Shown piece after piece: positions 1 to 52,777 of a stretch of DNA of 52,777 nucleotides. The position numbers were made by a program, and so were the translations under genes. Within the stretch, counting starts at the first letter, position 1, and every line of letters starts with the position of its first letter. Below the pieces are notes generated by a model that saw only the letters and a list, made by a program, of their open reading frames with translations, was not told the DNA's origin and searched no databases. Origin of the DNA: a virus; IMG/VR virus record IMGVR_UViG_3300021960_000095, positions 1-52,777 of that record; one strand, 5' to 3'.

Positions 1-2
1 AT

Positions 3-125
3 TTAGATGCAGGAGATATACAAGGTAATTTCGGTATAACCCCTATAGCTTTTTGTGTATGGTGTTATTCAAGTATCGTTGATATGGTTAGACAAACTAC
101 TATTTGTATATGTGAGGAAGAATAA
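3..125 (+). CDS. 3' end of an unknown small gene (truncated by window edge)
   Basis: An open frame enters from the left edge and ends in TAA at 123-125; about 40 residues are visible. The visible part has four cysteines (CVWC, then CIC near the end) and an acidic EEE terminus. This could be the tail of a small metal-binding protein, but too little is visible to say. Its stop overlaps the next ATG (TAATG), so the two are probably translationally coupled. I do not recognise a family. Confidence 0.4.
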   Translation, partial: LDAGDIQGNFGITPIAFCVWCYSSIVDMVRQTTICICEEE

Positions 126-223
126 TGGAGAGACGCAGGTTCCGTAAGGAGCAACACGAATGGACTTATGAAATAAACTGGAACACCAGTTTGCCAAAAT
201 ATAAAGGGAGAAAAAATAAATGA
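125..223 (+). CDS. Small basic protein, unknown function (32 aa)
   Basis: A 32-residue frame from ATG 125 to TGA 223, rich in Arg and Lys (starts MERRRFRK, ends KGRKNK). It overlaps the stop of the preceding frame by one base and the start of the following gene as ATGA. GAGGAAGAATA just upstream offers a Shine-Dalgarno-like sequence. The double overlap is the main argument that it is translated. Function unknown. Confidence 0.45.
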   Translation: MERRRFRKEQHEWTYEINWNTSLPKYKGRKNK

Positions 224-741
224 GAGACTTAATTTGGGAAATTGCTAAAAGCGGTGAAGAGGATTTATCCAACACCGAACTAGAGATGATTACAGAACCT
301 AAAGAACTGTATGTCGCTAGAGGTCTATCAGCAGAAGCTAAAAGAGATACTACACGTATCAATGGTTTTGTTGACAACAAGATGGCTCAAAATGTTGAAG
401 AACACGGAGCATTGAAAATTGGTAAGAATGTGTTTAGTTACTCCAAAGGTTCTAGAACAGTATTACAAGATGCAAAGAGACTTCTTGACTGGGCAACAAA
501 TAAAGAATTATCAGAAGAAGCTATGAACAACCTTATTGCTGTTGTTGGAAATAACTTTTCCCCAAAGCTAAGAGGTATTGATGCAGTAGCAGGTAAAAAA
601 GGTATGGATGTTCAAGTAGCAAGAGATACTTTCACAGAAAAAATTTGGGATAGTGAACCTAAACTACAAGTCATTGATGTAGAATTACCAGCCGCACCTA
701 AGTGGGCAAAGGAGTTAGAAGATGGAAAAAGAAGAACCTAG
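220..741 (+). CDS. Conserved-looking hypothetical protein (173 aa)
   Basis: A 173-residue soluble protein with no signal peptide or membrane segment. The start ATG at 220 overlaps the preceding stop (ATGA) and follows AAAGGGAG. The sequence is mixed alpha/beta in appearance and ends in a basic KRRT tail; I see no motif that identifies it. The next gene starts 20 bases before this one ends, so the two are probably co-translated. Its place just before a possible replication protein suggests a role in early or DNA metabolism, but this rests on position only. Confidence 0.7.
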   Translation: MRDLIWEIAKSGEEDLSNTELEMITEPKELYVARGLSAEAKRDTTRINGFVDNKMAQNVEEHGALKIGKNVFSYSKGSRTVLQDAKRLLDWATNKELSEEAMNNLIAVVGNNFSPKLRGIDAVAGKKGMDVQVARDTFTEKIWDSEPKLQVIDVELPAAPKWAKELEDGKRRT

Positions 742-1228
742 GTTTGTTTGGAACAAAGAAAACTCTGATGCATTACTGTATTTTGTAGAAAATGTTTCGG
801 GTCCTTGGCATCCAAGCCAATGGTCAATTATTGTAGAACTTTGTAGTCAGATTGTTGGATGGGAGGGTCATACACTTCCAGCTACGTCTGCATCAAAAGC
901 AAAAAGAAGCCATCTTCATATTGCACCAATGATGCAAGCGTTCATAAAAGCATTAACTAATGCAGAGTACTTTTCTGATGTAAATGAATTCTATAGGTTT
1001 ATGCAGGAATCACAAAGTGACCAAGTTTTTTCAATGTTTAGATTTTGGATGCGCATAGATGCTCCGATTGAAAAAGATGATGAATACTTCGAAGACTTTG
1101 TAACTCAGATTTTTGAATACAAAGACAATTTACAAGAGCTAGATGTTGTTTTAAGTTCTTACAGTGATGAGCAGATTGCAAAAGAAATTGAGATGTTAAG
1201 ACAATCTTTTAATTTTGAGGAGGAGTAA
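722..1228 (+). CDS. Hypothetical protein (168 aa)
   Basis: A 168-residue protein starting inside the end of the preceding gene (ATG 722, upstream GGAG at 712-715). It is rich in aromatic residues and predicted helical, with an acidic C-terminus (NFEEE). A run GPWHPSQWSIIVELC near residues 27-41 looks like a packed helix core. No recognisable domain. It is tightly linked to its neighbours and presumably part of the same transcript. Confidence 0.7.
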   Translation: MEKEEPRFVWNKENSDALLYFVENVSGPWHPSQWSIIVELCSQIVGWEGHTLPATSASKAKRSHLHIAPMMQAFIKALTNAEYFSDVNEFYRFMQESQSDQVFSMFRFWMRIDAPIEKDDEYFEDFVTQIFEYKDNLQELDVVLSSYSDEQIAKEIEMLRQSFNFEEE

Positions 1229-1366
1229 TTGACAAATAAAAAAACGTCAGATATGTTAAAGAAAATAAAACAAGAGGTAGAAAGTTTAAATAAATCTGTC
1301 GACTTGTTCATTAAAGACTATATTGCAGGAGAGATAGATGAGACATACTTTAAAAAAAATAATTAA
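1229..1366 (+). CDS. Small helical protein (45 aa), TTG start
   Basis: Directly after the preceding stop there is TTG at 1229, preceded by a strong purine tract (GAGGAGGAG, 1216-1224). The frame runs 45 codons to TAA at 1366, overlapping the next gene by 29 bases. The protein is Lys/Glu-rich with heptad-like spacing in residues 9-30, consistent with a short coiled coil. An internal ATG at codon 9 is the alternative start. Function unknown. Confidence 0.45.
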   Translation: MTNKKTSDMLKKIKQEVESLNKSVDLFIKDYIAGEIDETYFKKNN

Positions 1367-1991
1367 GTTTTACACCCAAAAGGTAGTAGAACATAATACA
1401 AGAAAAATTCATAAGATGATAGGTCAAGTTGCATTTGGAGCTGAACTAAATAAAGATGCTAAAGAGTATATTGATTTAGTTTTTGAGGCTGCATTTCATG
1501 CTGTTGATAATGGCGAATATGACAACTTATCTATGGTGAAGCAAAATGATTTGTTTAAATTTGTCGGCTCTCACTACAAAAGTGCAGATGAATACTTTGA
1601 AGAAGTACAAAGAATTATGTTAGAGATTGAAGAATATATTGTTGAAAACCACGGTTCTTTTTTAAACTGGGTTTTGCTTCCACAATATGATGTTGAGCAA
1701 GACTTATCAGTTATCGTCATTGTATTTACAGGATATGACTTAAATTTAGAACACTATCGTTCAAGAAGAAGAGATATGTTGCCTAGGTTTAAAAAGCAGA
1801 TTACAAAATTTTATGACTATTCTCAAATGGCAAATTTTTACTACCAAGAGAACAGAGATGAAGTTGTTGAAGATATTGGTAAAATGACGGCTCTTTTACA
1901 AAGTGGTCGTCTTATGGATGCGATGGAAGTTAAAGATGAACTTACACAAAAGAAGTTAGATTACATTGGCTATAACGAGGAGGAAGAGTGA
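1338..1991 (+). CDS. Hypothetical protein (217 aa)
   Basis: A 217-residue protein with ATG at 1338, nine bases after AGGAGAG. The N-terminus is basic, the middle contains a hydrophobic strand (LSVIVIVFTGYDL, around residue 123), and the C-terminus is acidic. It is predicted soluble and mostly alpha-helical. I do not recognise the family. It overlaps both neighbours, which places it firmly in the operon that leads to the possible helicase loader. Confidence 0.7.
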   Translation: MRHTLKKIIKFYTQKVVEHNTRKIHKMIGQVAFGAELNKDAKEYIDLVFEAAFHAVDNGEYDNLSMVKQNDLFKFVGSHYKSADEYFEEVQRIMLEIEEYIVENHGSFLNWVLLPQYDVEQDLSVIVIVFTGYDLNLEHYRSRRRDMLPRFKKQITKFYDYSQMANFYYQENRDEVVEDIGKMTALLQSGRLMDAMEVKDELTQKKLDYIGYNEEEE

Positions 1992-2065
1992 ATAAAAATA
2001 TTTTTTATTTGATTTGTGCTTTGATTTTAATTAGAGTGACGCTAACAGGAATTGGAGTATTGTAA
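1988..2065 (+). CDS. Tiny single-span membrane peptide (25 aa), GTG start
   Basis: GTG at 1988 overlaps the stop of the previous gene (GTGA), and its own TAA at 2063-2065 overlaps the next ATG (TAATG). The 25-residue product is almost entirely hydrophobic (core IFYLICALILI) with a short basic start, so it would be one transmembrane helix. AGGAGGAAGA lies just upstream. The perfect overlap on both sides supports translation, but such a short frame could be chance. Confidence 0.35.
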   Translation: MNKNIFYLICALILIRVTLTGIGVL

Positions 2066-2859
2066 TGGATAATATAGATAAAGTACAACAGAATAATTTG
2101 ATGCCGTTTGAAGCAATCAAAAAAGATGCATCAGAAATTATTAAAGAAAGAAATAATGCTAGACCAACTGAAGTAGATGCAGTTGGTATATCTGAAGAAT
2201 ATTGGATGGCTGATTTCAGAAATATTTGGAATACAGAGTATCCACGTTCCGCTGAGAAGTGGGGAGAAGATTTTTGGGCTAGTTGGTATAAAAACTTTTC
2301 AGCATTTACAAGACAAGATATTGAATATGCATTCAATGAAGTAAGAAAAGTAAAAAGAGATATGCCACCTAATTTAAGTCACTTATTTGACTTCTGTACT
2401 CAGAATGCTCAGAAAAGAATTAAGTTAGCAGATGTAAATTCAGAAGCTAAATGCAATGATGTAGAGGTGGGGAAATGTGTGTATGGGGACCCGTACTGGC
2501 AACTAACCAAGTACGGGACACACGAATTTATGTTGATGTGTATCTTTAAGTGTGATAAGGCAATTAAAGGTTTTCCCGACAATTATCAACTGAAACAAAG
2601 ACCCGAGCCACAAACTAAAGGTACTTGGTTTAGCAATGTTGCAAAACTTTTATCTAGTAGTGAAGCTCCAATCTTTGATTCGGGTAAAACACAGAAAGAT
2701 AGAAAATTTGAGACTTATCAGTACGCTGAGTTATTTCCCGATGGAAATATTAAAGAAGTTCTGAAAGCACATAACTTAGATGAGAATCTTTCTTTTATAG
2801 AGCAATGTCAACAAATTGCAGAACTTCCAAGAAAAGAGACAATACTAGGCAATGTCTAG
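2065..2859 (+). CDS. Possible replication protein, lambda-P/helicase-loader-like (264 aa)
   Basis: A 264-residue soluble protein. Residues about 60-115 contain a Trp-rich helix (FWASWYKNF), then a segment ending in PPNLSHLFDFC. This W...L...PP.L..F...C pattern is reminiscent of lambda replication protein P and related helicase loaders, which recruit the host or phage DnaB-type helicase. It is the last gene of the leftward block and is followed by a hairpin and a strong terminator. The family assignment is inferred from pattern only; a profile search could overturn it. Confidence 0.45.
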   Translation: MDNIDKVQQNNLMPFEAIKKDASEIIKERNNARPTEVDAVGISEEYWMADFRNIWNTEYPRSAEKWGEDFWASWYKNFSAFTRQDIEYAFNEVRKVKRDMPPNLSHLFDFCTQNAQKRIKLADVNSEAKCNDVEVGKCVYGDPYWQLTKYGTHEFMLMCIFKCDKAIKGFPDNYQLKQRPEPQTKGTWFSNVAKLLSSSEAPIFDSGKTQKDRKFETYQYAELFPDGNIKEVLKAHNLDENLSFIEQCQQIAELPRKETILGNV

Positions 2860-2892
2860 AAGTGGCAAGTTTTGAGATGGTACAATAGGTAT

Positions 2893-2929
2893 GTCGGCTT
2901 CCCTAGAAGTGGAAACACTTCGAGCTGAC
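2893..2929 (+). other. Stable hairpin with GAAA tetraloop in the 3' UTR
   Basis: GTCGGCT (2893-2899) pairs with AGCTGAC (2923-2929, one G-U pair). Inside it GAAGTG (2906-2911) pairs perfectly with CACTTC (2916-2921), closed by a GAAA tetraloop of the GNRA class. A 6-nt asymmetric bulge separates the two helices. It lies between the stop at 2859 and the terminator at 2943, so it would sit in the 3' UTR of the upstream operon. The CTAGAAGTGG motif also occurs at 2857-2866. It may be a processing or stability element, or a protein-binding site. Confidence 0.6.
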
Positions 2930-2942
2930 TGCCCTCCCATCA

Positions 2943-2978
2943 ACAGCTTTGCCCTCGGGCGGAGCTGTATTTTTTTTT
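2943..2978 (+). terminator. Rho-independent terminator of the first operon
   Basis: ACAGCT (2943-2948) pairs with AGCTGT (2963-2968), with an inner GCCC/GGGC helix (2951-2954 and 2957-2960), followed by a run of T (2971-2978). This is a textbook intrinsic terminator and the strongest in the window. It ends the transcript that contains the genes from 1 to 2859. Confidence 0.9.
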
Positions 2979-2984
2979 CTTAAA

Positions 2985-3018
2985 TTGACTTGCATTTTGA
3001 AACGACGTCATCTATGTT
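2985..3018 (+). promoter_or_regulatory. Promoter upstream of the structured RNA region
   Basis: TTGCAT (2990-2995) lies 17 nt before TATGTT (3013-3018). An overlapping TTGACT at 2985 offers an alternative -35. The segment ACGTCATCTATGTTA (3005-3019) recurs with one mismatch at the promoter at 14447-14475, which argues that it is a real promoter element. Predicted transcription start is near 3025, right after the preceding operon's terminator. Confidence 0.65.
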
Positions 3019-3024
3019 AAGAAT

Positions 3025-3436
3025 ATGTCTGTATGAAAAAGAACGGATTGAGTATGAAACAATTAAATAAAGCTAATCGACTGTCTTAAAAAAAGGCCAT
3101 AAAACGGAAAGCTTGAATACTTCGGGTGGGTAGCCCAAAAAGGTCAAGCAAGTACTAATTAAAAATCCTAAAATAAGGGCAAAATCGCTGGCTATTCAAC
3201 AAAACAGCATAAGAACCATTTCGGTGTGTCATCGGTGGGGAAAGTAAGTATTGCACTGACTTTGCGTTGTTGATGTGTCGTTTGTCTAAATCGAAATGTT
3301 AGGGGGGTGGCAGTTTAAAATTGTAGCGTTGCATAGGGAGCAATTGATAAAAAAGACTTAGGTCTCGACCCTTGTAAGTCACTGAAAAGAATTTAATTGT
3401 TTTAAGTTTGGATTGGCCCAGTAGACATACTGGGTC
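3025..3436 (+). ncRNA. Putative structured non-coding RNA or long 5' leader
   Basis: About 410 nt with no convincing ORF but many paired segments: GCTTGA 3111-3116 with TCAAGC 3144-3149 (inner GGG/CCC); AAC-ATTTCG 3214-3223 with CGAAATGTT 3292-3300 (bulged C); AAAGT 3241-3245 with ACTTT 3259-3263; AATTG 3319-3323 with CAATT 3341-3345; GACTTA 3355-3360 with TAAGTC 3375-3380 (inner GGT/ACC); and a 9-bp helix 3415-3423 with 3428-3436 around a GACA loop. It is less AT-rich than nearby genes. It is either an independent RNA or the leader of the gene at 3475. I could not match it to tmRNA, 6S, RNase P or a known riboswitch. An 18-codon frame at 3033-3089 is noted but lacks a ribosome site. Confidence 0.5.
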
Positions 3437-3474
3437 ATCCTTACAAAGAATTTAAGCAAACAGAAAGGGCAGAA

Positions 3475-4146
3475 ATGTCAAGTTATACAGACCAAGATAA
3501 AAATTATACACAATGCGCAAAGTGCGCAGAACCATTGGAACCAAATAACCAAGGTGCATTAGATATTAGCTATAACGGTGGTTATGGTGATTTCGTAGAC
3601 AATTACGATGGGGAAACTCTTTTCTTTCGTCTTTGTCACAAACACGCTCATCAATTTACCAACTGGTTAGGTAATCCATCAGCAATACACCCAAGTGCAG
3701 GTCATTCTCACAATGGTGCAGAAAAAGGTTTTTGGTATGGCCATATTGGTTGGGACCAAAAAACTTGGTTATCACACCTACGTACTTTTACGTGGTGGCT
3801 ATTTAAAACACGTAGCTTTAAAAAAGCTTGGTCTGAATTAGTTTATTCAGTTAAAAGTCACATTACGTGGACTCGTTCTAATATTAACGATTCAAGTACA
3901 CCAGTTGTTTGGTCACAATTCTTTTTTAAATTGTTTTTCTTAGACAATGCTTATGCTGGTACAGTTACTGCATTGAAGCGTAAGCTCAATGTGTGGAAAC
4001 ACCAAAAAGCTAAAAAAATATATCGTAAATACAAGTCTCTTTACTCAGAAATTTGGGAAAGTGCTATTTACGGTAAACTCACAGAATCCGAAAAATCTTT
4101 AATTATGGATATTGGTGAAGCTTTAAAACAGCAAGAAGAAGAGTAA
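3475..4146 (+). CDS. Unknown protein with Cys/His cluster, atypical codon use (223 aa)
   Basis: ATG 3475 follows AGAAAGGG. The N-terminus has C14-x2-C17 and later C54, H55, H57 and H59, a likely zinc site, with a GGYGDF turn between. The C-terminal half is basic, aromatic and helical, ending in an acidic QQEEE tail. All six arginines are CGT, whereas neighbouring genes mix AGA, CGA, AGG and CGT. The gene has its own promoter, a long structured leader and its own terminator, so it looks like an independently expressed accessory gene. It sits where a small terminase could be expected, but I see no TerS-like features. Function unknown. Confidence 0.75.
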   Translation: MSSYTDQDKNYTQCAKCAEPLEPNNQGALDISYNGGYGDFVDNYDGETLFFRLCHKHAHQFTNWLGNPSAIHPSAGHSHNGAEKGFWYGHIGWDQKTWLSHLRTFTWWLFKTRSFKKAWSELVYSVKSHITWTRSNINDSSTPVVWSQFFFKLFFLDNAYAGTVTALKRKLNVWKHQKAKKIYRKYKSLYSEIWESAIYGKLTESEKSLIMDIGEALKQQEEE

Positions 4147-4155
4147 TCTTTTTCA

Positions 4156-4184
4156 AAAGGGGGTATTGCTACAATATCCCCTTT
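4156..4184 (+). terminator. Terminator-like hairpin after the accessory gene
   Basis: AAAGGGGGTATTG (4156-4168) pairs with CAATATCCCCTTT (4172-4184) over 13 bp with a 3-nt loop. Only a short T stretch follows, so termination may be partial or bidirectional. It closes the 2985-4184 unit and insulates it from the terminase gene. Confidence 0.7.
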
Positions 4185-4193
4185 AAAGCTGTT

Positions 4194-4199
4194 TATAAT
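4194..4199 (+). promoter_or_regulatory. -10 box placing the terminase start at +1 (leaderless)
   Basis: A perfect TATAAT (4194-4199) ends exactly 6 nt before the ATG at 4206, so transcription would start at or one base before the start codon. There is no Shine-Dalgarno sequence between. No clear -35 is visible. The same geometry recurs at 11710, 14045 (- strand) and 16309. Confidence 0.65.
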
Positions 4200-4205
4200 G
4201 AACTA

Positions 4206-5468
4206 ATGCCTAAAGATATTTTAGAGAATGTACAAGCGTCAAAACAGAGGGTATACAATATAACATTCCCCCCTCTTCACGATGCCCAAAAAGAAGTTCA
4301 CGATTCTAAAGCTCGTTGGAAAATACTTTGTGCTGGTCGACGATTCGGAAAATCTCGACTTGGAGTACAGATGTGTTTAGAAATAGCATTAGCTGGTGGA
4401 CGTGCTTGGTGGGTAGCTCCTACATTCGCAATATCTAGAGTTGGTTGGCGTGATATTCAAGCAGCAGCCGCATCTTTTCCAAAAGAAATGGGTGTAAACA
4501 TCAAAGTAGGCGATATGCAAGTAGATTTTAACAATGGTGGCTTTATTGGTGTTCGTTCTGCTGATAATCCACAAAGACTTAGAGGTGAGGGTCTTGACTT
4601 CCTTGTTATGGATGAGGCCGCTTTCGTAAAAGAGGAAACTTGGACAGAAGTACTTAGACCTACTCTTACTGAAAGAAAAGGTTCTGCATTATTCATCAGC
4701 ACCCCAAAAGGAATGGATAATTGGTTTTATAGATTATTTGAAAGAGCAAAAACACAGCCCGACTGGGAGAGATTTCAATTTCCCTCTACTTCTAATCCTT
4801 TAGTTGAAGAATCAGAAGTTGAAGCAGCTAAACAAGAAATTGGTTCTCTCGTATTTGCTCAAGAGTATATGGCTCAATTTATATCTGAGGGTTCTCAGAT
4901 GTTCAAACAAGATTGGTTTAGATATTATAAAGAGGGTGTAGGACAAGTTTTTGCTGATGGAGAAAAATACGATTTAAACGATATGACATTATTTGGTTCA
5001 GTTGACCTTGCAACATCAACAAGAGAATCTGCTGACTATACAGTTATAGGAAGCTTTGGACTTCATCAACCAACAAAAAAACTTTTTATTTTAGATATGA
5101 CCATTGCAAGAATGGAAGCACCCGATATTATTCCAGCAATTAAAAGACACGTTGTAAAAAACAATCTTGAATGGGTGGGAATTGAAAAAGCAGGTTTTCA
5201 GCTAGCTTTAGTACAATTTGCAAGAAGAGAGGGTCTTCCAGTTATTGAATTAAGGGCTGATAGAGACAAGCGACAAAGAGCACTTCCTTTATCTGCTAAG
5301 ATGGAAGCAGGATTAGTTTATCTTCCTAAGAATGAAGAGTACTCTTGGGTAGCTGACGTAGAACGTGAACTTCTCACGTTTCCAGTTGGTGCTCACGATG
5401 ACATTGTTGACTGTATATCATATGCTGTCATACAAGAGAAACGTCAAAGGAAGTGGGAAGCATATTAA
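4206..5468 (+). CDS. terL: Terminase large subunit (TerL)
   Basis: This 420-residue motor packages DNA into proheads using ATP and cuts concatemers with an RNase H-like nuclease. The ATPase domain shows Walker A GRRFGKSR (44-51), Walker B FLVMDEAA (132-139) and the coupling motif STPKG (165-169). The nuclease domain begins at GSVDLA (D267) and ends with AHDDIVD (D398/D399), giving the expected acidic residues. Length is typical. It appears to be expressed from a leaderless transcript. No small terminase is recognisable next to it. The portal gene starts 2 bases after its stop. Confidence 0.95.
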   Translation: MPKDILENVQASKQRVYNITFPPLHDAQKEVHDSKARWKILCAGRRFGKSRLGVQMCLEIALAGGRAWWVAPTFAISRVGWRDIQAAAASFPKEMGVNIKVGDMQVDFNNGGFIGVRSADNPQRLRGEGLDFLVMDEAAFVKEETWTEVLRPTLTERKGSALFISTPKGMDNWFYRLFERAKTQPDWERFQFPSTSNPLVEESEVEAAKQEIGSLVFAQEYMAQFISEGSQMFKQDWFRYYKEGVGQVFADGEKYDLNDMTLFGSVDLATSTRESADYTVIGSFGLHQPTKKLFILDMTIARMEAPDIIPAIKRHVVKNNLEWVGIEKAGFQLALVQFARREGLPVIELRADRDKRQRALPLSAKMEAGLVYLPKNEEYSWVADVERELLTFPVGAHDDIVDCISYAVIQEKRQRKWEAY

Positions 5469-5470
5469 TT

Positions 5471-8110
5471 ATGGCTGAAGAGAAAAGTTTTTACAGAAGA
5501 GCGGTTGAATACTTACAAGCACCGCCCGAAAGACAAGTTAAAGGTTTAACATATAATCAAAGCACAAATAGTGCTTTAGATTCTGCTGTATTCGGATACA
5601 ATACAAGTTCGGGTGCATTTCCAGCTAAATTACTAGAAGATATTGGCGAGGGAACTGGTAATTCAGCTGTTGTCGCTTGTATCAATGTTTTAGCTACCGC
5701 TTTCGCAGAACCAGTCCTTAAAGTAATGACTAAAACTACTGATGGTGATGAAGAGCAAATGCTTCATCCAGTCGAAAAACTTTTACAAAGACCTAATCCT
5801 TTTACATCGGGTCCTTTACTTTCCCACTACATCGTTACAGCATTAAACGCTAGCGGTGACGCATATTTATTAAAGATAAGAAATTCTTCGGGCCGAGTCA
5901 TACAACTAATCCCAATGATGCCCGACAGAGTTACCCCTCGTGGCAATGAAGATGAATTAATTACTCATTACGAGTATTACGGTTCATCTAAGACAATGGG
6001 CGAATTTGTTGTTCTCAAGAAAGACGATTTAGTTCATATCCGACAAGGAATAGACCCAAACAATCACAGACGTGGTTTTGCTCCTCTTAAATCTGTTTTA
6101 AGAGAACTCGTAGGTGATGAAGCTGCTGGTCAATATGCAACAGCATTACTTCACAATATGGCAGTGCCAGGCGTTATTCTTTCTCCGAAAGATGACTCTA
6201 ACGGCGGACCATCAAGAGAAGAAGCAGAAGCTATTGCTAAAATGTATAAATCTAAATTTGGTGGTGCAAATAGAGGCGCTCCTATGGTTCTTACTGGACC
6301 AATGGATGTTAAGCCAGTATCTTTTTCTCCAGACCAAATGGATTTAAAAGAACTTAGAAGACTTCCCGAAGAGAGAGTTTCCGCAGTTTTAGGTGTCCCA
6401 GCAATTCTCGCTGGACTCGGAGCTGGACTAGACGCGGCGACCTACAACAATACAAAAGAATTAAGAGAGTTTTTTACTGAGCAAAAACTTATTCCTTTAT
6501 GGAAAACAGTTGCTAACGAACTTACACATCAGTTACTTCTTTCAGATTTTACAAGTGATGAAGCTACTTACTGTGCTTATGACTTAAATATGGTCAGAGC
6601 TTTAGCTTCCGATAAAGATTCAACATACAAGAGAATGAATATGGCTGTTGCTGGTGGTTGGGCTACAATCGCAGAAGCTAGAAAAGCAGCTCATTTAGAT
6701 GTTGATGAAACCCACGATGTTTACTTAAGACCACTCAATATGGTTGCTGTACCTATTGAACTTGGTAATCAACCATATCAAATGAATGAACCTAGTGATG
6801 ATGAAAAAGTTATTGACTTAAAAGCAACTCTTTCAACAGTAGATTTTGGAGTTGAATCAGTAAGACAAGGTGGGGTTGCAATGACTGAGGAACCAAGAAA
6901 CGAAGAAAAATACATTGCCGAAATGCCTAATGGTGCTTTTTGTATTATCGACCACGATACTGAAAAAGTAATTGAATGTTTTAAAACAGAGGATGCTGCT
7001 GAAAGAGCATTAGCCAATATGAAAAAATCAATAAATGAAGAGAAAGCAGCCGCTATTTCTTCTAAAGTTCAAAAAACTTTACAAAAGAAAGTAAAAGACC
7101 ATAATGCGAAAAATCCAAAATATAAAGCAAGTTATGGAATGCTGGCAGCTGTCTTCAGACGAGGTGTTGGTGCCTATAGAACTAACCCAGCTTCAGTGCG
7201 AGGTAATGTTACTGGCGCAACCCAGTGGGGAATAGCCCGTGTTAACGCCTTTATAAAAGGTCTTAAAGGTAGCTTTCCAAGAAAACCATTTGACCAAGAT
7301 TTACTTCCTAGTGGTCATCCTCTCTCATCCAAAAAAAATGCAGAGAATATTATTGACGAATTAAAAGTTTCAACAGAAGAAGCAGAAGCATTACTTTACT
7401 CAGAAAGAATGAAGAATGAAACTTCTGAAAAAGCAAAATTATCTGACCTCAAGGTTGGAGATACTGTTAGTTGGTCAATAAATAAAGACCCCGACCCACC
7501 ATCAACTGTTCACGGTGTAATTAAATCACTTAACGCAAGAGATGACAAAGCAACAATGCAAGTATGGGCCATAATGGATGATGGTTCTCATCTTAAAACA
7601 GATAGGAACGTCACAATGGAAGTTTCTAAATTAAAGAAAATTAAAGATTGGCGAAAAGGTGCAAAAGCAAAAGATGATATTACTAACTTCCCTAAAAGCG
7701 GAGACAATCAAAAAATATCTCTTTCTAACTCACAATACAAACAGTTTCCCGATTTCAAGTACGTAAAAGACTTGAAAGAAAACTACCCAACAATTTGGCG
7801 TAGAGCTGGCACTGGAGGAAACCCTCCTACTTCATTCACTGGTAATGATGCATTCAATAGATGGTCTTCATACAAAAAAGGTGATAGAGGTCCAGCAGTT
7901 CTTTCTTGGGTTAAAAGACGAGAAAGATTTATGAACCGTCACAAGAATAACAATAGACTTAACGGTGCTATTGCCGCTATGAAGTGGGGTGGAGTTCTTA
8001 ATATTGGGGTATCTGAGATGAAGAGTTTAGTTAACGAGCAGAAGAAAAAAGTTGATGCTCGAAAGAAAAAAGCTGAAATTTTAATATCTCAGAAAACCAC
8101 AGAAAAATAG
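5471..8110 (+). CDS. Portal protein (HK97 family) with long C-terminal extension
   Basis: Start ATG 5471 (MAEEKSF) is chosen because it lies just after the TerL stop; an in-frame upstream start would run back into terL. Residues about 40-420 match an HK97-type portal, the dodecameric DNA gate: early LLQRPNPFTSGP, DDLVHIRQG, GFAPLKSV, and the core RRLPEERVSAVLGVPAIL. The remaining ~400 residues are unusual: a short charged segment, a basic module with NPKYKASYGML and DLLPSGHPLSSK, a small SH3/Tudor-like module (KVGDTVSW...HGVIKSL), and a basic C-terminal module ending in a KKK-rich coiled coil. Typical portals are 400-550 residues, so the extension is real extra content. Confidence 0.92.
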   Translation: MAEEKSFYRRAVEYLQAPPERQVKGLTYNQSTNSALDSAVFGYNTSSGAFPAKLLEDIGEGTGNSAVVACINVLATAFAEPVLKVMTKTTDGDEEQMLHPVEKLLQRPNPFTSGPLLSHYIVTALNASGDAYLLKIRNSSGRVIQLIPMMPDRVTPRGNEDELITHYEYYGSSKTMGEFVVLKKDDLVHIRQGIDPNNHRRGFAPLKSVLRELVGDEAAGQYATALLHNMAVPGVILSPKDDSNGGPSREEAEAIAKMYKSKFGGANRGAPMVLTGPMDVKPVSFSPDQMDLKELRRLPEERVSAVLGVPAILAGLGAGLDAATYNNTKELREFFTEQKLIPLWKTVANELTHQLLLSDFTSDEATYCAYDLNMVRALASDKDSTYKRMNMAVAGGWATIAEARKAAHLDVDETHDVYLRPLNMVAVPIELGNQPYQMNEPSDDEKVIDLKATLSTVDFGVESVRQGGVAMTEEPRNEEKYIAEMPNGAFCIIDHDTEKVIECFKTEDAAERALANMKKSINEEKAAAISSKVQKTLQKKVKDHNAKNPKYKASYGMLAAVFRRGVGAYRTNPASVRGNVTGATQWGIARVNAFIKGLKGSFPRKPFDQDLLPSGHPLSSKKNAENIIDELKVSTEEAEALLYSERMKNETSEKAKLSDLKVGDTVSWSINKDPDPPSTVHGVIKSLNARDDKATMQVWAIMDDGSHLKTDRNVTMEVSKLKKIKDWRKGAKAKDDITNFPKSGDNQKISLSNSQYKQFPDFKYVKDLKENYPTIWRRAGTGGNPPTSFTGNDAFNRWSSYKKGDRGPAVLSWVKRRERFMNRHKNNNRLNGAIAAMKWGGVLNIGVSEMKSLVNEQKKKVDARKKKAEILISQKTTEK

Positions 8111-8153
8111 ATGTTAAAATAAGATTTAGAGAAAGAGATTTAGGGGAAATAAA

Positions 8154-9398
8154 TTGAATAAAGAATCTAAAAATTTCGAGTTTAAAGCAATTGATGATGT
8201 TAAGGGTTCAGTGGAAGCTGTCTTTTCAGTATTTAACAATATAGATACTGATGGTGACGTTGTGTTACCAGGCGCTATAAAAAGTGGTTTTAAAGATAAC
8301 CAAGTGCCTATGGTCTTTGCCCACAAGTGGGACCAGCCAATTGGAAAAGGTGTCATCTCTCAAGATGATGACAAAGCAACATTTACAGGTAACTTCTTTA
8401 TGGATACCGAGGCTGGCAAAGAGGCTTATCACCTTGCTAAAGGAATGGCTGACTTACAAGAGTGGTCGTTTGGATTTAGAATAAACGATGCTGAAGTCAA
8501 GGAATTCAAAAGCGAAGACGGTGAAGAAATTAGCGCAAGATTTTTAAAAGACCTCACAGTATTTGAGGTTTCCCCAGTCTTAGTAGGTGCAAATAGAGAA
8601 ACCTACACATTAGAAATCAAATCGGGAGAAGAAGCTGTCTATGAAGATTCCCTAAAAGCTCTTCCTAACGATTTATTTGAAACACAAGAAGAAGCAGAGA
8701 AGAGAGCTGAAGAACTAGGTTGTTCTGGTTCTCATAAAGAAATGCACGAGGGCAAAGAATATTATATGCCTTGTGATAACCACACTTCTTACTTAGCTTC
8801 AATGGAAAAAAGTTTGAGGAATGACGTCGAAGAAAAAGACGCTTCCGAAGATTCTGAATCTAATACTAGCGTGCAAGGTATGAGATTTTCAGACGAGGTA
8901 AAAGATGTGCTTGCTGCATTAGATAGCCTCATTGTAAGAGCAACTAGCATAGGCGAGTTGCGAAAGGGAGAGGGCAGAAAGTTGTCAGATAATGCAACTT
9001 CCGCACTTAGAGCAGTTCAAGAAGACTTGAACGATGCTTGGGCCGAAATTGACCAACTCATTGAGGAAGTCAGTGAAATCCCAGTATCTTCTGATGAAGA
9101 TGCAAAAGAAGAAGAATCAACAGATACAGAAACTCTTGAGGCCGAGGAAATCGTCTCAGAAGTTGAAGAATCTTCTACTGAGGAAATCGTAGAAGAAGCA
9201 GTAGCTGAAGATTCATCATCTGAAGTATCCGAATCTGAAGAAGCATCTGAAGAATCTATTGAAGAGGAAATAGAAATCGCTGAAGCAGAAGCTTCAGTTG
9301 AAGAAATTCCAGCTCAAGAGGAAGAAGATGACTCTGAATTGTTTGCAGCCACTCAGCAAATACTTGCTGATGCTGTAATTGCGGAAATCGACGAATAA
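8154..9398 (+). CDS. Prohead protease fused to an acidic scaffold-like tail
   Basis: TTG start at 8154 preceded by TAGGGGAAA. Residues 1-150 match the HK97 prohead protease family (U35): H57 in MVFAHKWD and S105 in DLQEWSFGF are the likely catalytic His and Ser. It would mature the capsid by cleaving scaffold and capsid N-termini. Residues about 175-215 form a small Cys/His module (EELGCSGSH... MPCDNHTSY) known as an add-on in phage proteins. Residues about 300-414 are extremely Glu/Ser-rich and could act as an internal scaffold. The position between portal and capsid is canonical. Confidence 0.9.
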   Translation: MNKESKNFEFKAIDDVKGSVEAVFSVFNNIDTDGDVVLPGAIKSGFKDNQVPMVFAHKWDQPIGKGVISQDDDKATFTGNFFMDTEAGKEAYHLAKGMADLQEWSFGFRINDAEVKEFKSEDGEEISARFLKDLTVFEVSPVLVGANRETYTLEIKSGEEAVYEDSLKALPNDLFETQEEAEKRAEELGCSGSHKEMHEGKEYYMPCDNHTSYLASMEKSLRNDVEEKDASEDSESNTSVQGMRFSDEVKDVLAALDSLIVRATSIGELRKGEGRKLSDNATSALRAVQEDLNDAWAEIDQLIEEVSEIPVSSDEDAKEEESTDTETLEAEEIVSEVEESSTEEIVEEAVAEDSSSEVSESEEASEESIEEEIEIAEAEASVEEIPAQEEEDDSELFAATQQILADAVIAEIDE

Positions 9399-9430
9399 GT
9401 ATAAGCAATTAAACAAGGAGACATTTTCAA

Positions 9431-10687
9431 ATGGCTGAAATTAAAGAGCTAAGAGAAAAAGTCGCTGCTAAAAGAGCTGAATTAAAAGAGCTTTTCGAGG
9501 CACAAGAAGACGGCAAGTACTCAGCCGAGCAAAAAGGAGAAATCCAATCTCGCAATGAAGAACTTGCAAGTCTAGTAGAAGAAGTAAATATTCTTTCTGC
9601 TAAAAGTGCTAACGAAAAAGCTATGAATGAAGATTCAGAGCCAGTTAGCGGCGGATACGCCGAAGAGGCATCCGAACCAATTTCAACAATTGGTGATGCA
9701 TTCGTTAAATCAGATGCATACAAAAACTACGTTACAAAAGGCGTAGGCGGAATTGACTCAACAGTCAAATTTAACCCAATGGGTTATAAAGCCACTTTAG
9801 GCGCGGGTACAACTGCTTCATATCCACCAGAGGTCTTAAGACAACCTGGTGTCATTGAAGAAAGTTTAAGAGACCCAAATGCAGTTATTGGACTTTTCGA
9901 CCAAATCGAAACAGACCAAAATGCATTCCAGTACCTTGAAGAAACCACTTTCACAAATGCTGCTGCTGAAGCAGCTGAAGAGGGTGCTGCTGCTGAAGCA
10001 GAACTTGACTTCACAGAGCAAACTGCTGCAATCAGAAAAATTGCAGTTTTCTTGCCAGTGACAGAAGAGTTACTCGCTGACGTTAGCGGAATTCAAGGTT
10101 ACGTAAATTCAAGATTATCAACAATGATGAGACTTCGTTTAGACGGACAGTTACTTAGTGGTGACGGTACCGCTCCTAACTTAGAAGGAATCCTCGATGC
10201 TGGTAAAACTCTTGTAAACTCTGTTGACTACTCCACATACGTAAGCGGTGGCGGAGAATTAAACAGAATGGGTGCAATCTATGAAGCAATCACTGACATT
10301 AGAACAGGTGCTTTCATAGAGCCAGATGCAATCGTAATGCATCCAAACGACTGGTACCAAACAGTAACAGCTGTTAGCGACATCACAACAAGCGGTTCAA
10401 AGAACCCATTGTTCGTTGCTGCAGGTGGATTTGGTGCTGGACCACAAGCATCACTTTGGGGATTAAAAGTTGTTCCTACAACTGCAATCTCTGAGGGTAC
10501 AGTGCTTGTCGGTAGATTCGGTGGCGGTGAAGCTGCTCACGTAGTTATGAAACAAGGTATTGATATCGCTGTTTCTGACAGTCACTCTGACTTCTTTTCC
10601 AAAGGAAAAGTTGCAATCAGAGCAACAATGCGTGTTGGTTTCCCAGTCTACAAACAAAAGGGATTTACCAAAATCACAAACTTCTAA
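9431..10687 (+). CDS. Major capsid protein (HK97 fold)
   Basis: This 418-residue protein forms the icosahedral shell. Residues 1-60 form a charged coiled coil typical of the delta/scaffold domain, probably removed by the upstream protease. The rest shows HK97-type features: LRQPGVIEESLRD, then the A-domain region with DAIVMHPNDW, SLWGLKVVPT, and a C-terminal V-R-x-T-M-R-V-G-F segment near residue 395. AAGGAG at 9414-9419 precedes ATG 9431. A stable hairpin follows the stop, consistent with high expression. Confidence 0.95.
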   Translation: MAEIKELREKVAAKRAELKELFEAQEDGKYSAEQKGEIQSRNEELASLVEEVNILSAKSANEKAMNEDSEPVSGGYAEEASEPISTIGDAFVKSDAYKNYVTKGVGGIDSTVKFNPMGYKATLGAGTTASYPPEVLRQPGVIEESLRDPNAVIGLFDQIETDQNAFQYLEETTFTNAAAEAAEEGAAAEAELDFTEQTAAIRKIAVFLPVTEELLADVSGIQGYVNSRLSTMMRLRLDGQLLSGDGTAPNLEGILDAGKTLVNSVDYSTYVSGGGELNRMGAIYEAITDIRTGAFIEPDAIVMHPNDWYQTVTAVSDITTSGSKNPLFVAAGGFGAGPQASLWGLKVVPTTAISEGTVLVGRFGGGEAAHVVMKQGIDIAVSDSHSDFFSKGKVAIRATMRVGFPVYKQKGFTKITNF

Positions 10688-10707
10688 AGTTAGAAGTTAC
10701 ATTTAGT

Positions 10708-10730
10708 AAAGGGGTCCCAGTGACCCCTTT
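10708..10730 (+). terminator. Hairpin after the capsid gene, terminator or mRNA stabiliser
   Basis: AAAGGGGTC (10708-10716) pairs perfectly with GACCCCTTT (10722-10730) around a 5-nt loop. No T-run follows, so it is more likely a partial terminator or a 3'-end stabiliser that raises capsid mRNA over downstream genes. Confidence 0.65.
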
Positions 10731-10760
10731 ACACAAAGAATTAAGAATAGGAATTAATAA

Positions 10761-11006
10761 ATGGAATATATAGTAGCAAAGAAAGACATTTGGAAATTAC
10801 AAGACGGAACAATCTTTGAGGGTTCTGCTAACGAACTTCCAAAATCAAACGCTTCTAAAATAGCAAAAGCTGGAATGGAATATTCAGTTGCTTATTTAGA
10901 GAATAACGGCTGGAAAAAAGAAGCTCCTAAAAAAGCTGCACCTAAAAAAGCTGCACCAAAAGCAGAAAACAAAGCTGTTAAACCAGAAGACTTAGAAGAC
11001 AAGTAG
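10761..11006 (+). CDS. Small head-region protein with Ala/Pro/Lys-rich tail (81 aa)
   Basis: An 81-residue protein whose N-terminal ~50 residues look folded (MEYIVAKKDIW, TIFEGSANEL), followed by a low-complexity tail built on repeated KKAAP units. Proteins of this kind are often found between capsid and connector genes, where some are minor head or decoration proteins; that role is inference from position. AGGAATTAATAA precedes the ATG. Confidence 0.6.
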   Translation: MEYIVAKKDIWKLQDGTIFEGSANELPKSNASKIAKAGMEYSVAYLENNGWKKEAPKKAAPKKAAPKAENKAVKPEDLEDK

Positions 11007-11013
11007 GCCATAA

Positions 11014-11700
11014 ATGGCTTTAAGTGCGGTTTCTGACGTAGAAAAAGTCCTTGGTGTAGATTTATCGACCAATGATGAGACCAACGTCACTAATGTTTTT
11101 ATACCAGCTGCAGATGCGGCTATAGAAAACTACGTTGGTTATGAGTTAGATTACCAATCAAGCATAGAGGAAAAATTTGATGGAAACGATGATGATTCAA
11201 TTTATCTTAAACACATACCGATTATCAGTGTTTCTTCTATTGTTGAAGATGGCGTTACTTTAACTGAGGGTAATTCTGAAGACTATGTTGTATATAAAAA
11301 GCAAGGCCTTATCAAAAGAACTGGTTTACAATACTGGTCAACTCAGAGACTACAAAATATCGTCGTTACTTACAGTGCTGGTTATTCTGACTCCGAAGTT
11401 AGTGCAGAAGATATTCCTAGTGATATAAAATTTGTATCAGCACGTGTTGCTGGTAGATTATGGGCTGCTTCAGCCAATATTTCCACACAACAATCAACTG
11501 GTGTAGTTTCAACCAACATCGCAGATAATTCAACAGATTCAAAGTTTCAAATGGTTAAATCAGAAAGTATTGGCGATTATGACGTCGAATATGAATCACT
11601 ATTAGACCAACTCAACCAAGAATTATTAAATCCAGCTGATAAATCAATATTATCTAAATATAAAAAACAATTCTTCACATCTGCTGGAATATTAGACTAG
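11014..11700 (+). CDS. Head-tail connector / adaptor (gp6-like)
   Basis: A 228-residue protein with the layout of Phage_connect_1/gp6-type adaptors: helical N-terminus (ALSAVSDVEKVLGVDL), DAAIENYVGYEL, a beta section with PIISVSSIVEDG, then VTYSAGY followed by IPSDIKFVSARVAGRLWAA. These form the ring under the portal. Gene order (capsid, small protein, connector) supports this. The C-terminus is helical and slightly longer than usual. Confidence 0.8.
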   Translation: MALSAVSDVEKVLGVDLSTNDETNVTNVFIPAADAAIENYVGYELDYQSSIEEKFDGNDDDSIYLKHIPIISVSSIVEDGVTLTEGNSEDYVVYKKQGLIKRTGLQYWSTQRLQNIVVTYSAGYSDSEVSAEDIPSDIKFVSARVAGRLWAASANISTQQSTGVVSTNIADNSTDSKFQMVKSESIGDYDVEYESLLDQLNQELLNPADKSILSKYKKQFFTSAGILD

Positions 11701-11703
11701 ACT
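11674..11703 (+). promoter_or_regulatory. Candidate leaderless promoter for the gene at 11710
   Basis: TTCACA (11674-11679), an 18-nt spacer, and TAGACT (11698-11703) that ends 6 nt before ATG 11710. The -10 box is imperfect, but spacing to the start codon matches the other leaderless candidates exactly. It lies inside the end of the connector gene. Confidence 0.4.
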
Positions 11704-11709
11704 GTCTAT

Positions 11710-11895
11710 ATGGATTACAACGTAAATAAACAAATGCGTAAGCAATTCTTGCAAAACATAGAAATGGATAAGTTTCTAGAAGCAACTATTGAGCAAATGA
11801 ACTCATTAAGAATGAATGGTACAAACCTAGTTTCTGATATGGATGAGTTTGTAAATGGTTACTTAGCTGTTTGTAAGAAATACCCAATTAAATAG
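11710..11895 (+). CDS. Small helical protein, unknown (61 aa)
   Basis: A 61-residue, predicted all-helical protein (MDYNVNKQMRKQFL...) with no Shine-Dalgarno sequence before the ATG; a TAGACT box sits 6 nt upstream instead. It lies 9 bases after the connector stop and 5 bases before the next gene. No family recognised; possibly a small regulator or head accessory factor. Confidence 0.6.
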   Translation: MDYNVNKQMRKQFLQNIEMDKFLEATIEQMNSLRMNGTNLVSDMDEFVNGYLAVCKKYPIK

Positions 11896-11900
11896 CTAGT

Positions 11901-12629
11901 ATGGAGGGCGTCGAATTTAAGACCGAGTATTCGGGTTTAGACGAAGTAGCACCAATACAACCAGCATCTCACTTTATTCCCCAGTGGTTTAAAGATATGC
12001 CTAGTCATATGGAATTTCCAGCTGGAGAGAGATTAAACCCTAGATATCAAAATATATTTGGTAAAACAGGTAAAATTGCTGAAAAATTTTATGGCTCAAC
12101 AATGAAGCGTTGCCCAGCAGTTGTTGATTTTGTTACTGAGGGATATATTATTCCTTACTGGACTGATACTTTAATACAGAGAGATGGAATGTCTCTTGAA
12201 GCAGATTCAAAAGATTGGCCAAAAAACATATCTTTTCACGATGCTAAACAAATACCCACATATCCTCTAGAAGAGGGTGATTTTCCTCACGCAGTCAAAT
12301 TTCACTCTCCTTGGTATTTTTATACGCCCAAAAACTACTCTCTCCTCTTCATACAGCCGTTTTACCAGTTTGAAAAGAGATTTACGGTACTACCCGCCAT
12401 AGTTCATACAGATAGTTGGCACGAAGTTAATTTTCCTACAATTATTCACGAAGAAAGCTTTACAATAAAGCAAGGAACACCATTTATGCAGGTTATACCT
12501 TTTAAAAGAAGTAAACTAGATATGGTTATGTCTTATTTGAAACAAAAAGATAAAGATAGATTAGATAGAAATAACTTATTTGTACAAACTAATTTTATTG
12601 GTGGATATAGAAAGGGAACAAATGGCTAG
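11901..12629 (+). CDS. DUF6065-like conserved phage protein (242 aa)
   Basis: A 242-residue protein with HFIPQWFKDMP near the start, a TMKRCPAVVDFVTEGYIIPYW block, SPWYFYTPKNYSLLFIQP, and HTDSWHEVNFPTII. This arrangement (CP-x-D...GYiiP..., SpWxxxTPkgySllfiqP, h.D....vNFP) is the signature of a protein family widespread in marine phages and annotated DUF6065, whose function is unknown. The fold looks like a beta-barrel, but I do not assert an enzyme activity. The ATG at 11901 follows the previous stop by 5 bases. Confidence 0.75.
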   Translation: MEGVEFKTEYSGLDEVAPIQPASHFIPQWFKDMPSHMEFPAGERLNPRYQNIFGKTGKIAEKFYGSTMKRCPAVVDFVTEGYIIPYWTDTLIQRDGMSLEADSKDWPKNISFHDAKQIPTYPLEEGDFPHAVKFHSPWYFYTPKNYSLLFIQPFYQFEKRFTVLPAIVHTDSWHEVNFPTIIHEESFTIKQGTPFMQVIPFKRSKLDMVMSYLKQKDKDRLDRNNLFVQTNFIGGYRKGTNG

Positions 12630-12861
12630 ATATGACTACAAATGCCGTAGTTGTGAGCATATTTTTGAAGTAATACATTCTATTCAAGAAGACCCAAAGA
12701 TAAAATGTGAAAAATGTAAAAAATTATGTGATAGACAGTTGCCAACAACAGTTCATTTATACGGTACAGTTGGTATTGATTGGAATAGTGACCCAAGTAA
12801 AGCATCATCTAGTATGCAAAAAAGAGCACAAGACGCTAAAAAAAGAAAAAGAAAGTTCTAG
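12622..12861 (+). CDS. FmdB-like zinc-ribbon protein (79 aa)
   Basis: Start ATG 12622 is chosen over an upstream in-frame ATG because MARYDYKCRSC is the usual family N-terminus and AAAGGGA lies just upstream. C8-x2-C11 and C29-x2-C32 form a zinc ribbon of the FmdB regulatory-protein type, followed by a basic Lys/Arg-rich tail (AKKRKRKF) suited to nucleic-acid binding. It overlaps the previous gene by 8 bases. It converges with the - strand cluster. Confidence 0.8.
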   Translation: MARYDYKCRSCEHIFEVIHSIQEDPKIKCEKCKKLCDRQLPTTVHLYGTVGIDWNSDPSKASSSMQKRAQDAKKRKRKF

Positions 12862-12956
12862 AGTTTTTCTTTTCTAGTTTCTTTTATAGAACGACACACA
12901 GCACAAATAACTTGACCCTCTACAGTAGGTCTTCCGCAATCTAAACATTCATTCAT
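12858..12956 (-). CDS. Tiny zinc-ribbon protein (32 aa)
   Basis: On the - strand ATG at 12956 reads MNECLDCGRP and continues to TAG at 12858. C4-x2-C7 and C18-x2-C21 form a compact four-cysteine ribbon. It overlaps the end of the SET gene by 4 bases and the stop of the convergent FmdB gene by 4 bases. The conserved cysteine spacing argues that it is a real gene. Role unknown. Confidence 0.6.
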   Translation of the reverse strand: MNECLDCGRPTVEGQVICAVCRSIKETRKEKL

Positions 12957-13273
12957 AATCTAGTAGCTACCTTGTATGTTGTGTATGTAAGAGTTAACTC
13001 TTCTTCGGGCATTATATCTATTTTAGCAATTAAAAATCTCTTGTCTCCAATATCAATAGTTTCACAGTTAGAATCTTCACTATGATTGATAAATCCACCT
13101 AAAGGAGTCCTAATCAATCCGTGTTGGTATTCACTACTTAAAACGTGTGAACACCCAAAATTAAATCCCTCTTTAAATATTGCAGTAGAAAATAAACCTA
13201 ATCCGTGAATTTTAGATGTTTTTATTGTCAACCCTATAGGTAAAGGGTAGTACATTTCGTTATCTTTTTCCAT
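12953..13273 (-). CDS. Minimal SET-domain protein (putative lysine methyltransferase, 106 aa)
   Basis: All three SET hallmarks are present in order: GLGLFST (24-30) for the S-adenosylmethionine loop, GGFINHSEDSNC (59-70) matching the FINHS..PNC pseudoknot motif, and PEEELTLTY (89-97) matching GEELT.DY with Y97 and Y100 as candidate catalytic tyrosines. SET enzymes methylate protein lysines using S-adenosylmethionine. At 106 residues it is close to the minimum SET core, without pre- or post-SET zinc clusters. The target is unknown. It is in a - strand operon and overlaps neighbours by 14 and 4 bases. Confidence 0.8.
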   Translation of the reverse strand: MEKDNEMYYPLPIGLTIKTSKIHGLGLFSTAIFKEGFNFGCSHVLSSEYQHGLIRTPLGGFINHSEDSNCETIDIGDKRFLIAKIDIMPEEELTLTYTTYKVATRL

Positions 13274-13379
13274 TTTCCCTATCTGCTAACTTAAAATAAC
13301 ATTTATCACAAATTATAAGTGAGTCTTTGAAGTTTAAAGGTTCTTTGCATTTAACACAATGCGTTCTTTCATTCGCCAT
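13260..13379 (-). CDS. Small zinc-ribbon protein (39 aa)
   Basis: ATG at 13379 reads MANERTHCVKC and ends in TAA at 13260. C8-x2-C11 and C24-x2-C27 form a zinc ribbon like that of the 32-residue protein two genes downstream, and the two may be paralogues. It overlaps the upstream frame by 11 bases and the SET gene by 14 bases. These couplings and the cysteine pattern support a real gene. Confidence 0.6.
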   Translation of the reverse strand: MANERTHCVKCKEPLNFKDSLIICDKCYFKLADRENGKR

Positions 13380-13527
13380 CTTCAAACCATTCTTTAGGAA
13401 ATCCCTCATTATTTTTTTCAATTTCCCATAAACGCATTTCGTTTTTCCATTCTATACGTTCAACTAGATGTTCTAGACCGTTAATAACGGATTCTAATAA
13501 TTGTATAAGTATTCTTCTGAGCGCCAT
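13369..13527 (-). CDS. Small amphipathic protein (52 aa)
   Basis: A 52-residue frame starting inside the end of the transglycosylase gene (ATG 13527, 34-base overlap) and ending in an ATGGCGAATGA overlap with the next gene. The N-terminal ~28 residues (MALRRILIQLL...) form a strongly amphipathic helix, and the C-terminus is acidic and Trp-rich. It could associate with a membrane or a partner protein. No family recognised. Confidence 0.5.
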   Translation of the reverse strand: MALRRILIQLLESVINGLEHLVERIEWKNEMRLWEIEKNNEGFPKEWFEDGE

Positions 13528-14045
13528 TTCTTTTCCCATTTCTTTGCGTTACCCCAACAAAATTTGCTAGCGTTCCAATCTTTCCAAGTTAGTTTACTAT
13601 AAGTATCTTCGGCAAGCAAGGATGCCATTTGAATATTGTAATAAGGTACGAACTGAACACGACGAGCTGACAAACCCTCTTCATTAATATCTAAGAGTGA
13701 ACCGAAGTACGGTTGCCCGTACCTCAGTATTATCCACTCATCCCATTTGGGCATATTATGCTTTGCAGCTACCCAATCCCACGTGGATGGAATAAATTGC
13801 ATGACTCCCGAATCGTCTGCTGATTTTCTATAAGCAGATGATTTACCTCTGCTCTCACACCAACCAATTCTTAAAGCTGTATATAAATTTTCTTCGTCAA
13901 AGTGTTCTATGTATTCGGGTAAGTGTTGAACCATATTTGTTGGTATGTTATCTAAACATCCAGTAATTTCGTTTAAGTTAGTAGTAGAGAGCTGGGTATC
14001 CCCTTGTCCAAAACTGGCTATTAATAATATGCAACTTGTAATCAT
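13494..14045 (-). CDS. Secreted lytic transglycosylase (Rpf/SLT-like, 183 aa)
   Basis: The first ~14 residues (MITSCILLIASFGQ) are a hydrophobic signal segment. Residues 57-92 carry the lysozyme-like core: catalytic E64 in GWCESRG, then SGVMQFIPSTWDWVA (79-93), a hallmark of transglycosylases and resuscitation-promoting-factor-like muralytic enzymes of actinobacteria. It would cleave peptidoglycan glycan strands outside the membrane. It is - strand, away from the + strand lysis genes at 50-52 kb, and has its own strong promoter with a leaderless start. It may serve exolysis, superinfection control or wall remodelling rather than final lysis. Confidence 0.82.
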   Translation of the reverse strand: MITSCILLIASFGQGDTQLSTTNLNEITGCLDNIPTNMVQHLPEYIEHFDEENLYTALRIGWCESRGKSSAYRKSADDSGVMQFIPSTWDWVAAKHNMPKWDEWIILRYGQPYFGSLLDINEEGLSARRVQFVPYYNIQMASLLAEDTYSKLTWKDWNASKFCWGNAKKWEKKWRSEEYLYNY

Positions 14046-14051
14046 AGGGTT

Positions 14052-14081
14052 AATATAAGTGACCTATGGTCTTGTTGTCAA
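14052..14081 (-). promoter_or_regulatory. Strong leaderless promoter for the transglycosylase gene
   Basis: On the - strand TTGACA (14081-14076), an 18-nt spacer and TATATT (14057-14052), with 6 nt (aaccct) before ATG 14045. Both boxes are near consensus, the best promoter match in the window, and the start codon falls at the expected +1. It overlaps the stop of the upstream gene. Confidence 0.8.
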
Positions 14082-14326
14082 CTATTTAATTTTTTTTCAG
14101 CATCAGCTATAGCTAGAGATTTAGAATTACCTACTCCAAATGAAACTTGAGACATCCCAATCTTGCCTCTTTCATTCGTGTAGCTCTTAAATATCTGAGC
14201 TTCGAAGACTAACATATAATCGTTATAAGAAACGTTATAGGTATAGCCCTCTTTTTCAAACTGTTCGTTCAAAAAAGCTGGTGCATCATCTTGTCTAATG
14301 TCTACCATTACTCTTAATTCTAACAC
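14078..14326 (-). CDS. Hypothetical protein, possibly dsRBD-like (82 aa)
   Basis: First gene of the - strand cluster. The GTG at 14326 is one possible start; ATG at 14308 (MVDIRQDD) is an alternative, and no good ribosome site decides between them. The C-terminal half, SFGVGNSKSLAIADAEKKL, resembles the G-x-G-x-SKK-x-A...A...L helix of double-stranded-RNA-binding domains, preceded by two predicted strands. The resemblance is short, so this is only a suggestion. Confidence 0.6.
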   Translation of the reverse strand: MLELRVMVDIRQDDAPAFLNEQFEKEGYTYNVSYNDYMLVFEAQIFKSYTNERGKIGMSQVSFGVGNSKSLAIADAEKKLNS

Positions 14327-14446
14327 ACTTTGTTAGCTGAAATCACGAAATTCGTAAAAAAACACCAAAAAAAATAAAAAAAATTATTTAAGCCTATAAA
14401 CATTGGGGTTTATCTGTAGAAATCAATGAATTTAAGGTATCTCGAT
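14327..14446. promoter_or_regulatory. Divergent regulatory region with inverted repeats
   Basis: AT-rich gap between the divergent clusters. It holds ACGAA-a-TTCGT (14345-14355), long A tracts on the + strand (14356-14386), and ATAAAC (14396-14401) with GTTTAT (14408-14413). The two inverted repeats resemble operators or short hairpins and flank the poly-A tract, which would be intrinsically bent. The strong + strand promoter starts at 14447. No clear promoter for the gene at 14326 was found. Confidence 0.5.
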
Positions 14447-14475
14447 TTGACAAGAAACAGTACGTCATCTATATT
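14447..14475 (+). promoter_or_regulatory. Strong promoter of the + strand regulatory block
   Basis: Consensus TTGACA (14447-14452), 17-nt spacer, TATATT (14470-14475). ACGTCATCTATATTA (14462-14476) matches the promoter at 3005-3019 with one mismatch. It lies within an upstream extension of the following frame, which argues that the real start of that gene is ATG 14507, not 14426. Confidence 0.85.
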
Positions 14476-14480
14476 AGAGA

Positions 14481-14510
14481 ATGACTATAAAACAAAAGGA
14501 GATGTTATGA
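14481..14510 (+). CDS. Possible leaderless 9-codon mini-cistron
   Basis: ATG 14481 lies 5 nt after the -10 box, near the expected +1, and reads nine codons to TGA at 14508-14510. That stop overlaps the next gene's ATG (14507-14509) as ATGA. Ribosomes starting at the 5' end could thus be delivered to the next start. It may be chance; the downstream gene also has its own AAAGGAG. Confidence 0.25.
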   Translation: MTIKQKEML

Positions 14511-14767
14511 CTACAGAAAAACTCGAAATCGAGTATCACGTGCTAAAAGATTCAGTTGCTAAACAGCAAAACTGGCCTTATAGCCCACTTCAAACAGAAC
14601 TAATAGATGAGGGTGTTGTCTATGTTGATAAAAAAGCTCAGCAAGACATCGTTACCATTACAGAATGGGTACATAACGAAACTCGAATCTACAACAAAAA
14701 AAATACCGACGAATCTATCACTTTCAGAGTAAGACTTGGTTCTTACTTTGATGGCGAAGAAGAATAA
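14507..14767 (+). CDS. Hypothetical protein (86 aa)
   Basis: ATG 14507 follows AAAGGAG (14496-14502) and lies downstream of the promoter at 14447-14475. The 86-residue protein is acidic at its C-terminus (YFDGEEE) and mixed alpha/beta. It contains no motif I recognise. It is the first gene after a consensus promoter, so it is likely well expressed, perhaps early. The next gene follows after 14 bases with another AAAAGGAG. Confidence 0.7.
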   Translation: MTTEKLEIEYHVLKDSVAKQQNWPYSPLQTELIDEGVVYVDKKAQQDIVTITEWVHNETRIYNKKNTDESITFRVRLGSYFDGEEE

Positions 14768-14781
14768 AAGGAGATAACAAT

Positions 14782-15387
14782 ATGAATAAAAAAATATGGA
14801 ATAATGGAGATAGTCCACAATCTGTAGTAGCAAGCAGATTTGCTGAGAACGAACTCGAAGATTTAAAGGCTGTAGAAAGAAAAGACATTTCTGACTACTC
14901 CGTAAATCAATTAAAAAGGAATCTTATTGATATCAAGTCTTACGGACTTTGGTCTCAAGATATTCCCGAAGTAAAAGACCTTGCGATAGGTGATACATTT
15001 GAAGTACCTCACTTCACATTTACACCTTATCGTCGAAGTAGAGGTGATTACAATGTTTGTAATGCTGTGTTCAAAGTTTTGGACAAGAAAACTATAAGCA
15101 AAGTAACAGAAGTGTTAAACGCTGACGGCACTAAGTTCGGAAAGCGTAAAACTAAGACTTCTTATGTTTTACTTGAGTGTGACCAAGATAGAGACCAAGG
15201 TCCCGACAATTGGTTTGAGATATGTTCTGACTTCTCTGCACGCAGAGACGGTGGAGGTTATTATTTCCCACTCAAGAAAAAGAAACAGCAATGGGTTTCT
15301 CAAAAACAGATACTTATGATGTTTCTGAAAGATGGAGGACTTTGTCCTCTAAAAAGACGCGGACAAGATTGCAGATACTGCAACTAA
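14782..15387 (+). CDS. Hypothetical protein with C-terminal Cys motif (201 aa)
   Basis: A 201-residue protein starting at ATG 14782 after AAAAGGAG. Its C-terminus has three clustered cysteines (GGLCPLKRR, then CRYC), suggesting a metal site, together with a Lys-rich stretch (LKKKKQQ) consistent with nucleic-acid binding. An internal strand-rich section (FEVPHFTFTPYRRSRGD) precedes it. Family unknown. It is followed by a hairpin. Confidence 0.7.
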   Translation: MNKKIWNNGDSPQSVVASRFAENELEDLKAVERKDISDYSVNQLKRNLIDIKSYGLWSQDIPEVKDLAIGDTFEVPHFTFTPYRRSRGDYNVCNAVFKVLDKKTISKVTEVLNADGTKFGKRKTKTSYVLLECDQDRDQGPDNWFEICSDFSARRDGGGYYFPLKKKKQQWVSQKQILMMFLKDGGLCPLKRRGQDCRYCN

Positions 15388-15413
15388 TTCGTTTCATATA
15401 AATCTTATGGCTA

Positions 15414-15436
15414 GCGGAGTTGACAAACTCCGCTTT
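15414..15436 (+). terminator. Terminator-like hairpin
   Basis: GCGGAGTT (15414-15421) pairs perfectly with AACTCCGC (15426-15433) around a GACA loop, followed by TTTG. The T stretch is short, so termination may be partial. The TTGACA created by the stem and loop could also be read as a -35 for the next gene, with TAAGGT 17 nt on, but this is weak. Confidence 0.55.
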
Positions 15437-15472
15437 GTCATATAAGGTAGAAGTATTACTGGGAGGTAAGAA

Positions 15473-16219
15473 ATGGCAAGAGACTACACCTTTGATGTCA
15501 AAGGTTTAATTAAAGAGATAGAGTATAAGCCTTGGGCAGATAACGTCTCTTTAGGAGAAAAATACGGAATATCTAGAGAAAGAGTTAGGCAAATCAGAAT
15601 ACAAAATGATTTACCAACTTCTATAGATGCAAAAAAACAATGGATGCTTGATAACTTCAATCTCTTTATTGATGGAGCTAGGAATGGTAAAACAGTTACT
15701 AATCCAAGATTCGTAAAACAATTTCCAATGAGTTCAAAACTTATGAAAATAGTTTTAGATGAAAATCCAACTCTTAAGAACTTGTACGAGTCAGCATTAG
15801 AAGATTGGGCAGATAGAATGGCTAATCCAACACATAAAACTTGTTTGATTTGTAAACAGAATAAGCCTATCAATGACTACTATACTTCTAAATCAGCTCG
15901 AACAAGAGATGGCTTCGACAGAAAGTGTAAAGAATGTAATGTTCGTGCCGTAAGTAAATATTACGAGTTACGAAAAGACAAACCTAAAACTACACCAACT
16001 GAAAAGTATTGTTCTGCAGTTCCCGAACTTGGAAAGTTACCAGCTTCTGAATTCAGAATAATGACTTCAGCCAATACTGGACTACAACCACAATGTACTC
16101 CATATCAAGACTTCTTCGTTAAGTTTAGAAAAGAACACGAAGTAGACGATGCAAGAGAATTAGCAAGAAGAGCAACTATGGCCTATTATAGAAATTTTGG
16201 TTCGGTCACTGCAAATTAA
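15473..16219 (+). CDS. Putative DNA-binding regulator: sigma-4.2-like HTH plus zinc finger (248 aa)
   Basis: GGGAGG precedes ATG 15473. Residues 26-42 (SLGEKYGISRERVRQIR) match the helix-turn-helix of sigma factor region 4.2, including the characteristic SRERVRQI. Residues 124-155 form a zinc site, C124-x2-C127 and C152-x2-C155, with DGF between, as in phage zinc-finger or HNH-like proteins, though no catalytic HNH histidines are visible. It lacks sigma regions 2 and 3, so it is not a complete sigma factor. It may control middle or late transcription. Confidence 0.7.
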   Translation: MARDYTFDVKGLIKEIEYKPWADNVSLGEKYGISRERVRQIRIQNDLPTSIDAKKQWMLDNFNLFIDGARNGKTVTNPRFVKQFPMSSKLMKIVLDENPTLKNLYESALEDWADRMANPTHKTCLICKQNKPINDYYTSKSARTRDGFDRKCKECNVRAVSKYYELRKDKPKTTPTEKYCSAVPELGKLPASEFRIMTSANTGLQPQCTPYQDFFVKFRKEHEVDDARELARRATMAYYRNFGSVTAN

Positions 16220-16223
16220 AATG

Positions 16224-16232
16224 TGATATACT
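16224..16232 (+). promoter_or_regulatory. Extended -10 promoter (TGaTATACT)
   Basis: TGATATACT (16224-16232) fits an extended -10 box, and a second TGNTATACT occurs at 45210-45218. No good -35 is visible. A terminator lies about 30 nt downstream, so a transcript from here would be a short RNA of roughly 50 nt unless it reads through. Confidence 0.5.
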
Positions 16233-16257
16233 GGAAGTTCATCTTGTCTATGTCGAG

Positions 16258-16288
16258 ACCGACCCTCGTGGTCGGTTTTGGCTTTTTT
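16258..16288 (+). terminator. Rho-independent terminator
   Basis: ACCGACC (16258-16264) pairs with GGTCGGT (16270-16276) with a 5-nt loop, followed by TTTGGC and TTTTTT (16283-16288). It ends the regulatory block that contains the gene at 15473 and separates it from the tail operon. Confidence 0.85.
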
Positions 16289-16296
16289 GGGACTGC

Positions 16297-16302
16297 TAGA
16301 AT
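16297..16302 (+). promoter_or_regulatory. -10 box of a leaderless tail-operon transcript
   Basis: TAGAAT (16297-16302) ends exactly 6 nt before the GTG at 16309, and no Shine-Dalgarno sequence is present. No strong -35 is visible. It follows directly after the terminator, as expected for the start of a new operon. Confidence 0.55.
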
Positions 16303-16308
16303 AAGTAT

Positions 16309-16650
16309 GTGCCAAAGATATCAACATCATTATTAAACGAAAGCGTCACTATCCAGCGATTGACTGGTTCATCTGTTGACGACCGAGGACTTAGCACAGC
16401 TACATTTGCTGATACATCAACAGTACAAGCAAGAATAATTAGAAACAACTCCGTATCAGAAACTAGAACTGGTTTTGCTATATCAAGCAATACAGAATTC
16501 GCAGTAATTGTACAAGGAGATGTGGATGTTACTGTAAAAGACAGAATCAAAATAGGAAGTGATTACTACGAGATTGAATCTGTTAATGATACAAAAGATA
16601 GATTTGGAAATACTTTTTACACAGAAATAAGAATAAGTAGCGGGTTCTAA
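16309..16650 (+). CDS. Head-tail joining / head closure protein (113 aa)
   Basis: A 113-residue beta-rich protein with the layout of Phage_H_T_join/SPP1 gp16-type stoppers: ESVTIQRL near the start, a central strand region, then VTVKDRIKIGSDYYEIESV and a closing strand EIRISSGF. It would seal the connector below the adaptor. GTG start, probably leaderless. The ATG of the next gene overlaps its stop (TAATG). Confidence 0.82.
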   Translation: MPKISTSLLNESVTIQRLTGSSVDDRGLSTATFADTSTVQARIIRNNSVSETRTGFAISSNTEFAVIVQGDVDVTVKDRIKIGSDYYEIESVNDTKDRFGNTFYTEIRISSGF

Positions 16651-17612
16651 TGGCAGTAGATAAATTATTTGGCGTAGTTATAAAAGCAATAGGTGAAAGA
16701 AGATTACCTATGCGTAGATTTACTGGTGGTGATGGAAATATTCCTCGTTATACAAATGTACCTAGGAATGTAAATGAGATGTCAAAACTAAGAAGTTCTC
16801 TTTATACTTTCTCTGTTGCTGCTGGTGACATTCAATCTATGGTGCCAGGCAAGTTTTTGCCTAATCTTCGTAATAACTCTCTTACACTAGCAAGAGGTCT
16901 TGGTGATATAAATGCTATAAACAAAACTGTTCAAAAGCTAGCTGGGAATGGTGCTGGTGGAGGAGCTGTAGGAGAAAGGTTCTTTAGACGTATGACTGGT
17001 AGAGCAGCAGGTTCTGTTGTTAGAAAAATACCAGGCGATAACCCAGCTTCACGTTTACTCCGTTCAAGAATGGGTGCTGAATTCCAAAGACAACAAAACA
17101 AATTATTTAAACAAGGTTCTAAAGCTGTACAAGTTACAGGTAAAGGAAGAATAAATGCAGGAGTAGGAAATAAATACTTATCAGATAGATATGAAGCTTT
17201 CTTATTCAAGTTCGCTCAAGACTTTGTTACCTCTGTACAGAAATATGTACCAATCGATACTGGTGCATTAATTAAATCTGTTCAAGTAAGCAATAGAAGC
17301 GTTGGTAATAACGAAAACGAAGTTGCAGTAACAATGGGTGACAATAGTAATGTTTACTATGCCCCAGCTGTTGAGTTCGGTCGTGGTGCTGGACTAGCTG
17401 GAAGACAGCCTACTGGAATCAAAAACACTTCTGCTCCTCCATCAAGATTTGAAAACTACAAAGGTTATCAGCCTACAAGAGCTCCTTTGCGTAAAGGTGC
17501 TATCGCTGTAACAAACAAATACAAAGGACTTCTTAAAGAGTCAAGTGGAAGTATTACAACAGATAAAATACCAGCATTTATGAGAAAGAGTATAAAAGGA
17601 ATATTTGGATAA
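16650..17612 (+). CDS. HK97 gp10-like head-tail/tail completion protein, extended (320 aa)
   Basis: The C-terminal half carries the HK97_gp10-like signature: YVPIDTGALIKSVQV (about residues 197-211), VAVTMG, and YYAPAVEFG (about 232-240). It works at the head-tail interface or in tail completion. The family is usually about 120-150 residues; here an N-terminal ~180-residue extension rich in Gly and Arg (RFTGGDGNIP, GNGAGGGAVGERF) is added. Flanking genes agree with the role. Confidence 0.8.
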   Translation: MAVDKLFGVVIKAIGERRLPMRRFTGGDGNIPRYTNVPRNVNEMSKLRSSLYTFSVAAGDIQSMVPGKFLPNLRNNSLTLARGLGDINAINKTVQKLAGNGAGGGAVGERFFRRMTGRAAGSVVRKIPGDNPASRLLRSRMGAEFQRQQNKLFKQGSKAVQVTGKGRINAGVGNKYLSDRYEAFLFKFAQDFVTSVQKYVPIDTGALIKSVQVSNRSVGNNENEVAVTMGDNSNVYYAPAVEFGRGAGLAGRQPTGIKNTSAPPSRFENYKGYQPTRAPLRKGAIAVTNKYKGLLKESSGSITTDKIPAFMRKSIKGIFG

Positions 17613-18061
17613 TGGCACAACTATTACCAGACGCAGAAATATTAGCTAGGACTTGGGCCTTAAGTAAAACATCAATTACTGATATTGTTGACCAAAAAGT
17701 AGCTACAAGATTACCTCAAGATGCAGAAATGCCTTTCTTAGTTATAACAAGAATAGGTGGAACTCCTCTTACAGGAGAAGCATTAATTGACGAAGCTGTA
17801 TTGCAATTAGATTGTTATGCAGGTAAATACGCTACAAATGACACAAAAGGTCAACCCGATTATGCAACAGCGTATAATTTAGCATCAGCTTGTTACACAG
17901 AGGCTTTTGACCAATCCCCAGAAATACTAACTTCTTCTGGTGGTGTGAGTGGTAAGTTAGCAGGATTTACTATTCAAAATGGTCCACAGAGGATTGACGA
18001 GCCAACGCTCGGATTAGCACGCTATACTATAGATATAGTAATGATTTACGGAGCTAAATAA
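17612..18061 (+). CDS. Tail terminator protein (149 aa)
   Basis: A 149-residue protein with a helical start, the segment MPFLVITRIGGTP (about residues 44-56), LQLDCYAG and a closing beta strand ARYTIDIVMIYGA. This fits minor tail or tail-terminator proteins (gpU/DUF3168-like), which cap the growing tail tube. It lies between the gp10-like gene and the major tail protein, as in many siphoviruses. One-base overlaps join it to both neighbours. Confidence 0.72.
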   Translation: MAQLLPDAEILARTWALSKTSITDIVDQKVATRLPQDAEMPFLVITRIGGTPLTGEALIDEAVLQLDCYAGKYATNDTKGQPDYATAYNLASACYTEAFDQSPEILTSSGGVSGKLAGFTIQNGPQRIDEPTLGLARYTIDIVMIYGAK

Positions 18062-18351
18062 TGAAGAAAGTTAAAGTAAATCCAATACTTAAAAGAAGTG
18101 TTGGGCAAGTCCGAGACGAGAAACTTAACTGTTATTTCAGTCACGATGAGTGGTGTGATGTTACAGAAGAGGATTGGAAACGTCTTAAAGAGGCTACGTT
18201 CAAACACGGAGACCTACGGGTTTCATTGTATGTAGCCGATGGTGAGGCAGCCTTTGGAAATGTTGATATGCTTGAAAAAGCTAAAACAGCAGAGCCAGTT
18301 ATCGAGGAAGAACCTTTTTGGGAAGAGGACGAAGTACAAGAAGAAGAGTGA
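18061..18351 (+). CDS. Small acidic-tailed protein (96 aa), unknown
   Basis: A 96-residue protein overlapping the previous stop. The N-terminal 75 residues look folded; the last 15 are almost all Glu/Asp with two Trp/Phe. It resembles small proteins sometimes encoded just before the major tail protein, but I do not recognise a family. CGT, CGG and AGA arginine codons are mixed. Confidence 0.6.
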   Translation: MKKVKVNPILKRSVGQVRDEKLNCYFSHDEWCDVTEEDWKRLKEATFKHGDLRVSLYVADGEAAFGNVDMLEKAKTAEPVIEEEPFWEEDEVQEEE

Positions 18352-18384
18352 CAAACTCTTCCAATTTAAAGTAGGAGATTAGTA

Positions 18385-18972
18385 ATGGCTAAAAGTATTA
18401 GTGAGGTAATGCTCGGAACTGGTGTTTTGTACGTAGGTGCAGAAGCAGTATCATTCCCAGCAGACCCAACAGCTACACCTAGCGGTTCTGACTGGGACGA
18501 CATTGGTTACTCTGAAAATGGTTGGACTCTTGACTATGACAAAACTTTCGAAGATGTTATGGTTGCAGAGGAAATTGACCCAATTTTCACAATCAAGACT
18601 GCTCAAGAAGTAAGAATCAGCGGTGAGCTTGCTCAAGTTTCATTAGCAAACTTGAACGAAGCAATGGGCGGTGCGTCTGGAAACATAACAACTTCAGACC
18701 CAGGTGCTGGATTCAGTACCTTGACACCCCCAAGCACAGACTCTTTCGTAGAAAAGTCTTTGCTATTGAGAGTTGATGCACCAGATTCAACTCTTGGTGG
18801 AACACTTAAAAAGAGAGATATCCAAGTTCCTCGTGCAGTGAACGTTGGAGCTTTCTCAATGACACACGCAAAAGCACCTCAAAAAGTGCTCGTTGCTGTT
18901 GAATATAAGTTGTTGAAACCAGGTTCTGGAGCTCAATTCACAGAGTTATTTAAGATAATCGACGAAGTTTAG
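18385..18972 (+). CDS. Major tail protein (195 aa)
   Basis: A 195-residue beta-rich protein: GTGVLYVGAEAVSFP at the start, DDIGYSENGWTLDYD, a central strand pair with VRISGELAQ, then VPRAVNVGAFS and a final VAVEYKLLKPGSGAQFTELF. This is the typical layout of siphovirus tail-tube subunits. Its location two genes before the tape measure, directly before the frameshifted chaperones, is diagnostic. TAGGAGA precedes the ATG. Confidence 0.85.
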   Translation: MAKSISEVMLGTGVLYVGAEAVSFPADPTATPSGSDWDDIGYSENGWTLDYDKTFEDVMVAEEIDPIFTIKTAQEVRISGELAQVSLANLNEAMGGASGNITTSDPGAGFSTLTPPSTDSFVEKSLLLRVDAPDSTLGGTLKKRDIQVPRAVNVGAFSMTHAKAPQKVLVAVEYKLLKPGSGAQFTELFKIIDEV

Positions 18973-18993
18973 TCGATAGATTAGGAGGGCGTA

Positions 18994-19329
18994 ATGCCAA
19001 CGATTGATTTTGACGAAGCAATCAAAGAGAATGAGAATGAGCCTTTGTTGATTAAATTGAATGAGAGAGAATATAAATTGTCTCCACAATTACCAGCAAA
19101 GGTGGTTCTCACACAAATCGCTCTAATGGACGAAAGCGGGAATCTCGGAAATAACGATATTCCAACTTGGTTAGGTGCATTAGTGGGCGAAGAGAACCTA
19201 GCACAAATGCTGGATGACGGAGCCACTTGGGAACAATTAGAAGAAGTTACAATGCAACTTCTTAAGTTTTATAAAATTATTCCCGAAGAACAAGAAATAG
19301 AGACGGGACAAGACGACGCCCCAAAATAA
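18994..19329 (+). CDS. Tail assembly chaperone, short form (gpG-like, 111 aa)
   Basis: A 111-residue acidic, helical protein. AGGAGGGCG precedes ATG 18994. The frame ends in TAA at 19327-19329, directly after the slippery heptamer CCCAAAA. The product is the gpG-like form that coats the tape measure during tail assembly; a minority of ribosomes would make the longer form by a -1 shift. Confidence 0.85.
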   Translation: MPTIDFDEAIKENENEPLLIKLNEREYKLSPQLPAKVVLTQIALMDESGNLGNNDIPTWLGALVGEENLAQMLDDGATWEQLEEVTMQLLKFYKIIPEEQEIETGQDDAPK

Positions 19330-19619
19330 GACTGTCTCTCAACGACTTAGTGGATAGTTGGGGGGCTATAGAATCTGACTTTCAAAGATTCTACAAAGTA
19401 GACAATCCACTCCAAATTTCTTGGCGAAGATTCAACATTCTGTTATTCAACCTTATCTCACAAGAGTCAGCTTTCTTTGCTCCTTTCATCAAAGAAGCAC
19501 AAGAAGAAGCTGAGCAACAAGCTGAATGGGAAAAGTATAAGCGTGGAGATAGAGCAAACATTCCAAGAGAAGCAGTACCTCTTGACCAAGCTTTAGGGGA
19601 AATAGGAATAGGAAAGTAA
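18994..19619 (+). CDS. Tail assembly chaperone, -1 frameshift product (gpGT-like, about 208 aa)
   Basis: Slipping at 19320-19326 moves ribosomes from AAA to ATA (19326-19328) and continues through the -1 frame to TAA at 19619, adding 97 residues (IRLSLNDLVDSW...) to the 111-residue form. The added part is helical (DFQRFYKVDNPLQISWRRF) with a Glu/Gln-rich middle, as in gpT extensions that recruit the tail-tube subunit. The GTG at 19350 has no ribosome site, supporting frameshifting over separate initiation. Confidence 0.85.
19320..19366 (+). promoter_or_regulatory. Programmed -1 ribosomal frameshift site with stimulatory hairpin
   Basis: Slippery heptamer C-CCA-AAA at 19320-19326 is in the correct phase and is followed at once by the 0-frame stop. 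After 7 nt, GTCTCTCAAC (19334-19343) can pair with GTTGGGGGGC (19357-19366) in a 10-bp helix with three G-U pairs and a 13-nt loop. Heptamer, spacer and stem match classic -1 frameshift signals. Confidence 0.88.
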
Positions 19620-19620
19620 T

Positions 19621-22600
19621 TTGGAACAAGCAAATGTAATCGGTAGGTTAGCGTTCTTAGCTAACATCGTCGGAGATGGAGCTGTAAAAGGTATCCAACA
19701 AATGGCTAGAGGCACAGGTGCCGCTATGACCAAACTTGCTTCTGCAGTTCCAGCAGCAGCATTCGCAACATCAGCATCTGCATTAGCAGCTGTTGGTGCA
19801 GCTCTTGTTGGTGGTGTAAAAGCAGCAGCAGACTTTGAAGAATCATTCGCTTTAGTTAGAAAAGTTCTTGCTAGAGCTAGTGAACAAGAACTAGGCGATA
19901 TCCGACAAGCAATATTAGATTTATCAACAGAGATACCAGTTGCAGCTGGTCAATTGGCACAGTTAGGTTCTATAGCTGGTCAGTTAGGTGTTGAAGTACA
20001 AAACATTCCACAATTCATAGACACAGTAGCTAAATTAGGTGTCGCAACAAACATGACAGCTGAACAAGCTGCTTTCTCAGTTGCAAGGCTTGCAAACGTA
20101 ACAGGAATCGGAGCTGAGAACGCAGACCAACTAGCTAACGTATTAGTTAGATTAGGTAACAACACTGCGGCAACAGAATCAGAAATTACATTATTAGCAA
20201 CACGTTTTGGTGCTGTTGGTAAGATTGCTGGTTTAACTGCAGACCAAACATTAGCTTTCTCTGCATCTGTTAGAGCAACAGGTACAGAGGCCCAAGCTGG
20301 TGCTACCGCATTACAGAAGTTTTTCTTGTCTCTACAACAAGCAGCAGCACAAGGTGGTAATAGATTAAAAGCTTTTTCTGATGTAGTAGGAATGAGTTCA
20401 GACGAATTCAGAAAATTAGCTAGAGAAGATATTGCTGAAGCTGCAGCACAATTCGTTGAGGGATTAGATAGTATTGGTAATTCGGGAGGAAACGTACAAA
20501 AAGTTCTTAACGATGTAGGTTTAGGTTCCGTTCGTGTATCTAAAGTTATGCTTTCTTTGTCAGCTGATACGGAAGAATTAAGAAGTAACTTATTTTTAGC
20601 AAATGACGAAATGGAAAGACAGTCTGCTTTAAACAATGAGGCAGAAAAACGATTCGGTACATTGATACAGCAGATTGCAAGATTTAGAAATGTAATTAAA
20701 AAGGTTCTTATAGACATAGGTGAGGGATTAGTTCCAGTATTAGCTGAATTTGTAGGTAACTTAGCTGACGCTATATCGGGTGCTAAAGAATTTCAAGAAG
20801 CTTTAAGTACAGAAAAAGTTTTAAATTTAGCTAAAGCTCTTGGTGTACTAACTGCAGCTTTAGGTCTTTCTAGACTACAATCTGCAGTAATTCTTTTTAA
20901 CACTATATCAGCAGCTTTAACAACTATGACTAGTGCATCTTTCATTGCAGCAAATGCTTTCAAGATGTTGTTTATAGCTTTTAAACCTTTCTTGATTGCT
21001 GGAGCTATTATCGGTGGTATCACAGCAATAACAAAAGTATTCAGTAACTTTATTGAAAAAACTGCTATCGCTAAAAGAAATCTTGATGATTTCAAAGAAG
21101 CAATGGATAGCATAAAACTTTCTAATGAAGACATAGATATATCTGATGCAATGGCCGAGGGTTTATTTGACAATCTAGAAGAAGAAACACAACAAGCACT
21201 CAAAGATGCTTTTGGAAGTAATACTCAAAATGTTTTAAAAGACATACTTGGTAATACTTCTAGAAATATCTCAGATGTTATATCTGAAACCTTTGCATTG
21301 ATGCAAAAAAATACATTGATATTAACAAGTGCAGGTACAGGTAGCGACGAGGCTAAACAAGCTTTAAGAGAAAGAATATCTTTGATGGAAGAAAATCTTA
21401 AAGTTGTTGAAGAAACATTTGGAACTGAATCTGAAATAGCTTTGGCTATATCAAGAACAATTAGGCTTAGTAAGGTAAGACTAGAAGAGGGTAGGCTTTT
21501 AAATGAATCAGAAGAAAACCTTTTAAACAATGCACTAGAACAAGTTGATGTATTTAAAGTACTCGCAGATTTACAAAATGTAATTCTTGACCAAAGAATG
21601 GAAGAATTAAAAATTGCTGTTCGAAACAAATTACTGGAACAAGATAGCAGAGTTAGAGTTGCAAGCATACTTAAAGATGATGAATCAATACTTGCTGTAG
21701 CAAAAGAATTAGCTAAAGAAGATGCAACAATCGCTAAGTTGATTGGTTATGTTGCAGAAGACACAGAAGAGATAGCTGAAAACTTTAATGTGTTTGCGGG
21801 TGTTTTAGAAAAAGCAAATGACTTTGCTACTGAATTAAATGCTCAATTAAAACCTTTAGAAGCATTAGAAGATTTAGAAGATGCTCAAAAATCTCTTAGA
21901 GAGGCTAAAAAAGATATTGTCGAATTAGGTAAAGAAGAAGTCGAAGTTCAAGAAGAGCTAGCTTCAATAGAAAGAGAACTTAATGATTTATTACAAGATG
22001 GAAAGTTTCTATCAGACGATATCTTAGCTATTAAAGAAGAAGAACTAGAACTTGCTGAAATGATTAAAGCAGTCAACGAGGGTGTTGAGCTTTCATATCA
22101 AGAACAGCTAAAACTTCTTAAACTGGAAAGAGAACAAAGAATACTCCAACGTGCTGCTGAACAGGGAACTTTAAGTGATGCAGATGTACAACTAGGTGCT
22201 ATCCAAGAAAGAATAGACCTACTAAAAAGCGGTGGTGTAACAGAAGAGAATATTATAGAAAAAACAGCTAAAGTTCAAGATACTAAAAACCAAGCTCAAA
22301 TAAATGCAAATGAAAGAATTACTGAACTTTTAGACCAACAACAAGATGCAAATGAACGTTTACTTGAGATTGATGATGAATTAGTTGAAGCATTAGATTC
22401 AGTCAAAGATGCTAATTTAGAAATTTTGCAAGCCAGTAATAAAGTAACTATTGCTTTTGCTGAATTAGAAGATAAAGGTACAGGAAACATACGAAGACTT
22501 GGAGAAGCTCTTGGATATCCTAAATCTCAACTAGATGGAATAATTTCAAGAATCCAAGTAGCTCAAAAACAAATAGGATTACTACCAGCATTTAACACAG

Positions 22601-22920
22601 CGGCATCCGTTGGTGTAGACCCAGCAACACTTCAAAGTGGCAATAATTTATTTGAAGTTCCAAGAGCTATGGGTGGAATGGTAAGAATGGGACAAAGAGC
22701 TCTTGTTGGAGAAAGAGGGGCAGAAATTATTAAACCAATGCCTCACGGAGTTATGGTTACACCAATGCAAGGTGGCGGTAGTCAACCAATAAATCAATAT
22801 GTTAACCTAAACATTACAGGACTTCCAACTGACCCAATGGCAGCAAGAAAGATTGCACAAAATATTCAGAGAGAATTAAATAAATTGAAATCAGACGGTA
22901 GGAGTGGAATTGTTAGATAA
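19621..22920 (+). CDS. Tape measure protein (1099 aa)
   Basis: The longest gene of the canonical tail module, TTG start at 19621 two bases after the chaperone stop. The N-terminal third holds the PhageMin_Tail core (AADFEESFALVRKV, LSTEIPVAAGQLAQLGSIAGQLG, ARLANVTGI). Residues about 400-470 are strongly hydrophobic and may insert in the membrane during DNA entry. Residues about 690-980 are long coiled coils. The C-terminus has ALVGERGAEIIKPM, a frequent tape-measure ending. Length predicts a tail of roughly 150 nm if about 1.5 angstrom per residue holds. Confidence 0.92.
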   Translation: MEQANVIGRLAFLANIVGDGAVKGIQQMARGTGAAMTKLASAVPAAAFATSASALAAVGAALVGGVKAAADFEESFALVRKVLARASEQELGDIRQAILDLSTEIPVAAGQLAQLGSIAGQLGVEVQNIPQFIDTVAKLGVATNMTAEQAAFSVARLANVTGIGAENADQLANVLVRLGNNTAATESEITLLATRFGAVGKIAGLTADQTLAFSASVRATGTEAQAGATALQKFFLSLQQAAAQGGNRLKAFSDVVGMSSDEFRKLAREDIAEAAAQFVEGLDSIGNSGGNVQKVLNDVGLGSVRVSKVMLSLSADTEELRSNLFLANDEMERQSALNNEAEKRFGTLIQQIARFRNVIKKVLIDIGEGLVPVLAEFVGNLADAISGAKEFQEALSTEKVLNLAKALGVLTAALGLSRLQSAVILFNTISAALTTMTSASFIAANAFKMLFIAFKPFLIAGAIIGGITAITKVFSNFIEKTAIAKRNLDDFKEAMDSIKLSNEDIDISDAMAEGLFDNLEEETQQALKDAFGSNTQNVLKDILGNTSRNISDVISETFALMQKNTLILTSAGTGSDEAKQALRERISLMEENLKVVEETFGTESEIALAISRTIRLSKVRLEEGRLLNESEENLLNNALEQVDVFKVLADLQNVILDQRMEELKIAVRNKLLEQDSRVRVASILKDDESILAVAKELAKEDATIAKLIGYVAEDTEEIAENFNVFAGVLEKANDFATELNAQLKPLEALEDLEDAQKSLREAKKDIVELGKEEVEVQEELASIERELNDLLQDGKFLSDDILAIKEEELELAEMIKAVNEGVELSYQEQLKLLKLEREQRILQRAAEQGTLSDADVQLGAIQERIDLLKSGGVTEENIIEKTAKVQDTKNQAQINANERITELLDQQQDANERLLEIDDELVEALDSVKDANLEILQASNKVTIAFAELEDKGTGNIRRLGEALGYPKSQLDGIISRIQVAQKQIGLLPAFNTAASVGVDPATLQSGNNLFEVPRAMGGMVRMGQRALVGERGAEIIKPMPHGVMVTPMQGGGSQPINQYVNLNITGLPTDPMAARKIAQNIQRELNKLKSDGRSGIVR

Positions 22921-23302
22921 AATAAAAGATAATCTAGGTTTGATAGCTACAGCTATAGCTCTTATGGGTTCTATTGGTGCAGGTTTATCTACTGCTAGTG
23001 AACTTGTTGATAAGTTAACTAATATAGATGACCGAATGAATCAAATTCAAGTAGATTTTGATATGTTAAAAGATAGCACAATGGTACAAGGCGATATAGC
23101 TGTACTGTTTGAAAAAGTGCAGAAATTAGAAATAGCTAGTGATACTAACCAATATGTTCAAATTGAAAAATGGGAATGGGACGATATCAAACAACAAATT
23201 ATGCGTCTTGAAACACAGCTTATAGACCAAGAACAGGATTTGAATGTAGTTAGAGAAATACAAACTAGACTTGCGTGGATAGAAGCGAATTGTTGCAGAT
23301 GA
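22904..23302 (+). CDS. Membrane-anchored coiled-coil protein (about 130 aa)
   Basis: Overlaps the tape measure end. GTG 22904 directly abuts AGGA; TTG 22910 (MLDKIKD) is better placed relative to it and may be the real start. Residues about 12-33 (LIATAIALMGSIGAGLS) form one transmembrane helix, and the rest is a coiled coil with heptads (IDDRMNQIQVDFDML). It ends in ANCCR. It could be a tail-tip or membrane-interacting accessory protein; a holin-like role is less likely given its position. No family recognised. Confidence 0.6.
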   Translation: MELLDKIKDNLGLIATAIALMGSIGAGLSTASELVDKLTNIDDRMNQIQVDFDMLKDSTMVQGDIAVLFEKVQKLEIASDTNQYVQIEKWEWDDIKQQIMRLETQLIDQEQDLNVVREIQTRLAWIEANCCR

Positions 23303-23439
23303 ACCAAAGAAAATTAAAGAGATATGTAGTTGCTATGATTAGAAGAGGAGCTAATTATCACGAAATAATTAAAGATTTACCAGCACCTCAAAAATTAGCT
23401 GTTATGCAATACGTGGAGAAGAAGTATGGAAATTTCTAA
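23299..23439 (+). CDS. Small basic protein (46 aa)
   Basis: ATG 23299 overlaps the previous stop (ATGA), and the frame ends at 23439, overlapping the next start at 23426. The product MNQRKLKRYVVAMIRRG... is basic at the N-terminus and helical. The double coupling supports expression. In some siphoviruses a short gene between tape measure and distal tail belongs to tail assembly; this is inference. Confidence 0.5.
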   Translation: MNQRKLKRYVVAMIRRGANYHEIIKDLPAPQKLAVMQYVEKKYGNF

Positions 23440-23560
23440 CGAACAAGACCACAATACATTAAAACCTTGTAAGTCTGATAGTAAATGTGGTAACTGGTTT
23501 TATGATTATTTAGACAAGTGGGCATATTGTGAAACTTGTAGGAAAAAGGAGATGTGCTAA
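23426..23560 (+). CDS. Small zinc-binding protein (44 aa)
   Basis: ATG 23426 to TAA 23560, overlapping both neighbours. C15, C21, C35, C38 and C44 (C-x5-C ... C-x2-C) suggest a zinc site, and two Trp lie between. Its stop overlaps the next ATG (TAATG) and its end carries the AGGAG that serves the distal tail gene. Function unknown. Confidence 0.5.
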   Translation: MEISNEQDHNTLKPCKSDSKCGNWFYDYLDKWAYCETCRKKEMC

Positions 23561-24804
23561 TGGCTAATACAATAACTATAGGAAGAATAAGTTTTACTTC
23601 TCCTCGTTCTTTAGCAGAAAGCGCTATGCCATCAGATGGTAAAAATTCATTAGAAAGAAATGTTGCTATAAACGGAATACTCCACGCAACAACAATAGCT
23701 GAAGCTAAATATTTAAGGGATGAACTTATGTCTTTAGCTAACGCAAACATAATTGTGCCGTTTACCTACGAGGGAGACTCGACTTTCAGCGGATACTGCC
23801 AAGTAGATGCGGCAGATATAAACACAGCTCAGTTGTTTGGTAAAGGTTTATTTAGATACAGTCTTAATTTGATAATTAAAGGTAGAACTGGAGAAGTAAA
23901 CTTTGAATCACAGATGACAGGTGGAAAACTTACTAATGCTCATTCTCACACTTCAACATATAACTATGGACCAGTACACGCTTTACCAGTACAAGCTTTT
24001 AATTACGCTCACTCAGAAACACCAACTGGAACATTAAGAAGTACAGACCAAGGTTCTGTGTATTTATTTCACGACCAAAACTTAAGAAGTTCTACTGCTA
24101 ACTGGATGGTAAATCCCGTAGATTATTACAAAGGTGCTGCAAAGATATCTGTAAATAGTCGTGTTAAAAATGGTTATCTTACTCAAAACAATCCAACACA
24201 AGTTGTTTTGGATAATGGAATTATTAAAGTTGAAGCAGGTTCTGTTGCTAGTGAATCAAGAATTAATCTTTCTTTTTACGATACTGGAGAGTTTGTCTCT
24301 ACAAGAGAAGTTGCTTTTTCAATGGGTAGTGGCTTTACAGAATGGAATGTTTGGCAATCAGTTCAGATATTAAGAAATGATGCAGAAGAAGCATCTGTAC
24401 GATTAGTTACTTATTCTGAAACTGCTGGTGATGGAAAACTTACTTTGGACCTATCTGTAAGAAGAGGAATGCATCACGTTGCTTTTGTAGCTACTCAAAG
24501 TGGTAGTGCTAGTAGAGCTGCTATATCAAGAATCAACGCAAAACTTATTGATGCAAATACAGTTACTACTACTTCTACTGGTTACTTTGAAGCTAGTGCT
24601 GATAGTGACGGACAGAAGTTTTTTGCTATGTCTCCACAAGGAGTAACAACATCTGTGAGTGATAGAAATATGCATATATCATCATCGCAGTTTAAAGGTC
24701 TTTTTGGATACGAAACTGGTAGTGATGCATATAACCAATCAGATGCAATTTTTGAACAATATTTGGAGTCAGTCTACGAACAAGTGCGCTTAGTGAGGAG
24801 CTAA
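23560..24804 (+). CDS. Distal tail protein (Dit-like, 414 aa)
   Basis: Start ATG 23560 is chosen because AGGAG lies 7 bases upstream; the in-frame GTG at 23554 is inside the ribosome site. Residues 1-120 resemble the N-terminal belt domain of distal tail proteins (ITIGRISFTSPRS, RNVAINGILHATT, FRYSLNLIIKGRTGE). The rest is beta-rich and may be a carbohydrate-binding galectin-like part. Order tape measure, Dit, Tal-like is canonical. Confidence 0.72.
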   Translation: MANTITIGRISFTSPRSLAESAMPSDGKNSLERNVAINGILHATTIAEAKYLRDELMSLANANIIVPFTYEGDSTFSGYCQVDAADINTAQLFGKGLFRYSLNLIIKGRTGEVNFESQMTGGKLTNAHSHTSTYNYGPVHALPVQAFNYAHSETPTGTLRSTDQGSVYLFHDQNLRSSTANWMVNPVDYYKGAAKISVNSRVKNGYLTQNNPTQVVLDNGIIKVEAGSVASESRINLSFYDTGEFVSTREVAFSMGSGFTEWNVWQSVQILRNDAEEASVRLVTYSETAGDGKLTLDLSVRRGMHHVAFVATQSGSASRAAISRINAKLIDANTVTTTSTGYFEASADSDGQKFFAMSPQGVTTSVSDRNMHISSSQFKGLFGYETGSDAYNQSDAIFEQYLESVYEQVRLVRS

Positions 24805-27800
24805 TGGCTATAAGTGAAAGGCTGATGGGTGCTGGTAACTTTGGAGTTACCTTTCTTCAAGACCAAACCCCGTCAGAAGTTATAAACAAAATTAAAGAGT
24901 GGGGACACATAGTTGTCACACCACAAGAAATGAATCCATCATTATATGATGATGCTTCTATGCTTGCTTCTGCAAGATATACAGGTGTTGTTTTAGCTAA
25001 ATCCCTAGAAGAGGGTGTAGTAACTGTTAGTGGTCAAGGACTACAACTTTACCTTGGAGACGATAGAGGTAAAGGTATGGTTATTGCTGAAAATCAAAAC
25101 TTAGGTAAAAAAAGAACATATACAAATCTACCTCTCTCAAGCGTTTTATTTCAATCTTCACAACCATACGGAATTATGCGTAATGAAGCTGGTAACTTAC
25201 AAGCAATTACACAAGGAACAATTTATGATGGTTCTGATACTTATACTGGTACACACTTCGTTGAAACTGCTTTACACGCACTAAAGTTTATTTGTGAAGA
25301 TTTAGGATATGAGTTTAGAGTAAATTCTGATGCAACAATAGATGCTGGCCCAGCAGCAAATCTTTTTACAGGTGTTAATACAGACCCAACAACTGTTGTA
25401 GTTAAAACTGGTTATGGAGATGACCCAACATATACAGGTTTAAGTCCAACTGGTGCTAGAACAGAATTTGATGCAAGAGACTATGTAACTAAAGTTGACT
25501 TTATTGCAGAAGTTGGTGCATTCAATGAACCTACTGACTTTGAGGGAGAAGCTTCTTTAAGTAGTGGAGACATTCCTTACTACGATATTCACGGTAACAA
25601 ACTATCAAGAACAGGTCTTGTTTCTGTTCCAGATATGGATTCTGATAGATTAGATAGCCAAGCACAAGTTATGCTTAATGAGTTATCTAGAGTTAAGAAA
25701 GTTCTTAACTTAGATTTAGAAGAATATGAAGTTACTGGTGATTTAAAAACTGGAGACTACATATTTGCTTTTGACCCAGTATTAGGATTCAATGATACAG
25801 AAACCCAAGCTTCTGCTGAATCAAGAAACTTATATGAAATTTCATTCAGAGGTCAACAAATAAACCCAATTAAAGTAAGAGTTGTAGGTTTAAGCTATCC
25901 AATTAAAAGTGGTATGGGTGTTTACTTCAGAAGCTTTGACGGTTCTAATGTTACTTACACAGATTTAACTCCTTATGTATCTTTTGAAGAGGGAGATACA
26001 CAAGTTGAGTTAGGTGATGTTCTAAGAGATATATCGGATGATATGCGATTTAATGAGTATTCGATAGCTGCTAGAACAGCATCAGCAAAGTCTATACCAG
26101 ACCTACCAAGTACTCCTACTTTGCAATCTGGTACTTACCTAGATGGTACAGGTGAATCTAAAGGATTCATTCGTATCGTCTTCTCTAAACCATCCAACAT
26201 TGATGGCTCAAATATAACTGACGGAAGTCACTATAGAGTGAGATATCGTGTTTCTGATGGACTTTCCACAAGCGGCGGTGCCTCGGCGAATGAATATTCA
26301 TATAAGGATTTTCCTTATACAGGGGCATCTACCGAAACTTTAATGATTACAGACTTAACTGTAGGAAAAGCTTACAGAATAGGTGTTGCAACAGTAGATA
26401 CTTCTGGATTTAGAAGAAAAACAGACTACACAGCTAGCGGAGAAGATGTTTACACAGACACTCCATCTATAAATCCAAACTATACAACAAATGCGATTAT
26501 TGAAATAGATAGAGACGGACAAGCTCCATCTAAACCAAAACAAGCACAAGCTATATCAGCTAGTACATTAAGAGTACAGGTCACACATTATTTAGGTAAA
26601 GATGGTGTAGATGGTTTAGGAAATCCATTTGGAGACTTTACTTTAGAGGGAGATGTTGACCACCTAGATGTACACGTAGTAACGAAAAACGGTAATACAG
26701 CAAACTTTACAGTCAGCACTTCTACAAAAAGAGGTGAATTAAGAGTTACTTCTGGAAACATACTTCAACAAATTCCACTTGTGGGAAGTCTGGAACTAGA
26801 AGATTCACAAGATTATTATTTTAGATTTGTAGCTGTAGATAAATCGGGTAACGAATCTCCCGCTTCAGATGGACAGACAGCTGTAGCAAATCTTATTGCC
26901 GAACAAAACATTGAGGATGCAACAATAACAACAGCTAAAATAGGTTTAGCTCAGATTACAAATGCTCTTATTGCAGATGCAACTATTACAGATGCAAAAA
27001 TACAATCCTTAACAGCAGATAAAATTACTGCTGGAACAATAGATGCTTCTGTCATAACGGTAACAAATCTCGATGCATCTAATATAACTGCTGGTACTTT
27101 GGACGCAAACACGGTGACTATTTCTAACTTAACTGTTGATGTTGCAGATGTTAACAACTTAAACTTTGCTTCTTTAGGTGCTACTTCACAAGATATTATT
27201 AATACACTTGCTACTGACGCAATTCTTTCAACGATAAGTAACGGTGGTATACCAGAAGCTAAATTAGGGAACCTATCTGCTAACAAAATAACTACTGGAA
27301 CTTTAGACGCTAACAACGTAACTATCAGCAACTTAACTGTTGATGTTGCTGACATAAATAATTTAAGCTTTTCGTCTTTGAATGCTACTTCTACCGACAT
27401 TATCAATACTATTGCTTCAAATGCAATTCAAGATGCCAAAATAGCTTCTGGATTGAATCCATCTAAAATAAGCGGTTTTGGAGCTATTAGTGGTAATCAA
27501 GTTGTTATAAACGCAAGTAGCGGATTATCAATTTTGTACGGAGAATTAAATTTAAATAACAAAGGTATCACTAATGCAAATGACCTTGAGTTAAATAATG
27601 GTAGTTCTTTTAGTTCTAGTGGTAACTTGTTTGCTACTGGAACAGTAAGGTCAAATAGCTATCATTCAGCAACTAGATATTATGATATTCTTTCTTCATC
27701 TAATATGGACCTTGCTTCAAGCTTTGTTTATTTAAAACCTGGCGATAACTTTGGTTTAAATGTTAGTACAAGTACATCAACAATATATTCAACTTTTCAA

Positions 27801-28334
27801 CCAAGTGCAGATAATTCAAAAAACTTAGGTACTTCTACAAGGAGATGGTCTACAGTTTATAGAGTTTCTGAATCTTCAACATCTGATGAAAGATTAAAAG
27901 AAAACATCATAGATATTGATTACGGTTTAGATTTTATAAATGATTTAAGACCTAGGGAGTTTACTTGGAAATCTTGGTCTAATGGATTTTCTTGTAGTAC
28001 TTGTGGACAGATTTACGATGAATTACAAGATTGTACTTCACAAATAAAATCTGTAAATGAGAATGACGAAGAAGTCTTAATAGACTGTACAGGAACTCTA
28101 GAAGAACAATTCACTGAAGCAGATGATAAATATACTTTTGGCTTTATTGCACAAGAATTACTTCCTAATTTGGGTACAGAAAAAGATTACAACTTAATAA
28201 ATCATAATATTGAAGAAGATGAATACAATTACTCTCAAGAAAATTTAATCGCACCTTTAGTAAAAGCAGTACAAGAACTCTCAAATAAAGTCGATGACTT
28301 AACTGCTAGAATAGAAGTACTGGAGGCTGGATAA
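24804..28334 (+). CDS. Tail-tip fibre protein with FN3 domains and C-terminal S74 chaperone (1176 aa)
   Basis: The N-terminal ~420 residues resemble a tail-associated (Tal/gp27-like) hub protein. Fibronectin-like beta segments follow, about residues 430-550 (FIRIVFSKPS, YRVRYRVSDG) and 585-700. Residues 760-875 hold tandem repeats around NLTVDVAD. The C-terminus from about 1027 is an S74 intramolecular chaperone: TSDERLKENI, RPREFTWKSW, TFGFIAQELLPN, ending in a coiled coil; it trimerises the fibre and then cuts itself off. A four-cysteine insertion (CSTCGQIYDELQDC...IDC) sits within S74. Confidence 0.85.
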   Translation: MAISERLMGAGNFGVTFLQDQTPSEVINKIKEWGHIVVTPQEMNPSLYDDASMLASARYTGVVLAKSLEEGVVTVSGQGLQLYLGDDRGKGMVIAENQNLGKKRTYTNLPLSSVLFQSSQPYGIMRNEAGNLQAITQGTIYDGSDTYTGTHFVETALHALKFICEDLGYEFRVNSDATIDAGPAANLFTGVNTDPTTVVVKTGYGDDPTYTGLSPTGARTEFDARDYVTKVDFIAEVGAFNEPTDFEGEASLSSGDIPYYDIHGNKLSRTGLVSVPDMDSDRLDSQAQVMLNELSRVKKVLNLDLEEYEVTGDLKTGDYIFAFDPVLGFNDTETQASAESRNLYEISFRGQQINPIKVRVVGLSYPIKSGMGVYFRSFDGSNVTYTDLTPYVSFEEGDTQVELGDVLRDISDDMRFNEYSIAARTASAKSIPDLPSTPTLQSGTYLDGTGESKGFIRIVFSKPSNIDGSNITDGSHYRVRYRVSDGLSTSGGASANEYSYKDFPYTGASTETLMITDLTVGKAYRIGVATVDTSGFRRKTDYTASGEDVYTDTPSINPNYTTNAIIEIDRDGQAPSKPKQAQAISASTLRVQVTHYLGKDGVDGLGNPFGDFTLEGDVDHLDVHVVTKNGNTANFTVSTSTKRGELRVTSGNILQQIPLVGSLELEDSQDYYFRFVAVDKSGNESPASDGQTAVANLIAEQNIEDATITTAKIGLAQITNALIADATITDAKIQSLTADKITAGTIDASVITVTNLDASNITAGTLDANTVTISNLTVDVADVNNLNFASLGATSQDIINTLATDAILSTISNGGIPEAKLGNLSANKITTGTLDANNVTISNLTVDVADINNLSFSSLNATSTDIINTIASNAIQDAKIASGLNPSKISGFGAISGNQVVINASSGLSILYGELNLNNKGITNANDLELNNGSSFSSSGNLFATGTVRSNSYHSATRYYDILSSSNMDLASSFVYLKPGDNFGLNVSTSTSTIYSTFQPSADNSKNLGTSTRRWSTVYRVSESSTSDERLKENIIDIDYGLDFINDLRPREFTWKSWSNGFSCSTCGQIYDELQDCTSQIKSVNENDEEVLIDCTGTLEEQFTEADDKYTFGFIAQELLPNLGTEKDYNLINHNIEEDEYNYSQENLIAPLVKAVQELSNKVDDLTARIEVLEAG
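27085..27420 (+). repeat. Tandem repeat inside the tail-tip fibre gene
   Basis: Two ~57-residue units, each with TAGTLDANTVTISNLTVDVADVNNL or a close variant and then an SL(G/N)ATS.DIINT segment, at about 27085-27230 and 27275-27420. DNA identity is high but codons vary, so the duplication is not very recent. Confidence 0.75.
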
Positions 28335-29572
28335 TGGCTGATATCATAAACGAGGGTGACTCCAAGTTAGAGGTAATAGATTCCTCTACCGCTGCTCTAG
28401 CAAAAATAATTGCAGAACTTAATGGAGTTCTTCGTGTAGAACAAACAAATCAATTACTTAATTTCTATAATCCTAACGACCAAATAGAAACTGGGAATGC
28501 AACAGACGATAATCAAGGCGCTGCTTCTACTTTTAATGGTTTACAAGTTGCTGATGCTACTGTAAGAATACAATCTGGTGATGGAGTATCTGTTCCAGAA
28601 TCTAATCTTTATATGGATGGTAAATCCATTATTTCTGATAAAACTCTTGCAATAGGTACAACAGGTCAAAAAGAATTACATTTAGGAACAAATGGTACCC
28701 AGTGGGTAAAAATTACAGAGTCTGGTTATTTAGACTTTAGTAAATTAACAATATCTGGAGACCAAGGTACAGCAGGACAATTAATTAGAAATGCTGGAAA
28801 TGGAACTATTGAGTGGTATACAGCAGATAACTTAAATAGTTTTGGAACAATATCTATAGGTGGAACTGATGTAGATGCAGACGCAGTAGGAGATAGTTTA
28901 AATCTTGTTGCTGGTAATAATATAACAATATCTGCTGATGATGTCACAAATACAATAACAATTAATGCTGCACAACCTAATGTTTTCTCAACAATATCTG
29001 TAAGTGGTCAGAGTGATATAACACTAGACCAAGCTTCAGATACTTTAAACTTTGCTGCTGGTAGCGGAATAGCTATAACAACAGACCCAATTACAGATAC
29101 TTTGACTATTACTTCTACTGTTAGTGGTGGTAGTACTGAAGATGTCTTTAAAAATATTGTTGTTACTGGTCAACCTACTGTAACTGCTGATTCAAGCACT
29201 GATACATTAACGTTTACTGCTGGAGACGGCATAAGTATCACAACTGATGATGCTACAGATGCAATAACCTTTACAAACAATAAAACAAGGCTTTTATCTA
29301 AATTAGGATACTTTGCATACACTGAAACTAACGGAACTTCTACTGAATTACCTCTAAGAAACTTTTTTATTAATAATTCGACCACAATACCAGTAAATGG
29401 TGGTGGTTCACTAGTAGGTCTCAGTACCCGTGCTTTACGTCTGCTACAATCAGATGGTAGCACTTATAAGTTTATGATTATGCCAGCTAATAGTGCTGGT
29501 GATAGTTTAACTCTTACTTTTACAAAGTCAGATGGAAGTACTGTAACTAAAGATATAACAATGGCGGCATAG
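28334..29572 (+). CDS. Tail fibre protein with beta-repeats (412 aa)
   Basis: A 412-residue fibre-like protein starting one base inside the previous stop (TAATG). Residues about 170-320 contain repeats of the form S.SG..DIT.D...DTLNF.AG.GI.ITTDP.TDTLTIT, giving beta-spiral architecture. The C-terminal ~90 residues look globular (YFAYTETNGTSTELPL, LTFTKSDGSTVTKDITM) and may be a tip or adaptor. Thr, Ser, Asn and Gly dominate, as in adhesins. Confidence 0.7.
   Translation: MADIINEGDSKLEVIDSSTAALAKIIAELNGVLRVEQTNQLLNFYNPNDQIETGNATDDNQGAASTFNGLQVADATVRIQSGDGVSVPESNLYMDGKSIISDKTLAIGTTGQKELHLGTNGTQWVKITESGYLDFSKLTISGDQGTAGQLIRNAGNGTIEWYTADNLNSFGTISIGGTDVDADAVGDSLNLVAGNNITISADDVTNTITINAAQPNVFSTISVSGQSDITLDQASDTLNFAAGSGIAITTDPITDTLTITSTVSGGSTEDVFKNIVVTGQPTVTADSSTDTLTFTAGDGISITTDDATDAITFTNNKTRLLSKLGYFAYTETNGTSTELPLRNFFINNSTTIPVNGGGSLVGLSTRALRLLQSDGSTYKFMIMPANSAGDSLTLTFTKSDGSTVTKDITMAA
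28840..29290 (+). repeat. Three beta-repeats in a fibre gene
   Basis: Three related units at about 28840-28980, 28985-29115 and 29140-29280, each encoding a short strand, then D.L.F.AG.GI.I..D..T.TITI. The GITITTD-type element also occurs in the next, giant fibre, showing shared repeat ancestry. Confidence 0.7.
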
Positions 29573-29578
29573 GAAACA

Positions 29579-32500
29579 ATGGCAGCAAAAACACCAATTA
29601 GAGGAGATTATAACGGTTCCGATTTAGTCGGATTATCCGAGTTTCTAGCTTCTGAATTCGTAGATATTTCAGATGGTGGTACTGGCGCTACTAATGCTTC
29701 TGATGCAAGAACAGCTTTAGGATTAGCAATTGGTTCAGACATTCAAGCATATCACGTCAACCTTGCTGATATATCTTCACTTGCAGTAACTGATGGCGGA
29801 ATAATTGTTGGCGATGGTAATAACTTTGTATTAGAAACAGGAGACACAGCTAGAACTTCTTTAGGACTAGGTACAACTGACTCCCCAACATTTAACAATC
29901 TAATACTTTCTGGAAACCTCACTGTTAGTGGTACAACAACCTCAATCAACACAGAAACAATTAATTTAGCTGATAACAATATAGTTTTAAATAGCAACGC
30001 TACTGGTTCTGCTTTAGAAGATGCAGGTATAACTATTGAGCGTGGAGATGACCCTAATAAAACACTTATCTGGGATGAAACTAATGACTATTGGACAGTA
30101 GGTTCTGAAACTTTTGTAGCTGCTAACTTTGCTGGTAGTTTAAGTGGAACTTCTGTATTAGCTGATGGTGTAACTGCAACTACACAAGCTGCTTTAGATA
30201 ATTCAACAAAAGTAGCTACAACTGAATATGTAGATTCTGCAGTAGCACAAGAAAACGAATTAGCAGAGATGAACGATGTTACTCTTACTAATTCACAAAA
30301 TGGAGACTTTTTAAGGTATAACGGTAGTGTTTGGATAAACGACGCTGTTGATTTGGCTACAGATACCGTAGGTGATTTCGTACAAAGTATTACTGGTGGA
30401 GACGGTCTTGCAATAGATGTAACTTCTGGTGAGGCACAAACCCCTACACTTTCTGTAAATGTAGACGATAGCTCTATAGAAATAAGCTCTGATAGCTTAC
30501 AAGTAAAAGCTCTTGGTATTACCAATGCAATGCTTGCAGGCTCAATTGAAAATGCAAAATTAGTAAACAGTGATATAACTTTTACAGACGGAACTACTCC
30601 AACTGTTGCAAGTCTTGGAGATACGATTACTTTTACTGGTGGCACTGGCGTAACAATTGCTAACACTGCTGGTAACTTTGATTTCAGTTTTGACATTGCA
30701 GAAGTAAAATCACAAGTAGACGAATATGCTCAAGACGCATTATACGATGCTTTCGTAGCTGGTACACAAACTTTAATTACTGTTGCTTATGATGATAATG
30801 CAAATTCAGTAAGTTACACAGTTGAAAATGATTTATCACTATATGACAATACTACTTCTGCTTTCATAACATTAACAAGTTTATCTGCTCCAAATGCAGA
30901 TGGTGTAAGTTATGACAATGCTAATGGTCAAATAACCTTAGCCAACATACCAAATTCAAGTCTTACAAACAGCAGTGTATCAGTAAGTGATGGTACAACT
31001 TCAACTGCTATTTCATTAGGCGACACAATAACATTTACAGGTGGAGCTGGTGTAGATATAGTCAATACAGCTGGTACTTTAGACTTTACTTTCGACCTCA
31101 CAGAAGTTGCTTCTGAAATAACTGAAGCTGCTCAAGACGCAATAGACGCTTTACTTACTGCTGGAACTCAAACAAGAATAACAGTTTCTTATAATGATGT
31201 CGCTAACTCACTTAGCTATACAGTAGATGATGACTTAGCTAATTACGATAACACCAACACTGCTTTCATAGATTTAACAGATTTATCAGCAACATCTGCT
31301 ACTGGTGTTACCTATGATAACTTAACTGGTACTATTGCCCTTGCTTCAATACCTAATTCAAGCCTTACAAATAGTTCTGTAACCATTAATGCTAATGCTC
31401 TATCACTTGGTGGAACATTAACATTAGTTACAGATGATATAGCAGAAGATGTTTCGCCAACTAATCTTTACTTCACAGATGAAAGAGCACAAGACGCGAT
31501 TGATGCAGCATTTAGTGCAGGTACTCAAACTAGAATTACCTACGCTTATGATGATAACGCTAACTCATACTCATTAACAGTTGATGATGACTTATCAAAC
31601 TACGACAACACTACTTCTGCATTTATTACAGCAGATAGTACAGATACACTTACAAATAAAACTTTTGATGCTAACGGTACTGGCAACAGTATTTCAAATA
31701 TAGAAGTTGCTGATTTAGCTGGTTCTGCTGTTGTTATAGAGTCTGAGGGGATTGCTTCAAATGATAATGATACAACATTACCAACTTCTGCAGCAGTTAA
31801 AGATTATGTAGACACACAAATTACAGCTCAAGACTTAGACATTACAGACGGAACAACAACGTCTGCAGTTGATTTAGATTCACAAACATTAACAATCCAA
31901 GGTACTGCTAATCAAGTAGATGTAAGTGTCAGTGGTCAAGTATTTACTGTTGCATTACCAAATGATGTAACTATAGCTGGTAACTTAACTGTACAAGGTA
32001 CTACAACACAAATAGATTCAAACACAGTTAATATCGGCGACAATATCTTAGTACTTAACTCAGACGAAACTGGTACTCCATCACAAAATGCAGGTATTGA
32101 AATTGAAAGAGGAACTGATACAAATGTAAGTTTGGTGTGGGACGAAACAAATGATTACTGGACAGTAGGTAGCAAAGATTTTGTAGCTACAAATCTTACT
32201 GGTACATTGAGTGCTACCTCTGTTTTAGCAGATGGCGTTACAGCTACAACTCAGAGTGTTAATGATAACTCTACTAAAGTTGCAACCACAGCTTATGTGG
32301 ATGCACAAGTTACATTACAAGACTTAGACTTCGCAGGTGATAGTGGAACTGGACAAGTAGATTTAGATAGCCAAACATTAACTGTTACTGGTGGAACAGG
32401 AATTACCACAACAGCATCATCACAATCTGTAACTATAGACATTGATTCAACTGTAGCTACATTAACTGGTACACAAACCCTAACTAACAAGACTTTAGGC

Positions 32501-35500
32501 GCTACAACAATTGCTGGACACTTAATTCCAGATACAGATGTATCTTATGACTTAGGTTCTAGCGCTCTTAAGTTTAGAGATTTATATCTAAGTGGTTCAT
32601 CAATCTACTTAAATACAAATACAATAACTTTAAATAGTGGAAACTACGAGTTTAGTGATGGTTCAAATGTCATCACAATGCCAATTGCTTCCACTGATAC
32701 ATTAGTTGCTAAAAACACAACAGATGTCTTAAGTAATAAAACTGTTGTTGATACAGATAACACAATGGTTAAAACTATTGTTGTTGATGTAACAGCAGGT
32801 AAATTTAGATTTAATGGTCAATCAGAAGCAATACTTAACTTAGAAGCAAATCAGAACTATAGGTTTGATACATCACATACATCTCTTGCTACAGACCCAT
32901 TTGCATTATCAGAAACAGTGGATGGTTCTAACACAGAAGTTAGCTCTACTTATGTAACAGATGAGTTTGACCCATCACAAATTATCTCTGACACAATCAC
33001 ATTTACAGCTGCTCACGGTTTAACAACAGGAGATGAAATAGTATACGACCAAAATGCTGACTTTGAAATTGATGGTCTTACAAACGGAACAAAGTATTAC
33101 GCAATAGTAGTAAGCAGTACAGAAATACAAGTAGCTGCTTCTACTTCTGATGCTGCAGCTGGTACACAAATAGCAATTGCAAATGGTAGTGCTACAACTA
33201 ACCAATTATTTAGAACATATACTTACACTTATGGTTCTGAATACACAACTGGTTTAACTACTGTAGGTACACAAGGTCAAGCTGGTTCTTACAAAGAATT
33301 AAGAGTACACACTACAACACCTACCTTATTCCCATTCTCTAGTGCAAATTCTAACAGAGGTGGTAATGCTAAAGGTAGGCCAGAAAGAGTTGGACGTTTC
33401 GTTGGTTTAGATACAGATGATGTTCTCATAAATAAGACTTTAGACCTAGAACTAAACACAATAAAGATTACTTATGCTGTAACTGTTGCAGTTGGTTCTG
33501 ATGGAAACAATAAATATTTCATAGACGGAGAAGAAACTGCTTCATTAGCACTTGTATCTGGATTCACATACATATTTGATTTATCAGATTCTTCTACTGC
33601 TACACATCCATTTAGATTAAATACTGGAAAAGACGGTACAGGAACAGCTTTAACAGCTGGTGTAACTTATGTTGGTACGCAAGGTCAATCTGGAGCTTAT
33701 GTACAAATTGCAGTTAACTCTACTACACCAGACTTAGTTTATTACTACTGTACTAGTCATTCGGGAATGGGTGGAAATTCAGTATTAACAGTTGCTGGTG
33801 CTGACCTTTCAACACAAACAACTGATGATTTAACACAAGGTACATCAAACTTCTATTATTCAGATACCTATGTAGATAATCATTTAAGCGGTGGTACTGG
33901 TATTGATTACACAACTGGAACAATCTCTGTAGAAGATTCAATAATTACTGCTCAATCAACCAAAGCTAGCCCAGTTGGAACAGACCAAGTATTAATTTAT
34001 GACGTATCTGGTACTTCATTAAAGAAAATTACAATTCAAGACATTGTTTCTCAAGCTGGTGCTGGTTCAATGTCAAGCTTTACATTAAGTGATGGTTCGT
34101 TAACTACACCAATTACAGACGCTGATACATTAACTGTATCTGGTGTAGCGAATGAAACAACTGTTGCAGTAGGAACAGACACATTAACAATTGGCTTAGC
34201 AGATGAAATAACCGCAGACATAAACGGTGCAATACACGTAAAAGCTAAAAACGAATCTGGTGCAACAATTACAAAAGGTACTCCAGTATATATATCTGGA
34301 CAATCTGGTTCTGGTCAAGAGTTTACAGTAGATGTTGCTGACGCTGACGATTCAGCAAAAATGCCAGCAGTTGGTATAGCTTATGCAGATTCAAACAACA
34401 ACTCTGAAATAACAATTGTTACACACGGTAAGTTTATAGGAATAGACACATCATCATTCTCAGTAGGAGATGACGTCTATGTTTCTACAACTGGAACATT
34501 AACAAGCACAATTCCAACTGGAGAAACTTCTGGAATACAAAAGATTGCTAAAGTAATTAGAAGTCACGCTAGCACTGGTCAAATCTATGTTATGGGTGCA
34601 AGCAGAACAAATGCTACACCTAACTTAGATGATGGAGATATATTCATAGGTAATGCTTCCAATCAAGCAGTTACAGCTTCATTAAATACTAAGATTTCTG
34701 ATTACCTAGGAGCTGGTGGAGATATCACAATTGGTGGTAACTTAATAGTTCAAGGTAGCACAACAACAGTAAACCAAACTGAAATAAATGTACAAAATGC
34801 TTTTGTCTTTGAGGGAGCTACTGCAGATGCATTTGAAACTACTTTATCTATAGAAGACCCAACAGCAGATAGAATTATAACTCTTCCAGATGATGACGGT
34901 ACTATTGCTTTAAATACAAGTGCATTAATTACAGGACAATCTGCACTTGTTGGTTCAATAGATACAGCAAATGACTTAGTTCTTCTTTATGATGCAAGTG
35001 CTACAAGCCTTACAAAAGTAGATGTAGCTACCTTGTTAGCATCAGCTGGTGCAGGTTCTTTTAACGACTTTACACTACAAGCTGATACTGGAACACCAGA
35101 AGTAGTAGCTGATGGAAACACAGTAACATTCACTGGTGGAACTGGTATTGACACAAGCGTAAGTGCTACAGATACAATAAACATCGCAATAGATTCTACA
35201 GTATTAACAACAAGTTCTAACTTAAATGATTTAGCTAACGTAAATGCTGGCTCTCCACAAAATGGAGAATCACTTGTTTACAACTCATCTAGTGGAAAAT
35301 GGGAACCATCTTACGTAAGCGGTGGTGGCGGTGGAGGAACTGCTGATTCTATAAAGATTGTTAACTATCTTGGTATAGAGAAATTCATAACAGTTTCTAA
35401 CTCTGAAATACCATTTATAGAATACGACGGTTCTTCAGATACTTCTGACCCATTACCAATATCTAACTCTGTATTAGACTTCCAAGAAACTGCTGATGGT

Positions 35501-35812
35501 GTAACTTTCGTTGATGATGATATCCAATTAGCTGTAGCTGAAGATACATTCTCAGTAATCGTTGATACTGCAGGAGATACTGCAGTAACTACTGAAGAAA
35601 CAGGCAACCAAGTTGGTTTCTTCACACAGGGATTAAAGAGAGGTTTTGTAGATGAGTTAGGTTTTAGCATAGGTGAAGACGGTATGGGCTTTAGGAATCC
35701 CGACAAATATGACGCAACAACTACAGTTCCTAGCGGTCAAAATATGATGATGGCTGGACCTATTACATTTTCTGGTACAATAACAGTACAAGGGAGGCTC
35801 GTAATTGTCTAA
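29579..35812 (+). CDS. Giant tail fibre protein with repeats and a cupredoxin-like domain (2077 aa)
   Basis: The longest protein in the window. It shows phage-fibre repeats (NSTKVATTEYVDSAV), two long duplicated blocks (residues about 110-222 and 799-911), three copies of an AQDA...AGTQT.IT..YDDNANS.S unit (about 380-690), and a TYDLGS/FRDLYLSGSS trimer module (about 985-1010). Residues about 1300-1400 look like a cupredoxin with H1343, C1391, H1394 and M1397, and a related copy around 1080-1265 lacks these ligands. A Gly-rich linker (near 1917) precedes a C-terminal domain. Adsorption or capsule binding is the likely role. It is trimeric by inference. Confidence 0.82.
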   Translation: MAAKTPIRGDYNGSDLVGLSEFLASEFVDISDGGTGATNASDARTALGLAIGSDIQAYHVNLADISSLAVTDGGIIVGDGNNFVLETGDTARTSLGLGTTDSPTFNNLILSGNLTVSGTTTSINTETINLADNNIVLNSNATGSALEDAGITIERGDDPNKTLIWDETNDYWTVGSETFVAANFAGSLSGTSVLADGVTATTQAALDNSTKVATTEYVDSAVAQENELAEMNDVTLTNSQNGDFLRYNGSVWINDAVDLATDTVGDFVQSITGGDGLAIDVTSGEAQTPTLSVNVDDSSIEISSDSLQVKALGITNAMLAGSIENAKLVNSDITFTDGTTPTVASLGDTITFTGGTGVTIANTAGNFDFSFDIAEVKSQVDEYAQDALYDAFVAGTQTLITVAYDDNANSVSYTVENDLSLYDNTTSAFITLTSLSAPNADGVSYDNANGQITLANIPNSSLTNSSVSVSDGTTSTAISLGDTITFTGGAGVDIVNTAGTLDFTFDLTEVASEITEAAQDAIDALLTAGTQTRITVSYNDVANSLSYTVDDDLANYDNTNTAFIDLTDLSATSATGVTYDNLTGTIALASIPNSSLTNSSVTINANALSLGGTLTLVTDDIAEDVSPTNLYFTDERAQDAIDAAFSAGTQTRITYAYDDNANSYSLTVDDDLSNYDNTTSAFITADSTDTLTNKTFDANGTGNSISNIEVADLAGSAVVIESEGIASNDNDTTLPTSAAVKDYVDTQITAQDLDITDGTTTSAVDLDSQTLTIQGTANQVDVSVSGQVFTVALPNDVTIAGNLTVQGTTTQIDSNTVNIGDNILVLNSDETGTPSQNAGIEIERGTDTNVSLVWDETNDYWTVGSKDFVATNLTGTLSATSVLADGVTATTQSVNDNSTKVATTAYVDAQVTLQDLDFAGDSGTGQVDLDSQTLTVTGGTGITTTASSQSVTIDIDSTVATLTGTQTLTNKTLGATTIAGHLIPDTDVSYDLGSSALKFRDLYLSGSSIYLNTNTITLNSGNYEFSDGSNVITMPIASTDTLVAKNTTDVLSNKTVVDTDNTMVKTIVVDVTAGKFRFNGQSEAILNLEANQNYRFDTSHTSLATDPFALSETVDGSNTEVSSTYVTDEFDPSQIISDTITFTAAHGLTTGDEIVYDQNADFEIDGLTNGTKYYAIVVSSTEIQVAASTSDAAAGTQIAIANGSATTNQLFRTYTYTYGSEYTTGLTTVGTQGQAGSYKELRVHTTTPTLFPFSSANSNRGGNAKGRPERVGRFVGLDTDDVLINKTLDLELNTIKITYAVTVAVGSDGNNKYFIDGEETASLALVSGFTYIFDLSDSSTATHPFRLNTGKDGTGTALTAGVTYVGTQGQSGAYVQIAVNSTTPDLVYYYCTSHSGMGGNSVLTVAGADLSTQTTDDLTQGTSNFYYSDTYVDNHLSGGTGIDYTTGTISVEDSIITAQSTKASPVGTDQVLIYDVSGTSLKKITIQDIVSQAGAGSMSSFTLSDGSLTTPITDADTLTVSGVANETTVAVGTDTLTIGLADEITADINGAIHVKAKNESGATITKGTPVYISGQSGSGQEFTVDVADADDSAKMPAVGIAYADSNNNSEITIVTHGKFIGIDTSSFSVGDDVYVSTTGTLTSTIPTGETSGIQKIAKVIRSHASTGQIYVMGASRTNATPNLDDGDIFIGNASNQAVTASLNTKISDYLGAGGDITIGGNLIVQGSTTTVNQTEINVQNAFVFEGATADAFETTLSIEDPTADRIITLPDDDGTIALNTSALITGQSALVGSIDTANDLVLLYDASATSLTKVDVATLLASAGAGSFNDFTLQADTGTPEVVADGNTVTFTGGTGIDTSVSATDTINIAIDSTVLTTSSNLNDLANVNAGSPQNGESLVYNSSSGKWEPSYVSGGGGGGTADSIKIVNYLGIEKFITVSNSEIPFIEYDGSSDTSDPLPISNSVLDFQETADGVTFVDDDIQLAVAEDTFSVIVDTAGDTAVTTEETGNQVGFFTQGLKRGFVDELGFSIGEDGMGFRNPDKYDATTTVPSGQNMMMAGPITFSGTITVQGRLVIV
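29906..30244 (+). repeat. Fibre block repeat, copy 1 (113 aa)
   Basis: Encodes LSGNLTVSGTTTSI, an NIVLNSN segment, IERGDDP, WDETNDYWTVGS, then NSTKVATTEYVDSAV. It aligns along its full length with 31974-32311. Confidence 0.85.
30715..31635 (+). repeat. Triplicated YDDNANS unit in the giant fibre
   Basis: Three units starting near 30726, 31128 and 31488. Each encodes AQDA, then AGTQT.IT..Y(D/N)D.ANS.S(Y/L)TV.(D/N)DL..YDNT. The first two also share a following NSSLTNSSV segment. Confidence 0.8.
31974..32311 (+). repeat. Fibre block repeat, copy 2
   Basis: Encodes IAGNLTVQGTTTQI, NILVLNSD, IERGTDT, the identical WDETNDYWTVGS, then NSTKVATTAYVDAQV. A shorter third relative (GGNLIVQGSTTTV) begins near 34730. 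These are intragenic duplications that lengthen the fibre. Confidence 0.85.
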
Positions 35813-37532
35813 ATTAGAAGTAAACCAAATAGATAAGACACCTACAGGTACTGAGGTAACTGTATTATCTGATTTGCACATAGGTGCTGAATTAAAGTTA
35901 AAAAACTACACAACAGCACAAATAACCGCTATACAGAATCCAAATGATGGTTCTTTAGTATGGGACGAAACAGAGGGAACTGTAAAAGTTTATAAATCAT
36001 CTAGTGCAACTTGGGTGCAAGTTGGTGGTACAGAACATACAAAAGCTTTCAATAACATTGAAGTAGCTGGTCAGTTAGATGTTGATGCATTGGTACAAAA
36101 CGATACATTGACGCTTATTGCTGGTCAAGATATGACACTTACTACCGATAGAATAAATCAAACTATCACATTTGCTCACAACGGTTTAGATACTTCTGCT
36201 GTGGCTCAAAACATAGTTCCTAGTCAAAATGATACTTATGACTTAGGTTCTGCATCCTTTAAGTGGAGAAACTTATATCTTGGTGGAGACACAATTTATA
36301 TGGGTGACTCTACAATTAGTGCAATCAATGTTGGTGTTAACGATGACAAAATTGTATTCTCAGACAAAATAGAGCTAGACGGAATAATAGATAGCTCTGG
36401 TGGTTCTGGAATCAGTGTCACTGGTAATATGAACATTGACGGTATAAAAACTGACTCTATAGGCGAAAAAACTGCAAGTAATAATGTAGCTATAAATAAC
36501 AATCTCGTCTTAGCCTCGGGTATAACAATAGACTTTACAGCTGGTTCTGCTACTGGACTTGGTGGTTCGGGTGGTGGAACAAATGCAAACTTATTAATGA
36601 ATGGTTCTTGGGATATATGGCAAAGAGGAACTGCAGGAACTTCTACATCTAATGGTAGACCACAATCTGCAGATAGGTGGGTAACTACAACTAATGTTTC
36701 ACAAATATCTAGACAAACATTTACTCAAGGACAAAGTGACGTGCCTAACAGTCCAGTATATTATGCAAGATGGTTCAGCTCAAACACTGGAAACTGCGTT
36801 ATGGAACAAAGAATAGAGGGTGTACAAACAGCTCAAGGACAAGATGTTACTTACAGTTTTTGGGCAAGAACTGCTTCGGGAACTAAAACATTAACAACTG
36901 AAATGAGACAAAACTTTGGTGTTACAGGTTCATATTCTGCTGCAGTAACTATTACTGGAACTGCTCACAGTATTAATGCTACTTGGACCCAATACACAGG
37001 AACTTTATCTATTCCATCAACAGCTGGTAAAGCAATAGGTTCTGTAAGAGACCTTGCCACACACGATTATTTAGCATTTATGTTTAAGCACACTGGTTCA
37101 TCTTTTGACATTTATATTGCAAATGTAAAACTAGAAATGGGAGGAAGTGTGACTCCATTTGAAAGATTACCTTACAATACAGAGTTAAATAACTGCGCAA
37201 GATACTTTCAAAAAGTTGGTGAGGGAACAAGCGCAATTATTGGCTGGGGTGGTGGTTCTCGTAACAACGTGTTAGACGGAATCCTACCCTATAAATTAGG
37301 CCCTATGTATAGATTCCCAGATAAAATTCATTCTGGACAATATAGATTTGTTAGAGGTATTTATAACGAATATGGTAACTACTTAAACCATAACTTCAAC
37401 TCTCACAGTGATGACGTTGGTTGGGGTTGTTGGAATGTTGATATTGGTAACAACCTTACAAACTACTTTTGTACAATTGCAGGTGGCAATTCAAGTATGA
37501 GGTGGATGTGGGATGCGGAGATAGGAGGTTAA
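35805..37532 (+). CDS. Tail fibre / receptor-binding protein with carbohydrate-binding-like tip (575 aa)
   Basis: TTG 35805 after AGGGAGG. Residues 1-75 are the shared fibre N-terminal module (SKLEVNQIDKTPTGTEV ... GSLVWDETEGTVKVY) also seen at 37796, 39378 and 45444. Residues about 140-165 are the TYDLGS/KWRNLYLGG module. From about residue 262 (LLMNGSWDIWQRGT) a jelly-roll domain follows (YARWFSS, VTYSFWARTASG, IYIANVKLEMG), like CBM-type tips of many phage fibres, ending in RYFQKVG and a terminal globular part. It probably binds cell-surface glycans. Confidence 0.82.
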   Translation: MSKLEVNQIDKTPTGTEVTVLSDLHIGAELKLKNYTTAQITAIQNPNDGSLVWDETEGTVKVYKSSSATWVQVGGTEHTKAFNNIEVAGQLDVDALVQNDTLTLIAGQDMTLTTDRINQTITFAHNGLDTSAVAQNIVPSQNDTYDLGSASFKWRNLYLGGDTIYMGDSTISAINVGVNDDKIVFSDKIELDGIIDSSGGSGISVTGNMNIDGIKTDSIGEKTASNNVAINNNLVLASGITIDFTAGSATGLGGSGGGTNANLLMNGSWDIWQRGTAGTSTSNGRPQSADRWVTTTNVSQISRQTFTQGQSDVPNSPVYYARWFSSNTGNCVMEQRIEGVQTAQGQDVTYSFWARTASGTKTLTTEMRQNFGVTGSYSAAVTITGTAHSINATWTQYTGTLSIPSTAGKAIGSVRDLATHDYLAFMFKHTGSSFDIYIANVKLEMGGSVTPFERLPYNTELNNCARYFQKVGEGTSAIIGWGGGSRNNVLDGILPYKLGPMYRFPDKIHSGQYRFVRGIYNEYGNYLNHNFNSHSDDVGWGCWNVDIGNNLTNYFCTIAGGNSSMRWMWDAEIGG

Positions 37533-37533
37533 A

Positions 37534-37803
37534 ATGTCAGACGTACCACAAAGTATATTAGACGATTTAATAGAAGACCCTCACGTATTAGAGAATATTG
37601 ATTACTGTGAGAAAGTTTATCATATTGAGCCCGATGAACCAGTGCTTATAAACATTTGGTTTACTGGTGATATTGACAATGTAAGCTGTAGTCCCGATTA
37701 TGAAGATAGAGCAGAAACAAATTCTTTTTGTGCTTTAGTCAAAGCTTGGGTAGATGCAGGAAACGAATTTAGAGAAAACAGGTATCCATTAGACGATGAG
37801 TAA
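37534..37803 (+). CDS. Small acidic protein between fibre genes (89 aa)
   Basis: ATG 37534 follows GGAGATAGGAGG, a very strong ribosome site. The 89-residue acidic product (MSDVPQSILDDLIEDPHV...) has three Cys and a hydrophobic strand VLINIWFTGD. It overlaps the next fibre's start by 8 bases. Small genes between fibres often encode assembly chaperones; that role is inferred from position. Confidence 0.6.
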   Translation: MSDVPQSILDDLIEDPHVLENIDYCEKVYHIEPDEPVLINIWFTGDIDNVSCSPDYEDRAETNSFCALVKAWVDAGNEFRENRYPLDDE

Positions 37804-39025
37804 AATAGTAGTAAGTGAGCTAGCAAGCCCAAGTGACAGTAAAATACTTTTTAGTGATGGTATTACTTTTGATACACCATTAAAACTTAAATCATATTTA
37901 GCAACACAAATAACAGCTTTAACTGGTATGACAGCTGGTGAAATAATATACGATTCTACAAACAAAAAAGTTAAAGTATATACAGGAACAGCTTGGGAAG
38001 ATATAGGTTCACTAGATGGAGTAAGGTCAACTTCTTATGATGTTATTAACGAAGCTTCTACAGGTTTTGGTGTAACTATAGAGGGAGTAAAACTCCAAGA
38101 TGGACAAGTTAATACAGATACAATAAATGAAACAACAGCTTCTGCTGGTGTAACTGTAGGCGGTGTTCTTCTCAAAGGTGCTGAAGTCAGTGTAGACACT
38201 ATCAATGAAAAGACTGCTGATACTGGCGTAACAATTGATGGAGTAGTATTAAAAGATTCTGGAATAACCGTTGCAGGACATATACTTCCTAGTGCAGATG
38301 TAACATATGATTTAGGTAGTGCAGGCAATAAGTTTAGAGATTTATATTTAAGTGGAAGTTCATTAACATTAGGTAGTCAAGAGATTACAACCGATGGTAC
38401 TTCTATTAGTCTTCCTACTGTAAAAACAGACAACATACAAGAAAAAACACCAGCTAGTGGTATAACAATACCTAGTAACGTAACCCTAACTGGAACAGTA
38501 GATGCTTCTGGTGGTACAACAGTAGGTTTTCCTAAAGGAAAATTTGAGCAAGTTGTTTATACTTTTAATGACACTGAAGCAACATACGCTATGCCAAACA
38601 GTGTTGATGGCGTAGAGGTAGCATTGTTGACTACAACAATAACACCAACTTCTGCTACTTCAGAAATTATGATAATGTTACAAATTTTTGGAGAATCTGG
38701 TCATCACGATGCAGTAGGTTTTATAAGTAGACAGCTTGCTGGAAATGCAGAAGTATACTTAAAACCAACAAATATAACTGGTACAAGAGGTGCTTTTCAC
38801 GTTGGTTACTACCCAGACACAGACTATAACTCCACACCACACTCAACTTCTTATCATCTTATTGATGCACCAGCTACAAATGGTAACGTTACTTATCGTG
38901 TAAGATTGGCTAAAACTAGTGGTGGTACTACAAACTTTAGATTCAATGGTACAATAAATACAACTACATCTTTAAACTATGAAAAAGGACACTCACAACT
39001 AACACTTATGGAGATATTGGCATAA
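37796..39025 (+). CDS. Tail fibre protein (409 aa)
   Basis: The N-terminal module (SKIVVSELASPSDSKIL ... GEIIYDSTNKKVKVYTGTAWEDIG, 1-75) is shared with three other fibre genes. Three short repeats follow, each with TINE.TA..GVT(V/I).GV.LK (residues about 80-160). A VTYDLGSAGNKFRDLYLSGSS module lies at about 168-188. From about 245 a globular C-terminal domain begins with KGKFEQVVYTFNDTEA and ends in LTLMEIL, of a type found at fibre tips. ATG overlaps the previous stop. Confidence 0.8.
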   Translation: MSKIVVSELASPSDSKILFSDGITFDTPLKLKSYLATQITALTGMTAGEIIYDSTNKKVKVYTGTAWEDIGSLDGVRSTSYDVINEASTGFGVTIEGVKLQDGQVNTDTINETTASAGVTVGGVLLKGAEVSVDTINEKTADTGVTIDGVVLKDSGITVAGHILPSADVTYDLGSAGNKFRDLYLSGSSLTLGSQEITTDGTSISLPTVKTDNIQEKTPASGITIPSNVTLTGTVDASGGTTVGFPKGKFEQVVYTFNDTEATYAMPNSVDGVEVALLTTTITPTSATSEIMIMLQIFGESGHHDAVGFISRQLAGNAEVYLKPTNITGTRGAFHVGYYPDTDYNSTPHSTSYHLIDAPATNGNVTYRVRLAKTSGGTTNFRFNGTINTTTSLNYEKGHSQLTLMEILA

Positions 39026-39381
39026 TGAATGAGTTGAATGATGCTCACATTGCTGAAGCTATATTAGCTTTAGAACCTAACGCACTATTTTCCGTGACAG
39101 GAATAGAAGAAGAAGATGTTAATTGGTTAAACGAAGACGATATAACACCACCAGATTGGGAAGATATTCTTGTTAAGGCACAAGAAATTGTTGATGCATA
39201 CAATGCTACAGAATACGCTAGAAACAGAGCTATTCAATATCCTACAATAGAAGAATTTGTAGAAGCATACACTGAAAAGGAAATACTAGGAGATTCAACC
39301 AAGTGGGATAAATATGTGGTACAATATAATAAGGTCAAATCAGACAATTCTAAACCTACTGAAGAGGAAGCCTCACCATGA
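39025..39381 (+). CDS. Probable tail-fibre assembly protein (118 aa)
   Basis: A 118-residue acidic protein with NWLNEDDITPPDWEDIL followed by YARNRAIQYPTIEEFVEAY (about residues 63-81). The Y.RNRA..YPs.eE motif recurs in small phage proteins next to tail fibres, some of which are fibre-assembly factors. Start ATG at 39025 overlaps the previous stop (TAATG), and the gene overlaps the next by 4 bases (ATGA). Confidence 0.6.
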   Translation: MNELNDAHIAEAILALEPNALFSVTGIEEEDVNWLNEDDITPPDWEDILVKAQEIVDAYNATEYARNRAIQYPTIEEFVEAYTEKEILGDSTKWDKYVVQYNKVKSDNSKPTEEEASP

Positions 39382-39638
39382 GCACAATAAGAGTATCACA
39401 AATTGAATCGTTAGATGCAAATAATACAGCTTTAATAGTCAATTCAGACTTACAGATGAACGCTCCGCTTACGATAATAAATAAAACTCAAGCTGAAATA
39501 GATGCATTAACAGGAATTCCTAGAGGTCAAATAATATTTAACACAGATTCGAAGACTTTAACCCAGTATAATGGGGTTAAGTGGATTGAGTATAATCAAT
39601 CTCAAGTAAACATAGGACTGGTGGTAGCACTTGGCTAA
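39378..39638 (+). CDS. Stand-alone copy of the fibre N-terminal module (86 aa)
   Basis: MSTIRVSQIESLDANNTAL ... IDALTGIPRGQIIFNTDSKTLTQYNGVKWIEY aligns with the first 75 residues of the fibres at 35805 and 37796, but the gene ends after 86 residues. It may be a remnant of a fibre whose shaft and tip were lost, or a free adaptor that caps an attachment site. It is intact, with an ATGA start overlap. Confidence 0.7.
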   Translation: MSTIRVSQIESLDANNTALIVNSDLQMNAPLTIINKTQAEIDALTGIPRGQIIFNTDSKTLTQYNGVKWIEYNQSQVNIGLVVALG

Positions 39639-42600
39639 AAAAGTAGTTAACTCTTATTACACAATAGATGCGTCTGCAAATACTCTTACGCTTCCTTATT
39701 ATGTGAAGAAAGAGGAAATATACCTTGTTACAGATATTGACACAGGTACTATTCTTGTTAACTTTTCTGACCCCGAATTAACAGTTGCAACTTGGTCTTG
39801 GGACGAAGAAAACGAAACAACCACTATTACAACAACTGCAAACCTTACTACACTTGGTGCAACAGATTCATCAAAATTACAAATTATTGTAGATAGACCT
39901 CTCGAAGAAATAGAAGTTGCTGATTCATTATTGGACCCAGTACACAAAATTCGTGTATCTACTCCAGAAAACCTAATTGATACTGACTTTGAGTACGGTC
40001 TACAGCCTACTAAATGGGAAACATTAGAATTATCAAACAACGTTCCATCTTTTTACGTTGCTGATGGTGATTCTGCTTTAGCTATAGTCACAGACGTAAC
40101 AGCTGTGAATGGTTCCGACTTAGTAACTGTTGTTTGTAATGATGAACACGGACTCGTTATCGGTACTCCTATCGATGTACAAGGTCTAACTTCAAGAACT
40201 GCAGAGGGTAAATTCCTTATCAAATCTACAACCACAACACAATTTATTTATCAAGCAAACGCTTCACAAACAGTAACTGGTTCTATTGGTTCTTTATATA
40301 CAACTGTAACGCCAGGCCAGTTCTATAGTGGTTCTCAAATTACTTATGATACTAGTGCTGGTGTACAAACAGATGGAGCAGCATCATCTAAACTTACAAT
40401 AGATACCCCAACACCACACGGTTTCGTTGATGGTTCTAACTTTTACTTAATAAACACTGTTGCTGTAAAAACATTAAAAATAACAGCTACAACAACTTCT
40501 ACTGCTGCAGATAATAGACCAGTAGTTGACTTTGCTGATACTATAACAGTTACTCCAACAGTTGACTTAACAAAAACAGAAACTAAAGCTTACAGACCTC
40601 CACATTCATTAAAATTTGATGCCAGTGCTGTTAATGTAGCTAACAACTCTATTGAATGGACAAACCACAGAATGCGTGACAATGACACAGTTCTTTATGT
40701 ACCACCTAGTGGAGATACTCAAATTGGTGGATTAGGTAGATTTGATTTTTACTATGTTAAAAAAGTAGATGATAACAATATTCAGCTAACAGACTCAAGA
40801 AATGGTGCTGCAATAAACTTTAATAATACTGGTTCTTATAACTACGGTAGAGCAATGATTGGAATGGTTTACGAGATTTGGGCTGGTAGAGGTAACTACA
40901 GGGATTATTACGGTTATGCTTACACAACTGCTTATTACAATGCTGGTGTAGGTTCTGGCTGGGATATGAACCAGTTTGACGAAGCAGCTGGTGGTTATGG
41001 TCTTTCTGGTGGTGCAGACCCTAGTTGGAGGACTATTGATAAAGCTATGCTTGCTTCAAGAACAAACACAGTAATAGAAGACTTTATAAAAGACTACGGT
41101 ACTTATGGAGCACATCAAGATGCAACAAATTATGTATTCCCAGAAACAGGAACAACTCCAAATAGATGGAACTTTATTGAAGATGAAGCTCACTGGTATT
41201 CAACTTGGTTTGAAAATAGAGATTATGCTGGTATTCCATATACAAGCAGATATTTCAGATTAAGAAAATATTATTGGTATAACGGTGGTTTTAGATACTT
41301 TGGTGCATATAGTGGAACACGAGATGTTTACTGGATTCCATTAATTGAAGACCAAGAAGCAGATACATTTTACTCTGCAAACTTACAGTTTAATGATGGA
41401 GACACTGTATCATTTGGAATAAGTTCGGGAGACTTAAAATCTATAAGTGGAGTTTCTACAAATAGAAATAACATTTTAGAAAGTACAGTAAGTGCTGGTA
41501 CCTATCAAGTAGAAAAAGTAGGTTCCGACAGATTTAGACTTGTTCAAAATGGAACAGTACAAAGAATAAGAGAAGCAACTGGAGTTTATACATTTAGTGG
41601 TACAGCAGCTAACCCTACTGCTAACTCTTTTTATATTCCAAATCACGGACTAACAAACAACTCACTTCTTACTATTGATGCTTCATTAGGAACACTTCCA
41701 TCCGTAACAACTGGTTCTATTGCTCCAGTAACCCCCGATACAGTAGAATTTGAATTTAGTCTTTGGAAAGCAGGATTGACTCAATGGCTAAATACTCAAA
41801 GTGGTTTTAGAAATATTGTTACATCAAATCAAGCAAACTTAGGATATATAACTACAGGTGTAGATACCACTCAAGGGTACACCGACAACTTTAGTTATGT
41901 ATCTACTTCTGCTATTTCTACAAGATTCTGGTCACAACCAGAGCAATCTTGGCGATATGTGACACAGTATCCTACAGATTTTTCAGAAACAACACCTAGC
42001 TTCCCGTTTTCTAACGAAATATATGCTGACCAATCTCCAGTTATTTATGGTACAGATTTCGTAGCAAACTCTAAAAACGAAAAATTCTTTATGTATATAA
42101 GAAAAGCAAATGAAGATACTGCTTATACTTATTACAGATTTAATCAATATTTATATATGTATACAAGAAGTCAAGGACCAAGCATAAGCCATACAAGCCA
42201 AGATTATCGTACATATTCTGCTACAAACAATAACTGGTACTACTCAAACGCTTGGGCAAGAGTTGGTGGTAGTGGTAATACAGATATGATTATAATTTCT
42301 TTCAAAGCTAGAAATAGAAGCATTTGGAATAACAACTCTTGGATGAGGTCTTTCCGTTCTATAAATAACGATAGGCAGTATGTTTGGAATGATGAACCTA
42401 CTGATGCGGGTGATACTCAAGGATTAATACTCTTATCTTGTGCAGATACAACATTATTCAGCACAACCGAAATCAATACAATGATTGAAAATATGATTGA
42501 GTATTACGATACAAGCTTACAATACCCAACATTAACTGACAATACACAATATAAAGTAAAAGTTAAGACAGACGATAGAATATCTTTAGCAGATAAGAAT

Positions 42601-45207
42601 ACAAACCAAGAATTAAACTTAAGCGGTGCTGGTGCTGCTAACCTAACATTCGTAACCCCAGCAACAGTTGGTATCGTTGATGGTGCATATACAGCTCAAG
42701 ATAGTACGGAACAACAATTTAAGTTCCAAACCAATTTTCAAATAGACCCAGTAACATACTCTTTTGATGGTGCTGCAAACGTTAGTTCAGATATTGTAAA
42801 TCTACCTAACGGTCACAACCTACAAAATGGTGCAGGTTTACTTTATGACAATAACGGAAACTCAGACATTACAGGTCTTACAAATAACACAACATATTAC
42901 ACAATTCTTGTTGATGAATTTAATATTAAGCTAGCAGCAACTGCTGAAGATGCTTCTTCGGGTACAGAAATAAGCTTAACTGGTTCTGCAGGAACACATA
43001 AATTAAAAGCAGACACAATATCGGGTATAGCTGAAGCTGTAGGAACAGTAACAACAACTGTTACAAGCGACGTAGTAGTTGGTGAGAATACATTATTTAA
43101 AAGATATTTTAAAGTTGGTGACTCACTATTAATCAAAGACAACAACAATACGCCAGGCGAGTTAACAACATTTACAGTTGTTGCTATTGCTGACGATGCG
43201 TCTATGCAAGTTGATAGAGCTGTAGGATTTGCAGCAACTGCTACAAAACACTTTACAGAAACTAACCTATACGCAAGACCAGACGGTTTTTCAATACACA
43301 GACCATTCGATGGTGGTGTAGAAATAGCTGCTGGTACTGCTCCTTTCTCATCAATTAGAAGACAGACAAGAAAATACTTTAGGTATCAGTCTGGTAAAGG
43401 TATACAGACTTCTGTTGCTATTAACTTTAACCCACCAATAACGCTAGAAAGCTTAGTTTCTAACGGATTGACTGCTACAGGAACAACTAAATATCCTCAT
43501 AGATTAAGTGCTGGAGCGTCTATAAGAGTTAAAAATGCTAGTGATGCTACATACAATGGAAACCATCAAGTAACAATTGTTGACCCATTTACCTTTACAT
43601 ATACATTAGCTTCAACACCAGTAACTACACAACCATCGGGTATTATTAAATTCAATGTTGCAGAATATTCTGATGCAGCAACAAGAGTTGGTATGTTTGA
43701 CTTACAAAACGGATTCTTTTTTGAATACGACGGTGCATCTCTTAAGGTTTGTAGAAGAACTTCTACTACACAGATTTCGGGTACAGCAACAGTAACAAAA
43801 AATTCAAATAAAGTAGTTGGTTTAGGAACTAACTTTAGTGGTCAGTTATCTGTTGGAAGCTTCGTAGTACTTAGAGGTCAATCATATAAAGTTATTAAAA
43901 TTAATTCAAAAACAGAAATGTACATCTCTCCCGAATATAGAGGTGTTAGTGCTCAAAACATAGTTATAACACTTACCGAAGACATAAAAATTCCACAAGT
44001 TGATTGGAATATAGATAAGTGTGATGGTACTGGAGCTGAGGGATTTAATTTAGACATCGATAAAATTCAGATGGCCTATATGGACTACTCTTGGTATGGT
44101 GCTGGTAAGATTCGTTTTGGATTTAAAGATAGAAAAGGTCACGTACGATATGTACACGAATTCTTACACAACAACAGATTAGATGAAGCTTATATGCGTT
44201 CTGGTAATATGGCCGCCGCATATGAAGTTGTGAATGGCGCAAACCCAACATACGCACCAACATTATTCCACTGGGGTACTTCTGTAATTATGGATGGTAC
44301 TTTTGACGAAGATGAAGCATATTTATTCACAGCTACATCAAACTCATTGTCTTTCACAAATGGTCAGTCTATTACAGCAACTACAACTGGTGCTTCTGCT
44401 CTAGTTAGATTTTATAACAGAAGTCAAAGAAATTATGATTTCTATGTAAGAATACCTTTTGCTGAAGCAGATGCTAGTAAATTAACTAGCGGTTCTCCTT
44501 TATATTCTGTTGGTGACGAATTACAAGGTGAAGAATTAACATTCACACAGTATTCGGGCTCAACTATTTATGCTTATATTTACATCAGTTCGGGTTCATA
44601 TTACAATACTCCAGCTGCATATCCAATAGTTCCAACTGCTACTGTTGTTTCTATAGGTACAGAAGCTGGCGGAACAGATGAAACAGTTAACTTAGGTACT
44701 GACGTCATTCCTCTTGTATCACTTAGACTTGCTCCATCTGTTGACTCTGGTATCTCTGGTTTCTTAGGAGAAAGAGATATTATTAACAGAATGCAACTTA
44801 GATTGAGTGAAGTAGGTTTAATTCTTACACACGAGTGTGAAGTTAAGTTAATATTGAATGGTGATTTATCTAAAGTTCAATGGTCAAATGTAAAATCTCC
44901 GTCATTATCACAGTTGCAAGCACATAATGCTACTGAAAAAGTAACTGGTGGTGTAGAAGTGTTCTCATTTAGAGCTTCGGGTGGTTCTACTGACTCAGTA
45001 ACTAATAAGAGGTTATCTAACTCATCTAACTTCTCACTTGAAGCAATTATTGATATGGGTAACTCTATTCTCGGTGGAGATGGTGTTTTCCCTAATGGTC
45101 CCGATATTCTAACCTTGGCTGTTAAAGTGATTGATACTGCAGATATATCTGCTACATCTCCATTTGTAGCTTCGGGAAGAATTACTTGGTCAGAATCACA
45201 AGCTTAG
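39631..45207 (+). CDS. Giant structural protein, probable tail fibre/appendage (1858 aa)
   Basis: TTG 39631 inside the end of the previous gene. The protein is rich in Tyr, Asn and Thr. Strand-rich repeats of the type HGL..G....I.G.....NG....V..V....F.Y.L recur (near residues 170, 680, 1060 and 1290), and residues about 1330-1560 include FFFEYDG, ISPEYRG, MDYSWYGAGKIRFGF and HVRYVHEFLHNN, a block that resembles structural proteins of marine cyanophages and pelagiphages. The central third (YYGYAYTTAYYNAG, about 425-440) may be the binding part. The function is inferred from composition and neighbours. Confidence 0.72.
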   Translation: MAKKVVNSYYTIDASANTLTLPYYVKKEEIYLVTDIDTGTILVNFSDPELTVATWSWDEENETTTITTTANLTTLGATDSSKLQIIVDRPLEEIEVADSLLDPVHKIRVSTPENLIDTDFEYGLQPTKWETLELSNNVPSFYVADGDSALAIVTDVTAVNGSDLVTVVCNDEHGLVIGTPIDVQGLTSRTAEGKFLIKSTTTTQFIYQANASQTVTGSIGSLYTTVTPGQFYSGSQITYDTSAGVQTDGAASSKLTIDTPTPHGFVDGSNFYLINTVAVKTLKITATTTSTAADNRPVVDFADTITVTPTVDLTKTETKAYRPPHSLKFDASAVNVANNSIEWTNHRMRDNDTVLYVPPSGDTQIGGLGRFDFYYVKKVDDNNIQLTDSRNGAAINFNNTGSYNYGRAMIGMVYEIWAGRGNYRDYYGYAYTTAYYNAGVGSGWDMNQFDEAAGGYGLSGGADPSWRTIDKAMLASRTNTVIEDFIKDYGTYGAHQDATNYVFPETGTTPNRWNFIEDEAHWYSTWFENRDYAGIPYTSRYFRLRKYYWYNGGFRYFGAYSGTRDVYWIPLIEDQEADTFYSANLQFNDGDTVSFGISSGDLKSISGVSTNRNNILESTVSAGTYQVEKVGSDRFRLVQNGTVQRIREATGVYTFSGTAANPTANSFYIPNHGLTNNSLLTIDASLGTLPSVTTGSIAPVTPDTVEFEFSLWKAGLTQWLNTQSGFRNIVTSNQANLGYITTGVDTTQGYTDNFSYVSTSAISTRFWSQPEQSWRYVTQYPTDFSETTPSFPFSNEIYADQSPVIYGTDFVANSKNEKFFMYIRKANEDTAYTYYRFNQYLYMYTRSQGPSISHTSQDYRTYSATNNNWYYSNAWARVGGSGNTDMIIISFKARNRSIWNNNSWMRSFRSINNDRQYVWNDEPTDAGDTQGLILLSCADTTLFSTTEINTMIENMIEYYDTSLQYPTLTDNTQYKVKVKTDDRISLADKNTNQELNLSGAGAANLTFVTPATVGIVDGAYTAQDSTEQQFKFQTNFQIDPVTYSFDGAANVSSDIVNLPNGHNLQNGAGLLYDNNGNSDITGLTNNTTYYTILVDEFNIKLAATAEDASSGTEISLTGSAGTHKLKADTISGIAEAVGTVTTTVTSDVVVGENTLFKRYFKVGDSLLIKDNNNTPGELTTFTVVAIADDASMQVDRAVGFAATATKHFTETNLYARPDGFSIHRPFDGGVEIAAGTAPFSSIRRQTRKYFRYQSGKGIQTSVAINFNPPITLESLVSNGLTATGTTKYPHRLSAGASIRVKNASDATYNGNHQVTIVDPFTFTYTLASTPVTTQPSGIIKFNVAEYSDAATRVGMFDLQNGFFFEYDGASLKVCRRTSTTQISGTATVTKNSNKVVGLGTNFSGQLSVGSFVVLRGQSYKVIKINSKTEMYISPEYRGVSAQNIVITLTEDIKIPQVDWNIDKCDGTGAEGFNLDIDKIQMAYMDYSWYGAGKIRFGFKDRKGHVRYVHEFLHNNRLDEAYMRSGNMAAAYEVVNGANPTYAPTLFHWGTSVIMDGTFDEDEAYLFTATSNSLSFTNGQSITATTTGASALVRFYNRSQRNYDFYVRIPFAEADASKLTSGSPLYSVGDELQGEELTFTQYSGSTIYAYIYISSGSYYNTPAAYPIVPTATVVSIGTEAGGTDETVNLGTDVIPLVSLRLAPSVDSGISGFLGERDIINRMQLRLSEVGLILTHECEVKLILNGDLSKVQWSNVKSPSLSQLQAHNATEKVTGGVEVFSFRASGGSTDSVTNKRLSNSSNFSLEAIIDMGNSILGGDGVFPNGPDILTLAVKVIDTADISATSPFVASGRITWSESQA

Positions 45208-45209
45208 GA

Positions 45210-45218
45210 TGCTATACT
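45210..45218 (+). promoter_or_regulatory. Extended -10 promoter (TGcTATACT)
   Basis: TGCTATACT just after the stop of the 1858-residue gene, matching TGATATACT at 16224. The predicted start is near 45225, leaving a short leader with AAAAGGAGA before ATG 45234. No convincing -35. It could give the distal fibre genes independent expression. Confidence 0.5.
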
Positions 45219-45233
45219 AGAAAAGGAGAAATT

Positions 45234-45440
45234 ATGGCAAAATTAGATAAAAAGAAAATCGAGGGAGCAATGTCTCAATTGTTGTTTTTAGAACAACAAC
45301 TCGGTAAATTTCACGCTGCAATAGAAGATATTAAAGCAGAATTTTACGAGGGAATTGAGGGTGCCGAGATTGAAATAGGCGGAGAAGATAAAAAACCGCA
45401 ATCTATGCCAGTAAATGAAGTCATAGAAGAAGAGGAATAA
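45234..45440 (+). CDS. Small coiled-coil protein (68 aa)
   Basis: ATG 45234 is chosen, 5 bases after AAAAGGAG; an upstream in-frame start at 45186 would overlap the previous gene and the promoter. The 68-residue protein is helical (KLDKKKIEGAMSQLLFLEQQL) with an acidic VIEEEE tail. It resembles the 96-residue coiled-coil protein at 48618 in design. Possibly a fibre chaperone or a tail accessory protein. Confidence 0.65.
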   Translation: MAKLDKKKIEGAMSQLLFLEQQLGKFHAAIEDIKAEFYEGIEGAEIEIGGEDKKPQSMPVNEVIEEEE

Positions 45441-45443
45441 ACA

Positions 45444-46565
45444 ATGGCCGAAAGACCAATACATAAAGTTGAAGTAGCTGGTGATACCACTGGTCTGAGA
45501 GAGTTCTCTAACGGACAAGACTCTGGTATTATCGTTCCTCAAGGTACAACACCACAAAGAGAATCTAACCCTACTGAGGGTACCATTCGGTATAACTCTA
45601 CCGATGATGCAATGGAATTTTATATAGGAACATCGTGGGTACAGCTATCTGAAGCAGGTGTTGAGTCACTTATTGGTGATGCAGCTGCAGATGGTTCTAC
45701 AAAAGGTGTAGCATCATTTACAACTACAGAATTTACAGTAACAAGTGGTAACGTAGCTTTAGGTTCAGTTAGCCCTACAAAATTAAGTGGTACAACTGCT
45801 GAATTTAACGGTGCTTTATCTGATGGCTCATTTGCAACACTTGCAGGCTCAGAAACCTTACTTAATAAAACCATTGATACAGGTAGTCAGACATCTGTAA
45901 CTATAGATTTAGCTGATGTAGCTGCGGGTAACTTAAACTTTACAGGTACAACAACAGAGTTTAACAATGCTTTATCAGATGGTTCATTTGCAACTTTAGC
46001 TGGAACTGAAGCATTACAAAACAAAACAATAGACTTAGGGTTAAATACACTTACTGGTTCTATTGCAGAGTTCAATGCTGCCCTACAGGGAGATGGATTT
46101 GTTTCTTTGACTGGTACTGAGACAATACAAAACAAAACAATCAGTAACTCTCAATTAGGACAAGACTTAAATGCTGCAGGTAGAGCAATTTATGATGTAG
46201 TTCTTAAAGACTACGCAGAAACAAAGCAATCTGTAACTTCAAGTTCTGGAACATTAACAGTTGACGTTAGTGCAGGTAATACTGGTACTTTAACCTTAAC
46301 TGAGAACATAACAGCAATTGCTTTTACAAACGTAGCAGCAAGTGGTTTTCAAACTTTTACTTTACGAATAACACAAGACGCATCTGTAGCATACACAGTA
46401 GCAACAGCAACTGGTATGACTGTCAATGCAGCGAATGTTACTCCGATAACTGCAGGTGGTGCTGGATACACAATGACAGCAACATTAAGTGCAGTTGATT
46501 TGTTAACATTTATTTTCTTAGACGCAGGAGCTCCAGCAATACAAATGCTACAGGACCTACAATAG
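45444..46565 (+). CDS. Tail fibre protein with LNKTI repeats (373 aa)
   Basis: Residues 1-70 are a diverged fibre N-terminal module (HKVEVAGDTTGLREF ... GTIRYNSTDDAMEFYIGTSWVQL). Residues 110-235 hold three repeats of (A)EFN.AL.(S/G)D.GF.(T/S)L.G(S/T)E.L.NKTI. The C-terminal ~110 residues (VTSSSGTLTVDVSAG ... AFTNVAASGFQTFTLRIT) form a beta domain common in marine phage fibres. ATG 45444 follows GAAGAGGAA. Confidence 0.8.
   Translation: MAERPIHKVEVAGDTTGLREFSNGQDSGIIVPQGTTPQRESNPTEGTIRYNSTDDAMEFYIGTSWVQLSEAGVESLIGDAAADGSTKGVASFTTTEFTVTSGNVALGSVSPTKLSGTTAEFNGALSDGSFATLAGSETLLNKTIDTGSQTSVTIDLADVAAGNLNFTGTTTEFNNALSDGSFATLAGTEALQNKTIDLGLNTLTGSIAEFNAALQGDGFVSLTGTETIQNKTISNSQLGQDLNAAGRAIYDVVLKDYAETKQSVTSSSGTLTVDVSAGNTGTLTLTENITAIAFTNVAASGFQTFTLRITQDASVAYTVATATGMTVNAANVTPITAGGAGYTMTATLSAVDLLTFIFLDAGAPAIQMLQDLQ
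45800..46140 (+). repeat. Three fibre repeats around NKTI
   Basis: Units at about 45803-45870, 45953-46033 and 46070-46140 encode EFN.AL..DGSFATLAG.E.L.NKTI and variants. The first two are nearly identical at protein level. The NKT motif also occurs in the giant fibre (LTNKTF, LTNKTL). Confidence 0.8.
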
Positions 46566-46574
46566 GAGATAACT

Positions 46575-47375
46575 ATGTCGCCTATTGGAGTTTCCAGAGC
46601 AATCCTCTTAGGAGCAGGTAAAGACGGATTATCTGCAGCTAAAGCAGGCGACTCAGCAGAGCAAATCAAACAAGACTATCCAGCATCTACAGATGGTGTT
46701 TATTGGATAGATTTACCTACAGTTGGTCCTACTCAAGTATATTGTATAATGGACAGCAACCATCAAGGTGGTGGCTGGATGATGGCACTTAAAGGAACAA
46801 GAGGTACAACTTTTGGTTACAACTCTTCTTACTGGACAAACACAAGCACTTTAAATGAAACTACAGAATTAGATAGAAGTGATTCAGATGCAAAATTTGA
46901 TACATTTAATTACTTTGAAGCACTATCTTTACTCGCAATCTTTCCAGACATAGGTCAAGGTGGCTCTTATTCTTATGATGGTAAGTGGACTTGGTATGAG
47001 GCAAATATATACAATGGTGCTCAAGCTAGTACAAGAACTACATTAACAAACTTATTTAGTGGTGGTGAGTATTTCATACAAGATGCTAAAACATTTTCTG
47101 GTTATGGAAATGCTTGGTCATCACAAAAAGATGTTAGATTTTATGGCTACAACTACACCTCCAACAACGATACAAGAAGTCGTTGGGGATTCGGTTGGAA
47201 CGAAAACGGCGGTGGTTTATGGCCAAGCGGTAATGAATCATCTAACGACGTTGGAGGAGGAATAGGTATGAGATACAGAGGTGGTTCTAATTATTCTGCT
47301 GGAGATGTCATAGGTTGCTGTCAAGACAGCAGTGGTATTAACAGAAGTGCTAGAGTGGAGTTATATGTCAAGTAG
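46575..47375 (+). CDS. Fibrinogen-like lectin, candidate receptor-binding protein (266 aa)
   Basis: Residues 41-68 match the fibrinogen-C/ficolin/intelectin entry motif: GVYWI, VYCIMD, GGGW. The domain continues with Tyr/Trp-rich loops and ends with a Gly/Asn/Ser-rich section (WPSGNESSNDVGGG, MRYRGGSNY) and RVELYVK. Fibrinogen-related domains bind acetylated or other sugars, often via calcium. The first ~14 residues (SPIGVSRAILLGA) resemble those of the LamG-like protein at 47825, suggesting a common anchor. AGGAGATAACT precedes the ATG. Confidence 0.78.
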   Translation: MSPIGVSRAILLGAGKDGLSAAKAGDSAEQIKQDYPASTDGVYWIDLPTVGPTQVYCIMDSNHQGGGWMMALKGTRGTTFGYNSSYWTNTSTLNETTELDRSDSDAKFDTFNYFEALSLLAIFPDIGQGGSYSYDGKWTWYEANIYNGAQASTRTTLTNLFSGGEYFIQDAKTFSGYGNAWSSQKDVRFYGYNYTSNNDTRSRWGFGWNENGGGLWPSGNESSNDVGGGIGMRYRGGSNYSAGDVIGCCQDSSGINRSARVELYVK

Positions 47376-47559
47376 CGATGTTTACAATATTCTTAGAGTT
47401 GAAGAAGAAGATATTTATTACAAAGTATATTTTGAAGTTTGGGATGATGGTATGAACAATGGAGAAACAATGTGGATGACATCAAATGATTTTGATAGTC
47501 CTTTAGGCGCTTTAGTAGAAGAATTTGTAAATAATGGAGGGGAGATAACCAGTGGCTGA
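47365..47559 (+). CDS. Small acidic protein after the lectin gene (64 aa)
   Basis: ATG 47365 (MSSSDVYNILRVEEED) is preferred over an in-frame ATG at 47332 because GTGGAG precedes it. It overlaps the lectin stop by 11 bases and the next gene by 8. The 64-residue acidic product has several aromatics. Similar in size, charge and position to the 89-residue protein at 37534, so possibly a fibre assembly helper. Confidence 0.55.
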   Translation: MSSSDVYNILRVEEEDIYYKVYFEVWDDGMNNGETMWMTSNDFDSPLGALVEEFVNNGGEITSG

Positions 47560-47821
47560 AAATAATGACATTTACAGAGAAGAGCATCAAAAACCAATTA
47601 CTTGGGATGATATGGCTGTTTCTGATGAAGTATTCCAAGAAAGAATATCTATCTGTAACAGTTGTGAATTTTGGGTAGAAAATGAAATTGGTATTGGTTA
47701 TGACTTTGAAACAGAAGAGTATGAGTCATATGATACAGTTATGCAATGTAGTAAATGTAACTGTGATATGAATATAAAAGCACTTCACATTAATACTAAA
47801 TGTCCGATAGATAAGTGGTGA
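47552..47821 (+). CDS. Zinc-ribbon protein of tail region (89 aa)
   Basis: GTG 47552 after GGAGGGGAG. Cysteines C35-x2-C38, C66-x2-C69, C71 and C84 follow the pattern RISIC..C ... QCSKCNC.M..K.......CP..KW, a small conserved phage family of unknown function that is commonly found near tail genes. The first 30 residues are acidic and linker-like. It overlaps the previous gene by 8 bases. Confidence 0.7.
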   Translation: MAENNDIYREEHQKPITWDDMAVSDEVFQERISICNSCEFWVENEIGIGYDFETEEYESYDTVMQCSKCNCDMNIKALHINTKCPIDKW

Positions 47822-47824
47822 GTT

Positions 47825-48511
47825 GTGTCTTTAGGAGTTGCTAGACCAGTTATTTTAGGAGACGTAAGAGCTTCTTCTTATTATCCTAGATTAGACAGTG
47901 GTGCTTTACCTAGACATCTTTATGTTCCCGAGTCATACAACGATGGTACAAATGTTTGGGAAGATTTTATGGGTAATGGCAATTCTACTGCTACAAGGGG
48001 GAATCCTAGTTATGTAAGTAGAAGTGCTGGTAATGGAGCACAGATAGAAGAATGTGTTCAAGGCGGAACTGGAGATGGTCTCAGATTTATAGGAAGACTA
48101 CAAACGAACACAAATTACACATTCTTTCACATAGCAAGATATAACGGTACTGAGGGAAGAATTTTTAATGGACTTAATACTAACTGGCTTTCTGGATTCT
48201 GGAATGCTAGAACTCCAGTAGCTTATCATAATGGTTGGCTTACTGACCAATCTGATAGAGCAGGAACAAACTGGGTAGTATCTGCTGACCAATACAACTA
48301 TTACAGGGGCTGGTGGGGTGCTTCATCAAATTATGGAGGCACTGGCGGCGGTAGTCAATCAATAAGTATAAGTTTAAATTATGGAGATAACATTGGCGAA
48401 TTTAGTGATTGGCAATGTTATATGATACTTTATTACAACACAGCTCTTAACTCAACAGAAAGACAAGTTGTTGTTGACCACTTAAGAAGCCTTGTTGGAT
48501 TAGGTCAATAA
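47825..48511 (+). CDS. LamG/concanavalin-like lectin, candidate receptor-binding protein (228 aa)
   Basis: GTG 47825, three bases after the zinc-ribbon stop. The N-terminus (SLGVARPVILGD) resembles that of the fibrinogen-like protein. Residues about 28-225 look like a LamG-type jelly roll: LYVPESYNDGTNVWEDFMGNG, YTFFHIARYNG, GRIFNGL, WLSGFWN, and a terminal helix NSTERQVVVDHLRSL. Such domains bind glycans and are common at phage tail tips. It is the last fibre-like gene. Confidence 0.75.
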   Translation: MSLGVARPVILGDVRASSYYPRLDSGALPRHLYVPESYNDGTNVWEDFMGNGNSTATRGNPSYVSRSAGNGAQIEECVQGGTGDGLRFIGRLQTNTNYTFFHIARYNGTEGRIFNGLNTNWLSGFWNARTPVAYHNGWLTDQSDRAGTNWVVSADQYNYYRGWWGASSNYGGTGGGSQSISISLNYGDNIGEFSDWQCYMILYYNTALNSTERQVVVDHLRSLVGLGQ

Positions 48512-48617
48512 AAAACTCATTTAGAAAATAAATATAAAAAAAACATTTAAAGAAAATACCCAAAAATTCGTGCGAGTGTATTAGACTTATATTATCCATT
48601 GAAATAGAGGAGAAATA
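48512..48617 (+). promoter_or_regulatory. AT-rich intergenic region with likely promoter for the lysis-side operon
   Basis: The gap is very AT-rich up to 48560. TTCGTG (48567-48572), 17 nt, TATTAT (48590-48595) is a plausible sigma70-like promoter; TATATT at 48588 is an overlapping alternative. AGAGGAGAAATA then gives a ribosome site before ATG 48618. No terminator hairpin is evident after the lectin gene. Confidence 0.45.
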
Positions 48618-48908
48618 ATGGCAGAGAATAATGAGGGAACTCCCGACGTAACAGTCGAAGATGTTATCCAAAAAAATAAAGAGTTAGCCACTGTTGCAGA
48701 AAATCTAAAAGCAGTACTAACTGAAATGCAAGACATCAATTCACAAAAAGAATTGAAAATTGCTGAATTGCAAGCAACTGTAAAAAGGTTTGGTGCAATT
48801 ATAGAGGCCTTTAAAGCTCAAGCAGCAGCACAAGGTCAAGAAGCATCAGTTATTGCTGAGGAAGAATCAGCAGAGGCAGGTGAAGAAGAGGTAGCTGAAG
48901 ATGAGTAA
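48618..48908 (+). CDS. Coiled-coil protein with acidic tail (96 aa)
   Basis: A 96-residue protein with a long helix of heptads (residues about 14-70, LKAVLTEMQDINSQKELKIAEL and onward) and an Ala/Glu-rich acidic tail (EESAEAGEEEVAEDE). It follows a promoter candidate and overlaps the next gene by 8 bases. Function unknown; scaffolding or a regulatory antirepressor-type role is possible but unsupported. Confidence 0.65.
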   Translation: MAENNEGTPDVTVEDVIQKNKELATVAENLKAVLTEMQDINSQKELKIAELQATVKRFGAIIEAFKAQAAAQGQEASVIAEEESAEAGEEEVAEDE

Positions 48909-49152
48909 TTTTCAGAATGAACTCAACAAAGCCGTCAATCCTCATCAAACTCGTTTGTTAAAAGCTGATAAGCTTATTGCAGACTTACGAGCTAAAGGTG
49001 AAAAAGACGAAGCAGACGCAATAGATGCCGCCTTATCTGATACAAATATTCCCGCATTTACAGTATTCAGAGCTCTTGAAAACAGCGGTTATAGTTTATC
49101 TTACAACGCTATACAGTCAGTAAGAAGACAGAGAGCTAATATTGCCTCGTAG
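48901..49152 (+). CDS. Small helical, possibly DNA-binding protein (83 aa)
   Basis: An 83-residue protein starting in the previous gene's tail (GATGAG) and ending after the TTG start of the next gene. The C-terminal part TVFRALENSGYSLSYNAIQSVRRQR has the look of a helix-turn-helix, with a basic recognition-like end. The same layout is known in small actinophage proteins placed next to a metallophosphoesterase. Role unclear. Confidence 0.6.
   Translation: MSNFQNELNKAVNPHQTRLLKADKLIADLRAKGEKDEADAIDAALSDTNIPAFTVFRALENSGYSLSYNAIQSVRRQRANIAS

Positions 49153-52777: not shown

Follow-up and report, generated by a model that had tools for sequence, protein, structure and literature searches.

What occupies the one long gene-free interval of this phage, and does it work together with the gene that follows it? 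The window, by which we mean the whole stretch of DNA analysed, is a virus record of 52,777 bases (a 52.8-kb phage). When open reading frames of at least 40 amino acids were counted throughout the window, the sole internal gap longer than 150 nt was found at 2860-3474 (615 nt), and no frame of that size was found within it. The first-pass annotation had rightly called such a stretch exceptional in a dense phage. It had described the region as a self-contained cassette, in which a promoter, a structured RNA and one codon-atypical gene (g223) lie between two terminators, and it had overlooked a further element just upstream. We found that the gap contains two RNA elements, which we call A and B. 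The features discussed below are as follows.

2065-2859, plus strand: open reading frame of 264 aa in the place of the terminase small subunit, its identity taken from position only
2881-2886, plus strand: putative extended -10 box of element A, TACAAT (TATAAT in most relatives)
2893-2978, plus strand: body of element A, with a GNRA hairpin, the invariant CCCTCCCATC (2932-2941), a GC hairpin and a T-run terminator
2997-3024, plus strand: putative promoter of element B, TTGAAA-16-AAGAAT, scoring 9/12 (the window's own copy is weak, its counterparts in relatives are clear)
3058-3401, plus strand: element B, a structured RNA domain (covariation, conservation, no Rfam family, a single clade)
3410-3440, plus strand: hairpin 3' of B (helix 18), with five pairs changed on both sides and no U-tract after it
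3475-4146, plus strand: g223, a phage-lineage protein of 223 aa with a Cys/His cluster, all of its arginine codons being CGT
4156-4184, plus strand: hairpin between g223 and TerL, followed by AAAGC and no U-tract
4206-5468, plus strand: TerL, the terminase large subunit (Pfam Terminase_6N, E=6.7e-13; PHROG phrog_2, E=1.8e-43)

The interval and its neighbours

The interval lies within the packaging genes. The 264-aa frame has no match in Pfam or PHROG, and it is kept 5' of the RNA (53-82% aa) in the loci of group I, the clade whose TerL is at least 86% identical. TerL is followed by genes for the portal, an S78 protease and an HK97-type capsid, and these late genes run in the same direction. 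The hairpin at 4156-4184 had been taken for the downstream terminator of the cassette, but it lacks a U-tract and is absent from the list of our terminator scan. The distance from g223 to TerL is 59 nt in the window and about 30 nt in some relatives. Given this short distance and the missing U-tract, g223 and TerL appear to form one operon.

Within group I, element A comes first in the interval and is separated from element B by a spacer whose length varies. Element A, at about 2881-2978, is made up of a box resembling a -10 element, a GNRA-loop hairpin, the invariant CCCTCCCATC and a terminator. The box reads TA(T/C)A(A/C)T in all extracted loci. In 33 sequences from group I and far more distant relatives, the stem of the first A hairpin differs strongly in sequence and retains complementarity, and this hairpin carries a GNRA loop in 30 sequences and a UUCG loop in the other three. 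The CCCTCCCATC motif, which looks like an anti-Shine-Dalgarno sequence, shows no variation across all aligned lineages. The scan found the terminator of A at 2943-2968 followed by a T-run, and the T-run is retained in every group-I locus, which bears out the upstream terminator of the first-pass annotation. Element A was found 5' of TerL in nearly all lineages with contigs long enough. We suggest that A would be a separate small RNA with its own terminator, common to the wider phage group, and that it would end the preceding transcription unit. It may itself be a regulator. Candidate pairings between A and B were seen by eye only, and none of them is conserved.

Structure and conservation of element B

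Element B is 344 nt long and is closed by an 11-bp helix, P1 (3058-3068 with 3391-3401). The consensus structure has 104 pairs in 18 helices, 17 of which lie within the closed domain; helix 18, the hairpin 3' of B, is missing or replaced in L045, L046 and L049. We compared this structure with shuffled controls across 15 distinct sequences, which belong to one clade and amount to only about 8-10 independent ones. In these 15 loci, 96.2% of the paired cells in the B structure hold a pair versus 90.3% after shuffling, 27 B pairs have changed on both sides versus 13.6, the cells with changes on both sides number 83 versus 23.1, and the covariation score is 0.174 versus 0.093. None of the 500 shuffles matched B in its pairing, its both-side changes and its covariation score. 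The number of further pair types in B was not above that of the shuffles (417/500). When partners were slid by 1-3 columns, 32-46% of cells were paired, although this control leans toward the structure because the structure was derived from the same sequences. A scan of all column pairs, which is independent of the structure and accepts only fully paired stacks of at least four in which both sides have changed, yielded 14 column pairs. Of these, 11 belong to the B structure and three involve columns already paired there.

Support is not of the same kind throughout the domain. P1 barely varies (7 of its 11 pairs are invariant), so it is supported by pairing rather than by covariation. For a candidate pseudoknot between a loop GGG (columns 288-290) and CCC (columns 321-323), the columns are invariant and the only pair that varies is frequently open. 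In L018, the relative that diverges most, some helices are broken, and there the consensus structure has an energy of -21.6 kcal/mol versus -62.7 for the minimum free energy (MFE) fold. Single-sequence MFE was unremarkable (z -0.95, and z -2.3 to +1.1 in a second analysis), so that the structure could not be shown from one sequence alone; we set folding energy aside as evidence for B, since z values about 0 are uninformative.

The helices of the first-pass annotation are real, with compensatory changes beyond both the shuffled and the slid controls, and homologues of B do contain covarying pairs. No open reading frame is conserved across B on either strand, the frames being broken by indels. 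A search of the window against Rfam 15 (4227 families, including group I and II introns, tmRNA and riboswitches) gave no match at gathering thresholds, and below-threshold searches of the interval in the window and L018 gave chance-level matches only (13-22 bits in the window). A self-splicing intron was considered and rejected, as no intron family matched and the flanking frames are complete. A literature search of limited extent turned up no RNA described from this position. The earlier suggestion of an undescribed RNA class thus agrees with the strong covariation, the missing Rfam match and the lack of a conserved frame, and we have hardly any doubt that B is a genuine structured RNA of a new family.

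Sequence conservation of B is high. We compared it with eight relatives: the nearest is 97.1% identical to the window, six more have values of 91.6-95.1%, and L018 has 79.3%. Across the seven that are more distant than the nearest, DNA identity is 80-87% for TerL (62-70% at third codon positions), and amino acid identity is 55-73% for the 264-aa protein and 56-69% for g223. Thus, beyond the nearest relative B changes more slowly than its neighbours' DNA, except in L018, where the identity of B equals that of TerL. As for the nearest relative, its TerL and g223 resemble those of the window slightly more than its B does.

Element B is present, always in the same place, in every group-I member with readable sequence there. 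Wherever present it lies directly 5' of g223-TerL, and never elsewhere; its spacing to g223 is 68-171 nt over all loci and 68-73 nt in most. Outside group I, neither nhmmer --max nor a covariance model of the central domain recovered it. B-like short-pattern matches in L070-L073 were dismissed as chance (nhmmer E 0.06-2.6, and one 23-nt covariance-model match of 21 bits), as were those in L084-L088 (best E=0.085). Relatives whose TerL is 66-70% identical are without B, and there are related phages that have the same g223-TerL arrangement and no B. These results suggest that the function of B is dispensable to the group as a whole, or that something else performs it there.

Other RNAs were observed in the interval of relatives. 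An 83-nt tRNA-like domain is present in relatives without B (L148:1766-1848, and L003 at about 2240-2320). It matches both ends of tmRNA (RF00023, 42.1 bits, E=1.6e-15; the gathering score is 47) and is without the mRNA-like part; ARAGORN reported none in L003. It is possible that this domain is a mini-tmRNA or a tmRNA decoy. A third element, C, lies between the small-terminase position and A (L025:2948-3180, L103:1639-1915, L142:1995-2150 and L145:1734-1930). By eye it has an acceptor-like stem of 7 bp, in which compensatory changes occur, a hairpin that resembles a T-arm and has a loop of 7 nt, and an end like ACTA or ACGA, after which comes a terminator. In L116, L126, L133, L140 and L150 (minus strand, about 130-260 nt 5' of A), A in reverse complement is similar to part of C, with nhmmer E values down to 6e-9, and from this resemblance A and C could pair. 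Across related phages, the region that separates the terminase genes looks like a hot spot for RNAs of different kinds.

Inheritance and predicted transcription of B and g223

The gene next to B has a history of its own. Its six arginine codons are all CGT, as the first-pass annotation had remarked along with the Cys/His cluster, versus mostly AGA in its neighbours. The protein has no match in Pfam, PHROG, PDB, or the isolated phages and GTDB genomes searched, and its AlphaFold model is of low confidence (pLDDT 59.6). We found it in about 80 viral loci; where the contig includes TerL, it almost always stands immediately 5' of that gene. Between the window (3475-4146) and L003 (L003:4119-4790) g223 has been exchanged: DNA identity is 97.2% over 3484-4151, TerL is about 70-71% identical, and B is absent. 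In L003 and L004 together g223 is 96% identical and stands without B. Conversely, L045, L046 and L049 have B beside a g223 that is only 49% identical, across a longer and different gap. RNA and gene are thus not one mobile unit. The comparison indicates that g223 is exchanged alone between phages, which its odd arginine codon usage fits, and that it is a lineage gene, not a moron; neither sporadic presence between conserved genes nor movement as a unit was found. Hence the self-contained cassette falls, because RNA and gene are inherited separately. The idea of mobility holds for g223, which moves horizontally alone, but not for the RNA, since B is fixed in group I.

The promoter proposed for B in the first-pass annotation is weak in the window, where 19 promoter-like sites were found versus 23 expected by chance, but stronger boxes stand at the same place in relatives. 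L018 has TTGACA-17-TATGAT (11/12), ending 18 nt before P1, and L013 and L014 have TTGACA-17-TA(G/A)GAT at the same distance (18 nt). In L005 and L006 the boxes are TTGACT-17-TATTGT, 110 nt upstream, with an inserted leader between them and B. The five loci score 9-11/12 and share a fixed 17-nt spacing. The leader inserted between promoter and B was observed in L005, L006, L007 and L010; by eye it has mutually exclusive helices, AGAAAGGGAG/CTCCTTTCT versus GGGAGTTAG/CTAACTCCC, and is attenuator-like. On the 3' side, the aligned loci have no terminator in the space from B to g223 and no clear U-tract after B (L018 has a weak T-rich stretch 3' of helix 18), in contrast to A with its T-tract terminator. 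Hence B probably forms the 5' end of the transcript of g223 and TerL.

A model for element B and its relation to known phage RNAs

Based on this arrangement, we propose a model for the action of B. Its own sigma70-type promoter would make B as the 5' end of the terminase and late-gene transcript, in the order B, g223, TerL, portal, protease and capsid. B would then be a leader RNA that acts in cis, its target being either its own transcript or the RNA polymerase that has just synthesised it. We infer transcription and cis action from the promoter, the lack of a terminator, the invariable place and the independence from g223. For instance, B is kept though g223 varies to 49% (L049), which suggests that its constant partner is the operon or transcript, not g223. 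That B acts in cis on the late operon is the reading we favour, with a confidence that stops somewhat short of even.

In its simplest form, B would be an RNA-based processivity or antitermination element like the HK022 putRNA, only far larger, and late transcription starting at B would run on through the head genes. Antitermination specifically is a doubtful choice of mechanism, put forward by analogy. Among the findings that speak against the leader and antitermination view are the size of B, whose 344 nt far exceed those of known antitermination RNAs, the weak promoter of the window's own copy, and the related g223-TerL phages without B.

Alternatively, B could be a stable trans-acting RNA that is processed from the transcript, as an oligomer or in an RNP with host or phage proteins, in the manner of GOLLD and ROOL, which are phage-encoded and of unknown function (PMC12286853). 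B is large, multi-branched, extremely conserved and unrelated to the neighbouring gene sequence, and it has its own promoter, which in L013, L014 and L018 would place the 5' end about 11 nt ahead of P1. Yet it has no terminator or obvious 3' end, it is always in cis with the terminase operon, it matches neither GOLLD, ROOL nor any other Rfam family, and no tRNA was found in the window. We consider this explanation possible but rather improbable.

It is less probable still, and in our view unlikely, that B governs the translation of g223 or TerL as a leader made of a riboswitch-like domain, a hairpin and a ribosome-binding site. The layout would suit such a leader, as the promoter, the closed domain and the hairpin at 3410-3440 are followed by a Shine-Dalgarno (SD) sequence and the g223 start at 3475, the B-g223 spacing is nearly constant in most loci, and four relatives carry the extra leader with its mutually exclusive helices. 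Against it, g223 is found nearly unchanged where B is lacking (L003 and L004) and B persists beside the divergent g223 of L045, L046 and L049, no conserved pairing between hairpin and SD sequence was seen, and no known riboswitch matched. The earlier proposal that g223 is the product controlled by the leader RNA is weakened by the same two groups of loci.

B, together with A, might also be the RNA part of a DNA packaging machine, as in phi29. It sits between the gene in the small-subunit position and TerL, it follows the TerL clade, and a packaging RNA has been reported in a phi29-like genome, such phages using one (PMC5823994). But no pRNA matched in Rfam, and relatives with TerL 66-70% identical lack B. 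Moreover, TerL here is of the ordinary Terminase_6 type, for which we know of no packaging RNA. A place in the pRNA family, or beside a phi29-type packaging ATPase, was rejected on these grounds, and a packaging role of this kind seems quite improbable.

A DNA-level element (a pac or cos site or an operator) with incidental RNA structure is very improbable: the region adjoins the terminase genes and has inverted and repeated motifs in the wider group, but DNA recognition does not explain why many B helices show compensation across paired columns, or why GNRA or UUCG loops persist in A while the stems that bear them differ in sequence. Last, the mobile accessory cassette (moron) of B and g223 is almost certainly wrong, as the aberrant arginine codons and the single-gene exchange that favour it are outweighed by the separate travel of RNA and gene, which in L003 and L004 refutes a joint unit, by the retention of g223 beside TerL throughout the phage lineage, and by boundaries that include a promoter but no downstream terminator with a U-tract.

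Few large structured phage RNAs have been described (GOLLD and ROOL), and B adds one. It is another large phage RNA, previously undescribed and unrelated to these two. It is among the best-conserved sequences of its region and keeps an unvarying place where the late operon starts, a position that makes its function testable with simple reporters. More tentatively, B could be the first large RNA (344 nt) to act together with an ordinary viral terminase or the phage late transcription machine, at the packaging/late-gene switch of uncultivated phages whose relatives hold other RNAs (A and the tmRNA-like C) in the same interval.

How does B compare with known systems? Like GOLLD and ROOL, it is phage-encoded, large and highly structured, but it is smaller, gives no covariance-model match, is not near tRNAs, and lies between terminase genes in a co-transcribed layout without a terminator of its own. 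Like the phi29 pRNA, it is phage-encoded and adjoins packaging genes, but the type of phage, the packaging motor, the size and the architecture are different. The put element of HK022 is about 70 nt long and has two stem-loops. B, with 17 helices in its closed domain, is not a compact element of that design; it is about five times larger, multi-branched and unrelated, and any such activity of B is putative. The HK022 putRNA works as nascent RNA alone and serves early genes (PMC9378689). Like it, B stands just 3' of a promoter that opens a phage operon, and it would likewise act in cis.
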